Shown in pieces: positions 1-49,202 of a stretch of 49,202 bases of DNA. The stretch lies in NCBI GenBank assembly GCA_019510095.1, contig JAEKLB010000041.1, forward strand, positions 1 through 49,202, in the 5' to 3' direction. The DNA comes from Acidobacteriota bacterium (GTDB lineage Bacteria > Actinomycetota > Acidimicrobiia > Acidimicrobiales > CADCSY01). The position numbers and the translations under genes were made by a program. The notes beneath the pieces were generated by a model that saw only the letters and a program-made list of their open reading frames with translations, was not told where the DNA came from and did not search any database. Position 1 is the first letter of the stretch. Every line of letters begins with the position of its first letter.

Positions 1-2
1 TC

Positions 3-95
3 TTACCCTCGTCGATCAACTCGCGACTCGACATCCCAGCTGTGATCGTCGGCTATCCCCAGGCACTTGAGGAAATCTTGTTCGGAAATGGTCAC
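3..95 (-). CDS. Possible 30-residue ORF overlapping the rodA stop
   Basis: A GTG overlaps the rodA TGA (GTGA, 4-bp overlap) and opens a 30-codon frame beginning MTISEQDFLK and ending with TAA at 3-5. The overlap style matches the tight coupling of the mre/rod genes, so it may be the start of the next operon gene. The last residues read more naturally (ELIDEGK) one frame over, so it may be the head of a longer gene with a frameshift, or chance. No family is recognised. Confidence 0.25.
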   Translation of the reverse strand: MTISEQDFLKCLGIADDHSWDVESRVDRRG

Positions 96-1243
96 GAGAA
101 GCGCCTGGCATGCACGTTGAGCACCAGGCCGATGGCAGCGAACATGGTCAGCGTCGAGGACCCACCGTAGGACATGAAGGGCAGCGGGATGCCCGTGATC
201 GGCATGATGCCCATGGTCATGCCCATGTTCTCGAACACCTGGAACAGGAGGATGGCCAGTACGCCGACGCAGACGAGCGTGCCAAAGCCGTCCCGGGCCA
301 CCACGGCGGCGTGCCACACCCGCCAGCCCATCACCGCGTAGAGCAGGAGCAGGGTGGCTGATCCGGCGAAGCCCAGCTCCTCCCCCACCACGGTGAAGAT
401 GAAGTCGGTGTGCTGGTAGGGGACGTAGCGGAGCTTGGTCTGGGTGCCCTTGAAGAGGCCGGCCCCTCGAAGGCCGCCGGCGCCGATGGCCGTCTCGGCC
501 TGCTGGGCGTTGTAGGCCGCCTGCGACCGCTCGGCGGTGGGGCTGGCGAAGTAGGTGAGGCGATCGCGCTGGTAGTTCTTGATGAGACCGAGCTGGAACA
601 CCGAGATGGCACCGATCACCGCGATGAGGGCGAGGACGGCCAGCTGGCGACCAGAGGCACCGGCGACGAGCAGCATGGCGGCGAGCACCGCCACGAACAC
701 CATCAACGAGCCCAGGTCGGGCTGCAGCAGGATGAGGCCAGCCGGCAGGCCCAGGACCAGCAGGCAACCCACGACCGAGCGGGCGTCGAGCTCCGACCGA
801 GGCGTGGCGCACAGGCCCGCCAGCAGGAGGACCACGGCCAGCTTGGTGAACTCCGCTGGCTGCACCTGAAACGATCCGATGGCGAACCATGAATGGGCGC
901 CGTTCACCGAGACGCCGAGCGGCGACAGCACGGCCAGCAACATCAGCGCGCAGCCGAAGTAGAACACCGGCGCCAGCTCGCGGTAGTGGCGGTAGTCGAT
1001 GAAGGCGACAGCGGTCATGAGGCAGAGGCCGAGGATGACGAAGATCAGCTGGCGCACGAGGTAGGTGGCCGATGCCAGGCCGGTCACGCCCACCGTGCTC
1101 CGAGTGGCGCTGTAGACCATCAACACGCCGAGGAAGGCCACGGCCAGAGTGGCGCCCACCAAGGCGACGTCGAGATGGCGCCACGGGGAGGACGGGTTGC
1201 GGCGGAAGCTGGCTGCGGGGTTGCCGATCGGGACCGACGTCAT
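92..1243 (-). CDS. rodA: RodA, SEDS peptidoglycan polymerase
   Basis: SEDS-family glycosyltransferase that polymerises lipid II during lateral wall elongation, working with the class B PBP encoded just upstream. The 383-residue protein is strongly hydrophobic with about ten membrane spans. Family landmarks are GAHSWF (115-120), QPAEFTK (128-134), QPDLGS (174-179), the extracellular HTDFIF segment with the presumed catalytic Asp280, and a C-terminal PFMSYGGSS. The start overlaps the mrdA stop by one base (TGATG), implying translational coupling. The core family is clear. RodA is preferred over FtsW because of the mreBCD-PBP2 context. Confidence 0.95.
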   Translation of the reverse strand: MTSVPIGNPAASFRRNPSSPWRHLDVALVGATLAVAFLGVLMVYSATRSTVGVTGLASATYLVRQLIFVILGLCLMTAVAFIDYRHYRELAPVFYFGCALMLLAVLSPLGVSVNGAHSWFAIGSFQVQPAEFTKLAVVLLLAGLCATPRSELDARSVVGCLLVLGLPAGLILLQPDLGSLMVFVAVLAAMLLVAGASGRQLAVLALIAVIGAISVFQLGLIKNYQRDRLTYFASPTAERSQAAYNAQQAETAIGAGGLRGAGLFKGTQTKLRYVPYQHTDFIFTVVGEELGFAGSATLLLLYAVMGWRVWHAAVVARDGFGTLVCVGVLAILLFQVFENMGMTMGIMPITGIPLPFMSYGGSSTLTMFAAIGLVLNVHARRFS

Positions 1244-3183
1244 CAGTCCCCCGCCCCGTTGAGCTGCACGAAGGTCGCCGGGCCGTTGCCGCCGTCGACG
1301 CCGGCGATGGCGCTGAAGACCCGGCGGGCGACCGGCGCGGCCGCGGACGCGCCGAAGCCCGACTGCTCCATCACGACGGCCACTGCGTAGCGCGGATCGG
1401 ACGTCGGGCCGTAGCCGACGAAGAGCGCCGTGTCCTGCTTCGGCTTGGCCTGGGCCGTGCCGGTCTTGCCGGCGATCCCGTAGGAGCGCAGCGGGAAGGA
1501 GGCGAAGGCGTTGAAGGCGGTGCCGTCCGGATCGGAGACCACGCCCGCCAGTCCGGCCATGATCGGTTGCCGGACCTGCGGCGACAGTGCGAGGGAGTCG
1601 GGCAGCACACGCGGCGCGATGTCCCGGACAACGGTGCCGTCCTGGCGCTGGACCCGCAGCGCGATGTTCGGCGAGAAGCGAGTGCCGCCATTGGCGTAGG
1701 TGGCATAGGCGTTTGCCAGCTGGATCGGCGTCACGCCCAGCTCACCCTGGCCGATGGCGAGATTGACGTTGTCACCCTCGAACCACCCGCCGGTGGGATA
1801 CAGCTTCGGCTTGGTGCGATGCAGCTCGGCGCGGGTCTCGGGGGTCGGCACCCGGCCCTCGGACTCCCCCTGCAGCGGCACGCCCGTCTTGCGACCGAAG
1901 CCCAAGGCCGCGGCCGACTCCTGGATCGGGGTCTCGCCGAAGTGACCGGACTTCCTGCGCTGCCAGAACATGCTGCCCAAGTTGTAGAAGTAGACGTCGG
2001 ACGAGACGGTGAGCGCACGCCGGAAGTCGACGCGGCCGAAGGCCCGGCTGCCGGCGTTGTGCCGGATGCACGATGTTCCCACGCACTCCTTGATCTCGAA
2101 GCTCCCGGTGTCGTTGTAGGTGTAGTTGGGCGAGACCAGGCCGGTGCGCATCGCGGCATCGGCGGTGACCAGCTTCCACGTCGATCCGGGCGCGTACTGA
2201 CCCTGGATCGCCCGGTTGATGAACGGTGCGCCCGAGCTCGGGCTGAACAGCTTGGCTGCTTCCGCCTTCGAGACGCCGTTGGCGAGACCCGGGAGGTCGA
2301 ACGTCGGGTACGACGCCATGGCGACCACCGAGCCTTCCTTGGCGTCGAGCACGACGACAGCCCCGGCATCGGCGACCAGAAGACCCTTGTCCTTCTCGAA
2401 CGGGCGACCGCGCGCGGCGGCGAGGCCCTGCGACAACGACGCCTCCGCCCTCGCCTGGACGTTGATGTCGAGCGAGAGCACGAGGTCGCTGCCCTGGACC
2501 GGTCCTCGGCGGGACAGCGTGCGGATGGGCGTTCCCTTGGCGTCGACCTCGATCCGCTCCTCCCCTGCCGCCCCGCGGAGCTCCTTCTCGTAGGTCCGCT
2601 CGACACCGGCCTTCCCGATCTGGTCACCGAGCTGGTACTCCCCCTGGTTGTCGGCCATGTCGGTGTCGTTGACCTCACCCACGTAGCCGAGCACGTGGGC
2701 GGCCAGGCTGCCATGGGGGTACTCGCGCACAGCGACGGTGCGAGCCACCACCCCAGGGAAGTCCTCCTGCCGTTCGCGAAGGGTCACCATCGTCGGCTCG
2801 GGCACATCCTCGGCAAGAGGAACCGGTGTGTACGGGCTCACCGTCACGTCGTCGAGCCGCCGACTCAGCTCGACGTCCGGGATATGCAACACCCGCGAGA
2901 GTCGCTCGAGGAGTGGAGCCCGCTCGTCGGCCGTCAGTCTCGAGCGGTCGACGGCGACCACGTTCGACGCCCGGTTGTCGACGAGCACCACTCCGTTCCG
3001 ATCGAGGATGCGGCCCCGCGGCGCGGCGACCTTGACGACGCGCACCTGGTTCTGCTTCGCCTGCAGCTTGAACTGCGGTGCCGTCAGCACCTGCAAGTAC
3101 CACAGTCGCGCCAACAGCGCCGCGAACAGCGAGAGCCCGACGACCCCAACGATGAGCAGCCGGAGCCGCGGTGAGTCAGGCAT
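1243..3183 (-). CDS. mrdA: Penicillin-binding protein 2 (elongation transpeptidase)
   Basis: Class B PBP that crosslinks peptidoglycan for the elongasome. The 646 residues start with a short cytoplasmic tail and one membrane anchor (about 8-30), followed by the dimerisation/pedestal region with RGRILDRNG (57-64). The transpeptidase domain has the active-site motif STWK (Ser334, Lys337), SSD (394-396, the S-x-D form common in PBP2 enzymes) and KTGT (573-576). Length and motifs fit MrdA. It lies 4 bp downstream of mreD and overlaps rodA by one base, so all belong to one elongation operon. Nothing looks disrupted. Confidence 0.96.
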   Translation of the reverse strand: MPDSPRLRLLIVGVVGLSLFAALLARLWYLQVLTAPQFKLQAKQNQVRVVKVAAPRGRILDRNGVVLVDNRASNVVAVDRSRLTADERAPLLERLSRVLHIPDVELSRRLDDVTVSPYTPVPLAEDVPEPTMVTLRERQEDFPGVVARTVAVREYPHGSLAAHVLGYVGEVNDTDMADNQGEYQLGDQIGKAGVERTYEKELRGAAGEERIEVDAKGTPIRTLSRRGPVQGSDLVLSLDINVQARAEASLSQGLAAARGRPFEKDKGLLVADAGAVVVLDAKEGSVVAMASYPTFDLPGLANGVSKAEAAKLFSPSSGAPFINRAIQGQYAPGSTWKLVTADAAMRTGLVSPNYTYNDTGSFEIKECVGTSCIRHNAGSRAFGRVDFRRALTVSSDVYFYNLGSMFWQRRKSGHFGETPIQESAAALGFGRKTGVPLQGESEGRVPTPETRAELHRTKPKLYPTGGWFEGDNVNLAIGQGELGVTPIQLANAYATYANGGTRFSPNIALRVQRQDGTVVRDIAPRVLPDSLALSPQVRQPIMAGLAGVVSDPDGTAFNAFASFPLRSYGIAGKTGTAQAKPKQDTALFVGYGPTSDPRYAVAVVMEQSGFGASAAAPVARRVFSAIAGVDGGNGPATFVQLNGAGD

Positions 3184-3187
3184 GCCG

Positions 3188-3697
3188 TTACCTGGTCAAC
3201 AGGATGGCGCCGCGCTGCTCGACGTCGAAGGTCCATCGCATGGCCCGGATGGCCAGCGGGCTGAGCACGGCGTCGAGCACGGCCACCATGGCGACCACGG
3301 TGACGAGCCGGGTGGAGATCAGTTGGGTCTGCCCCACGACGGCGCCGAGCCCGGCGTACAGGAGGATCCCTGCGGCCGCGGCCACGCCGGTGGTCAACAT
3401 CGGGATCCACCAGGTGGCATGCAGGATCCGCGCCTGGAAGATGCCGACGGACCAGCCCACGAGGCAGTAGGCGAGCGCAGACAGGCAGAACGGGGTCTGG
3501 AGGAAGCAGTCGGCCAGCAGCCCGGCCATGAAGCCCATGGTCGCGCCCCGGTCGGCGCCGCCCACCAGGCCGGCGGAGATGGCGAGGAGCAGGAGGACGT
3601 CCGGGGCCGTGTCGAGCACCCGGAACTGCGGCATGACCGCCGTGTGCAGGACAGCCGCCACTAGCAACACCGGCGGGATGCGCAACGAGGGCGACAT
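3188..3697 (-). CDS. mreD: Rod shape-determining membrane protein MreD
   Basis: The 169-residue hydrophobic protein has about five or six predicted membrane segments, with the length and position of MreD. It begins MSPSLRIPPV and carries the central acidic/glycine pattern (GGADRGATMGFMAGLLADCF) between helices, common in MreD proteins. MreD bridges MreC and the PBP2/RodA pair in the membrane. It is 4 bp from both mreC and mrdA. MreD sequences diverge strongly, so the call rests on hydrophobicity, size and operon position more than on residues. Confidence 0.88.
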   Translation of the reverse strand: MSPSLRIPPVLLVAAVLHTAVMPQFRVLDTAPDVLLLLAISAGLVGGADRGATMGFMAGLLADCFLQTPFCLSALAYCLVGWSVGIFQARILHATWWIPMLTTGVAAAAGILLYAGLGAVVGQTQLISTRLVTVVAMVAVLDAVLSPLAIRAMRWTFDVEQRGAILLTR

Positions 3698-3701
3698 CTG
3701 G

Positions 3702-4550
3702 CTAGGCCCCGTTCCTGATCTTGGTCTTGACCACCTTGACGAACCGTAAGTGGGCCAGGTCGGCAGCGGGGCGCAGCTCGACGTGCTGCTCGAGCTCCCC
3801 CGGGGGTGACGACGCGCTGGTCACCCGGCCGACCGGGATGCCCGCCGGATAGAGGTCGCTGCCACCTTCGAGCCCCGACGTGAAGGCCAGGTCGCCCCGA
3901 GCGACCTTGGCGTTGGTGGCGATGAATCCGACCCCCAGCTGGCGGCGTGGGCCCTCGCCGTCGGCAATGCCCGACTCGCCTGAGGGCAGCAACCGCACGC
4001 CGACCGACGAGGAGGGGTCGGAGACCAGGCGGACGAGGCTGCGCCGGCCCGAGACCTCGACCACGTGGCCGACCAGGCCGGCACCGGTCACCACCGGCAT
4101 CCCGGTCCGGACGCCGTGGTTCGTTCCACGATCGAGCTCGATGGTCTGCTCGAAGTTGGAGACTGGCGCCGACACCACTCGGGCAGCCACCGTCGGCAGG
4201 TTCCCGAGGTAGTCGAGCCCGTTCAGCTCGATCAGTGCCTTCCGCTCTGCTTCGGCATCAGCGGACCGGAGCCGCTGGCCCTCGAGATCGGCGATGCGGG
4301 CCCGCAGTCGTGCGTTCTCGTCCTTCAGGTCGCCGTAGTCGGTGATCCCGCTGAACGCATTGCCGACCGGCGACAGCACCTTGTCGGCCCCGTCGCGCAC
4401 CGGCGCCAGCGCGTCGGTGGCGACCCGCCGTACGTCGCCGATGATCCCGCTGTCCTGGCCGCGGAAGTCGAGGGTGATGACCGTCATCGACGTCAGGACG
4501 AGGAAGACCAGCGTGGCCCGGGAGCGGCCGTTCCGCCGGGAGAGCGCCAA
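3702..4550 (-). CDS. mreC: Rod shape-determining protein MreC
   Basis: Bitopic scaffold that links MreB filaments with MreD and PBP2. The 282-residue protein has an N-terminal basic stretch and one membrane segment (about 12-27), a coiled-coil-prone region (about 70-105, rich in L, R and E), and then the periplasmic beta domain with the typical G-x-P-V run (GMPVVTGAGLVGHVVEV) and repeated hydrophobic strands. It sits 11 bp downstream of mreB and 4 bp upstream of mreD. Length and order are typical. Confidence 0.92.
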   Translation of the reverse strand: MALSRRNGRSRATLVFLVLTSMTVITLDFRGQDSGIIGDVRRVATDALAPVRDGADKVLSPVGNAFSGITDYGDLKDENARLRARIADLEGQRLRSADAEAERKALIELNGLDYLGNLPTVAARVVSAPVSNFEQTIELDRGTNHGVRTGMPVVTGAGLVGHVVEVSGRRSLVRLVSDPSSSVGVRLLPSGESGIADGEGPRRQLGVGFIATNAKVARGDLAFTSGLEGGSDLYPAGIPVGRVTSASSPPGELEQHVELRPAADLAHLRFVKVVKTKIRNGA

Positions 4551-4561
4551 GAGGCCGACCC

Positions 4562-5599
4562 TTAGCGGCTAGAGGATGAGAACAGGACGCCCTTCAGCGC
4601 CTCGAACTCCTCGAGCGACTGGCCAGAGCCAATGGCAACCGCGTGCAGCGGGTTGGGCGCCAGCATGATCGGCATCCCCGTCTCGGCCTGCAGCCGCTCG
4701 GGCAGCCCGAGCAGCAGGGCGCCGCCGCCGGCGAGCGTGATCCCCTGCTCCATGATGTCGGCGGCCAGCTCGGGCGGCGTCTTGTCGAGGGTGACCTTGA
4801 CGGCATCGACGATCGCGGAGACCGGCTCCTCGATGGCCTCGCGAATCTCCTCGGTCGAGGTGATGATCGTCTTCGGAAGCCCGGTGACGAGGTCGCGGCC
4901 ACGGATCTCGGCGGTGAGCTCCTCCTCGAGGGCCCACGCCGACCCGAGGGTGATCTTCACCTCCTCCGCGGTGCGCTCGCCCAGGGCGAGGCTGTACTCC
5001 TTCTTGATGTACTGCATGATCGCTTCGTCGAGCTCGTCGCCGGCGACGCGCACCGACTGACTGGCCACGATGCCGCCGAGGGAGATGACGGCGACCTCGG
5101 TGGTGCCACCACCGATGTCGACGATCATGTTCCCCGTGGGCTCCTGCACCGGTAGCCCGGCGCCGATGGCGGCCGCCATTGGCTCCTCGATGATGTAGGC
5201 CGGCTTGCGGGCACCGGCGTACTCGGCCGCCTCCTGCACTGCCCGCTGCTCGACCCCGGTGATGCCGGAGGGGACGCAGATGACCATGCGCGGCTTCACC
5301 CACCGGCGCTGGTGCACCTTGTGGATGAAGTAGCGGAGCATCTTCTCGCAGATCTCGAAGTCGGCGATGACGCCGTCCTTGAGGGGCCGGATGGCCTGGA
5401 TGTGGCTCGGCGTGCGGCCGATCATCCGCTTGGCCTCGAGACCGACGGCCAGCGGGCGCCCATCACGCACGTTCACCGCCACCACTGACGGCTCATCGAG
5501 GACGATGCCGCGGCCGCGGACGTACACGAGTGTGTTGGCAGTGCCGAGATCGACGGCCATGTCGCGGCCCATCAAGTCTCGGAACATCGAATCGGTCAT
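4562..5599 (-). CDS. mreB: Actin-like shape protein MreB
   Basis: Actin-fold ATPase that forms membrane filaments directing the elongasome. I place the start at the ATG at 5597-5599 ([10 protein letters not shown]), giving 345 residues, the usual MreB length. The open frame extends further upstream but that part is not MreB-like. Phosphate-1 loop [10 protein letters not shown], phosphate-2 region [13 protein letters not shown] and adenosine-binding [10 protein letters not shown] are all intact. A purine-rich GGATGGGG lies just before the chosen start. First gene of the mreBCD-mrdA-rodA run, separated from ndk by 157 bp that probably hold its promoter. Confidence 0.96.
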
Positions 5600-5756
5600 C
5601 GTCGCCCCATCCTGCGGATGGTGCGCCATGACAAGGTCACTGTGCTGATGGTGCGCTCGCTGCGCTCGCTCACTGGGGCCCTCCGCGTGGCCGGGTGGAA
5701 CTGACCAAGGGTAGGTGGCCCCCTTCATCCCGACAAGGCGCGGGATGCACCGACAA

Positions 5757-6170
5757 TCATTGATTTGGGAAGAAGATCCCGATTTCTCGCTCGGCCGATT
5801 CAGGTGAGTCGGAGCCATGCACCAGGTTCTCGGTGAGGAGAATGCCGAGATCGCCGCGGATCGTGCCCGGGGCCGCGTCTCTCGGGTTGGTCGATCCCAT
5901 CAGGGTCCGAACGACCTTGAAGGTGTCTTCCGGGCCCTCGACCACGAGGAGCATCGCCGGGCCGCGAGTGATGAACGACACCAGATCGGCAAAGAAGGGC
6001 TTGCCCTCGTGCTCGGCGTAGTGGCGCCGGGCGGTGGCCTCGTCGATCGTGCGCAGCTCGGCCCCGACCAGTCGAAGGTTCTTCCGCTCGAGCCGAGCGA
6101 TGATCTCCCCGACCAGGCCGCGCTCCACGGCGTCGGGCTTGCAGATGACGAAGGTCCGGTCGGCGCTCAT
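5757..6170 (-). CDS. ndk: Nucleoside diphosphate kinase
   Basis: Transfers the gamma phosphate of ATP to NDPs through a phospho-histidine. The 137 residues match the family length. The N-terminus [19 protein letters not shown], the [13 protein letters not shown] nucleotide-binding segment and the catalytic-His motif [12 protein letters not shown] are all present. It lies 12 bp downstream of folC, an order also seen in Streptomyces (folC-ndk-mreB). Confidence 0.98.
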
Positions 6171-6182
6171 GGGCGCGGCAAG

Positions 6183-7481
6183 TTAGCGGCCGAGTGCTCT
6201 TCTGGCCTCACTGACGACGTACAGCGACCCGGTCACGACCACGATGTCGTCGGCCGCCGCCTGGCCGAGCGCCCGCCGGACGGCATCGGCGACCCGCGGC
6301 ACGACCTCGACGTCGATGCCGAGCGTGGTCGCGGCGGCGGCGACGTCCTCGGCCGGAAGGCCCCGGGGCCAGTCGGGCCGGCAGGCGATCACCATCCGGG
6401 CCTTGCTGGCGTCGACCGCCTCCAGCAGTTGCAGCGGGTCGTGGGGCCGGAGGGTCCCGACCACGAGGATGCGCTCGCCGCCCACCGCGAACTCGTCGAG
6501 CGTCGCCGCGAGGGCGCGACCTCCGTGGGTGTTGTGGGCGCCATCGACGACGACGAGCGGCGAGCGGCCGACGATCTCGAATCGCCCGGGATTGGTGATC
6601 GACCCGAGCGCCTCCTCGACCACGTCCTGGCCGAGCGCCCGCCCGAAGAACGCCTCCGCCGCGGCGACGGCCACCGCCGCGTTCTCGCCCTGGTGGGCGC
6701 CGTGCAGCGACAGGAACACGTCGTCGTACCGGGCATGGGGCGTCACCACATCGATGAGGCGGCCGCCGAGCGCGACCCGGTTGGCCTCGCAGCCGAAGTC
6801 GCGGTCGCGCAGCCAGAGCGCAGCGGGCTGCTCCCCCTCGAAGATCGGCACGATCTCGGGATCGGTCTCCCCGAGCACGAGCGTGGCACCTGGCTTGATG
6901 ATGCCGGCCTTCTCGTAGGCGATGTCAGCACGCGTCGGCCCGATCACCTCGATGTGGTCGAGGCCGACGTTGGTGACGACGGCGACCGCCCCGTCGACGA
7001 CGTTGGTGCCATCCCACCGCCCACCCATGCCGACCTCGACCACGGCGACGTCGACGGCGACCTCGGCGAACCAACGAAAGGCGACCGCCTCGACCAGCTC
7101 GAAGTAGGTCGGTGGGTCGTCCACGAGCGGCAACACCCGGGCGACCGCCTCGAGGACCTCGGCGAAGCTCTCGTCGTCGATCGGCTCGAGGTTGCGGGCG
7201 ATTCGCTCGTTGACCCGACCGAGGTCAGGGCTGGTGTAGGTGCCCACCGACAGGTTCTGGGCGGCGACCAGGGCGGCGATCATGCGCACCACCGATCCCT
7301 TGCCGTTGGTGCCGGTGACGTGGATCGCCGGCTGGGCGTCCTGCGGGTCGCCCAGCACCGAGCAGAGCCCACGCATGCGGTCGAGCGTCGGCCCGGTCTC
7401 GACCGGGCGGGACAGCACCAGCCGCTCGTAGTCGATCTGGTCGGCGAGGAAGCGCAGCGCATCCTCGTACGACCAAGTCAC
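6183..7481 (-). CDS. folC: Dihydrofolate / folylpolyglutamate synthase
   Basis: Mur-ligase-family enzyme that adds glutamate to dihydropteroate and/or tetrahydrofolate. The 432-residue protein has the P-loop TGTNGKGSVV near residue 56, the TSPDL segment of folate-binding enzymes, and a C-terminal glutamate-ligase domain with VVDGAHNTHG and ending in VTGSLYVVSEARRALG. Length is normal. It is followed 12 bp later by ndk. In Streptomyces valS precedes folC; here a 163-residue orphan occupies that place. Confidence 0.95.
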   Translation of the reverse strand: MTWSYEDALRFLADQIDYERLVLSRPVETGPTLDRMRGLCSVLGDPQDAQPAIHVTGTNGKGSVVRMIAALVAAQNLSVGTYTSPDLGRVNERIARNLEPIDDESFAEVLEAVARVLPLVDDPPTYFELVEAVAFRWFAEVAVDVAVVEVGMGGRWDGTNVVDGAVAVVTNVGLDHIEVIGPTRADIAYEKAGIIKPGATLVLGETDPEIVPIFEGEQPAALWLRDRDFGCEANRVALGGRLIDVVTPHARYDDVFLSLHGAHQGENAAVAVAAAEAFFGRALGQDVVEEALGSITNPGRFEIVGRSPLVVVDGAHNTHGGRALAATLDEFAVGGERILVVGTLRPHDPLQLLEAVDASKARMVIACRPDWPRGLPAEDVAAAATTLGIDVEVVPRVADAVRRALGQAAADDIVVVTGSLYVVSEARRALGR

Positions 7482-7502
7482 GAGGGGTTTCTAGTCGGTG
7501 GG

Positions 7503-7994
7503 TCAGACGGCGATGACCACCGGCAGGTCGAGATCGGCCAGCTTGGCCCGGGCGGAGTCGGCCATCTTCGACGCCCGCACCTTGGCCAGGTCGGTCACGT
7601 GCTCGACCGTCGGGCGGGCGGCATCGACCGCCGCCTCGATCTTGGGCCTGGCTGCTCTGGACGCCGCCCTCGATGCCTGGGTCGCCCGGTCCCGGGCGAC
7701 CTCGGCGGCCGCCTCAGCCGCCGGCCGCGCCGCCTCGGCGAGCGCACCGATGGTGGCGCCCACACCGGAGAGCCCCGCCTTCTTGGCCTTGGCCAGCCGC
7801 TTCTTCATCTTCCGCCTGTCCCGCCGGTCGAGCAGCAGCCCAAAGGCGGCGCCAGCCAAGGCAGCCTCGCCCGCCGCCTTGGCGACAGCCGGCCCCACCT
7901 GGTCGAGGTCGTCGTCGCCCTGCACCTCCTGCACCGCCTTGACCGCGGCACCAACGGCCGCACCGATCACGATGCCCTTCCACAGCTTGTTCAT
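7503..7994 (-). CDS. Ala-rich hypothetical protein with glycine-zipper N-terminus
   Basis: The 163-residue protein is of no recognised family. The N-terminus MNKLWKGIVIGAAVGAAVKA looks like a short membrane-inserting glycine-zipper segment. A second small-residue hydrophobic stretch (AALAGAAFGLLL) is followed by a basic patch (RRDRRKMKKRLAKAKK). The remaining 90 residues are Ala/Arg/Glu-rich and probably helical, resembling apolipoprotein-like or YtxH-like membrane-associated helices. It lies between clpX and folC in the same orientation with 20-30-bp gaps, so it is probably cotranscribed with them. Function unknown. Confidence 0.7.
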   Translation of the reverse strand: MNKLWKGIVIGAAVGAAVKAVQEVQGDDDLDQVGPAVAKAAGEAALAGAAFGLLLDRRDRRKMKKRLAKAKKAGLSGVGATIGALAEAARPAAEAAAEVARDRATQASRAASRAARPKIEAAVDAARPTVEHVTDLAKVRASKMADSARAKLADLDLPVVIAV

Positions 7995-8021
7995 GGGGGT
8001 GCCCTACCCCCGCGGGTCCGC

Positions 8022-9311
<1,290 letters not shown>

Positions 9312-9341
9312 CGCTGGTCCGTCCCCCTCAGTCCGTGGCCG

Positions 9342-9986
9342 CTACGTGAGGGCCGTGGCCGCCGCGCCAGCCGGAGCCAGCTCTCGAGCAGAGATCACCT
9401 CGTCGATGATGCCGTACTCCTTGGCCTCAGCCGCGGACAGGATGAAATCGCGGTCGGTGTCCTTGTGGATCCGCTCGACCGGCTGGCCGGTGTGGCGGGC
9501 CAGGATCTCGTCGAGCTGGGTCCGCATCCGGTCGATCTCCTTGGCCGCCAGCTCGATGTCGACGGCCTGGCCCATGGCCTGGGCGTACGGCTGGTGCAGC
9601 AGCACCCGGGCGAGAGGCAGCGCCAGGCGCTTGCCCGGCGTGCCCGCCGCCAGCAGCACCGCCGCCGCCGAGGCCGCCTGCCCGAAGCAGATGGTGGAGA
9701 TCTCCGGGCGGATGTAGCACATGGTGTCGTAGATGGCGAAGAGGGCCGTGATGTCGCCCCCCGGCGAGTTGATGTAGAGCTGGATGTCCTTCTCGGGATT
9801 CTCCGACTCGAGGTGCAGGAGCTGCGCGCACACCAGGTTGGCGATGGTGTCGTCGATGGGGGTGCCGAGGAAGATGATGTTCTCCTTCAGCAGCCGCGAG
9901 TAGAGATCGAAGGCCCGCTCGCCCCGGTTGGTCTGCTCGACGACCGTGGGCACGAGGTAGTTCAGTCCTCGCAGGCGATCACTCAC
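9342..9986 (-). CDS. clpP: ClpP, ATP-dependent Clp protease proteolytic subunit
   Basis: Serine peptidase of the Clp complex. I choose the GTG at 9984-9986 (product [10 protein letters not shown]), with an AGGAG about 7 nt upstream, giving 214 residues. The catalytic triad is Ser106 (FGQAASAA), His131 (LLHQP) and Asp180 (TDRDF), with the same spacing as E. coli ClpP. The residue after the catalytic Ser is Ala, where Met is usual. The start overlaps the tig stop by 8 bp. Streptomyces and mycobacteria carry two adjacent clpP genes, but only one is present here. Confidence 0.96.
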
Positions 9987-11355
9987 TCGTGCGCTCCTCT
10001 TCTTCGGTGTTGTCGTCGGAGGCGGGCGGCTCGAGGAGCTTGCGGTCGACGGTGTTGCCGTCGGGGTCAACGACCTCGGCGCTCTCGACCAGCCATTCGA
10101 GTGCCTTGCTCCTCTGGAGATCCGAGCGTACCGCCCCGATCCGCCCAGCCCGTTCGAACTCGGCCCGAACCTCATCGGCCGATTGCCCCACTTGGGGAGC
10201 GATCCGCTCGAACTCGGCGTGGAGCGCCTCGTCGTCGATCTCGACGGCCTCGGGATGGGCGTCGACCACCGCTCTGATGGCGAGATCGGCCTTCACCGCG
10301 CCGGTGGCCTGGACCCGGAGGTCGTCGAGGAACTCCTGCGGCGACATGCCGCTCTCCTCCACCTGGTACTGGAGCCATTGCTCGAGCGTGATGCCCTGGT
10401 GCGAGAGGCGATGGCTGAGATCCTCGATGCGACGGGTGATCTCGCCGTTGACCATTGCCTCGGGCGGCTCGTCGGTCACCAGCTCGACCAGCGCGTCGAG
10501 GGTGCCCTGGCGCAGCGCCAACGCAGCCTGCACCCGCTTGATCCCCTCCATCCGCCGCACCAGGTCGTCGCGCAGCTCGACGAGGGTGTCGAACTCGGAG
10601 ACCTCTGCGGCCCACTCGTCGCTCTCGTCGGGGAGGACCTTCTCCTTGACCTCCTTGACCAGCACCCGGAACGACAGGGGCTCGGTCTGCTCCGGGTCGG
10701 GATGTGCTGCGTCGAACACGAGGATGTCGCCGACCTTGGCCCCGGTGACGTGCTCGTCGAGCTCAGGGACCGCCGTGCCGCTGCCGACCTCGTACAGGTA
10801 GTCGTCGGCGGTGAGGCCCTCGATGGGCTGCCCGGCCTGCGAGGCGGCGATGTCGATGCTGACGTAGTCGCCCTCCTGGGCAGGGCGATCGACCGTCTCC
10901 AGGGTGCCCGACTGATCGCGCAGCCGGTCGAGCTGTGACGCGATGTCGTCATCGGTGACGAGGGGACTGGGCACCTCGACCCGCAGGCCGTTGTAGCCCT
11001 GGATGGTGATCTTGGGCCGGACCTCGACGACGGCGTCGAAGGTCACCGGACCCGCCTCCTGACCAGCCGTGATGTCGATCTCGGGCGGGGCGATGACGTC
11101 GACGTCGTGCTCGTCGACAGCCCGCACGTAGTACTCCGGGAGCGACTCCCGCAGCGCGTCCTGCCGGGCTGCCTCCGTTCCGATGCGGGCCTCGAGGATG
11201 CGGCGCGGCACCTTGCCCGGCCGGAACCCCGGGATCCGCACCTCCTTGGCGATCCGCCGGAACGCAGCATCGAGAGCGGAGTCGAACTCCTGCTCGTCGA
11301 CCTCGACGGTGACCTTGACCTTGTTGCCTTCGAGTGCTTCGACCGTCGATTTCAT
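9979..11355 (-). CDS. tig: Trigger factor chaperone
   Basis: Ribosome-associated folding chaperone with peptidyl-prolyl isomerase activity. The 458-residue protein has the N-terminal ribosome-binding signature [17 protein letters not shown] (about residues 43-60), a central FKBP-like domain (about 150-240, starting at [13 protein letters not shown]), and a helical C-terminal chaperone domain ending in an acidic tail ([10 protein letters not shown]). It is first in the tig-clpP-clpX run, divergent from the CAP-domain gene across 201 bp. Confidence 0.96.
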
Positions 11356-11556
11356 CCGGGGCGGGAGTGTACCGGCGCCCCTCCCCGACGCTTTCGGGGG
11401 GTCGGTGCCCGATTTTTCCCTTCAGATCCTTGCGCGGCCTGCCGATGGACGGTAACCATTCCGTAACACAACCCAGACCCGAGTCGCGGTCGTCACCGAA
11501 CGACGCGCCTGCCTGGCCGCTGCTCAACCGACCACCTTCTCTACGGGAGACAGCCA

Positions 11557-12021
11557 GTGACCTCTTCGCTTCGACGCGCCCTCGCGCGCCTGCTCGTACC
11601 CGCCGTCCTGCTCGTGCTCGTGCCCACCTTGTGGGCGGGGCCGGCGAGCGCCACCAGCGCCCCCACCGAGCGGCGGGCCAACTACCTCTGGGCCCACAGC
11701 AACGAGCTGCGCAGGAGCTACGGCCTGCCCAGCCTCCAGCCCCTCGCTCCGGTGATGAGCAGGGCCCGCGCCCTGGCTGCCAGCCTGGCCGCCCGCCGGG
11801 TGCTGCAGCACTCCGATCTCCGCCAGGTGTCCCCCGCCTGGACCGCCGTGGGCGAGAACATCGGCCGCAGCAGCACGATCCAGGACGTCACGGCCCGCCT
11901 CTTCGCCTCCCCCCACCACCGGGAGAACATCCTCAACGGGATGTACACCCGGACCGGCGTGGGCACCGCCCGGGCCGGCGACGGCACCATCTACGTCGTC
12001 CAGCTGTTCTGGCGGGGCTGA
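11557..12021 (+). CDS. Secreted CAP/SCP-domain protein
   Basis: The 154-residue protein has a clear signal peptide (basic MTSSLRRALARLL, hydrophobic core, ASA cleavage region near 33). It is followed by one CAP (PR-1/SCP) domain of bacterial type: N-terminal helix with NELRRSYGLPSLQ, an HSDL segment, the conserved GENIG motif, the HHRENILN helix and the closing GTIYVVQLFWRG strand. Bacterial CAP proteins are extracellular and their biochemical role is poorly defined. Single gene, followed by two hairpins and a tRNA cluster. Confidence 0.87.
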   Translation: MTSSLRRALARLLVPAVLLVLVPTLWAGPASATSAPTERRANYLWAHSNELRRSYGLPSLQPLAPVMSRARALAASLAARRVLQHSDLRQVSPAWTAVGENIGRSSTIQDVTARLFASPHHRENILNGMYTRTGVGTARAGDGTIYVVQLFWRG

Positions 12022-12022
12022 T

Positions 12023-12042
12023 TCGGCTCGCCCCCGGGCCGA
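12023..12042 (+). terminator. GC-rich hairpin after the CAP gene
   Basis: Arms TCGGCTCG and CGGGCCGA pair over 8 bp (one G-U) around a CCCC loop, starting 2 bp after the stop codon. No U-tract follows, as is usual for actinobacterial terminators, so this is a probable but not certain terminator. Confidence 0.5.
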
Positions 12043-12056
12043 GTTCTGGAGTCTGA

Positions 12057-12073
12057 GTCCCGGTAACCGGGAC
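12057..12073. repeat. Perfect 8-bp inverted repeat
   Basis: GTCCCGGT and ACCGGGAC flank a single A. Lies between the CAP gene and tRNA-Pro. It could be a second termination hairpin or an operator, and only the palindrome itself is seen. Confidence 0.45.
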
Positions 12074-12126
12074 CGAGGCTGCGGAACCCGGATTGTCGAA
12101 CGAGGCTGCGTACGCTTCCCGGGTTC

Positions 12127-12198
12127 CGGGGAGTGGCGCAGTGGTAGCGCACAGCCTTTGGGTGGCTGAGGTCGGGGGTTCAAATCCCCCCTCCCCGA
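12127..12198 (+). tRNA. tRNA-Pro (anticodon TGG)
   Basis: Folds as a full cloverleaf: acceptor CGGGGAG/CTCCCCG, D stem GCGC/GCGC, anticodon stem CAGCC/GGCTG with loop TTTGGGT, T stem GGGGG/CCCCC with loop TTCAAAT and discriminator A. No CCA is encoded. Confidence 0.95.
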
Positions 12199-12214
12199 CT
12201 GTCAGACTTAGCGA

Positions 12215-12291
12215 TCGCTGCTGGCGCAGCGGGTAGCGCACTGTTCCTCCGGGGTGGCCTGAGGTCGGGGGTTCAAATCCCCCCTCCCCGA
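12215..12291 (+). pseudogene. tRNA-Pro-like pseudogene (3' half duplicated)
   Basis: The 3' part, from the end of the anticodon arm to the discriminator, is identical to that of the adjacent tRNA-Pro, and a D-arm-like GGCGCAGCGGGTAGCGCA is present. However, the 5' acceptor strand (TCGCTGC) cannot pair with CTCCCCG, and the anticodon arm region is four bases longer and has no stem. It looks like a partial, degenerate duplication and not a working tRNA. Confidence 0.65.
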
Positions 12292-12315
12292 CGGAGCCGG
12301 GCAGCATGGCTTCAC

Positions 12316-12386
12316 GCGGGTGTAGCTCAATGGCAGAGCCACAGATTTCCAATCTGTTGACGGGAGTTCGATTCTCCTCACCCGCT
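12316..12386 (+). tRNA. tRNA-Gly (anticodon TCC)
   Basis: Cloverleaf with acceptor GCGGGTG/CACCCGC, D stem GCTC/GAGC, anticodon stem ACAGA/TCTGT, loop TTTCCAA, T stem GGGAG/CTCCT with loop TTCGATT, discriminator T. No encoded CCA. Confidence 0.95.
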
Positions 12387-12472
12387 CTCGGTTCGGATCG
12401 GGGGCGCCGGCGTGGCAACATGCCGGGGCCCCGTACCCGTGCCCGGTGCCCCACCGGTGACGAAGGAGCGGG

Positions 12473-12496
12473 ACTGCGCGAGCGGAGTCGCGCAGT
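12473..12496 (+). terminator. 9-bp perfect hairpin after the tRNA cluster
   Basis: ACTGCGCGA and TCGCGCAGT form a perfect stem around a GCGGAG loop, about 85 bp after tRNA-Gly and 30 bp before the next start. No U-tract. Probable terminator for the tRNA transcript. Confidence 0.5.
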
Positions 12497-12526
12497 TGCA
12501 CACCTCTGACGCACCATGACGCACTC

Positions 12527-12922
12527 ATGATCCACCGCATCCAGCGGGCCGCCGGCGCCCTGCTCATCGTCGCGGGCGTGCTCATCCTGGTCGGGGTCGG
12601 CATCACCGTGATCGACCCGGGCAAGAACGACACATCCTCCACCGCCCTCAGCTCCACCACCTCGTCGAGCTCGACGACCTCGAGCACCGCGGCCGAGCCG
12701 TCGACGACGATGGCGGCCACGCCGTCCACCACGGCGAGCAGCGGTGGTGCAACGACCTCGACAACGGCCACCGCTGGCTCGGGCCTCGGTACCAGCGGAC
12801 CGGGCTCCGCCAGCGAGACGCCAATCGTCAACACCGGCGGGCCCGAGTTCATCGGCCCGCTCGCACTCGCGCTGCTGGTGGCCGGCGCCCTGGCTCGGCG
12901 CCTGCGCCGCGCCCTGGCCTGA
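12527..12922 (+). CDS. Small Ser/Thr-rich surface protein with C-terminal anchor
   Basis: The 131-residue protein has an N-terminal hydrophobic segment (about 11-29, LLIVAGVLILVGVGITVI) and a long low-complexity Ser/Thr/Ala linker (about 35-95). The C-terminus ends with a hydrophobic stretch (FIGPLALALLVAGALA) and a basic tail (RRLRRALA). Just before that helix is PIVNTGG, which resembles a relaxed LPxTG-type sorting signal with V in the Pro position. It could be a sortase-anchored or simply a two-span membrane protein. No enzyme domain is seen. Confidence 0.6.
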   Translation: MIHRIQRAAGALLIVAGVLILVGVGITVIDPGKNDTSSTALSSTTSSSSTTSSTAAEPSTTMAATPSTTASSGGATTSTTATAGSGLGTSGPGSASETPIVNTGGPEFIGPLALALLVAGALARRLRRALA

Positions 12923-12927
12923 CCGAA

Positions 12928-13434
12928 CTAGTCGTCCGCGGCGGTCACGCCGAGCTGGGCCAGGCCTCGCTCGATGTCGCGAAGGTGGTGGGATCCCTCG
13001 TGGACCGCGTTGCGCGCCATGGTGAGCGCATCTCGGTCACCCCAGGGGAGCGTGCCCTCACGCTGCCAGTCGTCGCCCCGGGTGGCGTCGATCTCGGCGG
13101 CGAGCACCTCGGCCTTGGCGCCGAGATCAGCGAGCACCTCGGCCGACGGCAGCACGGGCGGGTCGGGCAACCGCTCCCACCGGATCTGCGGATGGTCCTC
13201 GATGCGGATCTGGCGCTGCGCGTCGGCCATCGGGCCGTAGAGCTGGGCGACGTGGGAGGCGTACTCAACCGCTGACCACACCTCGGGGGCCGGACGCTGG
13301 GCGAGCACGTCCTCGTCAACCGCGGTCATCACCTCTCGGTACCGCCGAGGGAACGACCGGATCGCGACCGCGGCATCAGCCGGCGAGATGGTGTCGTAGT
13401 CGAGCCCGCATTCGGGGCACACGTATGAGCTCAT
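12928..13434 (-). CDS. DinB-like / DUF664-type protein with N-terminal CxxC
   Basis: The 168-residue four-helix DinB-superfamily protein has helices with EYASHVAQLY (first metal His) and HEGSHHLRDI (second His pair), the usual metal-ligand positions. A short N-terminal zinc-knuckle-like YVCPECGLDY is extra to the usual domain. Members include mycothiol- or bacillithiol-dependent transferases and many uncharacterised proteins, so the substrate cannot be stated. Divergent from the subtilase, 74 bp apart. Confidence 0.75.
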   Translation of the reverse strand: MSSYVCPECGLDYDTISPADAAVAIRSFPRRYREVMTAVDEDVLAQRPAPEVWSAVEYASHVAQLYGPMADAQRQIRIEDHPQIRWERLPDPPVLPSAEVLADLGAKAEVLAAEIDATRGDDWQREGTLPWGDRDALTMARNAVHEGSHHLRDIERGLAQLGVTAADD

Positions 13435-13469
13435 CTGATCTCCTCTGCCGACGTCTCCCCTAGGATGTC

Positions 13470-13508
13470 GGCACTTCCTCCTCTCTGCATCTCGAAGGAG
13501 GAAGTGCC
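13470..13508 (+). promoter_or_regulatory. 12-bp hairpin sequestering the subtilase ribosome binding site
   Basis: GGCACTTCCTCC (13470-13481) is the exact reverse complement of GGAGGAAGTGCC (13497-13508), with a 15-nt loop. The 3' arm contains the whole Shine-Dalgarno (AAGGAGGA) and abuts the ATG at 13509. If transcription starts upstream of 13470 the mRNA would hide its own ribosome binding site, suggesting translational control. It could alternatively be a DNA operator. Confidence 0.6.
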
Positions 13509-14699
13509 ATGCCCCGCCTCACTCGCTTGTCGCGGTCCGCGCTCGTGGCCGCAGTCCCGTTGCTCACCGTCACCGCGGTCCATCCGGCCCCCGCGCACGC
13601 GACGGCCCCGAGCCGCAAGACCTATGTCGTAACGCTGCGTGACGACGCCGATCCCGACACTGTCGCCGCTGACCACGTGCGGCGCTTCGGCGCGTCGTTG
13701 CACTACGTCTACCGGCACGCGATCGATGGCTACGCCGCCGCCATGACCGCCGAAGCCGCCACGGAGGTGGCCGGTGACGCCCGCGTTGCCGCCATGGAGC
13801 CCGACCGGGTCGTACGGCTGTCGCGCCCGTCGACGGCCAAGCCCCGGGGCGGTGTGCCGTGGGGACTCGACCGGATCGACCAACCGTCGCTGCCGCTCGA
13901 CCACCACTACGACCCGCAGGGAACGGGGGCCGGCGTCACCGCCTACGTCATCGACACGGGCATTCGCTTCTCCCACCGCCAGTTCGGCGGTCGGGCCGAG
14001 AGCGGCTTCGACGCCGTCGACGGCGGGTCGGCGGACGACTGCAACGGTCACGGCACCCACGTGGCCGGCACCATCGGTGGTGCCAGCGTGGGCGTGGCAC
14101 CCGAGATCTCCCTGGTCGCCGTCCGAGTGCTCGGTTGCCAGGGTGACGGGACCACGTCTGCCGTCATCGCCGGCGTCGACTGGGTGGCAACCCACCACCG
14201 GTCCGACCAGCCCGCAGTGGCCAACATGAGCCTCGGCGGCGGTGCCAGCACCGCCCTCGACAAGGCGGTGCGCAAGGCGGTGGCCGACGGCGTGGTCTTC
14301 GCGGTGGCGGCCGGCAACGACGGCGCCGACGCCTGCGATGGCTCACCGGCTCGCGTCGCCTCGGTCATCACCGTGGCCGCGACCGGCCGAACCGACAAGG
14401 CCGAGCCGTGGTCCGACGGCGGCCCCTGCATCGACCTGTACGCGCCGGGCGAGCAGATCAAGTCGACCTGGGACACTGGCGACACGGTCACGCGCGTCCT
14501 GTCCGGCACCTCGATGGCGTCACCGCACGCTGCCGGCGTGGCCGCCCTCTATCTCCAAGCCCACCCGGACGCGACGCCGGCGTCGGTCGCTTCGGCGATG
14601 CGGGGCGAAGCCTCCCCGGTGGTCCTCAATCGGCCTCCGGACACGACCGCAGGACTGCTCCAGGCCCCCCACGCCGACGACCAGCCACCCGAGTCGTGA
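13509..14699 (+). CDS. Secreted subtilisin-like (S8) serine protease
   Basis: Extracellular endopeptidase made as a pre-pro-protein. The 396 residues comprise a signal peptide (1-32, ending AHA), an I9-type propeptide (about 36-105, ending near VAAMEPDRVV) and an S8 domain of proteinase K type. The triad is Asp149 (VIDTG), His181 (NGHGTHVAG) and Ser335 (SGTSMASPH), with oxyanion Asn270 (AAGND). It lacks a C-terminal extra domain. Strong RBS AAGGAGG, but buried in a hairpin. Confidence 0.96.
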   Translation: MPRLTRLSRSALVAAVPLLTVTAVHPAPAHATAPSRKTYVVTLRDDADPDTVAADHVRRFGASLHYVYRHAIDGYAAAMTAEAATEVAGDARVAAMEPDRVVRLSRPSTAKPRGGVPWGLDRIDQPSLPLDHHYDPQGTGAGVTAYVIDTGIRFSHRQFGGRAESGFDAVDGGSADDCNGHGTHVAGTIGGASVGVAPEISLVAVRVLGCQGDGTTSAVIAGVDWVATHHRSDQPAVANMSLGGGASTALDKAVRKAVADGVVFAVAAGNDGADACDGSPARVASVITVAATGRTDKAEPWSDGGPCIDLYAPGEQIKSTWDTGDTVTRVLSGTSMASPHAAGVAALYLQAHPDATPASVASAMRGEASPVVLNRPPDTTAGLLQAPHADDQPPES

Positions 14700-14703
14700 G
14701 CCC

Positions 14704-14719
14704 GCCGGGAATGCCCGGC
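14704..14719. terminator. Hairpin between convergent genes
   Basis: GCCGGG and CCCGGC pair around AATG, 4 bp after the subtilase stop and 38 bp before the end of the sigma gene on the other strand. No U-tract. Plausible bidirectional terminator. Confidence 0.4.
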
Positions 14720-14756
14720 CGCCGGCCGCGGTGAGCATCCGGGCAATCGGCACCGC

Positions 14757-15605
14757 CTACGGCGAGGCCAGTCCGAGGGCGGCCAGTCGATCGCGGGCAG
14801 CGATCGCGTCGATCTCGACGATCCGACCGTCCTCGACGGCCACCTCGAGCACCAGCAACAGGCGGCCCTCCGGGGCAACCACGACTGCCAGCACGCCGTC
14901 GAGGATGGCCGACGTCGCGGCGTGGGCCCGGCCCTTGAACGCCTCGGCAACGACACCGGCACCCACCAACTGGGGCACGCCGCCGCCGATGGCCAGGGCG
15001 GCATCGTCGGAGCGAAACACTGCGTCGGGATCCAACAGTTCGACCAGAGCGGCGAAGTCGCCAGTCCGGGCCGCGGCAAGGAAGGCATCGACGATCGGCC
15101 GCTCGCGCTCAGGATTGGCGTCGATGTCGGCGTCCTGCGTACGACGCCGGGCGCGGCTCGCCAACTGGCGGGCCGCGGCCGGCGAGCGTTGGAGGATGGC
15201 CGCCACCTCCTCGAAGGGCACGGCGAAGACGTCATGGAGCACGAAGGCCAGGCGCTCTGCTGGCGACAGCGAATCGAGCACCACGAGGAGCGCGGGACCG
15301 ATGGCGTCAGCCAGCACCAGGTCCTCCTCAGGACTCGGCACCGTCAGCTCTGGGGTGGACGCGGCAACGGCGCGTCCCGCGAGGCGCGTGCGTGACCGCA
15401 GCAGGTCGAGGCAAACACGCGACGTGATCGTGGTCAACCAGCCCTCGACATTGTCGATGTCATCGGCGCCCGCCCCTGTGGCCCGGAGCCATGCCTCCTG
15501 TAACGCGTCGTCCGCCTCCGTGCTCGACCCGAGCATGCGGGTGGCGATGGCGTGCAGCCGCGGGCGGCTCGCCTCGAACCGGGCGGTCAGGTTCTCCTCC
15601 GTCAT
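14757..15605 (-). CDS. ECF41-type RNA polymerase sigma factor (SigJ-like)
   Basis: The 282-residue ECF sigma factor has a C-terminal SnoaL-like extension. Start chosen at the ATG 15603-15605 (MTEENLTARF), preceded by GGGAGGA. Sigma-2 region: LHAIATRMLGSSTEADDALQ (about 20-40). Sigma-4 region: SLSPAERLAFVLHDVF through EEVAAILQRS. The last ~100 residues (IVDAFLAAARTGDFAALVELL ... DPDAVF) form the NTF2-like domain that in ECF41 factors modulates activity instead of a separate anti-sigma factor. The adjacent AhpD-like gene and matching promoters support this assignment. Confidence 0.9.
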   Translation of the reverse strand: MTEENLTARFEASRPRLHAIATRMLGSSTEADDALQEAWLRATGAGADDIDNVEGWLTTITSRVCLDLLRSRTRLAGRAVAASTPELTVPSPEEDLVLADAIGPALLVVLDSLSPAERLAFVLHDVFAVPFEEVAAILQRSPAAARQLASRARRRTQDADIDANPERERPIVDAFLAAARTGDFAALVELLDPDAVFRSDDAALAIGGGVPQLVGAGVVAEAFKGRAHAATSAILDGVLAVVVAPEGRLLLVLEVAVEDGRIVEIDAIAARDRLAALGLASP

Positions 15606-15632
15606 GGTCACATCCTCCCGCTCCGCGTCGTC
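15606..15632 (+). promoter_or_regulatory. ECF41-type promoter facing the AhpD-like gene
   Basis: GGTCACA (15606-15612), 16 bp, then CGTC (15629-15632). The published ECF41 consensus is TGTCACA-N16-CGTC, so this matches in all but one base with exact spacing. Predicted start is about 45 bp before the downstream ATG. Confidence 0.6.
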
Positions 15633-15640
15633 ATGGAGGT

Positions 15641-15667
15641 GACGTCCGAGAGTCGGCCGTTGTGACA
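15641..15667 (-). promoter_or_regulatory. ECF41-type promoter for the sigma gene itself
   Basis: On the minus strand TGTCACA (15661-15667), 16 bp, CGTC (15641-15644): a perfect match to the ECF41 consensus. It points to autoregulation of the sigma factor, about 35 bp before its ATG. Confidence 0.75.
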
Positions 15668-15684
15668 GCAAGGAGGAGGACACG

Positions 15685-16143
15685 ATGGAGCCGCGCATGG
15701 ACCACCCCGCGCTCGCAGTGGCGGGAGCGATGGATGCACTGCAGGCCCTGGGTGCAGCGGTGGGCGGGACGGGCCTGGATTCCATTCTCGTCGAGCTCGT
15801 CTGCCTGCGGGCCAGCCAGATCAACGGGTGCAGCGTGTGCGTTGACGGGCATCCGCGCGTCGCTCGCACACTTGGCGAGACGGACGAGCGGCTGTTCGCG
15901 GTCTCGGCATGGCGCGACGCGCCCTACTTCAACGATGCCGAACGGGCTGCACTGGCGCTCACCGAGGCGGTGACCCGGCTCGCCGACCGGGAAGACCCCG
16001 TACCCGACCACATCTGGGCGGCAGCCGTCGCCCACTACGACGACAAGCAGCTGGCTGGGCTCGTGCTGGCCATTGCCAACATCAACGTGTGGAACCGACT
16101 CAACGCCGCCACCCGCCAGATCGCCGGAGCCTGGCAGCCGTAG
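15685..16143 (+). CDS. AhpD-like / carboxymuconolactone decarboxylase family protein
   Basis: The 152-residue CMD-fold protein has the redox pair Cys-x-x-Cys in NGCSVCVDGH (about 51-60) and the downstream helix SAWRDAPYFNDAERAALALTEAVT, as in AhpD-like peroxidases. RBS AAGGAGGAGG precedes the ATG. It is divergent from an ECF41 sigma factor. Such proteins are the commonest known targets of ECF41 factors, and the promoter between them fits. Probable role: thiol-based peroxide or electrophile detoxification; substrate unknown. Confidence 0.9.
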   Translation: MEPRMDHPALAVAGAMDALQALGAAVGGTGLDSILVELVCLRASQINGCSVCVDGHPRVARTLGETDERLFAVSAWRDAPYFNDAERAALALTEAVTRLADREDPVPDHIWAAAVAHYDDKQLAGLVLAIANINVWNRLNAATRQIAGAWQP

Positions 16144-16251
16144 CCCGCCCCGCCTCCGAACCGCACTCCTTGGCGCGGCTCTTCGTTCTGAGCGTGTCAC
16201 CTGTTCGCGGATGGACGACGGCTCGGGCCAACGGATCTCGTCCCACCCGGT

Positions 16252-16944
16252 CTACGGGCGCGGATCGGTTGGCGAGGCAAGCACTGTCCATGGGCCGTCG
16301 GATTCGATGGAGATCCAGGACTCCTCGGTGAGGATGATGTGTCGTCGGGCGCTGAATCGGCCGAGGGCGTTGACAAGTGCTGAGGTTCCTGGGTCGGCGG
16401 CGTCAATGATGCGTACAACGAAGTTGCCGCTGCCGGCGTGCGTGATGTCGAGGTCGAGCCCGGACGCGGTGGGGAGCGGTCCGATGACGCCGTTGCCGCG
16501 TCCGGCTTGACTGGTCGGGAGAGTGACGGGGCGCCGTGTCGCGGGTTGGGCGATGACGGCTCGCCATCGGCCGCTCGCGAGGACTTCGAGCCGGTAGTCC
16601 CCGGCGGGGACGGAGGTGGCGAGGGTGCCGTTGTAGGTGTTCCATGCGGTGACGATGAAGCACACGAGTTGCCCGTCGCGTCGGACCAGGTGGATGACGA
16701 GAGGTCCGTGTGAGGTTGCGTTGATCGTGAAAAGGGCGACACCTGAGAGCTGGAAGGGACTCGAGGTGGATGGGCCGCTGCCCTGAATGAGCACCGGGGG
16801 TGGGTCGCTCGGCGTGGCAGAGGTCTGTGCGTCGGCCCGGCTGGCTGAGCTGAAGGTGGCGAGCGCGACGACCATGGGGATGAGCCGCGCGACACGGCCG
16901 AACATGGACGACGACCGCGAACGGGTCGGCGCGGGAGTTGTCAT
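16252..16944 (-). CDS. Secreted hypothetical protein
   Basis: The 230-residue protein starts at the ATG 16942-16944 (MTTPAPTRSRSSSMFGRVAR); the open frame continues upstream but without signal-like sequence. It has a signal peptide with core LIPMVVALATFSSASRA and a likely cleavage after ADA near residue 38. The mature part is beta-rich with no motif I recognise (a VPAGDYRLEVLASGRWRAVI stretch suggests a beta-sandwich). Two Cys are absent, so no disulfide is implied. Convergent with the AhpD-like gene. Function unknown. Confidence 0.6.
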   Translation of the reverse strand: MTTPAPTRSRSSSMFGRVARLIPMVVALATFSSASRADAQTSATPSDPPPVLIQGSGPSTSSPFQLSGVALFTINATSHGPLVIHLVRRDGQLVCFIVTAWNTYNGTLATSVPAGDYRLEVLASGRWRAVIAQPATRRPVTLPTSQAGRGNGVIGPLPTASGLDLDITHAGSGNFVVRIIDAADPGTSALVNALGRFSARRHIILTEESWISIESDGPWTVLASPTDPRP

Positions 16945-17265
16945 GCCCTCACAATCGGCGACAGGGTGTAGCCAAATCAGGGCCGAAAGACCCTCGTTCC
17001 AGGACAGAGGACCGCGTTCCGACCCTCCCCGCTCGGCAATGGCGGCGCACGCCGAGGGTGTCAGAGCAACGCAGTGACCACGAAGGCAACCATGGCGCCG
17101 ACGGCGAGCACGCCAAAGATCAACAGGACGAGCGCACGCGCTTATCCAAGCAGCCCTGAGTCGGTCCCAGCGAGGGGCAGCTCGATGTGTCGCAGCTCCG
17201 CGACGCGGAAGTCTGTCTGCCACGGCCTCTGATGACGGGACGACGACTCCCGGACCCAGAGGTAG
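16945..17265. other. Intergenic region without a supported gene
   Basis: About 320 bp between the start of the secreted hypothetical gene and the end of the Liv fusion gene. I see no convincing coding frame, tRNA or strong hairpin. It should carry the promoter of the secreted protein. Confidence 0.5.
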
Positions 17266-20169
17266 CTACACGTAGGCGGGTGGTGACGCGGCTGGGCGGG
17301 TGGTGCCGAGGTAGGCGGCTTGTACAGCGGGGTTGGTGCGAATGTCGTCGGAGGTGCCGGCGGCGATGAGCCGGCCGGCGTCGAGGACGTAGATCTGTTG
17401 GCTGATGTCCATGACGAGGCCCATGTTGTGCTCGACGAGGAGCACGGCGAGGCGTTCCTGGTCGGCCATGTCGGCGACGATGGCGCCGAAGGCGGCGGTT
17501 TCGGTGATGTCGAGTCCGCTACTTGGCTCGTCGAGGAGGAGGACATCGGCGCCGGAGGCGAGGCAGCGAGCGAGCTCGACGAGGCGCCGCTGGCTGCTGG
17601 TGAGGTCGATGGCCGGGAGGTGGGCGAGCTCGGCGATGCCACAGCGGTCGAGGGCCCAATGGGCAGCCAGGTCGATCTCCTGCCGCTCGCTGGCAGTGGT
17701 GATGAGCTGGCGGAAGGGGTTACGGCCAGCGAGGTTGCCTTCTCGTCCCATGGCGACGTTCTGGGCCACCGTGAGGGAGTCCCAGAGCTGCATGCGTTGA
17801 AAGGTTCTTCCGAGTCCGAGTCGTGCTCGGGCGCTCGGCCCGTGGTGAGTCACGTCGAGGTCGTGGAGCTCGACGTGGCCCTGTCGTGGTCGGAGGAGGC
17901 CGCAGCAGGCGTCAAAGGTGGTCGACTTGCCGGCGCCGTTCGGGCCAATGAGGGCGGTGACGTGCCCGGGCGGGGCGTGGAGGCTGAGGTCGTCAACGGC
18001 GATGAGGTTCCCGTAGCTGACGGTGAGGCTGTCGATTCGTAGGCCGGAGGGCTGTGGCTCTCGGATGCCGGGCCGACGTCCGGTGTGGGTGCCGACTGGA
18101 CCTCGAGGGATGGCCGGGGCCATCGGGGGGGCCGGCTGAGTCCGGACGCGGGAGAGGAACCGTCGGAGGCGGTGGCGTGATCCGATGCTGGACAGCGCGG
18201 CGAGGATCGCGACCAGGCCGAGCAGGCCGCGTGCGGTGTCGTTGACGTTCTCGATGACCCGGTAGTTGCCGATGAGCCCGAGATGCCATTGCCACCAGTT
18301 GATGACTCCGAAATGGATGTCGCCTTGGATGACGACCAGGGCTGCCGCGGCGGGGAAGGCGTAGAACGGTGAGCCGCCCGGGATGACCATCACCAAGGTC
18401 ACGAGCGCCAGTGAGCTGTAGGCGACGAACGGGACGTCGGTGATGAACAGGTAGGCGCAGCCGAGGAGCGCGCCGGAGATGCCGGCGAGGAACGCCGAGA
18501 GAGAAAAGATCACGACTCGCACCACGGTCGTGTCGGTGCCGTGGGTCTCAAGCGCGGTTGGCGAGTCCGCGAGGGCGGCAAGGAGGCGTCCGAGCCGAGT
18601 CCGTTCGATCACCATGACCAGCGCCACCACCAGGGTGACGCACGCGAGGGCCACGAAGTAGAAGCCGTGGTCGGACGCGCCGGTGGACGGCCGGGGCATG
18701 AGGAGCCCCCCGACGCCGAACATCCAACTGGTGTTGTAGAAGAAGAACTGGAGTAGGTAACCGAACGCGAACGTTGCCAGCGCCAAGTACACGCCGGAGA
18801 GTCGGATCGCGGGGATCGCGATCAGGGCCCCGACCGGAACGGTGACCATCCCGGCGGCGATCAACATGACCGGCCACGGCCAGGACTGATTCGTGGCAAT
18901 CCAGTGGAAGGCGGCGGCGCCGACCGCGGCAAACCCGAAGTGGCACAGCGAGATCTGGCCGGAGGTCCGCACGAGGAGACCGAGGGAGAGGAACAGCACG
19001 ACATAGGTCAGGCCTCGAGTCCAGGGCCCGATGTCCGACACCTGGCTCGGGACCAGCAGCAGCACCGCCACCGACATAACACTGAGCAGCAGGGACCAAC
19101 GGGAACTCCCCGAGGCGAGACGAGGCCGTCGTGCCGCGGCGTTCCGCGTGCGGACCGGTAGGCGCCGCCGGGGAACCAGGATGAGCGCGCCGAACAGGAA
19201 CAAGAACGGGGCGCTCACCGGCAGGCCGGCCCAGAACAGGCTCCAGCCGGAGGCGTATTTCACCAGGACGGAGGAAGCCACACCAAGCGCAAGCCCTCCG
19301 CCATAGGCGAGCGGCACACTTGCGAACCCGCCCACGGCAGCGGCACCGGTCGCTTGGACCACGAGAAGAGTCAGGATCTCCGGTACTCCGCTGCCCGTGC
19401 CCTGAACAGCCGACGCGAGCACCTTGCTCTGGATCAGCAGACCCCCAAGAGCCGCGAAGCTCACACCGATCATCCACACCCACCGTCGCACCCGCGTCGG
19501 GCTCGTCCCGCACAGGCCCAGAAGCTCGGCGTCATCCACCACCGCCCGCATGGCGATACCCAGCCGAGTCCGACGGAGCACCACGAACAACCCGACCGTT
19601 GCGAGCAGGGCCACGGCCATGATCACCAGCTGCTCGTCGCCGACGACGACCCCACCGATCGTCCGATATCGATCCGACAGCCAGTTCCCCCGCTGCTCGA
19701 AATCCCGCCGGATCGTGAAATGAAACGGTGGCGTCCACGCCAAGTTCAGGACCCTGAAGAACGTCGGCGCCAACCAGTCGATGAACAACAACGCACCCAC
19801 CGTCGCCGACACCTGCTGCGCCGCCGACGCACGCGACAGCCGACGGGCCAACCGCTCGAACAAGACGCCGAGCACAACCCCCAAAACCACCACCGCCACG
19901 AACACGGCCTTCCACCGGGACCACCCATGGTGATGCCAGAGGACATAGAACCAGCCGATCGCCAGCGCTGCAATCGACCCGTGAGCAAAGTTGAAAATCC
20001 CCGATGTCTTGAACGTCAACGTGAGGCCGACCGCGATCAGCCCATACACCGAACCCGTCGTCAAGCCGATCACCAAGAACGGCAACAAGTCACGCACACC
20101 GAGATGCTTCCAGAACCAACTTCCTGCTGCCGGCCGGTCCAGCGATCGGATACTCGGATCACTCGGCAC
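17266..20169 (-). CDS. LivH-LivM-LivG fusion: branched-chain amino acid-type ABC transporter
   Basis: One 967-residue protein joins three normally separate parts. A LivH-like permease (about 25-320) begins GLTTGSVYGLIAVGLTLTFK and has the family FNFAHG motif. A LivM-like permease (about 360-650) carries the LSLGLLVRTSGQISLCHFGF segment. A LivG-like ATPase (about 705-955) has Walker A GPNGAGKST (742-750) and Walker B VLLLDEPSSGLD (from 875). The ABC signature reads LTSSQRR (856-862) instead of the LSGGQ/LPYGxQR type. No LivF or substrate-binding protein gene is adjacent, so partners must be elsewhere. The substrate could be amino acids, urea or short amides. Confidence 0.9.
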   Translation of the reverse strand: MPSDPSIRSLDRPAAGSWFWKHLGVRDLLPFLVIGLTTGSVYGLIAVGLTLTFKTSGIFNFAHGSIAALAIGWFYVLWHHHGWSRWKAVFVAVVVLGVVLGVLFERLARRLSRASAAQQVSATVGALLFIDWLAPTFFRVLNLAWTPPFHFTIRRDFEQRGNWLSDRYRTIGGVVVGDEQLVIMAVALLATVGLFVVLRRTRLGIAMRAVVDDAELLGLCGTSPTRVRRWVWMIGVSFAALGGLLIQSKVLASAVQGTGSGVPEILTLLVVQATGAAAVGGFASVPLAYGGGLALGVASSVLVKYASGWSLFWAGLPVSAPFLFLFGALILVPRRRLPVRTRNAAARRPRLASGSSRWSLLLSVMSVAVLLLVPSQVSDIGPWTRGLTYVVLFLSLGLLVRTSGQISLCHFGFAAVGAAAFHWIATNQSWPWPVMLIAAGMVTVPVGALIAIPAIRLSGVYLALATFAFGYLLQFFFYNTSWMFGVGGLLMPRPSTGASDHGFYFVALACVTLVVALVMVIERTRLGRLLAALADSPTALETHGTDTTVVRVVIFSLSAFLAGISGALLGCAYLFITDVPFVAYSSLALVTLVMVIPGGSPFYAFPAAAALVVIQGDIHFGVINWWQWHLGLIGNYRVIENVNDTARGLLGLVAILAALSSIGSRHRLRRFLSRVRTQPAPPMAPAIPRGPVGTHTGRRPGIREPQPSGLRIDSLTVSYGNLIAVDDLSLHAPPGHVTALIGPNGAGKSTTFDACCGLLRPRQGHVELHDLDVTHHGPSARARLGLGRTFQRMQLWDSLTVAQNVAMGREGNLAGRNPFRQLITTASERQEIDLAAHWALDRCGIAELAHLPAIDLTSSQRRLVELARCLASGADVLLLDEPSSGLDITETAAFGAIVADMADQERLAVLLVEHNMGLVMDISQQIYVLDAGRLIAAGTSDDIRTNPAVQAAYLGTTRPAASPPAYV

Positions 20170-20273
20170 ATGTCGCTGCCAACACCCAGCCGCGCCGTCG
20201 CTGACTGAGCGCTGTACCTGCGCGGACTTGATCCCAGGGAGCGCGCTAGGGCCCGGTCCTATACTCCCCGGCC

Positions 20274-21818
20274 GTGCGCGTGTCGCTGACGGTCGGCGAT
20301 TTTCTGCGCCGTGCTGCCTTGGTCCATGGCGACCGCGAGGCGATCGTGGACGAGCCTGGCGTCGTCGGTTCGCTGGGGAGACTGAGCTACGCCGAGGTCC
20401 ACGACCGGGCCCGGGGCATGGCGGCCCACCTCGAAGCCATGGGGCTCGGACGGGGCGAGCGGGTCGCGATCGTGAGCCCCAACTCGGCGAGGTTCTTCAT
20501 CTCGTTCTTCGGCGTGAGCGGCTTCGGCCGCGTGCTGGTGCCGGTGAACTTTCGGCTCAACGCCGACGAGGTCGGCTACATCGTCAAGCACTCGGGAGCG
20601 CGGCTCCTGCTCGTCGACCCCGAACAGGAGGCCGCGCTCAAAGACGTCGAGGTCGAGCACCGGATCGTGCTCAACGGTCTCGAGGACGAGCAGCTGTTCG
20701 CGCCGGCCGCCGGCCGGGAGCCGGCCATGCCGGAGATCGCCGAGGATGACACCGCTACCGTCAACTACACGTCGGGAACGACGGCCCGCCCCAAGGGCGT
20801 GCAGCTGACCCACCGCAACCTGTGGCTCAACGCCGTGACATTCGGATGGCACATCGGCGTGGGTGACCGCGACCGCTACCTCCACACACTGCCGATGTTC
20901 CATTGCAACGGCTGGGGGATGCCCTACGCGGTCACCGCGATGGGCGGGCGGCACGTGGTGCAGCGCAAGGTCGACGGCGAGCAGATCCTCGAGAGGATCC
21001 ACACCGAGGGCATCACTCTCCTGAACGGGGCACCAGCGGTCGTCACCGCCATCCTCGACGCCGCATCAGTCCGGCGCGACGCCGGTCGGCCAGCGCCGGG
21101 GCGGGGCAGCGTTCGGATGGTCGTGGCCGGCGCGCCGCCGCCGTCGAGGGTTATCGAGCGCGTGGAATCCGAGCTCGGCTGGGAGTTCATCCAGATCTAC
21201 GGGCTCACCGAGACCTCACCTTTGCTGACCGTCAACCGCGCGCCGTACGAGTGGGACGATCTCGAGGGTGCCGACCGGGCATCGCTCCTCTCCCGCGCCG
21301 GCACACCCGCCCTCGGCGTTCAGCTGCGGGTCGACGACGAGGGTGAAGTGCTGGCCCGCTCCAACGTCGTCTTCGAGGGCTACTGGGAGCAGCCCGACCA
21401 GTCAGCCACCGCGCTCGAAGGCGGCTGGTTCCACACCGGCGACGGCGGCCACCTCGACGGCGCCCACCTCGTCATCAGCGACCGGAAGAAGGACGTGATC
21501 ATCTCGGGCGGCGAGAACGTGTCGTCGATCGAGGTCGAGGACTGCTTGTTCCAGCACCCGGCCGTGGCCGAGTGCGCCGTGATCGGCGTGCCCGACGAGA
21601 AATGGGGCGAGACCATCAAGGCGCTCGTCGTCTTGCGACCCGGTGCGACAGCCGACGAGGCCGAGCTCATCGCCTTCACACGCGAGCGGCTGTCCCATTT
21701 CAAGTGCCCCACGTCGATTGAGCTGCGCGACGGCCTCACCCGCACCGCGACGGGCAAGCTGCAGAAGTACCTCCTGCGCCAGCCCTATTGGGAGGGCCGC
21801 GAGCGGCAGATCAACTGA
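20274..21818 (+). CDS. Acyl-CoA synthetase (AMP-binding, class I ligase)
   Basis: Activates a carboxylic acid as acyl-AMP and then as CoA thioester. The 514-residue ANL-superfamily enzyme has the P-loop YTSGTTARPKG (165-175), the IYGLTETSP motif, the GWFHTGDGGHLD segment with the adenylate-binding Asp, the hinge SDRKKDVIISGGENVSS, and the C-terminal catalytic Lys in TRTATGKLQKYLLR. GTG start. Resembles medium- or long-chain fatty-acyl-CoA ligases; chain specificity cannot be read. Single gene, divergent from the Liv fusion. Confidence 0.92.
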   Translation: MRVSLTVGDFLRRAALVHGDREAIVDEPGVVGSLGRLSYAEVHDRARGMAAHLEAMGLGRGERVAIVSPNSARFFISFFGVSGFGRVLVPVNFRLNADEVGYIVKHSGARLLLVDPEQEAALKDVEVEHRIVLNGLEDEQLFAPAAGREPAMPEIAEDDTATVNYTSGTTARPKGVQLTHRNLWLNAVTFGWHIGVGDRDRYLHTLPMFHCNGWGMPYAVTAMGGRHVVQRKVDGEQILERIHTEGITLLNGAPAVVTAILDAASVRRDAGRPAPGRGSVRMVVAGAPPPSRVIERVESELGWEFIQIYGLTETSPLLTVNRAPYEWDDLEGADRASLLSRAGTPALGVQLRVDDEGEVLARSNVVFEGYWEQPDQSATALEGGWFHTGDGGHLDGAHLVISDRKKDVIISGGENVSSIEVEDCLFQHPAVAECAVIGVPDEKWGETIKALVVLRPGATADEAELIAFTRERLSHFKCPTSIELRDGLTRTATGKLQKYLLRQPYWEGRERQIN

Positions 21819-21899
21819 CGAACGACACCGTCACCAAGCCCGCGCGGTAACTGCCCCCGCTGACCGCGCTGTGGACACACGGCGGTCATCGTGGAGTCG

Positions 21900-22241
21900 C
21901 TAGTGACGCCGAGTCGGAGTCGTCTTGCGCTTGGTGGTGGGGGCGAGCTTCCGGGGCGTCTTGACCTTGGGCGCGTTGACGTAGCCGGGTGGGAACGTGA
22001 CCGGCGGCGGGTACCCGTAGCCGGGCGGATTCGTCGTGGCGGTCGCAGACTTCGGCTTCGGCTTCGGCAGCGTCTTCGCCGGTATGCGGCGGGCGGGTGG
22101 CTTCACCACTCTGGCGTGCACGCGCGGGACCACCCGCAGTGCAGCCGCTTGCGCCTGGGAGGTTGCACCGAGGGTCGTGGCAGTCCCGACCGCCATGGCG
22201 ATCACGGCGGCTCTCCTTGCACACGTGCCGGCTACGCGCAT
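21900..22241 (-). CDS. Secreted Pro/Lys-rich small protein
   Basis: The 113-residue protein has a signal peptide (MRVAGTCARRAAVIAMAVG..., AQA cleavage near 32). The mature part is basic and low-complexity (PAKTLPKPKPKSATATT, PPGYGYPPPVTFPPGYV), ending KRKTTPTRRH. It has no recognised domain and may be a wall- or DNA-associated disordered protein. Codon use and a good signal peptide favour a real gene. Confidence 0.6.
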   Translation of the reverse strand: MRVAGTCARRAAVIAMAVGTATTLGATSQAQAAALRVVPRVHARVVKPPARRIPAKTLPKPKPKSATATTNPPGYGYPPPVTFPPGYVNAPKVKTPRKLAPTTKRKTTPTRRH

Positions 22242-22377
22242 TTTGGGTCTCCTCTGACCGAGTGGTGGGTGCTGTGTCTAGCGGGCCGGCTGACGTCGGG
22301 CAGGGACACGCCGGGCGACGCCACCCATCACGGCTGATCTGACCGCCGTCCTCGTACGAGACGGCTGGGCGAGTCCT

Positions 22378-23082
22378 TCAGCGGATGCCGGACTCGCAGT
22401 CGAAGTCGATGACCTGCCGCCCGGCCCTCGCGGCCACCGTCCTCGTCGGGCACCGCGGGAACGTGCCGTGGACATCGACGCGCAGGTCGTAGGTCGCCGG
22501 CGCCAGCGACAACTCGTACCGCCCGGACGCGTCAGTCGCCGCCGACGCGACGATCCTGCCGCTACGCAGCGCCTGCACGTTGCCCGCCACCGGTCGGGGC
22601 GGGCACGGCTGGTCGGCTCGCTCGACGGGACACGACGGGCTCGATGTCACATGGCCGACCAGGATGGCCCTCGTCGATGCCGGCCTCACCCGTACGGTGA
22701 CCCGCCAGCGACCAGCGCCCCTGGTGCATTGCAACGCTTCGCCGCAGGTGGTCCGCGCAGCGGTAAGCGCGCCGCTCCCGATCCGGACGGCGCGGAATCG
22801 CTTGGTCACCGTGCCGCACCCGGACCCGGGGAAACGCGGGCAGGAGGGTCCGCCCGGACGGGCGACCGCCGGACCGAGCGCGGTCAGGTTCGATGGCGTC
22901 GGGCCGAACGCCCAATAGGTGCTGCCGAGCGTGGCGACCACGACATCGCCGGTGGTGACGGCAACCGTCTTGCCGTTCCAACGGTCGCCGACGTGCGTCG
23001 TCGCCGCTGCGCCGGACCGACCGTCGGCAGCAGACAGGACGAGCACCACAAGCGTGGCCACCAGAACTGCTCGAATGCGCAT
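22378..23082 (-). CDS. Secreted protein, chagasin-like plus carboxypeptidase-regulatory-like domain
   Basis: The 234-residue protein has a signal peptide (1-27). Residues 30-135 resemble the beta-sandwich of bacterial chagasin/I42 cysteine-protease inhibitors (GDVVVATLGSTYWAFGP ... RFRAVRIGSGALTAAR ... RWRVTVRV). Residues 160-225 look like a carboxypeptidase regulatory-like fold (VAGNVQALRSGRIVASAATD, then GRYELSLAPATYDLRVDV). Six or more Cys suggest disulfides. The inhibitor link is tentative and the extracellular location is fairly sure. Confidence 0.6.
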   Translation of the reverse strand: MRIRAVLVATLVVLVLSAADGRSGAAATTHVGDRWNGKTVAVTTGDVVVATLGSTYWAFGPTPSNLTALGPAVARPGGPSCPRFPGSGCGTVTKRFRAVRIGSGALTAARTTCGEALQCTRGAGRWRVTVRVRPASTRAILVGHVTSSPSCPVERADQPCPPRPVAGNVQALRSGRIVASAATDASGRYELSLAPATYDLRVDVHGTFPRCPTRTVAARAGRQVIDFDCESGIR

Positions 23083-23138
23083 CGGCCCTCCTCGGCGTCC
23101 ACACCTTTCGACGTCACGCGTGGGAAAACGGTTCCCCG

Positions 23139-23213
23139 GCGCCCCCGGTAGGACTCGAACCTACGACCCGCTGCTTAGAAGGCAGCCGCTCTACTCCAAC
23201 TGAGCTACGGAGG
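23139..23213 (-). tRNA. tRNA-Arg (anticodon TCT)
   Basis: On the minus strand: acceptor GCCTCCG/CGGGGGC (one T-G), D stem GCTC/GAGC with a 10-nt loop, anticodon stem GCTGC/GCAGC with loop CTTCTAA, T stem GTAGG/CCTAC, discriminator G. No encoded CCA. Confidence 0.95.
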
Positions 23214-23287
23214 CAACGGCAGCCAGCGTAAGGGAGCGGCAACGCGCCTACTGTTCCCCAGCGAGAGGCTCGTAGCGGGGAGGCCGC

Positions 23288-24433
23288 ATGAGGTATGACC
23301 TGTTCAGTGCCGACGACCACGTGATCGAGCACGCTCGGGTCTGGACCGACCGGCTCCCGGCCCAGCTGCGGGAGGCAGGTCCCCACGTGGTGGAGGACGA
23401 CGGCAGGGAGTTCTGGGTCTACGAGGGCGTCCGTTCCGAGCAGATGGGCCTGAACGCCGTCGCCGGGAAGACCGCTGACGAGTACACGCCCGACCCGATC
23501 CGGTTCTCGGACATGATCCCCGGCTGCTACGACCCCGTGGCCCGGGCCGACGACATCCTGGCCAACGGCATCCGGGCGAGCGTCTGCTTCCCGACGCTGC
23601 CCAAGTTCGGGGGCACGCTCTTCGCGACCTTCACCGACAAGCATCTCGCCGACCTCTGCGTGAAGGCCTACAACGACTTCATGATCGAGGAGTGGTGCGC
23701 CTCGGTCCCCGGCCTCTACGTCCCGATGATCATCGGCCAGCTCTGGGATCCGGTGGCGCTCGCCGCCGAGATCCGTCGGTGCGCGGCCATGGGCAACCGG
23801 GCGATCAGCTTCCCCGAGAACACGGTGCCACTGGGCCTGCCGTCGTTCTTCACCGACCACTGGGACCCGGTATGGGAAGCAGCCACCGAGACCGACACCG
23901 TGATCTGCATGCACATCGGTACCAGCGGCGGGCTCACCTCCCCGTCGCCCGATGCTCCCGGCTTCGGCCAGCTCAGCCCGGTGGTGATCGCGTTGGCCAA
24001 CGTCAACTCGTTCGTGGCGTCGGTCAACCTGGCCATGAGCCCGGTCCCCCGCAAGTTCCCGACGCTCAAGATCGTCTTCTCCGAGGGTGGCATCGGCTGG
24101 GTCCCGGCGGCCATCGAGCGCGCCGACCGCCAGACGTTGCGGCACAAGCACTGGAGCGGCTCCGACGACCTGCTGCCGAGCGAGGTCTTCGCCCGGAACT
24201 TCTGGTTCTGCATGATCGAAGAGCCGGTCGGGATCAAGTACCGCTACGACATCGGCGTCGACCGCATTCTCTGGGAGTGCGACTACCCCCACGTCGACAC
24301 GCCGTGGCCGCACAGCCAACAGGCCGTCGACGACGTGCTCGGGGACATTCCCGCCGAGGAGCAGGAAGCCATCTGCCACACCAACGCCGAGGCGCTGTTC
24401 CGCTGGAAGATGGCGCCCGTACCGGTGGGCTGA
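23288..24433 (+). CDS. Amidohydrolase family 2 (decarboxylase-like) protein
   Basis: The 381-residue TIM-barrel metal hydrolase is of the amidohydrolase-2 type common in actinobacteria. It has the N-terminal metal site SADDHVIE (D-x-H variant), CMHIGTSGG carrying a barrel His, FSEGGIGWVP, and the C-terminal WECDYPHVDTPWPHS with the conserved Asp. Relatives include ACMSD-like decarboxylases and many enzymes of unknown substrate. GTG/ATG context gaggccgcATG. It ends 15 bp before a convergent, decayed SDR gene. Confidence 0.88.
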   Translation: MRYDLFSADDHVIEHARVWTDRLPAQLREAGPHVVEDDGREFWVYEGVRSEQMGLNAVAGKTADEYTPDPIRFSDMIPGCYDPVARADDILANGIRASVCFPTLPKFGGTLFATFTDKHLADLCVKAYNDFMIEEWCASVPGLYVPMIIGQLWDPVALAAEIRRCAAMGNRAISFPENTVPLGLPSFFTDHWDPVWEAATETDTVICMHIGTSGGLTSPSPDAPGFGQLSPVVIALANVNSFVASVNLAMSPVPRKFPTLKIVFSEGGIGWVPAAIERADRQTLRHKHWSGSDDLLPSEVFARNFWFCMIEEPVGIKYRYDIGVDRILWECDYPHVDTPWPHSQQAVDDVLGDIPAEEQEAICHTNAEALFRWKMAPVPVG

Positions 24434-24448
24434 ACCGGTCTCGCCGTC

Positions 24449-25041
24449 CTAGAGACTGGGGTTGGAGCCGCCGGCCACGGTGAGCAGCTGCCCCGAGATG
24501 TTGCGACTCTCCTCGGAGACTGCGTCGCGGTCGATCGGGTGAAGGCCACGACTCCCGCCTTGGCCGCTGCGTAATGGGCGTGCATGGCCTCGCCCGCCCA
24601 CGCCACCGAGGCGATGTTGAGGATCTTGCCGTAGCGCCGCTCCATCATCCCGGCGGCAACGAGCTGCGTGCAGAGGAAGGTGCCCCGCAGGTTGAGGATC
24701 ATGGCGTAGTCCCATTGGTCCTCAGTGGTCTCGAGCAACGGGTTGACGACAGGGCCCTTGATGCCGCCGACCACGTTCACGAGGATGTCGATCCTCCCCC
24801 ACCGCTCCTCGGCAGCGCCAATGACCTGCGCCGCGCCTTCCTGCCGCGTGACGTTGGCGGTCACGGCCAACACGTCGCGGCCGGTGGCCCGGACGTCGTC
24901 CTCGAAGGTGTGCGTCCGCTCCTCGAGCCGATCGTTCAGCACGATGTCGGCGCCTTCCTGGGCCAGCCGCAGCGCGATGGCGCCCCCCATGGCGCCACCC
25001 GAGGCGGTGACGACTGCCTTCATCCCCTCGACCCGACCCAC
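24449..25041 (-). pseudogene. Short-chain dehydrogenase, internally deleted and frameshifted
   Basis: The N-terminal 165 residues read as a good SDR: nucleotide-binding TASGGAMGGAIA, the LVNVVGG strand and a catalytic-region YAAAKAGVVAFTRS. Right after this the frame runs into non-SDR sequence. In the next frame the genuine SDR C-terminus appears (SEESRNISGQLLTVAGG) and stops at 24449. About 60-80 residues between them, including the substrate loop, are missing. A deletion with a frame change is the simplest reading. GTG start at 25041. Confidence 0.8.
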
Positions 25042-25119
25042 GGCGGCGGTCTACCACGCATCAATGCCCGGTGAGCGGTGACGATGGTCGGCACCGACCG
25101 ACTCGTAGGGTGTGCGCTG

Positions 25120-26634
25120 ATGGCCGACCGGGCTTCTACTGCGGCGTCGGGGGTCATCGCTGCCGGCGCTGGCCTCGCCGCGGCCGAGCTGGCCGCAGGC
25201 ATCGTGCCCAACGGACGATCACCGGTCGTTGCGGTCGGCGACTTCCTGATCCATCACATCCCCGGCCCGATGGAACGCTGGGCGATTCGCACCTTTGGGC
25301 ACAACGACAAGGCCGCCCTCATCGTTGGGACGCTGCTCGCGTTGGCGCTGCTCGGCGCGCTCGCCGCCAACCTCCAACGTGCACGCCCATCGGCGGCGGC
25401 GACTCTCGTCGTCGTGATCGCCGCCGCCGGCACGTTGGCCGCCCTGGCCGAGCAGGATGCCGGACCCCTCGACATCCTCCCGCCGGCTGCCGGCGCGCTG
25501 GCCGCGGTCACCGTCCTCACGTGGTTGCGCCGGCTCGATGATGGTGAGCCGGTCGGCCCCCTGCGGCCCGAGGCCAGCAGTCGCCGGACCTTCCTCCTGG
25601 CGGGGACCGCGGCCGCGGCGGTCTCGGCAGCCGCCGTTGCCGCCGGGCGCGCTCTCCAGCTCAGGGTCGACGCCGCTGCCTCCCGGGCCAAGGTGGTGCT
25701 TCCCAAAGCGGCGAAGCCACTGCCAGCCATCCCCGCCGGGGCCGACTTCCGGATGCCGGGGCTCACCAGCTTCGTGACCCCGAACCGGTCGTTCTACCGA
25801 ATCGACACCGCGCTGGTCATCCCGCAGGTCGAGGCCGAGAGCTGGGAGCTGCGCATCCACGGTCGCACCAAGCGGGAGCTGGTGCTGACCTACGACGATC
25901 TCCTGCAGCGGCCGATGGTGGAGGCCGACATCACCATCGCCTGCGTGTCGAACGAGGTCGGCGACCATCTCATCGGCAACGCCCGCTGGCTTGGGGTGCG
26001 GCTCGCCGACCTGCTCAACGAGGTCGAACCCGACGCCGGCGCCGACCAGCTCATTGGCCGCTCGGTCGACGGGTTCACCACCGGCGCGCCCCTCAGATCC
26101 ATCTTCGACGGACGTGACGCCTTGGTGGTCGTGGGGATGAACGGCGAGCCGCTACCGGTCCGTCACGGCTTCCCGGCCCGGGTCGTGATCGCCGGGCTCT
26201 ACGGCTACGTCTCGGCCACCAAGTGGGTCAAGGAGCTCGAGGTCTCCCGGTTCGCCGACTACGACGCCTACTGGATCCAGCGGGCATGGGCCCTGCCCGG
26301 GCCAATCAAGCTCGAGTCACGGATCGACGTGCCCGGAGGTGACGTGAAGGCGGGACCGGTCCCCGTGGCCGGCGTGGCGTGGGCCCAAGGCCGGGGCATC
26401 GCCGGGGTGGAGGTCCAGGTCGACGATGGCCCATGGCAGCAGGCCGAGCTGGCCGAGCAGGTCGGGCTCGACACCTGGCGCCAGTGGCGCTGGACCTGGC
26501 AGGCGAGGCCGGGCGACCACGAGCTTCGGGTCCGCGCCACCGCCGGCGACGGCGAGCTCCAGCCCGAGCAGCGGACGCCGCCCTTCCCCGCCGGTGCTAC
26601 CGGCTGGCACACCCGGTACGTCACGGCCAGCTGA
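25120..26634 (+). CDS. Membrane-anchored sulfite-oxidase-fold molybdopterin oxidoreductase
   Basis: The 504-residue protein starts at ATG 25120; an in-frame GTG at 25078 is possible. It has four hydrophobic segments in the first ~140 residues, then a SRRTFLLAG motif with a twin-Arg-like helix. From about 220 comes a sulfite-oxidase-type molybdopterin domain: PNRSFYRIDTA, the cofactor Cys in ITIACVSNEVG, the GNARWLGVRL segment, and the C-terminal dimerisation domain (VAGVAWAQGRGIAGVEVQVD). Likely a periplasmic-facing reductase of YedY/MsrP type fused to a membrane part. Electron partner unknown. Confidence 0.88.
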   Translation: MADRASTAASGVIAAGAGLAAAELAAGIVPNGRSPVVAVGDFLIHHIPGPMERWAIRTFGHNDKAALIVGTLLALALLGALAANLQRARPSAAATLVVVIAAAGTLAALAEQDAGPLDILPPAAGALAAVTVLTWLRRLDDGEPVGPLRPEASSRRTFLLAGTAAAAVSAAAVAAGRALQLRVDAAASRAKVVLPKAAKPLPAIPAGADFRMPGLTSFVTPNRSFYRIDTALVIPQVEAESWELRIHGRTKRELVLTYDDLLQRPMVEADITIACVSNEVGDHLIGNARWLGVRLADLLNEVEPDAGADQLIGRSVDGFTTGAPLRSIFDGRDALVVVGMNGEPLPVRHGFPARVVIAGLYGYVSATKWVKELEVSRFADYDAYWIQRAWALPGPIKLESRIDVPGGDVKAGPVPVAGVAWAQGRGIAGVEVQVDDGPWQQAELAEQVGLDTWRQWRWTWQARPGDHELRVRATAGDGELQPEQRTPPFPAGATGWHTRYVTAS

Positions 26635-26682
26635 AGCCCAGTTGGGACTCCCGACGGGGTGTGCCATCCTTGTCAGCCCCAT

Positions 26683-26758
26683 GGTGGCCGTAGCTCAGTT
26701 TGGTTAGAGCGCCAGGTTGTGGCCCTGGAGGTCGGGGGTTCAAGTCCCCTCGGTCACC
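26683..26758 (+). tRNA. tRNA-His (anticodon GTG)
   Basis: Acceptor GTGGCCG/CGGTCAC, D stem GCTC/GAGC, anticodon stem CCAGG/CCTGG with loop TTGTGGC, T stem GGGGG/CCCCT. The extra G(-1) typical of tRNA-His is at 26683, facing C73. Confidence 0.95.
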
Positions 26759-26789
26759 CCAGTAACACGTCGATACGATCAGCAACTTC

Positions 26790-26864
26790 GCGCCTCTAGC
26801 TCAATGGCAGAGCAACGGACTCTTAATCCGCAGGTTCTGGGTTCGAATCCCAGGGGGCGCACCA
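26790..26864 (+). tRNA. tRNA-Lys (anticodon CTT), with encoded CCA
   Basis: Acceptor GCGCCTC/GGGGCGC, D stem GCTC/GAGC, anticodon stem ACGGA/TCCGC (end mismatch), loop CTCTTAA, T stem CTGGG/CCCAG with loop TTCGAAT, then A-CCA. It is the only tRNA here encoding CCA. Its 3' end is repeated in degraded form at 45,758, so it is the likely insertion site of the downstream island. Confidence 0.95.
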
Positions 26865-27377
26865 CTCTGACCAGCACCTTCGCCGCCAGATCGGGCCCAC
26901 TGGTCACGGTTTGGTCACAGAAGTCCGTCGAGCGCTCGTCCCAGCAGCGCGGCGGGCTGTCACCGACGCCCACCGCCGTCTGCACGAGTCGCCCCGAGCG
27001 CCGCGCCCGTCAACACGAGCTCGGGCAGCGAAGCGACCAGCTGGCCGGAGCGCGACTGAACTTCAGCATCGTCCTCCAGCCCGCGTTGACTGACCTCACC
27101 ACCTCCATCGACAAGGCCCGCACACGACTCGATCGGCTAGCAGACCACGCCCGACGAGAACGACTCCACCAACGCCAGGGCGCGCTCTCACCCGTGAAGG
27201 TCCCGAACCGCCCGGCCTTGGGCCTGGCCACTAACAGATGGTCTGAGACAGGTCGCTGACCGTCCCACTTCATTATTTCCGCGTCCCCGAACGGCACGTT
27301 GGAGCTAGCGCACTGAATTCGCGATGTGTCTCCTATCCGCATCGGCTGTCCGTTATCGCGGTCCTCTCCGCTGATCC
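26865..27377. other. Left end of the island, no supported gene
   Basis: About 510 bp after tRNA-Lys. It contains the TGGTCAC/TTGGTCAC pair (26901-26918) and open frames on both strands that match nothing I recognise. Possibly the residue of a lost integration module. Confidence 0.4.
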
Positions 27378-27591
27378 TCAGCGCTGGCGACCGGAGCCCG
27401 TGAGCAGATCCCCCCCAGGCGTCGTCGGTGTCGGGTAGGCCATACCTGAGGTGCGACGACCACATCGGCCAGGATCGTGTGTGGTCGCGCAGTCGTCGGC
27501 ATAGGTCGGCAGGAGGCTCGAACGTGATGCCAAGACCGGCGCAGACGTCGTGAGCATGGACGATGAGCTCCATGCCGCCCCGCGTCTCCAC
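27378..27591 (-). pseudogene. Remnant of a maleylpyruvate isomerase / DinB-like protein
   Basis: A 70-residue fragment reads METRGGMELIVHAHDVCAGL, then a FEPPADLCRRLRDHTRSWPM segment and GLPDTDDAWG. It then continues only after a frame change as GDLLTGSGRQR and stops. This resembles the C-terminal part of actinobacterial mycothiol-dependent maleylpyruvate isomerase-like proteins. The N-terminal domain is absent: the fragment begins only 36 bp from the start of the divergent oxidoreductase gene. Family assignment from memory of the motif, moderate certainty. Confidence 0.45.
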
Positions 27592-27626
27592 GCTCCAAAC
27601 GTGGCAGAGACCGTTATGTTGCCCGC

Positions 27627-28622
27627 ATGATCGCCTGGGAACTGGCAGGCGCAGGCGTTGAGCAGCTTCGAAAGGTCGAGCGAGGCGATCCCGAACCAGG
27701 GCCTGGTCAGATCCTCGTACGAGTCCGGGCGGTCTCGCTCAACCACCGTGATCTCAGCCTGGCCCGCCGGGGAGTGGAGGAACCCATCATCCCCGCGTCC
27801 GATGGTGCAGGCGAGGTCCTGGCCATCGGTCCCGGCGTGAAGGCGTGGCGACCGGGGGACCGGGTGGTGGCCAACTTCTTTCAGACCTGGATCGGCGGGG
27901 CATGGCACCCCCGGCATGCCGCTTCCGCGCTCGGTGGCTCAGTGGACGGGATGCTGGCCGAACTCCTTGTCGTCGAGGAGGGCGCGGTAGTTGCCATTCC
28001 GGACGGCTGGTCGTTCGAGGAAGCCGCCACCTTGCCGTGCGCTGGGGTCACCGCCTGGAACGCCCTGTTCGGTGCCGTCCCCTTGCGGCCCGGCGAACTG
28101 GTGGTGGTGCAAGGCACCGGTGGAGTATCGGTCTTCGCGTTGCAACTCGCCGCTGCCGCTGGGGCGGAAGTAGCGGTCACATCGAGCAGCGACGAGAAGC
28201 TCGCTGTCGTCGCCGGGATGGGCGCGAGCGTGGGTGTGAACTACCGAACCACCCCGAATTGGGCCGCCGCGATCCGGTCGGGGGCTGGACGTGGCGCAGA
28301 CCACGTTGTCGAAGTCACTGGCCAACTGGATGCGAGCCTCGAAGTCGTGGCCTCGAATGGATCGATCGCTGTGGTTGGCACCACCCTGGGGACCGAAGCG
28401 CCGGTGGTGGAGATCCATCCGGGCGTCATCCTCCAGAAGGGGGCGACTATCCGCGGCATCTACGTCGGGTCCACCGCCATGCTCGCGGATCTGATCCAGG
28501 CCATGGTGACTTCCGACATCCGACCCGTAATCGACCGTACCTTTGCCTTCGACGAAACACCGCAGGCGTACCGCGCGATGATGAGCGCCGGCCACATCGG
28601 AAAGATCGTGATCGCCGCCTGA
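27627..28622 (+). CDS. MDR-family NAD(P)-dependent oxidoreductase (quinone reductase-like)
   Basis: The 331-residue medium-chain dehydrogenase/reductase has a GroES-like N-terminal domain with LNHRDLSLARRG and PASDGAGEVLAIGPGVKAW, and a Rossmann domain with GTGGVSVFALQLAAAAGAEV (about 156-175). The structural-zinc Cys quartet is absent, as in quinone-reductase or zinc-independent members. ATG at 27627 lies 7 bp after a TATGTT that could be a -10 box, so the mRNA may be leaderless. First intact gene of the island. Substrate unknown. Confidence 0.88.
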   Translation: MIAWELAGAGVEQLRKVERGDPEPGPGQILVRVRAVSLNHRDLSLARRGVEEPIIPASDGAGEVLAIGPGVKAWRPGDRVVANFFQTWIGGAWHPRHAASALGGSVDGMLAELLVVEEGAVVAIPDGWSFEEAATLPCAGVTAWNALFGAVPLRPGELVVVQGTGGVSVFALQLAAAAGAEVAVTSSSDEKLAVVAGMGASVGVNYRTTPNWAAAIRSGAGRGADHVVEVTGQLDASLEVVASNGSIAVVGTTLGTEAPVVEIHPGVILQKGATIRGIYVGSTAMLADLIQAMVTSDIRPVIDRTFAFDETPQAYRAMMSAGHIGKIVIAA

Positions 28623-28789
28623 AGGCCGGCTGGCTGGCTGACCCGGGACGCACGTTCGGCGGGCACGTCGCGCAGGTACTTCTCAAGACGGTGGGCAGGG
28701 CGATGGTCATAGAGGGAAACCTCAACAAGGAGGTGGCCGTCGGAGCCGCTCGTCGTCCGGACCGACGGCAGCTACCCGAAGCGACGTCC

Positions 28790-28835
28790 CTGATCACCGC
28801 GAGCGTGATCAGTCTGAGGTGCCACTGATCGCCGG
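28790..28835 (+). repeat. Island gene-end element, copy 1 (46 bp)
   Basis: 5' box CTGATCACCGC preceded by CGTCC, 3' box CCACTGATCGCCGG. Lies 30 bp before the MBL gene and about 170 bp after the oxidoreductase stop. Same orientation as all other copies. Confidence 0.6.
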
Positions 28836-28864
28836 GTCGGATGTAGAGGATTAGCTTTCGAGAT

Positions 28865-29572
28865 GTGGCCGGCGTGGGCTCTGTCGATGGGGTGATTCCG
28901 CTGCCCTTGACGCAGGTGACCTGGCCGAACTCGCACCCCCTGGCCGGCCAACGGGGCGTCGTGAACGCATTTGCGATTCGCCGCGAGGAGGGGGTCCTGC
29001 TCGTTGATACTGGAGTGGGCGAGGGAAACCCGAGAACCGATGAGGTGTTCCAGCCGCAGCGACAGTCGTTGACCGAAGCACTGCAGGAGCATGGGATCTC
29101 CCTTGGCGACGTCTTTGCGGTAGTGCATGGACACCTTCATTTCGACCATTGCGGCAATGACTGCTTGTTTCCCAACATCCCGATCTACGTGCAGCGGCGA
29201 GAGTGGGAGGTGGCGCGCGAGGGATATGTCTCGTTGCTCGACTGGGTTGACTTCGATGGTGCTGACTACCGACAGCTCGATGGCATCGCGGAGATCGTTC
29301 CGGGCGTCCGGGTGTTGCCAACACCGGGACACACCGTGGGTCATCAAGCTGTAGTCATCGACACGCCGATCGGTAGCGTCGTTCTTGCGGGTCAGGTCCC
29401 CTACGACGTGGCCGAGTGGAGGTACGTACGGCAAGCACGGGCCCTCTCCGCCGACAGCGACGGCGCGAGCGGGGACCGAGAGGCGTACCTGGCCTCCGTT
29501 CTGGCTCTGATCGACATCGAGCCGCGTCGCGTGTGGTTCACCCACGATGACGAGCCCTGGGATCGAGACTGA
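28865..29572 (+). CDS. MBL-fold hydrolase, N-acyl homoserine lactonase-like
   Basis: The 235-residue metallo-beta-lactamase-fold protein has a zinc motif HLHFDH (His90, His92, Asp94, His95) and a further His156 in PTPGHTVGH. The segment IPIYVQRREWEVAR after the metal site is a hallmark of AiiA-type lactonases, which open the ring of N-acyl homoserine lactones. Where AiiA has the bridging Asp, this protein appears to read GQV (Gln177), so metal binding may differ. GTG start at 28865, 30 bp after repeat copy 1. Lactone substrate not proven. Confidence 0.8.
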   Translation: MAGVGSVDGVIPLPLTQVTWPNSHPLAGQRGVVNAFAIRREEGVLLVDTGVGEGNPRTDEVFQPQRQSLTEALQEHGISLGDVFAVVHGHLHFDHCGNDCLFPNIPIYVQRREWEVAREGYVSLLDWVDFDGADYRQLDGIAEIVPGVRVLPTPGHTVGHQAVVIDTPIGSVVLAGQVPYDVAEWRYVRQARALSADSDGASGDREAYLASVLALIDIEPRRVWFTHDDEPWDRD

Positions 29573-29652
29573 CCTCTGCGGCAGTGCCCCGCTTCATCGA
29601 CAAGCTCCGAGCCTGCGTCAACTGAGAAGCGCGGTTGGGTCAGACTCCGAGG

Positions 29653-30327
29653 ATGGTGCTGGGTGATGAACCGCTTGTGATCTTCGATTGCGACGGAGTC
29701 CTCGTGGACAGCGAGATCCTGGTCGTGATGATCGAGTCCGAACTGCTCAAAGAGGTCGGCATTCACCTAACTCCGATGGAGGTGGCCGCGCTGTTCGTTG
29801 GCCTATCGGAGACGGACATGAACCGCGTGCTGGCCGAGCGGTGGGGTGTGCAGCTCTCCGCCGAATTCCAGGAACGCAAGACCGCACGAATCCGAGAAGC
29901 GTTCGATATCTCGTTGCAACCCGTCACCGGCATGGCAGAACTGCTCTCCGGCAGCACCCGCGCCCGGTGTGTGGCCTCCTCGGCAAGGCCCGAACGGATC
30001 CGCCAATCACTCGCCCTCACCGGTTTGGACGGCTATTTCGAACATCTCTTCTCCGCAGTGGAGGTCGAGCGGGGCAAGCCGGCGCCGGATCTGTTCCTGC
30101 ACGCTGCGGCGTCCCTGGGCGCCCGAACAGATCGATGCGTGGTCGTCGAAGACAGTCCCTCCGGCGTCGCTGCCGGCGTAGCCGCTGGCATGTGCGTGAT
30201 CGGCTTCACCGGCGGGAGCCACTGCCCCCCAGCACAGGCAGACGTGCTTTCTGAACGCGGTGCCATCCACATCGTCCGAGATACCACCGAACTTGCGGGA
30301 TGCATCGACGCGCTGCTTCCGGCCTGA
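29653..30327 (+). CDS. HAD-superfamily phosphatase (beta-phosphoglucomutase-like)
   Basis: The 224-residue HAD-IA hydrolase starts at ATG 29653 (MVLGDEPLVIFDCDGVLVDS); a TTG 18 bp upstream is also in frame. Nucleophile Asp12 and acid Asp14 lie in FDCDGVLVDSE. Motif II is CVASSARPERI, motif III Lys in ERGKPAPDLFLHA and motif IV VVVEDSPSGVAAG. The helical cap between motifs I and II fits the phosphoglycolate phosphatase/beta-PGM group. Substrate probably a small sugar phosphate. Confidence 0.9.
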   Translation: MVLGDEPLVIFDCDGVLVDSEILVVMIESELLKEVGIHLTPMEVAALFVGLSETDMNRVLAERWGVQLSAEFQERKTARIREAFDISLQPVTGMAELLSGSTRARCVASSARPERIRQSLALTGLDGYFEHLFSAVEVERGKPAPDLFLHAAASLGARTDRCVVVEDSPSGVAAGVAAGMCVIGFTGGSHCPPAQADVLSERGAIHIVRDTTELAGCIDALLPA

Positions 30328-30412
30328 GCCGCCAGGCGTCCTAAATGGCCGGCTCTGTACCGGGCGTGTCGTTCCGTCGGCATGCCGGTCGCGGTCACGC
30401 TGCGGTTCGTGG

Positions 30413-31033
30413 CTACGTCTGGGCCGGGTGCTGGCAGAGCCAGGCCGGGAAGTCCTCAAGGCTCTGCAGAATCACATCAGCACCGGCCTCTTCGAGTTGC
30501 CGAGATGAGTGTCCGCCTGTGGTCACCATCACGGCGATGGCGCCGCCTGTCCGGGCGGCGATGACATCTGCGGGATGATCTCCCACGTATATCTGGGCCT
30601 CGTTTGCACGCAGCGTTTCGCCTTTCGCCGCGCCGTAGCGCCATCCGACCAAGACATCTACATCGACGCCGATGGCAGCGAGGCTTGCCCGCGCATGGGG
30701 CTCGTACTTGGCAGTGACCACCACGACCGTCCCTCCAAGATCGCGGACTGCTTGGACGGCGAGCTGGGCTCCGGGCATGGGCTCAGTCGTCGCGATGCCG
30801 ACAATCCCGAATAGCTCTCGGTACCGCCAAGCGGCGCGGTCAACGTCGTCGGCCGGGAGCCATCGGGCGAGGACGGCCTCGAGCGGCGGGCCGAGATTGT
30901 CAACGACCCACTGCACGTCGATTCCAGCGCCAAACTCAGCCTCCAGCGCCGTCATGGCCGCTTCGACCCCGCGTCGAGGGTCGATGAGAGTCATGTCCAG
31001 GTCGAAGCCCACCACTGGTCGACCGACCTTCAC
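30413..31033 (-). CDS. Second HAD-superfamily hydrolase
   Basis: The 206-residue HAD protein has motif I VGFDLDMTLIDPRRG near the N-terminus, motif II VVVVTAKYEPHA, motif III Lys in GAAKGETLRA and motif IV IYVGDHPADVIAAR. I place the start at GTG 31031-31033 because the open frame upstream has no HAD similarity. It is closest to phosphoglycolate phosphatase-like proteins. Opposite orientation to most island genes, and divergent from the NAD-binding gene at 31116. Confidence 0.82.
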   Translation of the reverse strand: MKVGRPVVGFDLDMTLIDPRRGVEAAMTALEAEFGAGIDVQWVVDNLGPPLEAVLARWLPADDVDRAAWRYRELFGIVGIATTEPMPGAQLAVQAVRDLGGTVVVVTAKYEPHARASLAAIGVDVDVLVGWRYGAAKGETLRANEAQIYVGDHPADVIAARTGGAIAVMVTTGGHSSRQLEEAGADVILQSLEDFPAWLCQHPAQT

Positions 31034-31115
31034 AGCCGCGATGATGCACGGACTGCAACCCCCAGACCGCCAATAATCCGCCGACCTGGCTTCGCGGGGG
31101 TGCTTCAGTGCGGCG

Positions 31116-32012
31116 GTGACTGTCAACAGCTCTCGCGTCGCGGTACTCGGGCTCGGCCGGATGGGCCGACCGTTGGCGGTCCGGCTCGCCACCCTTGGCT
31201 ACCCAACGACTGTCTGGAATCGGACACCGGGACGCGCTGGCTCGGCGCTCGCCGCGGGGGCTACGTGGGCGGCGACCCCAGCCGAAGCGGTCGCTGACGT
31301 AGAGGTCATCATCACAATGCTGGCCGACCCCGAAGCCCTGATCGCTGTGACCGAAGCCGACCACGGGCTGCTCGCAGGGCTCGCAGCGTCCGGCCATCGG
31401 ACGATCATTGAAATGTCGACCGTCGGACAGGCCGCCATCATCCGCCTCGCCGCGTTGGTCCCGGCTGGCACTGACCTACTCGACGCGCCGGTTTACGGGA
31501 CAGGCGAGGCGGTCGAGTCCGGCACGCTCCGAATCTTCGTCGGCGGCGCCCCTGAGGTCCTGGCGAGACACCTCTCGCTGCTCCGCGACCTCGGTGAGCC
31601 CATCCACATCGGTCCGATCGGGTCTGGTGCGAACGCCAAGCTCGTAGTCAACGCAGCACTGTTCGGCACGGCTGCCCTTCTTGGCGAGGTATTGGCCCTC
31701 GCCGAGAGGCTCGGCCTAACCCTCGACGCCGCTTACGAGGTCCTCGCCACCTCGCCGCTCGGCGCACAAGTCGAACGACGCCGCCCATCGATCGACCTCA
31801 ACAGGTACGAGACACGATTCCCGTTGGCGATGGCGGTCAAAGACCTGTCGCTGATTACCGAAGCCGGAAGGACTTCCGGAGCAGAAATTCCGGTCCTAAA
31901 CGTGACCGCCGGACAGTTCCGTAAAGCGGTGGAGCAAGGATGGGGAGACAGCGACTACACCGCAGTCCTCGGGTCCATCCTTGGGCGCCCGGCCCCTAGC
32001 GAGCGCCCCTAA
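31116..32012 (+). CDS. NAD(P)-binding beta-hydroxyacid dehydrogenase / imine reductase-like
   Basis: The 298-residue protein has an N-terminal Rossmann fold (VAVLGLGRMGRPLAVRLA, G-x-G-x-x-G), MSTVG, and the substrate-loop DAPVYGTGEAVESGTL similar to D-A-P-V-S-G of the 3-hydroxyisobutyrate dehydrogenase family. The C-terminal helical domain has ANAKLVVNAALFG, where the catalytic Lys (KLVVN) is kept. GTG start. Its TAA stop at 32010-32012 lies inside repeat copy 2. Substrate could be a small hydroxyacid or an imine. Confidence 0.88.
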   Translation: MTVNSSRVAVLGLGRMGRPLAVRLATLGYPTTVWNRTPGRAGSALAAGATWAATPAEAVADVEVIITMLADPEALIAVTEADHGLLAGLAASGHRTIIEMSTVGQAAIIRLAALVPAGTDLLDAPVYGTGEAVESGTLRIFVGGAPEVLARHLSLLRDLGEPIHIGPIGSGANAKLVVNAALFGTAALLGEVLALAERLGLTLDAAYEVLATSPLGAQVERRRPSIDLNRYETRFPLAMAVKDLSLITEAGRTSGAEIPVLNVTAGQFRKAVEQGWGDSDYTAVLGSILGRPAPSERP

Positions 32013-32054
32013 CAACGCGACACCCACCGCCCCGCCGCCATCGCCTACCGCCGG
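32009..32054 (+). repeat. Island gene-end element, copy 2 (46 bp)
   Basis: Starts CTAACAACGCGAC, supplying the TAA stop of the dehydrogenase, and ends TACCGCCGG, a variant of the usual RATCGCCGG. Confidence 0.5.
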
Positions 32055-32186
32055 GTAAGCGCGCGTCTCCGCCGGCAGGTACCGAGCCCTATAGGCCCAC
32101 GAGCTCAGCGGACGCTGGCGGCGATCCGGGCTCGACACCACGCGTTTCCAAGGACAAAGATCGACCAGGGCCTACAAGGAGCGAAC

Positions 32187-32459
32187 GTGGCGACGATGTT
32201 TGTACAGCACAAGGTGAACGACTACGCCGAATGGCGAAAGGTCTACGACTCCGTCGGCGAAATGCAGAAGGCAGGCGGTGTCACCGAGGCGGCGGTTTAC
32301 CGGTCGGTGGAGGATCCCAACTCGATCCTCGTGATGCATCGCTTCAATAGCGCCGACCAAGCGCAAGCCTTTACGCAGAATCCTGACCTGCGAGAAGCGA
32401 TGGGCAAGGGCGGCGTCATCGAGTCGAGCCTGCGCATCGAGGTCTACGAGGAGGCATAG
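32187..32459 (+). CDS. ABM-like small dimeric alpha/beta-barrel protein
   Basis: The 90-residue protein MATMFVQHKVNDYAEWRKVY continues with a single ferredoxin-like fold pattern: VTEAAVYRSVEDPNSILVMH, then a helix with ADQAQAFTQNPDLREAM and a final strand. This resembles small antibiotic-biosynthesis-monooxygenase-like / cyclase-like proteins frequent in actinobacteria, with no known substrate. GTG start with AAGGAG 6 nt upstream. Likely cytosolic dimer. Confidence 0.75.
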   Translation: MATMFVQHKVNDYAEWRKVYDSVGEMQKAGGVTEAAVYRSVEDPNSILVMHRFNSADQAQAFTQNPDLREAMGKGGVIESSLRIEVYEEA

Positions 32460-32492
32460 CCGAGAGGCGGCAGCCTGCGAACAGCCACATCA

Positions 32493-32831
32493 CTACGACC
32501 TGTCGAGCGCAGCGGACCATCCCTGATCGGTTAGAGGTGTACCGGGATCAGACCGTCGCTCTAGCGTCTCACCACCCAGCTCCATCTCCGTGTAGGGACC
32601 GGCGAGGAGTCCGAGCCGCATTCGCCGCGGGAGATGGGCCTGCACTCGGGCCGGGACCGTCGATCGCCAGCGATACGACTCGAGCACCACGATCGCACGG
32701 TCGGTCACCACCGCGATCCGGTAGCGGTAGGTGAGGGCCAGGAACACCGGCGCCCACAGCGACACGAGGCTCCACAACATGACCCGCCGTGCGCGAGGCG
32801 CCGGATTGGGGTCCTTGCCCTTCTAAGCCAT
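32493..32831 (-). pseudogene. Small membrane protein gene with an early in-frame TAG
   Basis: Read from the ATG at 32829-32831, the third codon is TAG (32823-32825), after which KGKDPNPAPRARRVMLWSLV continues in frame into one membrane helix and AVVTDRAIVVLESYRW ... HLPRRMRLGLLAGP. This region resembles actinobacterial proteins with a C-terminal PH-like domain of the type VAVTDxRIVVL. The expected last part after ELGGETL is replaced by unrelated residues. Translation could begin at ATG 32780 and give 95 residues, so it may still be made in shortened form. Confidence 0.5.
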
Positions 32832-33019
32832 GAAAACGGCCTGGATCGTCTCGCCCGGCTCCAAGAACGGCGCAGCCCGCGTACGAAGCCGATCGTGCAG
32901 CGCCGCCGATCCCTCACCAAGACTCCGGCTGGCAGCGCGGCACATTACCGATGAACTATTGATGCTGAGCGCCGACGCCAGTCGGTCGGGGAGACTGGCC
33001 TCACTCGCTGCTTGAACTG

Positions 33020-33280
33020 TTAGTCGGGCCGCCGAACGCCATCATCGTCGTAGAGACGTTCCTGGCGCCGTCGCAGCGGGCCGTGGGGGTTCCACTGGTA
33101 GAGGGTGACGCCCACGAGTACGACGGCTCCGAAAGCCGCCGGCCGCCCGTCTCGAAAGATGATGAACCCCCACAACCCCATCAGGCCGCCACTCCCGAGT
33201 GCCGTCAGCACGAAATGGCGACGAGCGAACCGAGCCCGCCCGGACTCGCGCTGTGGCAGTTTCCAGTCTGGCGTGACCAT
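33020..33280 (-). CDS. Small two-span membrane protein, hypothetical
   Basis: The 86-residue protein starts at ATG 33278-33280 (MVTPDWKLPQRESGRARFAR). A basic N-terminus is followed by two hydrophobic segments (FVLTALGSGGLMGLWGFII and AAFGAVVLVGVTLYQW) with a short charged turn, and a charged C-terminal tail. No family known. Plausible because the hydrophobic pattern is clean, but the gene is short. Confidence 0.5.
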   Translation of the reverse strand: MVTPDWKLPQRESGRARFARRHFVLTALGSGGLMGLWGFIIFRDGRPAAFGAVVLVGVTLYQWNPHGPLRRRQERLYDDDGVRRPD

Positions 33281-33335
33281 GTTTGCTAGCGACGCTAGTA
33301 AACCTCGTCGTTGCCGACCATGGACGAGTCGGAGC

Positions 33336-33381
33336 AGGATCACAATGAGGCGCCGCCCTCCCGCCTTCCCCCGATCGCCGG
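33336..33381 (+). repeat. Possible divergent island element (3' box only clear)
   Basis: Ends CCCGATCGCCGG. At the expected 46-bp distance the 5' end reads AGGATCACAATG, a weak match to CTGATCACCGC of copy 1. Confidence 0.3.
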
Positions 33382-33600
33382 GCGGGTGGCAGGGCGCCGC
33401 CGGCCGTGCTCATACGCTTTGGAGATCGTGAGTCACGAGGCCCCTTCCCTCTCTGGGTTCGTTGTTCGCCGCCGCCGGCGTGTGGTCGACCGTCTGCCGG
33501 CCAGCGTGGGTGCCGTCGTTCGGAACCTGGGCGGCGTCCGGCATTGGCCGCGCAACATCGCATCCCGGGGTGGCCGGTCCCTCGGGCGGCGCAACCGCGC

Positions 33601-33645
33601 CTAACCCGCGGCCGCAGAGCAGGCGACGGCGCCTCCGACCGCCGG
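33601..33645 (+). repeat. Island gene-end element, copy 3 (45 bp)
   Basis: Starts CTAACCCGCGG and ends GCCTCCGACCGCCGG, close to copy 8 (GCCTCCGAACGCCGG) and with the same 45-bp length. Confidence 0.5.
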
Positions 33646-33826
33646 CGCGGCGACAGTTCGGCAGACTGGCGGTGTGGCCCGATCGGATCTCGACAGCACC
33701 GCCCTGTGGTGGCGTGGAGCTGCTCGTGCCTTACGAGTCCGGCGCTTCCGGCGTGCTTGCCTGCTCGCCGCGGCTGCAGTTCTCCTGCTCGTCGTAGTGG
33801 CCGGAGACGTCGGGGCTCGGTGAGCG

Positions 33827-34009
33827 GTGGACCGCCGACGTTCTGCCCTTCTTGCCATCGGCCTCGTCGTCTTCGGGGGCCTGATGGCGTGGACGTTCGT
33901 ATCGCCACCTTCGCATGACGAGAATTGGGCGCGCCTGGCAATCCTCATCGCCGCGACCGCGACGTTGAGCCGTCCGTGGGTCCAGGACTGGTGGGACCGG
34001 CCGTCCTAG
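33827..34009 (+). CDS. Small single-span membrane protein, hypothetical
   Basis: The 60-residue frame has a GTG start. It reads MDRRRSALLAIGLVVFGGLM and then a second weakly hydrophobic segment (LAILIAATATL), ending WVQDWWDRPS. It stops 10 bp before repeat copy 4, the same position relative to a repeat as neighbouring genes, which supports a real though tiny cassette gene. No homology recognised. Confidence 0.45.
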   Translation: MDRRRSALLAIGLVVFGGLMAWTFVSPPSHDENWARLAILIAATATLSRPWVQDWWDRPS

Positions 34010-34019
34010 TGCCCATCGC

Positions 34020-34065
34020 CTGACCGCGGAGCGCGTCCCATCACCGACCTGCCCCAGATCGCCGG
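34020..34065 (+). repeat. Island gene-end element, copy 4 (46 bp)
   Basis: Starts CTGACCGCGG, ends CCCCAGATCGCCGG. 57 bp before the PPOX gene. Confidence 0.55.
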
Positions 34066-34121
34066 AAGTGGGTTGTGCGCCGGGCCTCGGGCGGGGATGA
34101 TCCTGGCGACAGGAGGCACCT

Positions 34122-34757
34122 ATGGGAGCTGAGACCGAGGAACTCATTACGGCGGAGAGCGAGCTCTCAGAGTTGCTCGGATCTCCGCATGCGCGAGTTC
34201 TCGCGAAGGAGCGTCAGCGGCTGGATGTGCTTGACCGCGACTGGCTGGCGCAGTCGCCGTTCTGCCTCGTCGCAACCAGCGCCGCCGACGGCACCTGTGA
34301 TGTCTCACCCAAGGGTGACCCGCCCGGGTTCACCCTCGTTCTCGACGACCAGACCATCGCCTTGCCCGAACGGCCCGGCAACCGACGCGCTGACGGCTTC
34401 CGGAACATCCTCAGCAACCCACATGTCGGACTGATCTATCTGATTCCTGGCCGAGGAGACACGCTTCGGATCAACGGCCGCGCCCGACTCGTAAAGAACG
34501 CATCATTCTTCGACCAAATGGTGGTGCAGGGCCACCGCCCCGCCGCCGCGTTGGTAGTCGCCATCGAACAGGTCTTCTTCCACTGCTCGAAGGCCTTCCT
34601 CCGCTCATCGCTGTGGGACTCAGACACCTGGCGGCCCACCGCCGTCGCGTCACGGGCCGAGATTTCCCACCGTCTCGAACGGCCCGAAGAGTCTCTCGCC
34701 GACCTGCAGGAGTACTACGGGCCCAGATACGCCGACGGCCTCTACCGCCAGCCCTGA
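34122..34757 (+). CDS. Pyridoxamine 5'-phosphate oxidase-family flavoprotein
   Basis: The 211-residue split-barrel FMN- or F420-binding protein has the pattern of the MSMEG_1061-type family: PFCLVATSAADGTCDVSPKG, then ALPERPGNRRADGFRNIL and VGLIYLIPGRGDTLRINGRA. A VVAIEQVFFHCSKAFLRS helix near 150 is also family-typical. RBS AGGAGG 6 nt before ATG. The TGA stop forms the start of a longer repeat-like element (34754). Probable small-molecule reductase or oxidase; substrate unknown. Confidence 0.85.
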   Translation: MGAETEELITAESELSELLGSPHARVLAKERQRLDVLDRDWLAQSPFCLVATSAADGTCDVSPKGDPPGFTLVLDDQTIALPERPGNRRADGFRNILSNPHVGLIYLIPGRGDTLRINGRARLVKNASFFDQMVVQGHRPAAALVVAIEQVFFHCSKAFLRSSLWDSDTWRPTAVASRAEISHRLERPEESLADLQEYYGPRYADGLYRQP

Positions 34758-34815
34758 CCGCCGCGTCCATCTCGCGATGCGCGGCTGACCTCGAAGGCAC
34801 GTCATGATCGGCCGG
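34754..34815 (+). repeat. Longer variant of the island element (62 bp)
   Basis: Starts CTGACCGCCGCG, containing the PPOX stop, and ends CATGATCGGCCGG, whose final G begins the methyltransferase GTG. Both ends resemble the 46-bp copies, but the interior is 16 bp longer. Confidence 0.35.
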
Positions 34816-35480
34816 TGAGCGCCCCGGAGCCGCATCCGACGCCGACCGCCGGCTGGTCCGACGCCACCCAGGTCGCGTGGTACACCGAGCGCATCGGGAA
34901 GCTCGAGGCCCGTCAAGCCGGAGAGCGCTCCCTCGTCGAGCACCTACCACCACAGCCAGAACGCATCCTCGACCTCGGCTGCGGCGACGGACGACTTACT
35001 GCACTCGCCATCGAAGCTCGCCCATCGATCCAACAGGCCATCACTGTCGACATCTCACCACCGATGATGGCCCTCGCGCGGGCTCGCTTCGCCAGCGACA
35101 GCCGGGTCGAAGTCCGCGCCCACGACCTCAACACGCCGATCACCGACCTGGGCGCCTTCGACCTCATCGTCTCCGGCTTCGCCATCCACCACCTCGAAGA
35201 CGACCGCAAGAAAGCCCTGTTCGCCGAGATCGCCAACCAACTCAACCGCGGAGGACTGTTCGCCAACCTCGAAGTCGTCCGCTCCGCCACCCCTCGCCGC
35301 CATGCCGAGTTCCTCGCCGCCATCGGCCGCACCACCGACGACCCAGAAGACCGACTAGCAACAATCCACGACCAACTCGGCTGGATGCGCGCCGCCCGTC
35401 TCACCGAAGTCGACTGCCTCTGGCGCTGGCGTGGCTTCGCCCTCCTCCTAGGAGAATCAGCGGCACCCGCCATCCCCTAA
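34815..35480 (+). CDS. SAM-dependent methyltransferase, class I
   Basis: The 221-residue Rossmann methyltransferase has motif I ILDLGCGDGRLTALA (about 52-66), motif II VDISPPMMALARARF, the post-II FDLIVSGFAIHHLEDDRK and motif III with NQLNRGGLFANLE. Acceptor substrate not predictable. GTG start directly at the end of the 62-bp element, with no Shine-Dalgarno in front, so translation may be leaderless. TAA stop at 35478-35480 is inside repeat copy 5. Confidence 0.88.
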   Translation: MSAPEPHPTPTAGWSDATQVAWYTERIGKLEARQAGERSLVEHLPPQPERILDLGCGDGRLTALAIEARPSIQQAITVDISPPMMALARARFASDSRVEVRAHDLNTPITDLGAFDLIVSGFAIHHLEDDRKKALFAEIANQLNRGGLFANLEVVRSATPRRHAEFLAAIGRTTDDPEDRLATIHDQLGWMRAARLTEVDCLWRWRGFALLLGESAAPAIP

Positions 35481-35521
35481 CGACCAGCGCGGCGCTGCAC
35501 CCCACCGGCCCCGATCGCCGG
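35477..35521 (+). repeat. Island gene-end element, copy 5 (45 bp)
   Basis: Starts CTAACGACCAGC (TAA is the methyltransferase stop), ends CCCCGATCGCCGG. Contains an internal CAGCGC/GCGCTG inverted repeat. Confidence 0.6.
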
Positions 35522-35564
35522 GACCGAGTCGGACACTCTTCGTCTCGACGCCTCGTGGCTTTCG

Positions 35565-36569
35565 CTAGCGACTGTCGATCATCGCGGCCGCCGCGGCCAT
35601 CCAGCTGGGGAGTTCGATGAACACCTGGTCGGGCAAGGTCGTCCCGAGGACCGCCAGGCGCTCTCGCGTGGAGGAGGCGAGGCGCCCGAGGAAGCGTGTG
35701 GAGTCGCCGGCAGCAAGAAGTTCCAATAGTTCCGCGGTGGGGAAGCCGAAGGCCGCACAGACCGACTGAGCTTGCTCGCTGCTCTTCGGATCGTGCAGAA
35801 CATCGACGCCGAGGCGGGCTGCGACTAGCGGTGCTGCCGCCAGAAAGCCTGCGACAGCCACAGTGGCTCGGTGATCTTCCGTGGTGAGTTCTGCACCTTC
35901 GTCGGTCAAGAAGCTGGACAGCGCAGCGCCGAAGGCCAGGCATAGGTCTACAGCTTCCCGCTCCTCGCCCTCGTAGCCGAGCGCATCTCCGGTGAGCGTG
36001 ACGATTGGAGGCAGCCTCGATCCCGAGGGACCGGCGGGCTCCGGCGAGTTCGGCGGAGCGATCGTTCCGTTGGCGATGATGTCTGACATGAAGCCGTTAG
36101 CTGCGGCGAGGGCACCTAGGACGGCGGACGACGCCTGGATTCCGTCGCCGATCTTGCGCAGCCCAGCTGCGCGGCATGTCTCGGAGATCAGGCGTGAGAG
36201 CTTGAAGACCGCGGCAGTGCGATCAGAGCGGTCCGCATCCAGCATCTCGGTCGCGTTGGCGCTGTAGCTGCCAAGTGCACCGCGGATGCGGTCGCGGATC
36301 TCTGGCACCTCGAACACCGTTGTCCCAAATCTCGCGGCGACCTCCGGCAACAGGTACGCGTAGTACAGGGCTCGAACCTCGTTAACCCACGGCTGGGCCC
36401 TCCGGAACCGGGTGCCCGGCGCGATTTGCGCGAAGAAGTTTCCGCCCTGCACGCCGTAGAACACGGCGACATCGGCGATCCACCGCTCCATCTCTTCAAG
36501 ACCGAGTGCGGCTCCACGAAGGCCGGTCAGCTCCGAGCAGAAGGCGTCGAGGACAGCATCATCCGCCAT
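35565..36569 (-). CDS. Orphan alpha-helical protein of unknown family
   Basis: The 334-residue soluble protein has two halves of similar flavour. Residues 1-150 have the segment MERWIADVAVFYGVQGGNFF and GTRFRRAQPWVNEVRALYYA. Residues 200-334 are rich in short helices (YEGEEREAVDLCLAFGAALS, AVAGFLAAAPLVAARLG). No catalytic motif, signal or membrane segment is visible. It lies reversed between repeat copies 5 and 6, so the whole gene would be one inverted cassette. Function not inferable. Confidence 0.6.
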   Translation of the reverse strand: MADDAVLDAFCSELTGLRGAALGLEEMERWIADVAVFYGVQGGNFFAQIAPGTRFRRAQPWVNEVRALYYAYLLPEVAARFGTTVFEVPEIRDRIRGALGSYSANATEMLDADRSDRTAAVFKLSRLISETCRAAGLRKIGDGIQASSAVLGALAAANGFMSDIIANGTIAPPNSPEPAGPSGSRLPPIVTLTGDALGYEGEEREAVDLCLAFGAALSSFLTDEGAELTTEDHRATVAVAGFLAAAPLVAARLGVDVLHDPKSSEQAQSVCAAFGFPTAELLELLAAGDSTRFLGRLASSTRERLAVLGTTLPDQVFIELPSWMAAAAAMIDSR

Positions 36570-36683
36570 GCAGAAAGGATGTCAGAAGGGACCCGCTCAG
36601 GCGCGCTGATCGGTGGCGCGGGACTCTCCCGCGAGACGGGCAATCCGCACCGAAGGCTCCGGCCCATGAGGCATGACCGTCTC

Positions 36684-36729
36684 CTATCCACGCGCACTGA
36701 TCCGTAGCCCGTCCGCCACTAATCGCCGG
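36684..36729 (+). repeat. Island gene-end element, copy 6 (46 bp)
   Basis: 5' box CTATCCACGC preceded by CGTCTC, 3' box GCCACTAATCGCCGG. 65 bp before the next plus-strand gene and upstream of the reversed orphan gene. Confidence 0.6.
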
Positions 36730-36793
36730 TCGGATACCTCTTCTACCGGGGCGATCCTCCACAAGATCTACCGATCGTGGGAGTGTTGAGCCG

Positions 36794-37165
36794 GTGACGG
36801 ACGACGTGGACGCCACTCTCGACGCCGGCGAGGGGCCGGACCCTTCCATGGACGCGTTCTCTCGGCTGGTGCGGATCGGGGGAGGCGTGATGTTCCGCGT
36901 TGAGATCGGGTGTGACTCCCCGTTCCAGACCGTGGACGGCGGCGGTCTCGACTATTCGATCTTTGGTCAGCGGATCACGCCGGACCCTAGGGATCGACTC
37001 ATTGGCTGGTGCCGGGCGTTCTGGGACGTGGTGGACATGGAAAGCACCGAGGCTGCGGGTCATCTGGCCGAAGGGCGCAGCATCTTCCAAGAGGCGGGCC
37101 AGGCGCTCGGCGACCGCTACGACCTGTACTGGGGGAACGAGAACGACCAGTGGGGTGACGAGTAG
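36794..37165 (+). CDS. Small acidic hypothetical protein
   Basis: The 123-residue acidic protein (N-terminus MTDDVDATLDAGEGPDPSMD; C-terminus NENDQWGDE) has no signal or membrane segment. A beta-like middle (GGGVMFRVEIGCDSPFQTVD) is followed by a helix (LAEGRSIFQEAGQALGDRY). GTG start, 65 bp after repeat copy 6. No family recognised. May be an immunity- or antitoxin-like small protein, but nothing specific supports that. Confidence 0.5.
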   Translation: MTDDVDATLDAGEGPDPSMDAFSRLVRIGGGVMFRVEIGCDSPFQTVDGGGLDYSIFGQRITPDPRDRLIGWCRAFWDVVDMESTEAAGHLAEGRSIFQEAGQALGDRYDLYWGNENDQWGDE

Positions 37166-37345
37166 GCGCCGCCCGTGGCGCGCCACCCACGCATCCTCCT
37201 GCAGATCCTGGACCCCTGCTCGCGATTGTGCCCCCCAACAAGTAGCCGAGAGGGCTTCACGCGGGCAACCGCGTTGTCTACGGTCGTCGACGTGGCTGCC
37301 GGCGCGCGTGGGTGCGTGAGCGCACAGGGGACAGCCTCGGTCGCC

Positions 37346-38023
37346 ATGCCAATTAGGCATGATCGTCTCAGCGTCTTCGTTGTCGCAATGATGATCACAG
37401 CCATCGTCACAGGATGCGGTTCCGGCGAGATCAGCGCGCGCGGTCCCGGTGGGTCCACGGGCACGACTGACCCTTTCGCGTCAGCCATCAGGAAGCTCGA
37501 TGCGGTCCGCGCCCTGGACTACCAGCCCGTGTTGGAGGGTGACCTCGGGAATGGGGCGCGCTGGTCTCTGCGCAGCGCCCCTTTCGTTGACGGCGAGAGG
37601 CATGAGGTTTGCTACGAGGTCCTCTTCAGCGGCTCCTCACCGCGCACAGCGGCGGATGACTTCCTAAACCCAGACCCGGGATGCCTTGCTGAGATGGGCG
37701 ATTCGGATGAGGCCCTGCGGGTTGCTCTCTCGGTCCAGTCGCCGCACGAAGAGGTTCAGGTCATCGCCGGGATAGCTGAGGATCCCTCCTTCGGGTCTGG
37801 CTCAGACGTCCTCTCGACCCAGACGCGCGGCCAGACGTTCGCCCTCGTTGTTCGTCGACAAGCCGTCGCCGACACGCTCGAAATCGAAGCGATCATCGGC
37901 AGCCGCTCGTACAGGTGCTCCTTCGCCATGACACCGACCCTTTCGCCATGTCGAGCAGACACGCGCCCAGGGAAGTTTCGTCCCCTATCCACGGCAGGCA
38001 CGGGCACCGCGACCCGTCCCTGA
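37346..38023 (+). CDS. Putative lipoprotein
   Basis: The 225-residue protein starts at ATG 37346 (MPIRHDRLSVFVVAMMITAI) and has a lipobox IVTGC giving a lipidated Cys near residue 25. Then comes a Gly/Ser-rich linker and a mature region with no identified domain (LDAVRALDYQPVLEGDLGNG, with SLRSAPFVDGERHEVCYEVLF). Its TGA stop at 38021-38023 lies in the 3' box of repeat copy 7, so the last 13 codons come from the repeat. Location: outer face of the cytoplasmic membrane. Confidence 0.65.
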   Translation: MPIRHDRLSVFVVAMMITAIVTGCGSGEISARGPGGSTGTTDPFASAIRKLDAVRALDYQPVLEGDLGNGARWSLRSAPFVDGERHEVCYEVLFSGSSPRTAADDFLNPDPGCLAEMGDSDEALRVALSVQSPHEEVQVIAGIAEDPSFGSGSDVLSTQTRGQTFALVVRRQAVADTLEIEAIIGSRSYRCSFAMTPTLSPCRADTRPGKFRPLSTAGTGTATRP

Positions 38024-38030
38024 TCGCCGG
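37985..38030 (+). repeat. Island gene-end element, copy 7 (46 bp)
   Basis: 5' box CTATCCACGGC preceded by CGTCCC, 3' box TCCCTGATCGCCGG. It overlaps the C-terminal codons and stop of the lipoprotein gene. Confidence 0.6.
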
Positions 38031-38076
38031 ACCTGCCAGGACTATTCACGCTGGGCTGGTGCAGGCTCGCGCCGTG

Positions 38077-38970
38077 TCATCGCCAAAGCTGCGGCCAACG
38101 GGTCCTGAGTCCATCGCTGACGTCGTGGCGGATCCGTGGTCTAGCCGCGTGGGCACGTTCATCGATCTCAGGCGCACTCTCTCCCGCTGGGCCACCGGCG
38201 CTGCGAGGGATGTCTGGCGGTCCAATGTCGCCGCCGTCGATCCATACCCAGTCGTCCGTCCTGCCGTACACCGCGAAGCGCGCGCCGCATTCCGGGCACC
38301 GGACGACCGCCTCTCCCTCCCATTCCCGCGGCAGGAGGAGCACGCCGCAGTAGCAGCGCAGGTCTTCCCGGAAGAGGATGTTCGACTCTAACTCTGCGCG
38401 AAACCACGGGATGAACTCCCGCCACCCGATGCCCTCATCGACCTTGGCTAGGACGAGTCGACGCGCCGCTGGCGGCAACTCGAAGAGGTCGTGGCTGACT
38501 GCCTTCCGCGTGACTGGGGTGTCTCCCCGGGCTGCTACTGCCCGCGCTCGGGCATTCCGATACTCCTCGCTTTCGGCCGGACCAGGATCAGACGGAGGCA
38601 GCGGTACGTCCTCGATGATCCCCCGGCCGCGTCGTTGACGTGGCGTGGCATACGCGGCTGGTGGACGCACCAGCACATCAGAACGAACCGCTTGGGTCCT
38701 ACTGCGGAGGATACGCATAATCCGAGGCGCGAACTCCGGCCCGTAGTCCTTGATGTCGAAACGGATGGATGGGAACTCATCCTTGACACCGACGTCGATG
38801 TAGTTGGGAAGTCCGTCATCCTCGTCTTCGGGATGCGGGATGTGGGCAATGTCATCGGCAATTCGCTGAACGATGTCCGACACCGCTGCGGCATCACGGG
38901 TCTCGAAGACCAGCACAGCTTGATCGCCCATACGCTCGATGTACTCCCGCAGACCGCGCTTCAGCGTCAC
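38077..38970 (-). CDS. Orphan protein with C-terminal zinc-ribbon-like Cys motif
   Basis: The 297-residue protein is of unknown family. It begins MTLKRGLREYIERMGDQAVL. The middle is charged and proline-rich with LPPSDPGPAESEEYRNARAR. Near 215-245 it has CYCGVLLLPREWEG followed by VRCPECGARF, i.e. C-x-C ... C-x-x-C, a probable zinc ribbon. No enzyme motif. Reversed relative to the flanking repeats (copies 7 and the one at 39099). It may bind nucleic acid or protein; nothing further can be said. Confidence 0.6.
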   Translation of the reverse strand: MTLKRGLREYIERMGDQAVLVFETRDAAAVSDIVQRIADDIAHIPHPEDEDDGLPNYIDVGVKDEFPSIRFDIKDYGPEFAPRIMRILRSRTQAVRSDVLVRPPAAYATPRQRRGRGIIEDVPLPPSDPGPAESEEYRNARARAVAARGDTPVTRKAVSHDLFELPPAARRLVLAKVDEGIGWREFIPWFRAELESNILFREDLRCYCGVLLLPREWEGEAVVRCPECGARFAVYGRTDDWVWIDGGDIGPPDIPRSAGGPAGESAPEIDERAHAARPRIRHDVSDGLRTRWPQLWR

Positions 38971-39098
38971 GCCGCCGAACCCACGAACCCGAGCCCAGAG
39001 CCCATCGGGTCAATCTTGCCCGCCCGTCGTGGCAGACCTGCGGTCCGGAGGAGTGGTATTCGTACTCGCGCCTGTGGATCGTCCAGTAATGGCGTCTC

Positions 39099-39144
39099 CT
39101 AAGACCGCAACCGACGGCATAGCTGCGGCGCCACCTATCGCCGG
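39099..39144 (+). repeat. Island gene-end element, copy at 39.1 kb (46 bp)
   Basis: 5' box CTAAGACCGC preceded by CGTCTC, 3' box GCCACCTATCGCCGG. Between the reversed zinc-ribbon orphan and the soxR stop. Confidence 0.6.
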
Positions 39145-39153
39145 GATTACCCG

Positions 39154-39633
39154 CTACGCGGGGGTGCTGTCACCGAGGAGGTACCGAGGGCCGGGGCCGT
39201 TGGTGGCGGCGGTGTCGTCGGGGTTGTGTAGGGCGCAGGTGTCGAGGGAGAGGCAGCCACAGCCGATGCAGCCGTCGAGGCGGTCGCGGAGTTGGGTGAG
39301 CGCATTGATGCGTTCGTCGAGAAGGGGCCGCCAGTTGGCGGCGACGGTGGTCCAGTCACGTCGACTGGGGGTGCGTCGGGATGGGAGCTGCTCGAGGGCG
39401 CGTGCGATCTGGTCGAGGGTGAGGCCGATGCGTTGGGCGGTGAGGATGAAGGAGACCCGACGGATGGTGTCGCGTCGGTAGCGGCGGTGGCCGGTGTCGG
39501 CCCGCTCGCTGGTGATGAGGCCCTTGTCTTCGTAGAAGCGGAGAGCAGAGGTGGCAACGCCGGTGCGACGTGCGACCTCGCCGATCGTGAGTCGCTTGGC
39601 GACGACGTTGGGGGAGAGGGCTCTTGACTTCAA
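39154..39633 (-). CDS. soxR: SoxR, redox-sensing MerR-family regulator
   Basis: The 159-residue MerR-type regulator has a winged helix (LTIGEVARRTGVATSALRFY, then EDKGLITSERADTGHRRY), a dimerisation helix, and the [2Fe-2S] motif CIGCGCLSLDTC with Cys122, Cys125, Cys127 and Cys133. SoxR senses redox-cycling compounds through this cluster. The only reasonable start is TTG 39631-39633, which lies inside its own palindromic operator, so it probably represses itself while controlling the divergent Rieske gene. Translated as Met-Lys-Ser-Arg. Confidence 0.9.
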   Translation of the reverse strand: MKSRALSPNVVAKRLTIGEVARRTGVATSALRFYEDKGLITSERADTGHRRYRRDTIRRVSFILTAQRIGLTLDQIARALEQLPSRRTPSRRDWTTVAANWRPLLDERINALTQLRDRLDGCIGCGCLSLDTCALHNPDDTAATNGPGPRYLLGDSTPA

Positions 39634-39654
39634 GTTGACTTGAAGTCTTACGGT
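39624..39654 (+). promoter_or_regulatory. SoxR operator and 19-bp-spacer promoter
   Basis: A palindrome with arms GACTTCAAGT (39626-39635) and ACTTGAAGTC (39638-39647) around TG lies between -35 TTGACT (39624-39629) and -10 TACGGT (39649-39654), with the long 19-bp spacer typical of MerR/SoxR-activated promoters. The predicted transcription start falls on the ATG at 39661. Confidence 0.75.
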
Positions 39655-39660
39655 GCCGGC

Positions 39661-41376
39661 ATGGATCTCGCAACTACCTCGTCGATCGGCTCGCTGGAGG
39701 ACCTGCAACGCGACGGTCGGCTGACCGGGAAGCTCGGGGACCTTCCGGTTGTCGTGTTCTGGGATGGGCAACGACCGTGGGCGATTGAGGATCGTTGTCC
39801 GCATATGGGGTTTCCGTTGCATCGCGGGACTGTGCAGGACGGACTGTTGACCTGTCACTGGCATCACGCCCGGTTCGACCTGGCCTCGGGCTGCACGTTC
39901 GATCAGTGGGCCGATGACGCGGTGGCCTTCGACGTCATCGTCGATGGTGGCGAGGTTCGCGTGGGTGCCCGATCGGCCGGTTCGAGCGTCGAGCGGCTGG
40001 AGCGACGCCTGGTCGAGGGTCTTGAGGGCGGTCTGACCCTGGTGGTGGCGAAGGCCGTGCACGGCCTGTTGGCTCGAGAGGCTCTGCCGTCGCGGATCGT
40101 GGAGATCGGCATGCGGTTCGCGGCGGCGAACCGCGCCGAGGGATGGGGTCCCGGTATGACCGTCGCCCAAGTCGTCTTGAACCTGCTTCCCTACGTCCCC
40201 TTCGAGGAACACGGCCGCGCCCTGACCCAAGGCTTGGCGTTCCTGGGGAGCGACAGTCAGGGCCACCGGCCACGTTTCCCGATCGCTGGTCTCGAGGGCG
40301 AGCCGGACGACGAGCAACTCGCCCGCTGGTATCGACGGTTCGTCGAGAACCGTCTCGGGCAGGCAGCGGAGCGAGTGGCTGCTACCGGAAGCCGGCTCCG
40401 CCCAGACGCGACCGAGCGGTGGATGTTCGCGGCGGCGACGGATCACGTGTTCCTCGACGGCGGCCACGTCATCGACTACCTCAACAAGGCCTGCGAAACA
40501 GCCGCGACCCTCGGTGGCGACACCGCGTCGGTGCTGTTCCCGACCGTTGTCGCCGGAATGGCGAGCGCGACCCGGCACGAAGAGGTGTCCGAATGGCGGG
40601 AACCGATCGATCTCATCCCTCTCATGGACGCCACCTACGCCGAGATCGCATCATCAATGAACGGTGCCGGAATCCCCGACACCGATCTGGGCGCAGTCGG
40701 TTGGTCGCTCCTCGCTGATGATCCCGCCGACGTATTCGCCGCGCTCGCCGACGCCGCCCGGCGAGGCGCTACCCCTGAACAGCTCGGCAGGGTGGTCGCC
40801 TACGCGGCGGCGCTGCGGCTTGCTCGTTTCCACGTGCAAAACGATGTCGGCGACTGGGACACCGTGCACCACACCTTCACCACCGCGAACGCCGTCCATC
40901 AAGCAATGGCCCGCCAGCCGACCGTGGAGCTCCTGCGCGGTGTCGTTCACGGCGCGGCACGGGTCTACCTCGACCGGTTCCTCAACATCCCAGCCGCCCG
41001 TATCCCCGATCCCGAGCCACACCACCTCGACGAGCTCGAGGAATGCTGGGACGGACGAGGCGGTGTCGACTCGGCAGGCCGGGTCGTCGCCGGCTACCTC
41101 GCCGCCGGGGGTGACGGCGACATCGTGATCGGCGAGCTATGCCGCGCCCTGTTCCGCGAGGACGCCGGCTTCCACTGGTTCCAGTCCGTCGACGCCGCCG
41201 CCGCCCAACACCGTGCCTGGCCGCCAGGATCACCCGAAGCCGCCCACATCCTCCTGGGCGCCACCCGCTGGCTCGCCGCCCACACGCCCACCGTCCGCCA
41301 AACCGACCAAGTCGTGACCATCACCCGCCGGCTCCTCCGCGGCGAACCCGTCTACGAAGAGAGCGTCAATCAATGA
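39661..41376 (+). CDS. Rieske [2Fe-2S] protein with long C-terminal domain
   Basis: The 571-residue protein has an N-terminal Rieske domain with cluster ligands Cys46, His48 (CPHMG), Cys65 and His68 (CHWHH). It is followed by a roughly 460-residue helical region without a recognised motif (for example ATDHVFLDGGHVIDYLNKA and LRLARFHVQNDVGDWDTVHH). A non-heme iron site of the two-His-one-carboxylate kind may lie in the His-rich part but is not clear. ATG coincides with the predicted transcript start (leaderless), 6 bp after the -10 box. Ends in an ATGA overlap with the cupin gene. Likely SoxR-controlled redox function. Confidence 0.82.
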   Translation: MDLATTSSIGSLEDLQRDGRLTGKLGDLPVVVFWDGQRPWAIEDRCPHMGFPLHRGTVQDGLLTCHWHHARFDLASGCTFDQWADDAVAFDVIVDGGEVRVGARSAGSSVERLERRLVEGLEGGLTLVVAKAVHGLLAREALPSRIVEIGMRFAAANRAEGWGPGMTVAQVVLNLLPYVPFEEHGRALTQGLAFLGSDSQGHRPRFPIAGLEGEPDDEQLARWYRRFVENRLGQAAERVAATGSRLRPDATERWMFAAATDHVFLDGGHVIDYLNKACETAATLGGDTASVLFPTVVAGMASATRHEEVSEWREPIDLIPLMDATYAEIASSMNGAGIPDTDLGAVGWSLLADDPADVFAALADAARRGATPEQLGRVVAYAAALRLARFHVQNDVGDWDTVHHTFTTANAVHQAMARQPTVELLRGVVHGAARVYLDRFLNIPAARIPDPEPHHLDELEECWDGRGGVDSAGRVVAGYLAAGGDGDIVIGELCRALFREDAGFHWFQSVDAAAAQHRAWPPGSPEAAHILLGATRWLAAHTPTVRQTDQVVTITRRLLRGEPVYEESVNQ

Positions 41377-41762
41377 CGGAGGACACGGTTCGATCGGCGC
41401 TGCACCTGACTCCCGACGGCGCCTCAGTCGACATCGACAGCGATCACTTCTGGAACCACCGAGCAGCCGACCTCACCGACGGCATCGTCATCTGCGAAGG
41501 ACCCCAAACCGTCACATGGGACCGATGGGAACGCCACCCCGACGACGACGAGATTGCCGTCCTCCTATCGGGCGCCGTGGAAGTCGACCTCGACGACGGC
41601 CAACGCACATGGCGCGTCGGCCTCAAGGCCCACACACCCCAGATCATTCCGGCCGGCGCCTGGCACCGACTCCACATCCATGAGTCCGCACAGATGCTGT
41701 TCGCCACCCCCCGCCCATCAAGAACCCAACAGCGAGACGCCGCAAGCCGCACCGCCCCCTAA
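41373..41762 (+). CDS. Cupin-fold protein
   Basis: The 129-residue single cupin domain follows the Rieske gene with a 4-bp ATGA overlap, so the two are coupled. It reads WDRWERHPDDDEIAVLLSGA, then VEVDLDDGQ and IIPAGAWHRLHIHESAQMLF, in which metal-binding His residues of the first motif are partly replaced (HPDDDEIAV) while WHRLHIH in the second is rich in His. May serve as a regulatory or enzymatic partner of the Rieske protein. TAA stop inside repeat copy 8. Confidence 0.8.
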   Translation: MTEDTVRSALHLTPDGASVDIDSDHFWNHRAADLTDGIVICEGPQTVTWDRWERHPDDDEIAVLLSGAVEVDLDDGQRTWRVGLKAHTPQIIPAGAWHRLHIHESAQMLFATPRPSRTQQRDAASRTAP

Positions 41763-41803
41763 CGACGGGGGCACGGCTCGAACGCCATGCCTCCGAACGC
41801 CGG
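41759..41803 (+). repeat. Island gene-end element, copy 8 (45 bp)
   Basis: Starts CTAACGACGGGG (TAA is the cupin stop) and ends GCCTCCGAACGCCGG, nearly the same 3' end as copy 3. 79 bp before the next start. Confidence 0.55.
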
Positions 41804-41881
41804 TTGCAGGCGTACCGAGATCGGCCGATCGCCTTCCGAAGCCCCGGTCCAATCCGGACCGACTGCGGGTATCCTCGGACC

Positions 41882-42043
41882 ATGCCAGCCGTGCAGTTCG
41901 AACGGGTCGAGGCTCTCGAACTGCTCGCGATGACTCTCGCCCACCTGAACGACGCGGAAGCCAGAGGCGAGATGTCCCCCCGGGTGCCGCTTCTCATGGC
42001 GATCCGCGACAAGCTCGCCCACGCCCTTCGGGAGGACACATGA
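41882..42043 (+). CDS. Small helical protein, first of a coupled pair
   Basis: The 53-residue protein MPAVQFERVEALELLAMTLA continues with HLNDAEARGEMSPRVPLLMA and IRDKLAHALREDT, mostly amphipathic helix. It ends in an ATGA overlap with the HTH-like gene, a layout typical of toxin-antitoxin or small regulatory pairs. Preceded by repeat copy 8. No family recognised. Confidence 0.5.
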   Translation: MPAVQFERVEALELLAMTLAHLNDAEARGEMSPRVPLLMAIRDKLAHALREDT

Positions 42044-42300
42044 CCTACACGCCCGACCAGGTCGCATCGGCGGTCTCTGCCGCCGACAAGTACCGCGTCG
42101 GCGAGACAGGAGAGGTTGGAGCGGCGCTCGCCGTGGTTGGTCTCAGCGCGGAGCGAGCGGCGAAGGAGGCTCACATCCGTGACGACATGATCCGCGTTGC
42201 TCACCGCTCCGGAGCATCGCTCCGCCAACTCGCCGACGTCTCGGGACTCGACCGAAAGACGGTGACCGCCATCGTCGGGTCTGCGGTCTCGAAGGCCTGA
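42040..42300 (+). CDS. Small HTH-like protein, second of a coupled pair
   Basis: The 86-residue protein MTYTPDQVASAVSAADKYRV has a C-terminal helix-turn-helix pattern (MIRVAHRSGASLRQLADVSG, LDRKTVTAIVG). A Gly/Ala-rich helix lies before it (GEVGAALAVVGLSAERAAKE). Could be the DNA-binding partner of the 53-residue protein upstream, or an antitoxin-like regulator. Function inferred only from the pattern and the ATGA overlap. Confidence 0.55.
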   Translation: MTYTPDQVASAVSAADKYRVGETGEVGAALAVVGLSAERAAKEAHIRDDMIRVAHRSGASLRQLADVSGLDRKTVTAIVGSAVSKA

Positions 42301-42431
42301 GACGCCTGAAGAAGGCAGCGGTCGCCACCCCGTCAGACTGAATCCGCCGTCCCAATCTCCGCCACTCCCAACCGGCCAGAGCATCTCAGAACGCCAGCTT
42401 CGGGTTAGCGCCCAGCCAGGTTCCGTGCCGC

Positions 42432-42478
42432 CAGAACGCCGGCTACGCCGCTCAGGCCCCCGCGCCTCCAATCGCCGG
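42432..42478 (+). repeat. Possible further island element (3' box only clear)
   Basis: 3' box GCGCCTCCAATCGCCGG is a good match, 41 bp before the Nudix gene. The expected 5' box reads CAGAACGCCGG and is weak. Confidence 0.35.
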
Positions 42479-42518
42479 TGAGGACGGGCACGCCAGTGAG
42501 ATCAGCGAAACTACGTAG

Positions 42519-42998
42519 ATGGCCGAGGAGCCGCGATACCGGCAGGCCGTCCGTGCAGTGATCTTGAGCCACGAGACGGATGTGCTCCTGGTGCGGTTCG
42601 ACCTACCGGGCTGGGCTGGATGGGCGTTGCCGGGCGGTGGTGTCGAGCCGGGTGAGGATGACCTCACGGCGATCCGGCGTGAACTCGCGGAAGAGGTCGG
42701 TCTCTATGACCCGGAGCCTCAGGGTCCGATCTGGGAGCGGAAGCATCTGTTCGCTGACCCGATCAACTTCGACGGGCAAGCCGAGCGGATCTACCTCGTC
42801 AAGTGCGCGACATTTGATCCCACGCCGGCGTTCAGTTGGGACGAGCTCCGCGGCGAGGGCGTAGTCGAGGCCCGCTGGTGGACGCTCGACCAGCTCCGGA
42901 CCGCCAAGGAAGCCTTCGCCCCGAGCGAGCTGCCTGCGCTACTGACCGCCCTGCAACGCGACGGCGCGCCGGAGACGGCACTGTCGATCGGATACTGA
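42519..42998 (+). CDS. Nudix hydrolase
   Basis: The 159-residue Nudix-fold protein has an intact Nudix box at about residues 39-61 (G-x5-E-x7-R-E-U-x-E-E-x-G-U; visible as GGGVEPGED and RRELAEEVGL), so Mg-dependent diphosphate hydrolysis is expected. Substrates range from dNTPs and ADP-ribose to others, not decidable here. ATG at 42519 shortly after the 3' box of an island element. Followed by a 67-bp gap to the Ddn-like gene. Confidence 0.92.
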   Translation: MAEEPRYRQAVRAVILSHETDVLLVRFDLPGWAGWALPGGGVEPGEDDLTAIRRELAEEVGLYDPEPQGPIWERKHLFADPINFDGQAERIYLVKCATFDPTPAFSWDELRGEGVVEARWWTLDQLRTAKEAFAPSELPALLTALQRDGAPETALSIGY

Positions 42999-43064
42999 GC
43001 CCGCCGCGGGCCGAGCCCTGAAGGCGCGCCATCAAGACGCTCCTCGCGCGGTAGACCCGAAACC

Positions 43065-43403
43065 ATGCCCGCAGACGACTACTGCTACGTGACAACCACC
43101 GGCCGACGCACCGGCCAACCTCACCGCATCGAAATCTGGTACGCGGCCGACGGTCCGCACCTCTACCTTCTATCCGGCGGCGGCCGCCGATCCGACTGGG
43201 TGAAGAACATCCTCAACGACCCCGCCGTCACCATCGAGATCGGGGACAAGACGTACCGCGGAGAAGCCCGAGTCATCGTCGAGGACGCCGAGGCGAACCG
43301 AGCCCGGACACTCGTCTACGAGAAGTACGCACCACGTTCTGGCGACGAGCTGTCCGCTTGGCGAGACAGCGCCCTGCCAATCGCCGTCAACGTCGATCCT
43401 TAG
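43065..43403 (+). CDS. Deazaflavin (F420)-dependent nitroreductase-family protein
   Basis: The 112-residue Ddn-type split-barrel protein reads VTTTGRRTGQPHRIEIWYAA, then LYLLSGGGRRSDWVKNILND and VTIEIGDKTYRG. This is the F420-binding family that includes mycobacterial Ddn. It lacks the extended N-terminal helix of true Ddn, as in many short actinobacterial paralogues. The last 4 bp overlap the end of the convergent SDR gene. Substrate unknown. Confidence 0.85.
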   Translation: MPADDYCYVTTTGRRTGQPHRIEIWYAADGPHLYLLSGGGRRSDWVKNILNDPAVTIEIGDKTYRGEARVIVEDAEANRARTLVYEKYAPRSGDELSAWRDSALPIAVNVDP

Positions 43404-44194
43404 AACAGGCTCTTGGTGTATCCGCCGTCGAGTCGGATGACCTCGCCCGTGAGGAAGGCGGCTCGGTCGGAGCAGAGGAACGCGGCCAGCCATCCCATCT
43501 CGATCGGCTCGCCCCACCGCCCGACCGGGAGCATCTTCAGATACCACTCGGGTGTCTTGATGGTCGGGTTCGTTGCCTGGTAGGCGGCGGACAGCTCGCT
43601 GTTGAACGGTCCCGTGGCGATGGTGTTCGCCGTGATCCCGTACTGCCCGTACTCCTGGGACAGGATCCGCATCAGTGGCGTCACACCAATGCGGCCGGCG
43701 TCGGTCGCGGGCAGGGGGTCCTCCTGGTGCGGCGTCTTGAACGCGATGGTTCCGATGTTGAGGAGCCGCCCCCAACGATGGTCCTTCATCGCCGGCAGCA
43801 GGGCCCGCGCGAGCCGGACCTGGCTAAGGATGTGGTTCTCGAACATCCCGAGATAGTCGTCGTCGTCGCAGTTCTCGAACCCTCGCAAGTGGGTCGCCTC
43901 GCGGCGCTGGGGGCTCGGCGCGTTGACCACGAGGATGTCGGGGTCGCCGAAGGCCCGGCGGGCTCCGTCGATCAGGGTGTCGACGCCGGTCTGGCTGGTC
44001 ACGTCGGCCACGACCCCAACGGCGACCCCTCCCGCGGCCGTGATGCCTTCGGCGGCAGCGCCCACAGCGTCGGGCTGGCGTCCGGACAGCGCCACCTTCA
44101 CCCCCTCGGCGGCCAACGCTTCGGCGATGCCGCGCCCGCAGCCGCGGCTGCCCCCTGCCACGACGGCCACCCTTCCAGCGATCCCAAGATCCAT
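43400..44194 (-). CDS. Atypical short-chain dehydrogenase/reductase
   Basis: The 264-residue SDR has N-terminal nucleotide site AVVAGGSRGCGRGIAEALAA, the LVVNAPSPQRR strand and C-terminal substrate-dimer region (TGEVIRLDGGYTKSLF). The active-site Tyr-x-x-x-Lys is not found: the equivalent region reads KTPHQEDPLPATDAGRIGVT, and the usual Ser is in NIGTIAF. This occurs in some SDRs with altered chemistry. Single gene, convergent with the Ddn-like gene and divergent from the Sec candidate across about 147 bp. Confidence 0.83.
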   Translation of the reverse strand: MDLGIAGRVAVVAGGSRGCGRGIAEALAAEGVKVALSGRQPDAVGAAAEGITAAGGVAVGVVADVTSQTGVDTLIDGARRAFGDPDILVVNAPSPQRREATHLRGFENCDDDDYLGMFENHILSQVRLARALLPAMKDHRWGRLLNIGTIAFKTPHQEDPLPATDAGRIGVTPLMRILSQEYGQYGITANTIATGPFNSELSAAYQATNPTIKTPEWYLKMLPVGRWGEPIEMGWLAAFLCSDRAAFLTGEVIRLDGGYTKSLF

Positions 44195-44341
44195 CTCTCA
44201 TCTCCTCCTCGTTGGCGATCGAGTCTGACGCGCTGGCCGTCGCCGGGGATGAGCAGCGGCCTACTCACTCCCAGGTCAAGGTGATCTCACGGGGATGGCT
44301 GGCGGGGCCGCCGTCCCTGGCGCTCACTACAGTCCGATCCC
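44195..44341. promoter_or_regulatory. Divergent promoter region of SDR and Grx-propeller genes
   Basis: 147 bp. On the plus strand TACAGT (44328-44333) is a reasonable -10 box, placing a transcript start at or next to GTG 44342, so the downstream mRNA may be leaderless. No Shine-Dalgarno precedes that GTG. Confidence 0.35.
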
Positions 44342-45616
44342 GTGGAAGCCGCCGTGAGGTTGTACGCCACTCCTGGTTGAGGGATCTGCCAGATGGTCAA
44401 GGAGTTCCTCGACCGACGAGCAGTGCCCGTGACGATCCTCGACGCCACTGAGGCGGCGAACACCGCGTTCCTGGTGCAGCTCGGGCGCCTCGCCGCGCCG
44501 GTGGTCATCGTCGGGGAGACGGTGGTCTCGGGCTACGACCCCGCGGCGCTGACCGAGGCCCTGCGCGGCGGTGGCTTCGCCGTCGACAGCGCCGGGGAGG
44601 CGGCTGCGCCGACGGCGATCGCCACGGTGGCGCTGCCACGCCCGCGCTCGACCCCGACGGTGTGGGTGGCCGGGTTCCTCGACAACGCCCTGGGTTCGTT
44701 GGACGCCGCGACCGGGATGGAGCTGCCCGCCGCCACGTCGACCGGGCCGGCTCGCATCCCCGTTGGACAGAAGCCGATGGGGCTCGCCCACGACCCCGCT
44801 ACCGGGTGGATCTGGGTCAGCAACTACGAGGCCTCGACGGTCACTCGGATCGACGCCCACACCGGCGAGTACGTCGGTGGCTCCCTGGAAGCAGCGACTA
44901 CCCCGACGGCAGCTGGTGCCGCCGACCTGCTGCTCGACGCTCGCCGCCGGCGCGTCCTCGTGTCGTGTTCGTCGTGCGACGAGCTCACCGTGCTCGACGC
45001 CGACACCGGGCGCCACGTCGGCGGGACGCTGTCCGGCTCCACCATCACGGTCGGCAACCAGCCGACGGCCATGGCACTCGACGACGACCTCGACCGCCTT
45101 TTCCTCCGGGCCGGTGCCGGGATCGTGACGCTTGACGCCGAGACGCTGCAACCACTCGGTGGCTCCCTCGAAGCGGCTGGCTCCTTGCCCACGAGGGGGC
45201 GGACCGTCGCGCTCGACCGGCGGCGGAAGCGGCTGTACACCCCCGTCGACGACCAGCACGTCGTCGTCCTCGACACCGCCGGGCCGGTCGGCGCAACGCG
45301 GGAGGCATCGGCGATGGTCGAGACGGCCCGCGTGCCGTTCATGATGGTGATCGACGAGCCCCGCGACCGGGTGATCGTCTCCTGCCTCGGCGACCGGGTC
45401 GTACAGGCCATCGACATGGCATCGAACACCGTCGTCGCGTCGGGCCCGATCGGCCGAGGAGCGCGTGGTCTGGCGCTGAGCCCGGACGGCGGCGCGCTGT
45501 TCGTCTCCTGCTTCGAGGACGACGCGGTCACCGTGCTCGACGCCGCCACCCTCACCACCCTGATGGGCCCGAGCGGCGCGCCCCGAGGACCCCGCGGCTG
45601 CCTCTACGTGCCGTGA
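44342..45616 (+). CDS. Glutaredoxin-like/beta-propeller fusion with in-frame UGA: candidate selenoprotein
   Basis: From GTG 44342 the frame reads VEAAVRLYATPG, then TGA (44378-44380), then GICQMVKEFLDRRAVPVTIL without a break to the stop at 45614. The TGA stands exactly at the first Cys of the glutaredoxin C-x-x-C motif (TPG-U-GIC), the catalytic position that selenoproteins replace by Sec. The rest of the thioredoxin fold follows (APVVIVGETVVSGYDPAALT), then about 330 residues of YVTN-type beta-propeller repeats. An ATG at 44393 would yield a 407-residue protein lacking the first strand and the active site. If Sec is inserted, the product has 424 residues with Sec13 and Cys16. The alternative is a nonsense mutation. 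Confidence 0.6.
44378..44411 (+). promoter_or_regulatory. Possible bacterial SECIS hairpin starting at the UGA
   Basis: TGAGGGA (44378-44384) can pair with TTCCTCG (44405-44411) in 7 bp including two G-U pairs, enclosing 20 nt with a small upper helix (GCC/GGT around AGAT). Its position, beginning at the UGA, is like the E. coli fdhF element. Folding energy not computed. Confidence 0.3.
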
Positions 45617-45757
45617 CGAGGCGTCGATGACCGAACCACCCCGTGTAGGTTGATCGGCCCTGACCCAGCATCGACGCCGACGGCCATCTGGTCACAACTT
45701 GGTCACGGCAGCGCGGCATGGCCACTGGTCGTCGCCACGGACATCGGCCGCCGGGGA

Positions 45758-45791
45758 GTTCGAATCCCAGGGATGCACCACCTCTGACCGG
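45758..45791 (+). repeat. Degenerate copy of the tRNA-Lys 3' end (att-like)
   Basis: GTTCGAATCCCAGGG is identical to 26841-26855 of tRNA-Lys, followed by ATGCACCACCTCTGACC against GGCGCACCACTCTGACC there. No 5' tRNA half is present. Likely right attachment-site remnant of the island. Confidence 0.55.
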
Positions 45792-45814
45792 AACGAGTGA
45801 TCGAGGAGTAGGCC

Positions 45815-46948
45815 GTGAGGCTGGACTTGACCGAGGACCAGGAGTTCTTCCGGGCGACAACCCGGAAGTTCCTGGAGTCCGAGGTGCCGTTGGCGACCGT
45901 GCGGTCGCTGTACGACACCGTCGACGGCTTCGACCGGACCTGGTGGCAGCAGGCTGCCGAGCTCGGCTGGACATCCCTGTTCGTACCGGAGTCCCTGGGT
46001 GGCGGAAGCCTGTCGGGCGCGCCGGCCACCGACGCGGTGATCGTGGCCGAGGAGATGGGCCGACTGGTGTCGCCCGGCCCGTTCCTCGCGGTCAACGTGG
46101 TCGCCGCCGCCCTCGCCTGGTTCGGCTCCGACGCGCAGCAGGCCCAGGTGCTCGCCGGCGTCCTGTCCGGTGAGTCCATCGCCACGTGGGCGTTCGCCGA
46201 GCTCGACGGCCGTTGGGACGCGGCCTCGGTCGTCACCACTGCGGGGCTGGACGGCGACAGTGTCGTGCTCGACGGTGTGAAGGCCTACGTCGAAGCGGCG
46301 GGCGTTGCCGACTGGTTCCTGGTGACGGCTCGCACCGGCGAGGGACTCACCCAGGTGTTGGTGCCGGCCGACGCGCCCGGCGTCACGGTCACGAGGGGCC
46401 GGAGCATCGACATGACCAGGCGGTTCGGCAAGGTGGCGCTGTCTCAGGTAAGGCTGCCGGCGAGTGCGATCGTTGGCAAGGCGGGCACCGCGGGCCCGGC
46501 CGTCGAGCGCCAGTTGCACCTGGCGCTCGCACTCCAGTCCGCCGAGATGGTCGGCGTCGCCGAACGGACGCTCGAGTTCACGCTCGAGTACGGCCGTGAG
46601 CGCTTCGCCTTCGGCCGGCCGATCGTGTCGTACCAGGCGCTGAAGCACCGGATCGCCGACATGGCGGTGACCATCGAGGGGTCGAAGGCCGTCACCGACG
46701 CGCTGGCGACCGCCATCGACACCGACGACCCGAAGGTGGCGCTCCTCGCGAGCGTCGCCAAGGCCTACGTCGGCGAGCACTGCCTCGACATCGTGGACGA
46801 CTGCGTACAGATCACCGGCGGCATCGGTGTCACGTGGGAGCACGACGTCCACCTCTACAACCGGCGCGCCGCGGTCGACCGCGCCATGTACGGCAGTCCC
46901 GAAGAGCACAAGGCGTTGCTCGCGACGAACACAGAGGGAGCAGCCTGA
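45815..46948 (+). CDS. Acyl-CoA dehydrogenase (subunit 1 of pair)
   Basis: The 377-residue FAD-dependent ACAD starts with GTG (RLDLTEDQEFFRATTRKFLE). The middle beta domain has WAFAELDGRWD, the C-terminal helical domain has FGRPIVSYQALKHRIADMAV and the family motif QITGGIGVTWEHDVHLYNRR near the end. The catalytic base position cannot be fixed without alignment. It ends in a TGATG overlap with the second ACAD, so the two are made together, as in heteromeric FadE pairs acting on unusual acyl or steroid side-chain CoAs. First gene outside the island. Confidence 0.9.
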   Translation: MRLDLTEDQEFFRATTRKFLESEVPLATVRSLYDTVDGFDRTWWQQAAELGWTSLFVPESLGGGSLSGAPATDAVIVAEEMGRLVSPGPFLAVNVVAAALAWFGSDAQQAQVLAGVLSGESIATWAFAELDGRWDAASVVTTAGLDGDSVVLDGVKAYVEAAGVADWFLVTARTGEGLTQVLVPADAPGVTVTRGRSIDMTRRFGKVALSQVRLPASAIVGKAGTAGPAVERQLHLALALQSAEMVGVAERTLEFTLEYGRERFAFGRPIVSYQALKHRIADMAVTIEGSKAVTDALATAIDTDDPKVALLASVAKAYVGEHCLDIVDDCVQITGGIGVTWEHDVHLYNRRAAVDRAMYGSPEEHKALLATNTEGAA

Positions 46949-48189
46949 TGACCGGCACCACCGACATCGAGTCAGTCGAGACCTTCCGGGCGCGGTCCAA
47001 GGCGTGGATCGAGGCCAACCTCCCGCTGTTGTCAGAGCCGTGGGTGGAGACCCGCGAGCTCCAGCGTCTCCTCTTCGACAATGGTTATGCGGGCATCTCC
47101 TACCCGAAGGAGTACGGGGGCGCCGGCCTCACGATCGAGCACCAGAAGGCCTTCTACGACATCGTCGCCGAGCAGGATCGCCAGGTGCCGTCCGAGCTGA
47201 TGGTGTCCATCGGCATCATCGGCCCAACCATCCTCGACAACGGGTCCCAGGAGCTCAAGCAGCGGTTCCTGCCGCCGCTGCTGCGCGGCGACGAGGTCTG
47301 GATGCAGCTGCTGTCGGAGCCCCGGGGCGGGTCCGACATGGCCGGGACCACCTGCCGGCTCAAGCGCGACGGCGACACCTATTTCCTCAACGGATCCAAG
47401 ATGTGGTCGAGCGGCGCCTACCACGCCGACTACGGGCTCTGCCTCTGCCGCAGTGACTGGGATGCTCCCAAGCACCGCGGCCTGTCAACTATCGCTGTGC
47501 CGCTCCAGGGGAACCCGCCCGGGCTCACCATCGAGCGGACCAGGGCGGTCTCCGGAGAAGCCGGGCACTTCTGCGAGGAGTTCTTCGACGACATGCCGCT
47601 GCCGGCGGACAACCTGATCGGCGAGGAGAACGCTGGTTGGAGCGTCGCCCAGAGCCTCCTCTTCCACGAGCGCAACGCGGTCGGCGGCATCGGCATGGGG
47701 TATCTCGGCGGGTGGCGCCGAGGTGGCGGAGCAGGCGCCTTCACCGGCATCGACGTCGGCCCCCTTCGCGAGGCGGCCGAGCGACGCGGCGTCGGTGGCG
47801 CGGTCGGCACGATGATCGCCGACGCAGTGATCTCATCGGTTGTCGACCCGCTCACGTCCGACCGGATCACGCTTGGGCTGCAGCTTGGCACCCACAAGGG
47901 TCATCGGGGCTCGCTGTCCAAGCTTCAGAGCTCGCTCAGCCTCCATGGGGTGGCGCGGGCGGCGCTGGCGATCGAGGGCGCCGCGGCGCTCGTCTGGGAT
48001 GGCGACGACGTTCAGCTCGACAACGCCGGGACCAGCTGGCTCGCCGCGCGCGGCTCCACGATCGCCGGCGGCACGAGCGAGATGCAGCGCAACACCATCA
48101 GCGAGCGGCTGCTGGGCCTCCCGAGGGAGCCGGCGTTCGATCGCGACATCCCGTTCAACGAGGTGCTCAGGAACCTCGGCAAGTTCTAG
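46948..48189 (+). CDS. Acyl-CoA dehydrogenase (subunit 2 of pair)
   Basis: The 413-residue ACAD begins at the ATG overlapping the stop of subunit 1 (MTGTTDIESVETFRARSKAW). It has SYPKEYGGAGLTIEHQKAFY, the FAD/substrate segment QLLSEPRGGSDMAG (ACAD consensus TEPxAGSD), and the C-terminal GSTIAGGTSEMQRNTISERLL, the standard end motif. With the preceding gene it probably forms an alpha2beta2 enzyme for beta-oxidation of a specific CoA ester. Confidence 0.92.
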   Translation: MTGTTDIESVETFRARSKAWIEANLPLLSEPWVETRELQRLLFDNGYAGISYPKEYGGAGLTIEHQKAFYDIVAEQDRQVPSELMVSIGIIGPTILDNGSQELKQRFLPPLLRGDEVWMQLLSEPRGGSDMAGTTCRLKRDGDTYFLNGSKMWSSGAYHADYGLCLCRSDWDAPKHRGLSTIAVPLQGNPPGLTIERTRAVSGEAGHFCEEFFDDMPLPADNLIGEENAGWSVAQSLLFHERNAVGGIGMGYLGGWRRGGGAGAFTGIDVGPLREAAERRGVGGAVGTMIADAVISSVVDPLTSDRITLGLQLGTHKGHRGSLSKLQSSLSLHGVARAALAIEGAAALVWDGDDVQLDNAGTSWLAARGSTIAGGTSEMQRNTISERLLGLPREPAFDRDIPFNEVLRNLGKF

Positions 48190-48194
48190 GGCGG

Positions 48195-49202
48195 TCAGGC
48201 CGGATAGGCAGTGACCTCGGTTGCCTTGACGGCGGCCCAGACCTCGTCGCCAGGCCGGATGCCGAGGGCGGCGAGCGCCGCCGGAGTGATCTCGGCAACG
48301 AGATGAGGGGGGCCATCGAGGGTCACGTGGACCCGATTGGCCCGATGGTCGATGCCAGCCACCCTGCACGCCCAGGTGTTGCGGGCGCTGCCGTCCGGGC
48401 GCTGCCGGTGCAGGGCCACCGCGGCCGGGGCGATGGCGGCGTGGGCGGCGCCCGGCGGTAGGTCGGCGTGGGTGACGACCGTGACCCCGTCGGGCGTCGT
48501 GAGCACGGTCCCGTCGAGCCGACCGGTGAGGAAGTTGATGCCGACGAGGTCGGCCGCGTACCGGGACCCGGGATGCGCCGTGACCTCGCCGAGCGTGCCG
48601 GCCTGGGTGATCCTGCCCTCTTCGAGGATCACCACTCGGTCGGCCAGGACGTAGGCGTCGATCGGGTCGTGCGTGACGAGCAGGCGGATGCCGTCGAAGC
48701 CGGCAAGGTGGCGGCGCAGGTCGCGGCGGACCTCGGCCCGGGTGCCGGCATCGAGGGCGGCAAGGGGCTCGTCGAGCAGCAGGAGATGGGGCTCCGTGGC
48801 CAGCGCCCGGGCGAGAGCGACGCGCTGGGCTTGGCCGCCTGACAGGGCGTCCGGGCGGTGCCCTGCGTGGTCGCTGAGGCCGACCCGCTCGAGCCAGTCA
48901 CGAGCCAGCCGGCGAGCATCGATCTTGCCCATCCCTCGTGCCCGGAGCCCGAACGCCACGTTGTCCAGCGCATCGAGGTGGCCGAACAGGAGGTAGTCCT
49001 GGAAGACCATGCCGATCGGGCGGCGCTCGGGCGGCACGAAGATGTCCGCCGACGGGTCGTCGAAGACGACCTTCTCTTCCGCGCCGAGAGCGATGCGCCC
49101 GTCGTCGAGGGCGAGGAGCCCGGCCAACAGGCGCAGCACCGTCGTCTTCCCGGCCCCGTTGGGACCGAGAAGGGCGACGACCTCCCCCGGAGCGATCTCG
49201 AG
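48195..49202 (-). CDS. modC: Molybdate-type ABC transporter ATPase, 5' end off the window
   Basis: The reading frame enters at the window edge and gives 335 residues up to the stop at 48195. Walker A GPNGAGKTT lies in the part just inside the edge, then Q-loop GMVFQDYLLF, signature LSGGQAQRVALARAL and Walker B LLLLDEPLAALD. After about 220 comes a C-terminal TOBE/mop-like domain (VHVTLDGPPHLVAEITPAAL, then GDEVWAAVKATEVTAYPA), typical of ModC. The N-terminus is missing only because the window ends. Convergent with the ACAD pair. Other oxyanion transporters (sulfate) are an alternative. Confidence 0.85.
   Translation of the reverse strand, partial: LEIAPGEVVALLGPNGAGKTTVLRLLAGLLALDDGRIALGAEEKVVFDDPSADIFVPPERRPIGMVFQDYLLFGHLDALDNVAFGLRARGMGKIDARRLARDWLERVGLSDHAGHRPDALSGGQAQRVALARALATEPHLLLLDEPLAALDAGTRAEVRRDLRRHLAGFDGIRLLVTHDPIDAYVLADRVVILEEGRITQAGTLGEVTAHPGSRYAADLVGINFLTGRLDGTVLTTPDGVTVVTHADLPPGAAHAAIAPAAVALHRQRPDGSARNTWACRVAGIDHRANRVHVTLDGPPHLVAEITPAALAALGIRPGDEVWAAVKATEVTAYPA

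Follow-up and report, generated by a model that had tools for sequence, protein, structure and literature searches.

Gene structure and domain organisation

The window, meaning the whole stretch of 49,202 nucleotides analysed here, carries on its forward strand a gene (44342..45616) predicted to encode a fusion of a selenocysteine (Sec)-containing glutaredoxin and a beta-propeller, of at most 424 residues. Reading 44342-45613 with TGA as U gives 424 residues, VEAAVRLYATPGUGICQMVKEFL...GCLYVP, followed by the terminal TGA at 45614-45616. The sole internal TGA is codon 13 (44378-44380), which occupies the first position of a U-x-x-C motif, and the TGC codon of the second, presumably resolving, Cys (44387-44389) corresponds to an invariant alignment column, giving the active site TPG-U-GI-C. 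The preliminary description of this DNA had reported an intact frame with a lone TGA at the first catalytic Cys, an intact second Cys and no further break over 424 codons, and the translation agrees with it base for base.

The frame is open upstream as far as a TGA at 44282, an open stretch of 443 codons. The start given in the preliminary description, GTG 44342, is possible but has no evident ribosome site, and GTG 44354 is probably the better choice because it encodes the first residue of the glutaredoxin domain profile and is preceded, at a distance of four bases, by a Shine-Dalgarno-like GGAAG (44345..44349). Automatic annotation would be expected to begin at 44393..44395, as an automatic-type ORF call does, because the first ordinary ATG in the frame is found there. 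The resulting product of 407 amino acids lacks the active site, a loss that the preliminary description had anticipated. The flanking genes, named by eye, are a short-chain dehydrogenase upstream on the other strand and acyl-CoA dehydrogenases downstream, and nothing about them suggests an operon. Elsewhere in the window, at 12127-12387, 23138-23214 and 26684-26864, are five ordinary tRNA genes (Pro, Gly, Arg, His, Lys).

The glutaredoxin domain comprises residues 5-76 (44354..44569). It scores 29.4 bits against the Pfam glutaredoxin profile PF00462 (cut-off 22.9, residues 5-62). The nearest NCBI families are the YruB- and NrdH-type glutaredoxins, both with scores below cut-off; GlrX_YruB (TIGR02196), the nearest, gives 42 bits against a cut-off of 88.55. 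The C-terminal part of the protein (residues 106-424, 44657..45613) is a YVTN/YncE-like beta-propeller. The YVTN beta-propeller repeat (TIGR02276) is matched with 34.5 bits (cut-off 27.85), and the profile of the YncE seven-bladed propeller (NF052280) reaches 52.8 bits against a cut-off of 400, the fold alone being shared.

A 14-row alignment of sequences from the window and the loci was used for an AlphaFold model (mean pLDDT 87), in which a flexible linker joins the glutaredoxin fold to a propeller of the YVTN/YncE type. The glutaredoxin part of the model has the classical order of strands and helices (strand-helix-strand-helix-strand-strand-helix), the linker (residues 84-102, 44591..44647) has pLDDT values below 50, and the best PDB matches of the model are the YVTN propeller 1l0q and Escherichia coli YncE (3vgz). 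Together with the PF00462 and TIGR02276 matches, the model bears out the glutaredoxin-propeller architecture first proposed from the sequence. Cysteines occur at like positions of several propeller blades (VSCSSC at 209-212, VSC at 348 and 390), and the C-S-S-C of one blade (44966..44977) could act as redox partner to the Sec. Many propeller relatives begin with a hydrophobic leader, as read by eye. The window protein is probably cytoplasmic, as no signal peptide precedes its glutaredoxin domain.

Selenocysteine machinery and other UGA-containing genes

The actinobacterium-like genome (assembly of 2.95 Mb in 227 contigs, about 97% complete) encodes a tRNA-Sec with anticodon UCA (score 65.9, Rfam gathering score 47), which adjoins selD (373.5 bits, NCBI cut-off 125) and selA (386 bits, NCBI cut-off 267.9). 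The selB gene is represented by its first 228 residues only, being cut off where contig C59 ends, and with less than half of the gene present it scores 219.4 bits against a cut-off of 242. The genome therefore holds the sel genes named in the preliminary description, selB as far as the contig end.

Outside the window, another gene containing an in-frame TGA adjoins selA on the opposite strand (contig C222; L055:1-1026, minus strand). It matches the ResA-like WAxxUGC family (NF041054) with 307.4 bits (cut-off 300) and reads ...VVVVSWAPY-U-GCAFDLPGW..., and its frame remains open to either side of the UGA. The window gene is thus not the only Sec candidate of the genome, and the Sec machinery has a use. 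In the same family, tRNA-Sec is present in 8 of 11 other genomes. A TGA-bearing match resembling formate dehydrogenase also occurs in 8 of the 11, and all four of those inspected (L121-L124) read ENQARI-U-HS. An orthologue of this Sec formate dehydrogenase was not found in the window's own assembly.

Homologous glutaredoxins at the TGA codon

Homologous glutaredoxin loci have Cys at the position of the TGA in 109 of 109 cases (TGC in 82, TGT in 27), although up to 80 of these came from a scan with two patterns, one of which required Cys; the order-level and phylum-level loci among them were selected with no Cys-bearing pattern. The second Cys is also kept in the 109 loci. Cys homologues of the kind that the preliminary description called for are therefore abundant.

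A separate UxxC glutaredoxin, with the active site TPT-U-QEC-C, is encoded in five genomes (L047, L049, L129, L130, L131) that belong to a single genus within the same order. Its aligned codon is likewise TGA, and all five genomes encode tRNA-Sec. This protein is about 33% identical to the glutaredoxin of the window. It is about 180 amino acids long and has a conserved C-terminal extension. The hairpin that follows its UGA is strong (-27.6 kcal/mol, z -3.1), and the apical loop begins at the same distance from the UGA, 22 nt, as that of the window gene. TGA matches in two further genomes (G105 and G582) were rejected, being located not at the glutaredoxin active site but downstream of it.

A hairpin following the UGA

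Bacterial SECIS (bSECIS) elements are described as having a loop of 3-9 nt with a G in the first two positions, 16-37 nt from the UGA, and a stem of 4-16 bp with a minimum free energy of -7.5 or lower (PMC13188914). Folding of the bases after the UGA predicts a putative bSECIS hairpin (44381..44428) with the loop AGUU (44403-44406) 22 nt after the UGA, an upper stem at 44394-44415 and a stem of 7-8 bp interrupted by a single mismatch. Its energy varies with the length that is folded, from -11.3 to -24.1 kcal/mol, and all of these values lie within the published rules. A hairpin of the expected type thus follows the UGA, in the region where the preliminary description had advised a search for one, but its specificity is low. 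When in-frame codons of ten coding frames in the window were folded at five lengths each, 56% passed the loose rules in at least one of the five lengths, 4.6% kept one qualifying hairpin in all five, and 1.5% did so with equal energy. Since control codons pass at these rates, the hairpin lends weak support to Sec.

Interpretation of the in-frame TGA

Taken together, the Sec machinery, the second UGA-containing gene, the Cys homologues and the separate UxxC glutaredoxin with TGA support the Sec insertion suggested in the preliminary description. The gene very probably encodes a cytoplasmic selenoprotein, a glutaredoxin-propeller fusion with the Sec of its glutaredoxin active site encoded by UGA 44378.

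The TGA could instead be a nonsense mutation, or a consensus error of the assembly, in an ordinary Cys-x-x-Cys glutaredoxin-propeller gene. A single base change converts TGC to TGA, the gene is known from one genome in a 227-contig assembly, and no orthologue of the fusion that could show Sec/Cys exchange was found in the genomes searched. The incomplete selB also counts against the Sec reading. However, 63 codons of the gene are one base away from a stop, by 72 single-base routes (16 codons are one base from TGA), and the chance that a random nonsense change, or an error in the consensus, lands on the catalytic Cys codon is about one in 70-73. A pseudogene or sequence error is therefore quite improbable, given this low chance (about 1 in 73 routes) and a genome that decodes Sec, with its tRNA-Sec, sel genes and second UGA gene. 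No further lesion is present in the 424 codons, and in five genomes of the order the separate glutaredoxin has TGA at the same aligned codon.

We regard a genuine stop at the TGA, with translation beginning at ATG 44393, as more improbable still. The product would be a propeller protein of 407 residues in which the glutaredoxin is reduced to an inactive, truncated remnant. An automatic caller would choose this ATG, and a GAGG that could act as a ribosome site (44379-44382) lies ten bases upstream of it. Yet the eight residues before the TGA fit the conserved first strand (VRLYATPG compared with VRLYSTPT), the PF00462 match begins at position 1 of the profile, and the product would be without both catalytic residues and the first strand while the remainder of the domain is well kept. 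Reading of TGA as tryptophan (code 4) was rejected, as the site is Cys in the homologues and the gene's own terminator is TGA, so that UGA does not serve as a general sense codon in this genome.

Predicted function

In the proposed mechanism for the Sec-containing fusion, UGA 44378 would be read as selenocysteine by SelB and Sec-tRNA(UCA), guided by the stem-loop in the next 48 bases; failing Sec decoding, the ribosome would stop there. The protein, if made, would most likely act through its N-terminal glutaredoxin, with the site Sec-Gly-Ile-Cys, as a thiol (selenol)-disulfide oxidoreductase. Sec would attack a disulfide or oxidised substrate, the adjacent Cys would resolve the mixed selenide-sulfide, and a cellular thiol system would reset the Sec-Cys site. 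The disordered linker is predicted to join this domain to the YVTN-type propeller, whose most likely role is that of a docking or ligand-binding platform, delivering the redox site to its client.

A more speculative and rather unlikely possibility is that Sec reduces or forms the Cys-Ser-Ser-Cys pair of its own propeller, and the other cysteines at equivalent blade positions. The protein would then be a self-contained, selenium-dependent redox switch, in which the partner or ligand of the propeller changes with redox state. If the propeller were indeed the client of the Sec site, the selenoprotein would contain its own substrate domain, which would make it of a kind that has not been described.

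Occurrence of the fusion and comparison with known systems

No close relative of the fusion was found by protein scan in the genome-contig collection, nor in viral contigs or plasmids, and none was present in the family, order, class and phylum samples. A second scan of the genome contigs, made with an alignment, returned only Cys glutaredoxins, none with a propeller match nearby. The fusion appears to be unique among the genomes searched. The sensitive search covered some 1,100+ genomes and the large collection was searched by short peptide patterns only, so relatives of moderate identity elsewhere could have escaped. No fusion orthologue in which the UGA could be compared was found in these searches; the separate UxxC glutaredoxin keeps its TGA in five genomes.

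The UxxC Sec glutaredoxin is an established selenoprotein (PMC13188914 table; PMC1794560). In a text search of the 2026 review of 119 selenoprotein families (PMC13188914), the fusion was absent and the word "propeller" appeared nowhere, and none of the papers searched usefully paired the terms. The new part is the joining of glutaredoxin and propeller, the Sec glutaredoxin itself being already known. The prokaryotic selenoproteome would thereby gain a domain architecture, and the gene exemplifies a class of genes that are truncated at their active site in standard annotation. In this order, two or more different proteins have a glutaredoxin Sec site, which makes the group a place to look for more. 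Beyond its architecture, the fusion extends a known theme and introduces no new principle.

Like the known Sec-containing UxxC glutaredoxins (PF00462; PMC13188914), the window protein has a glutaredoxin fold with Sec first in U-x-x-C, Cys homologues and Sec machinery in the genome. Those proteins are described as small oxidoreductases, whereas the domain in the window is fused to a propeller and is nearest to the YruB and NrdH types. The Uxx-star glutaredoxin-like (seleno)proteins (NF041212, NF041211) also have Sec first in the motif, but the window protein keeps the second Cys and scores far below the cut-off (22.7 bits against 66 for NF041212). The HUGP/GUXX-star fusion selenoprotein (NF045501) and other fused selenoproteins in the 2026 list likewise join a glutaredoxin-like Sec domain to another domain; the partner domain of the window protein differs from that of HUGP/GUXX-star, and its score of 14.4 is well below the cut-off of 325. 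With the YncE and YVTN propellers (3vgz, 1l0q) the protein shares the propeller fold and repeat. It differs from them in its N-terminal redox domain, as the other propellers of the order that were inspected have no glutaredoxin-like motif in front of the propeller.
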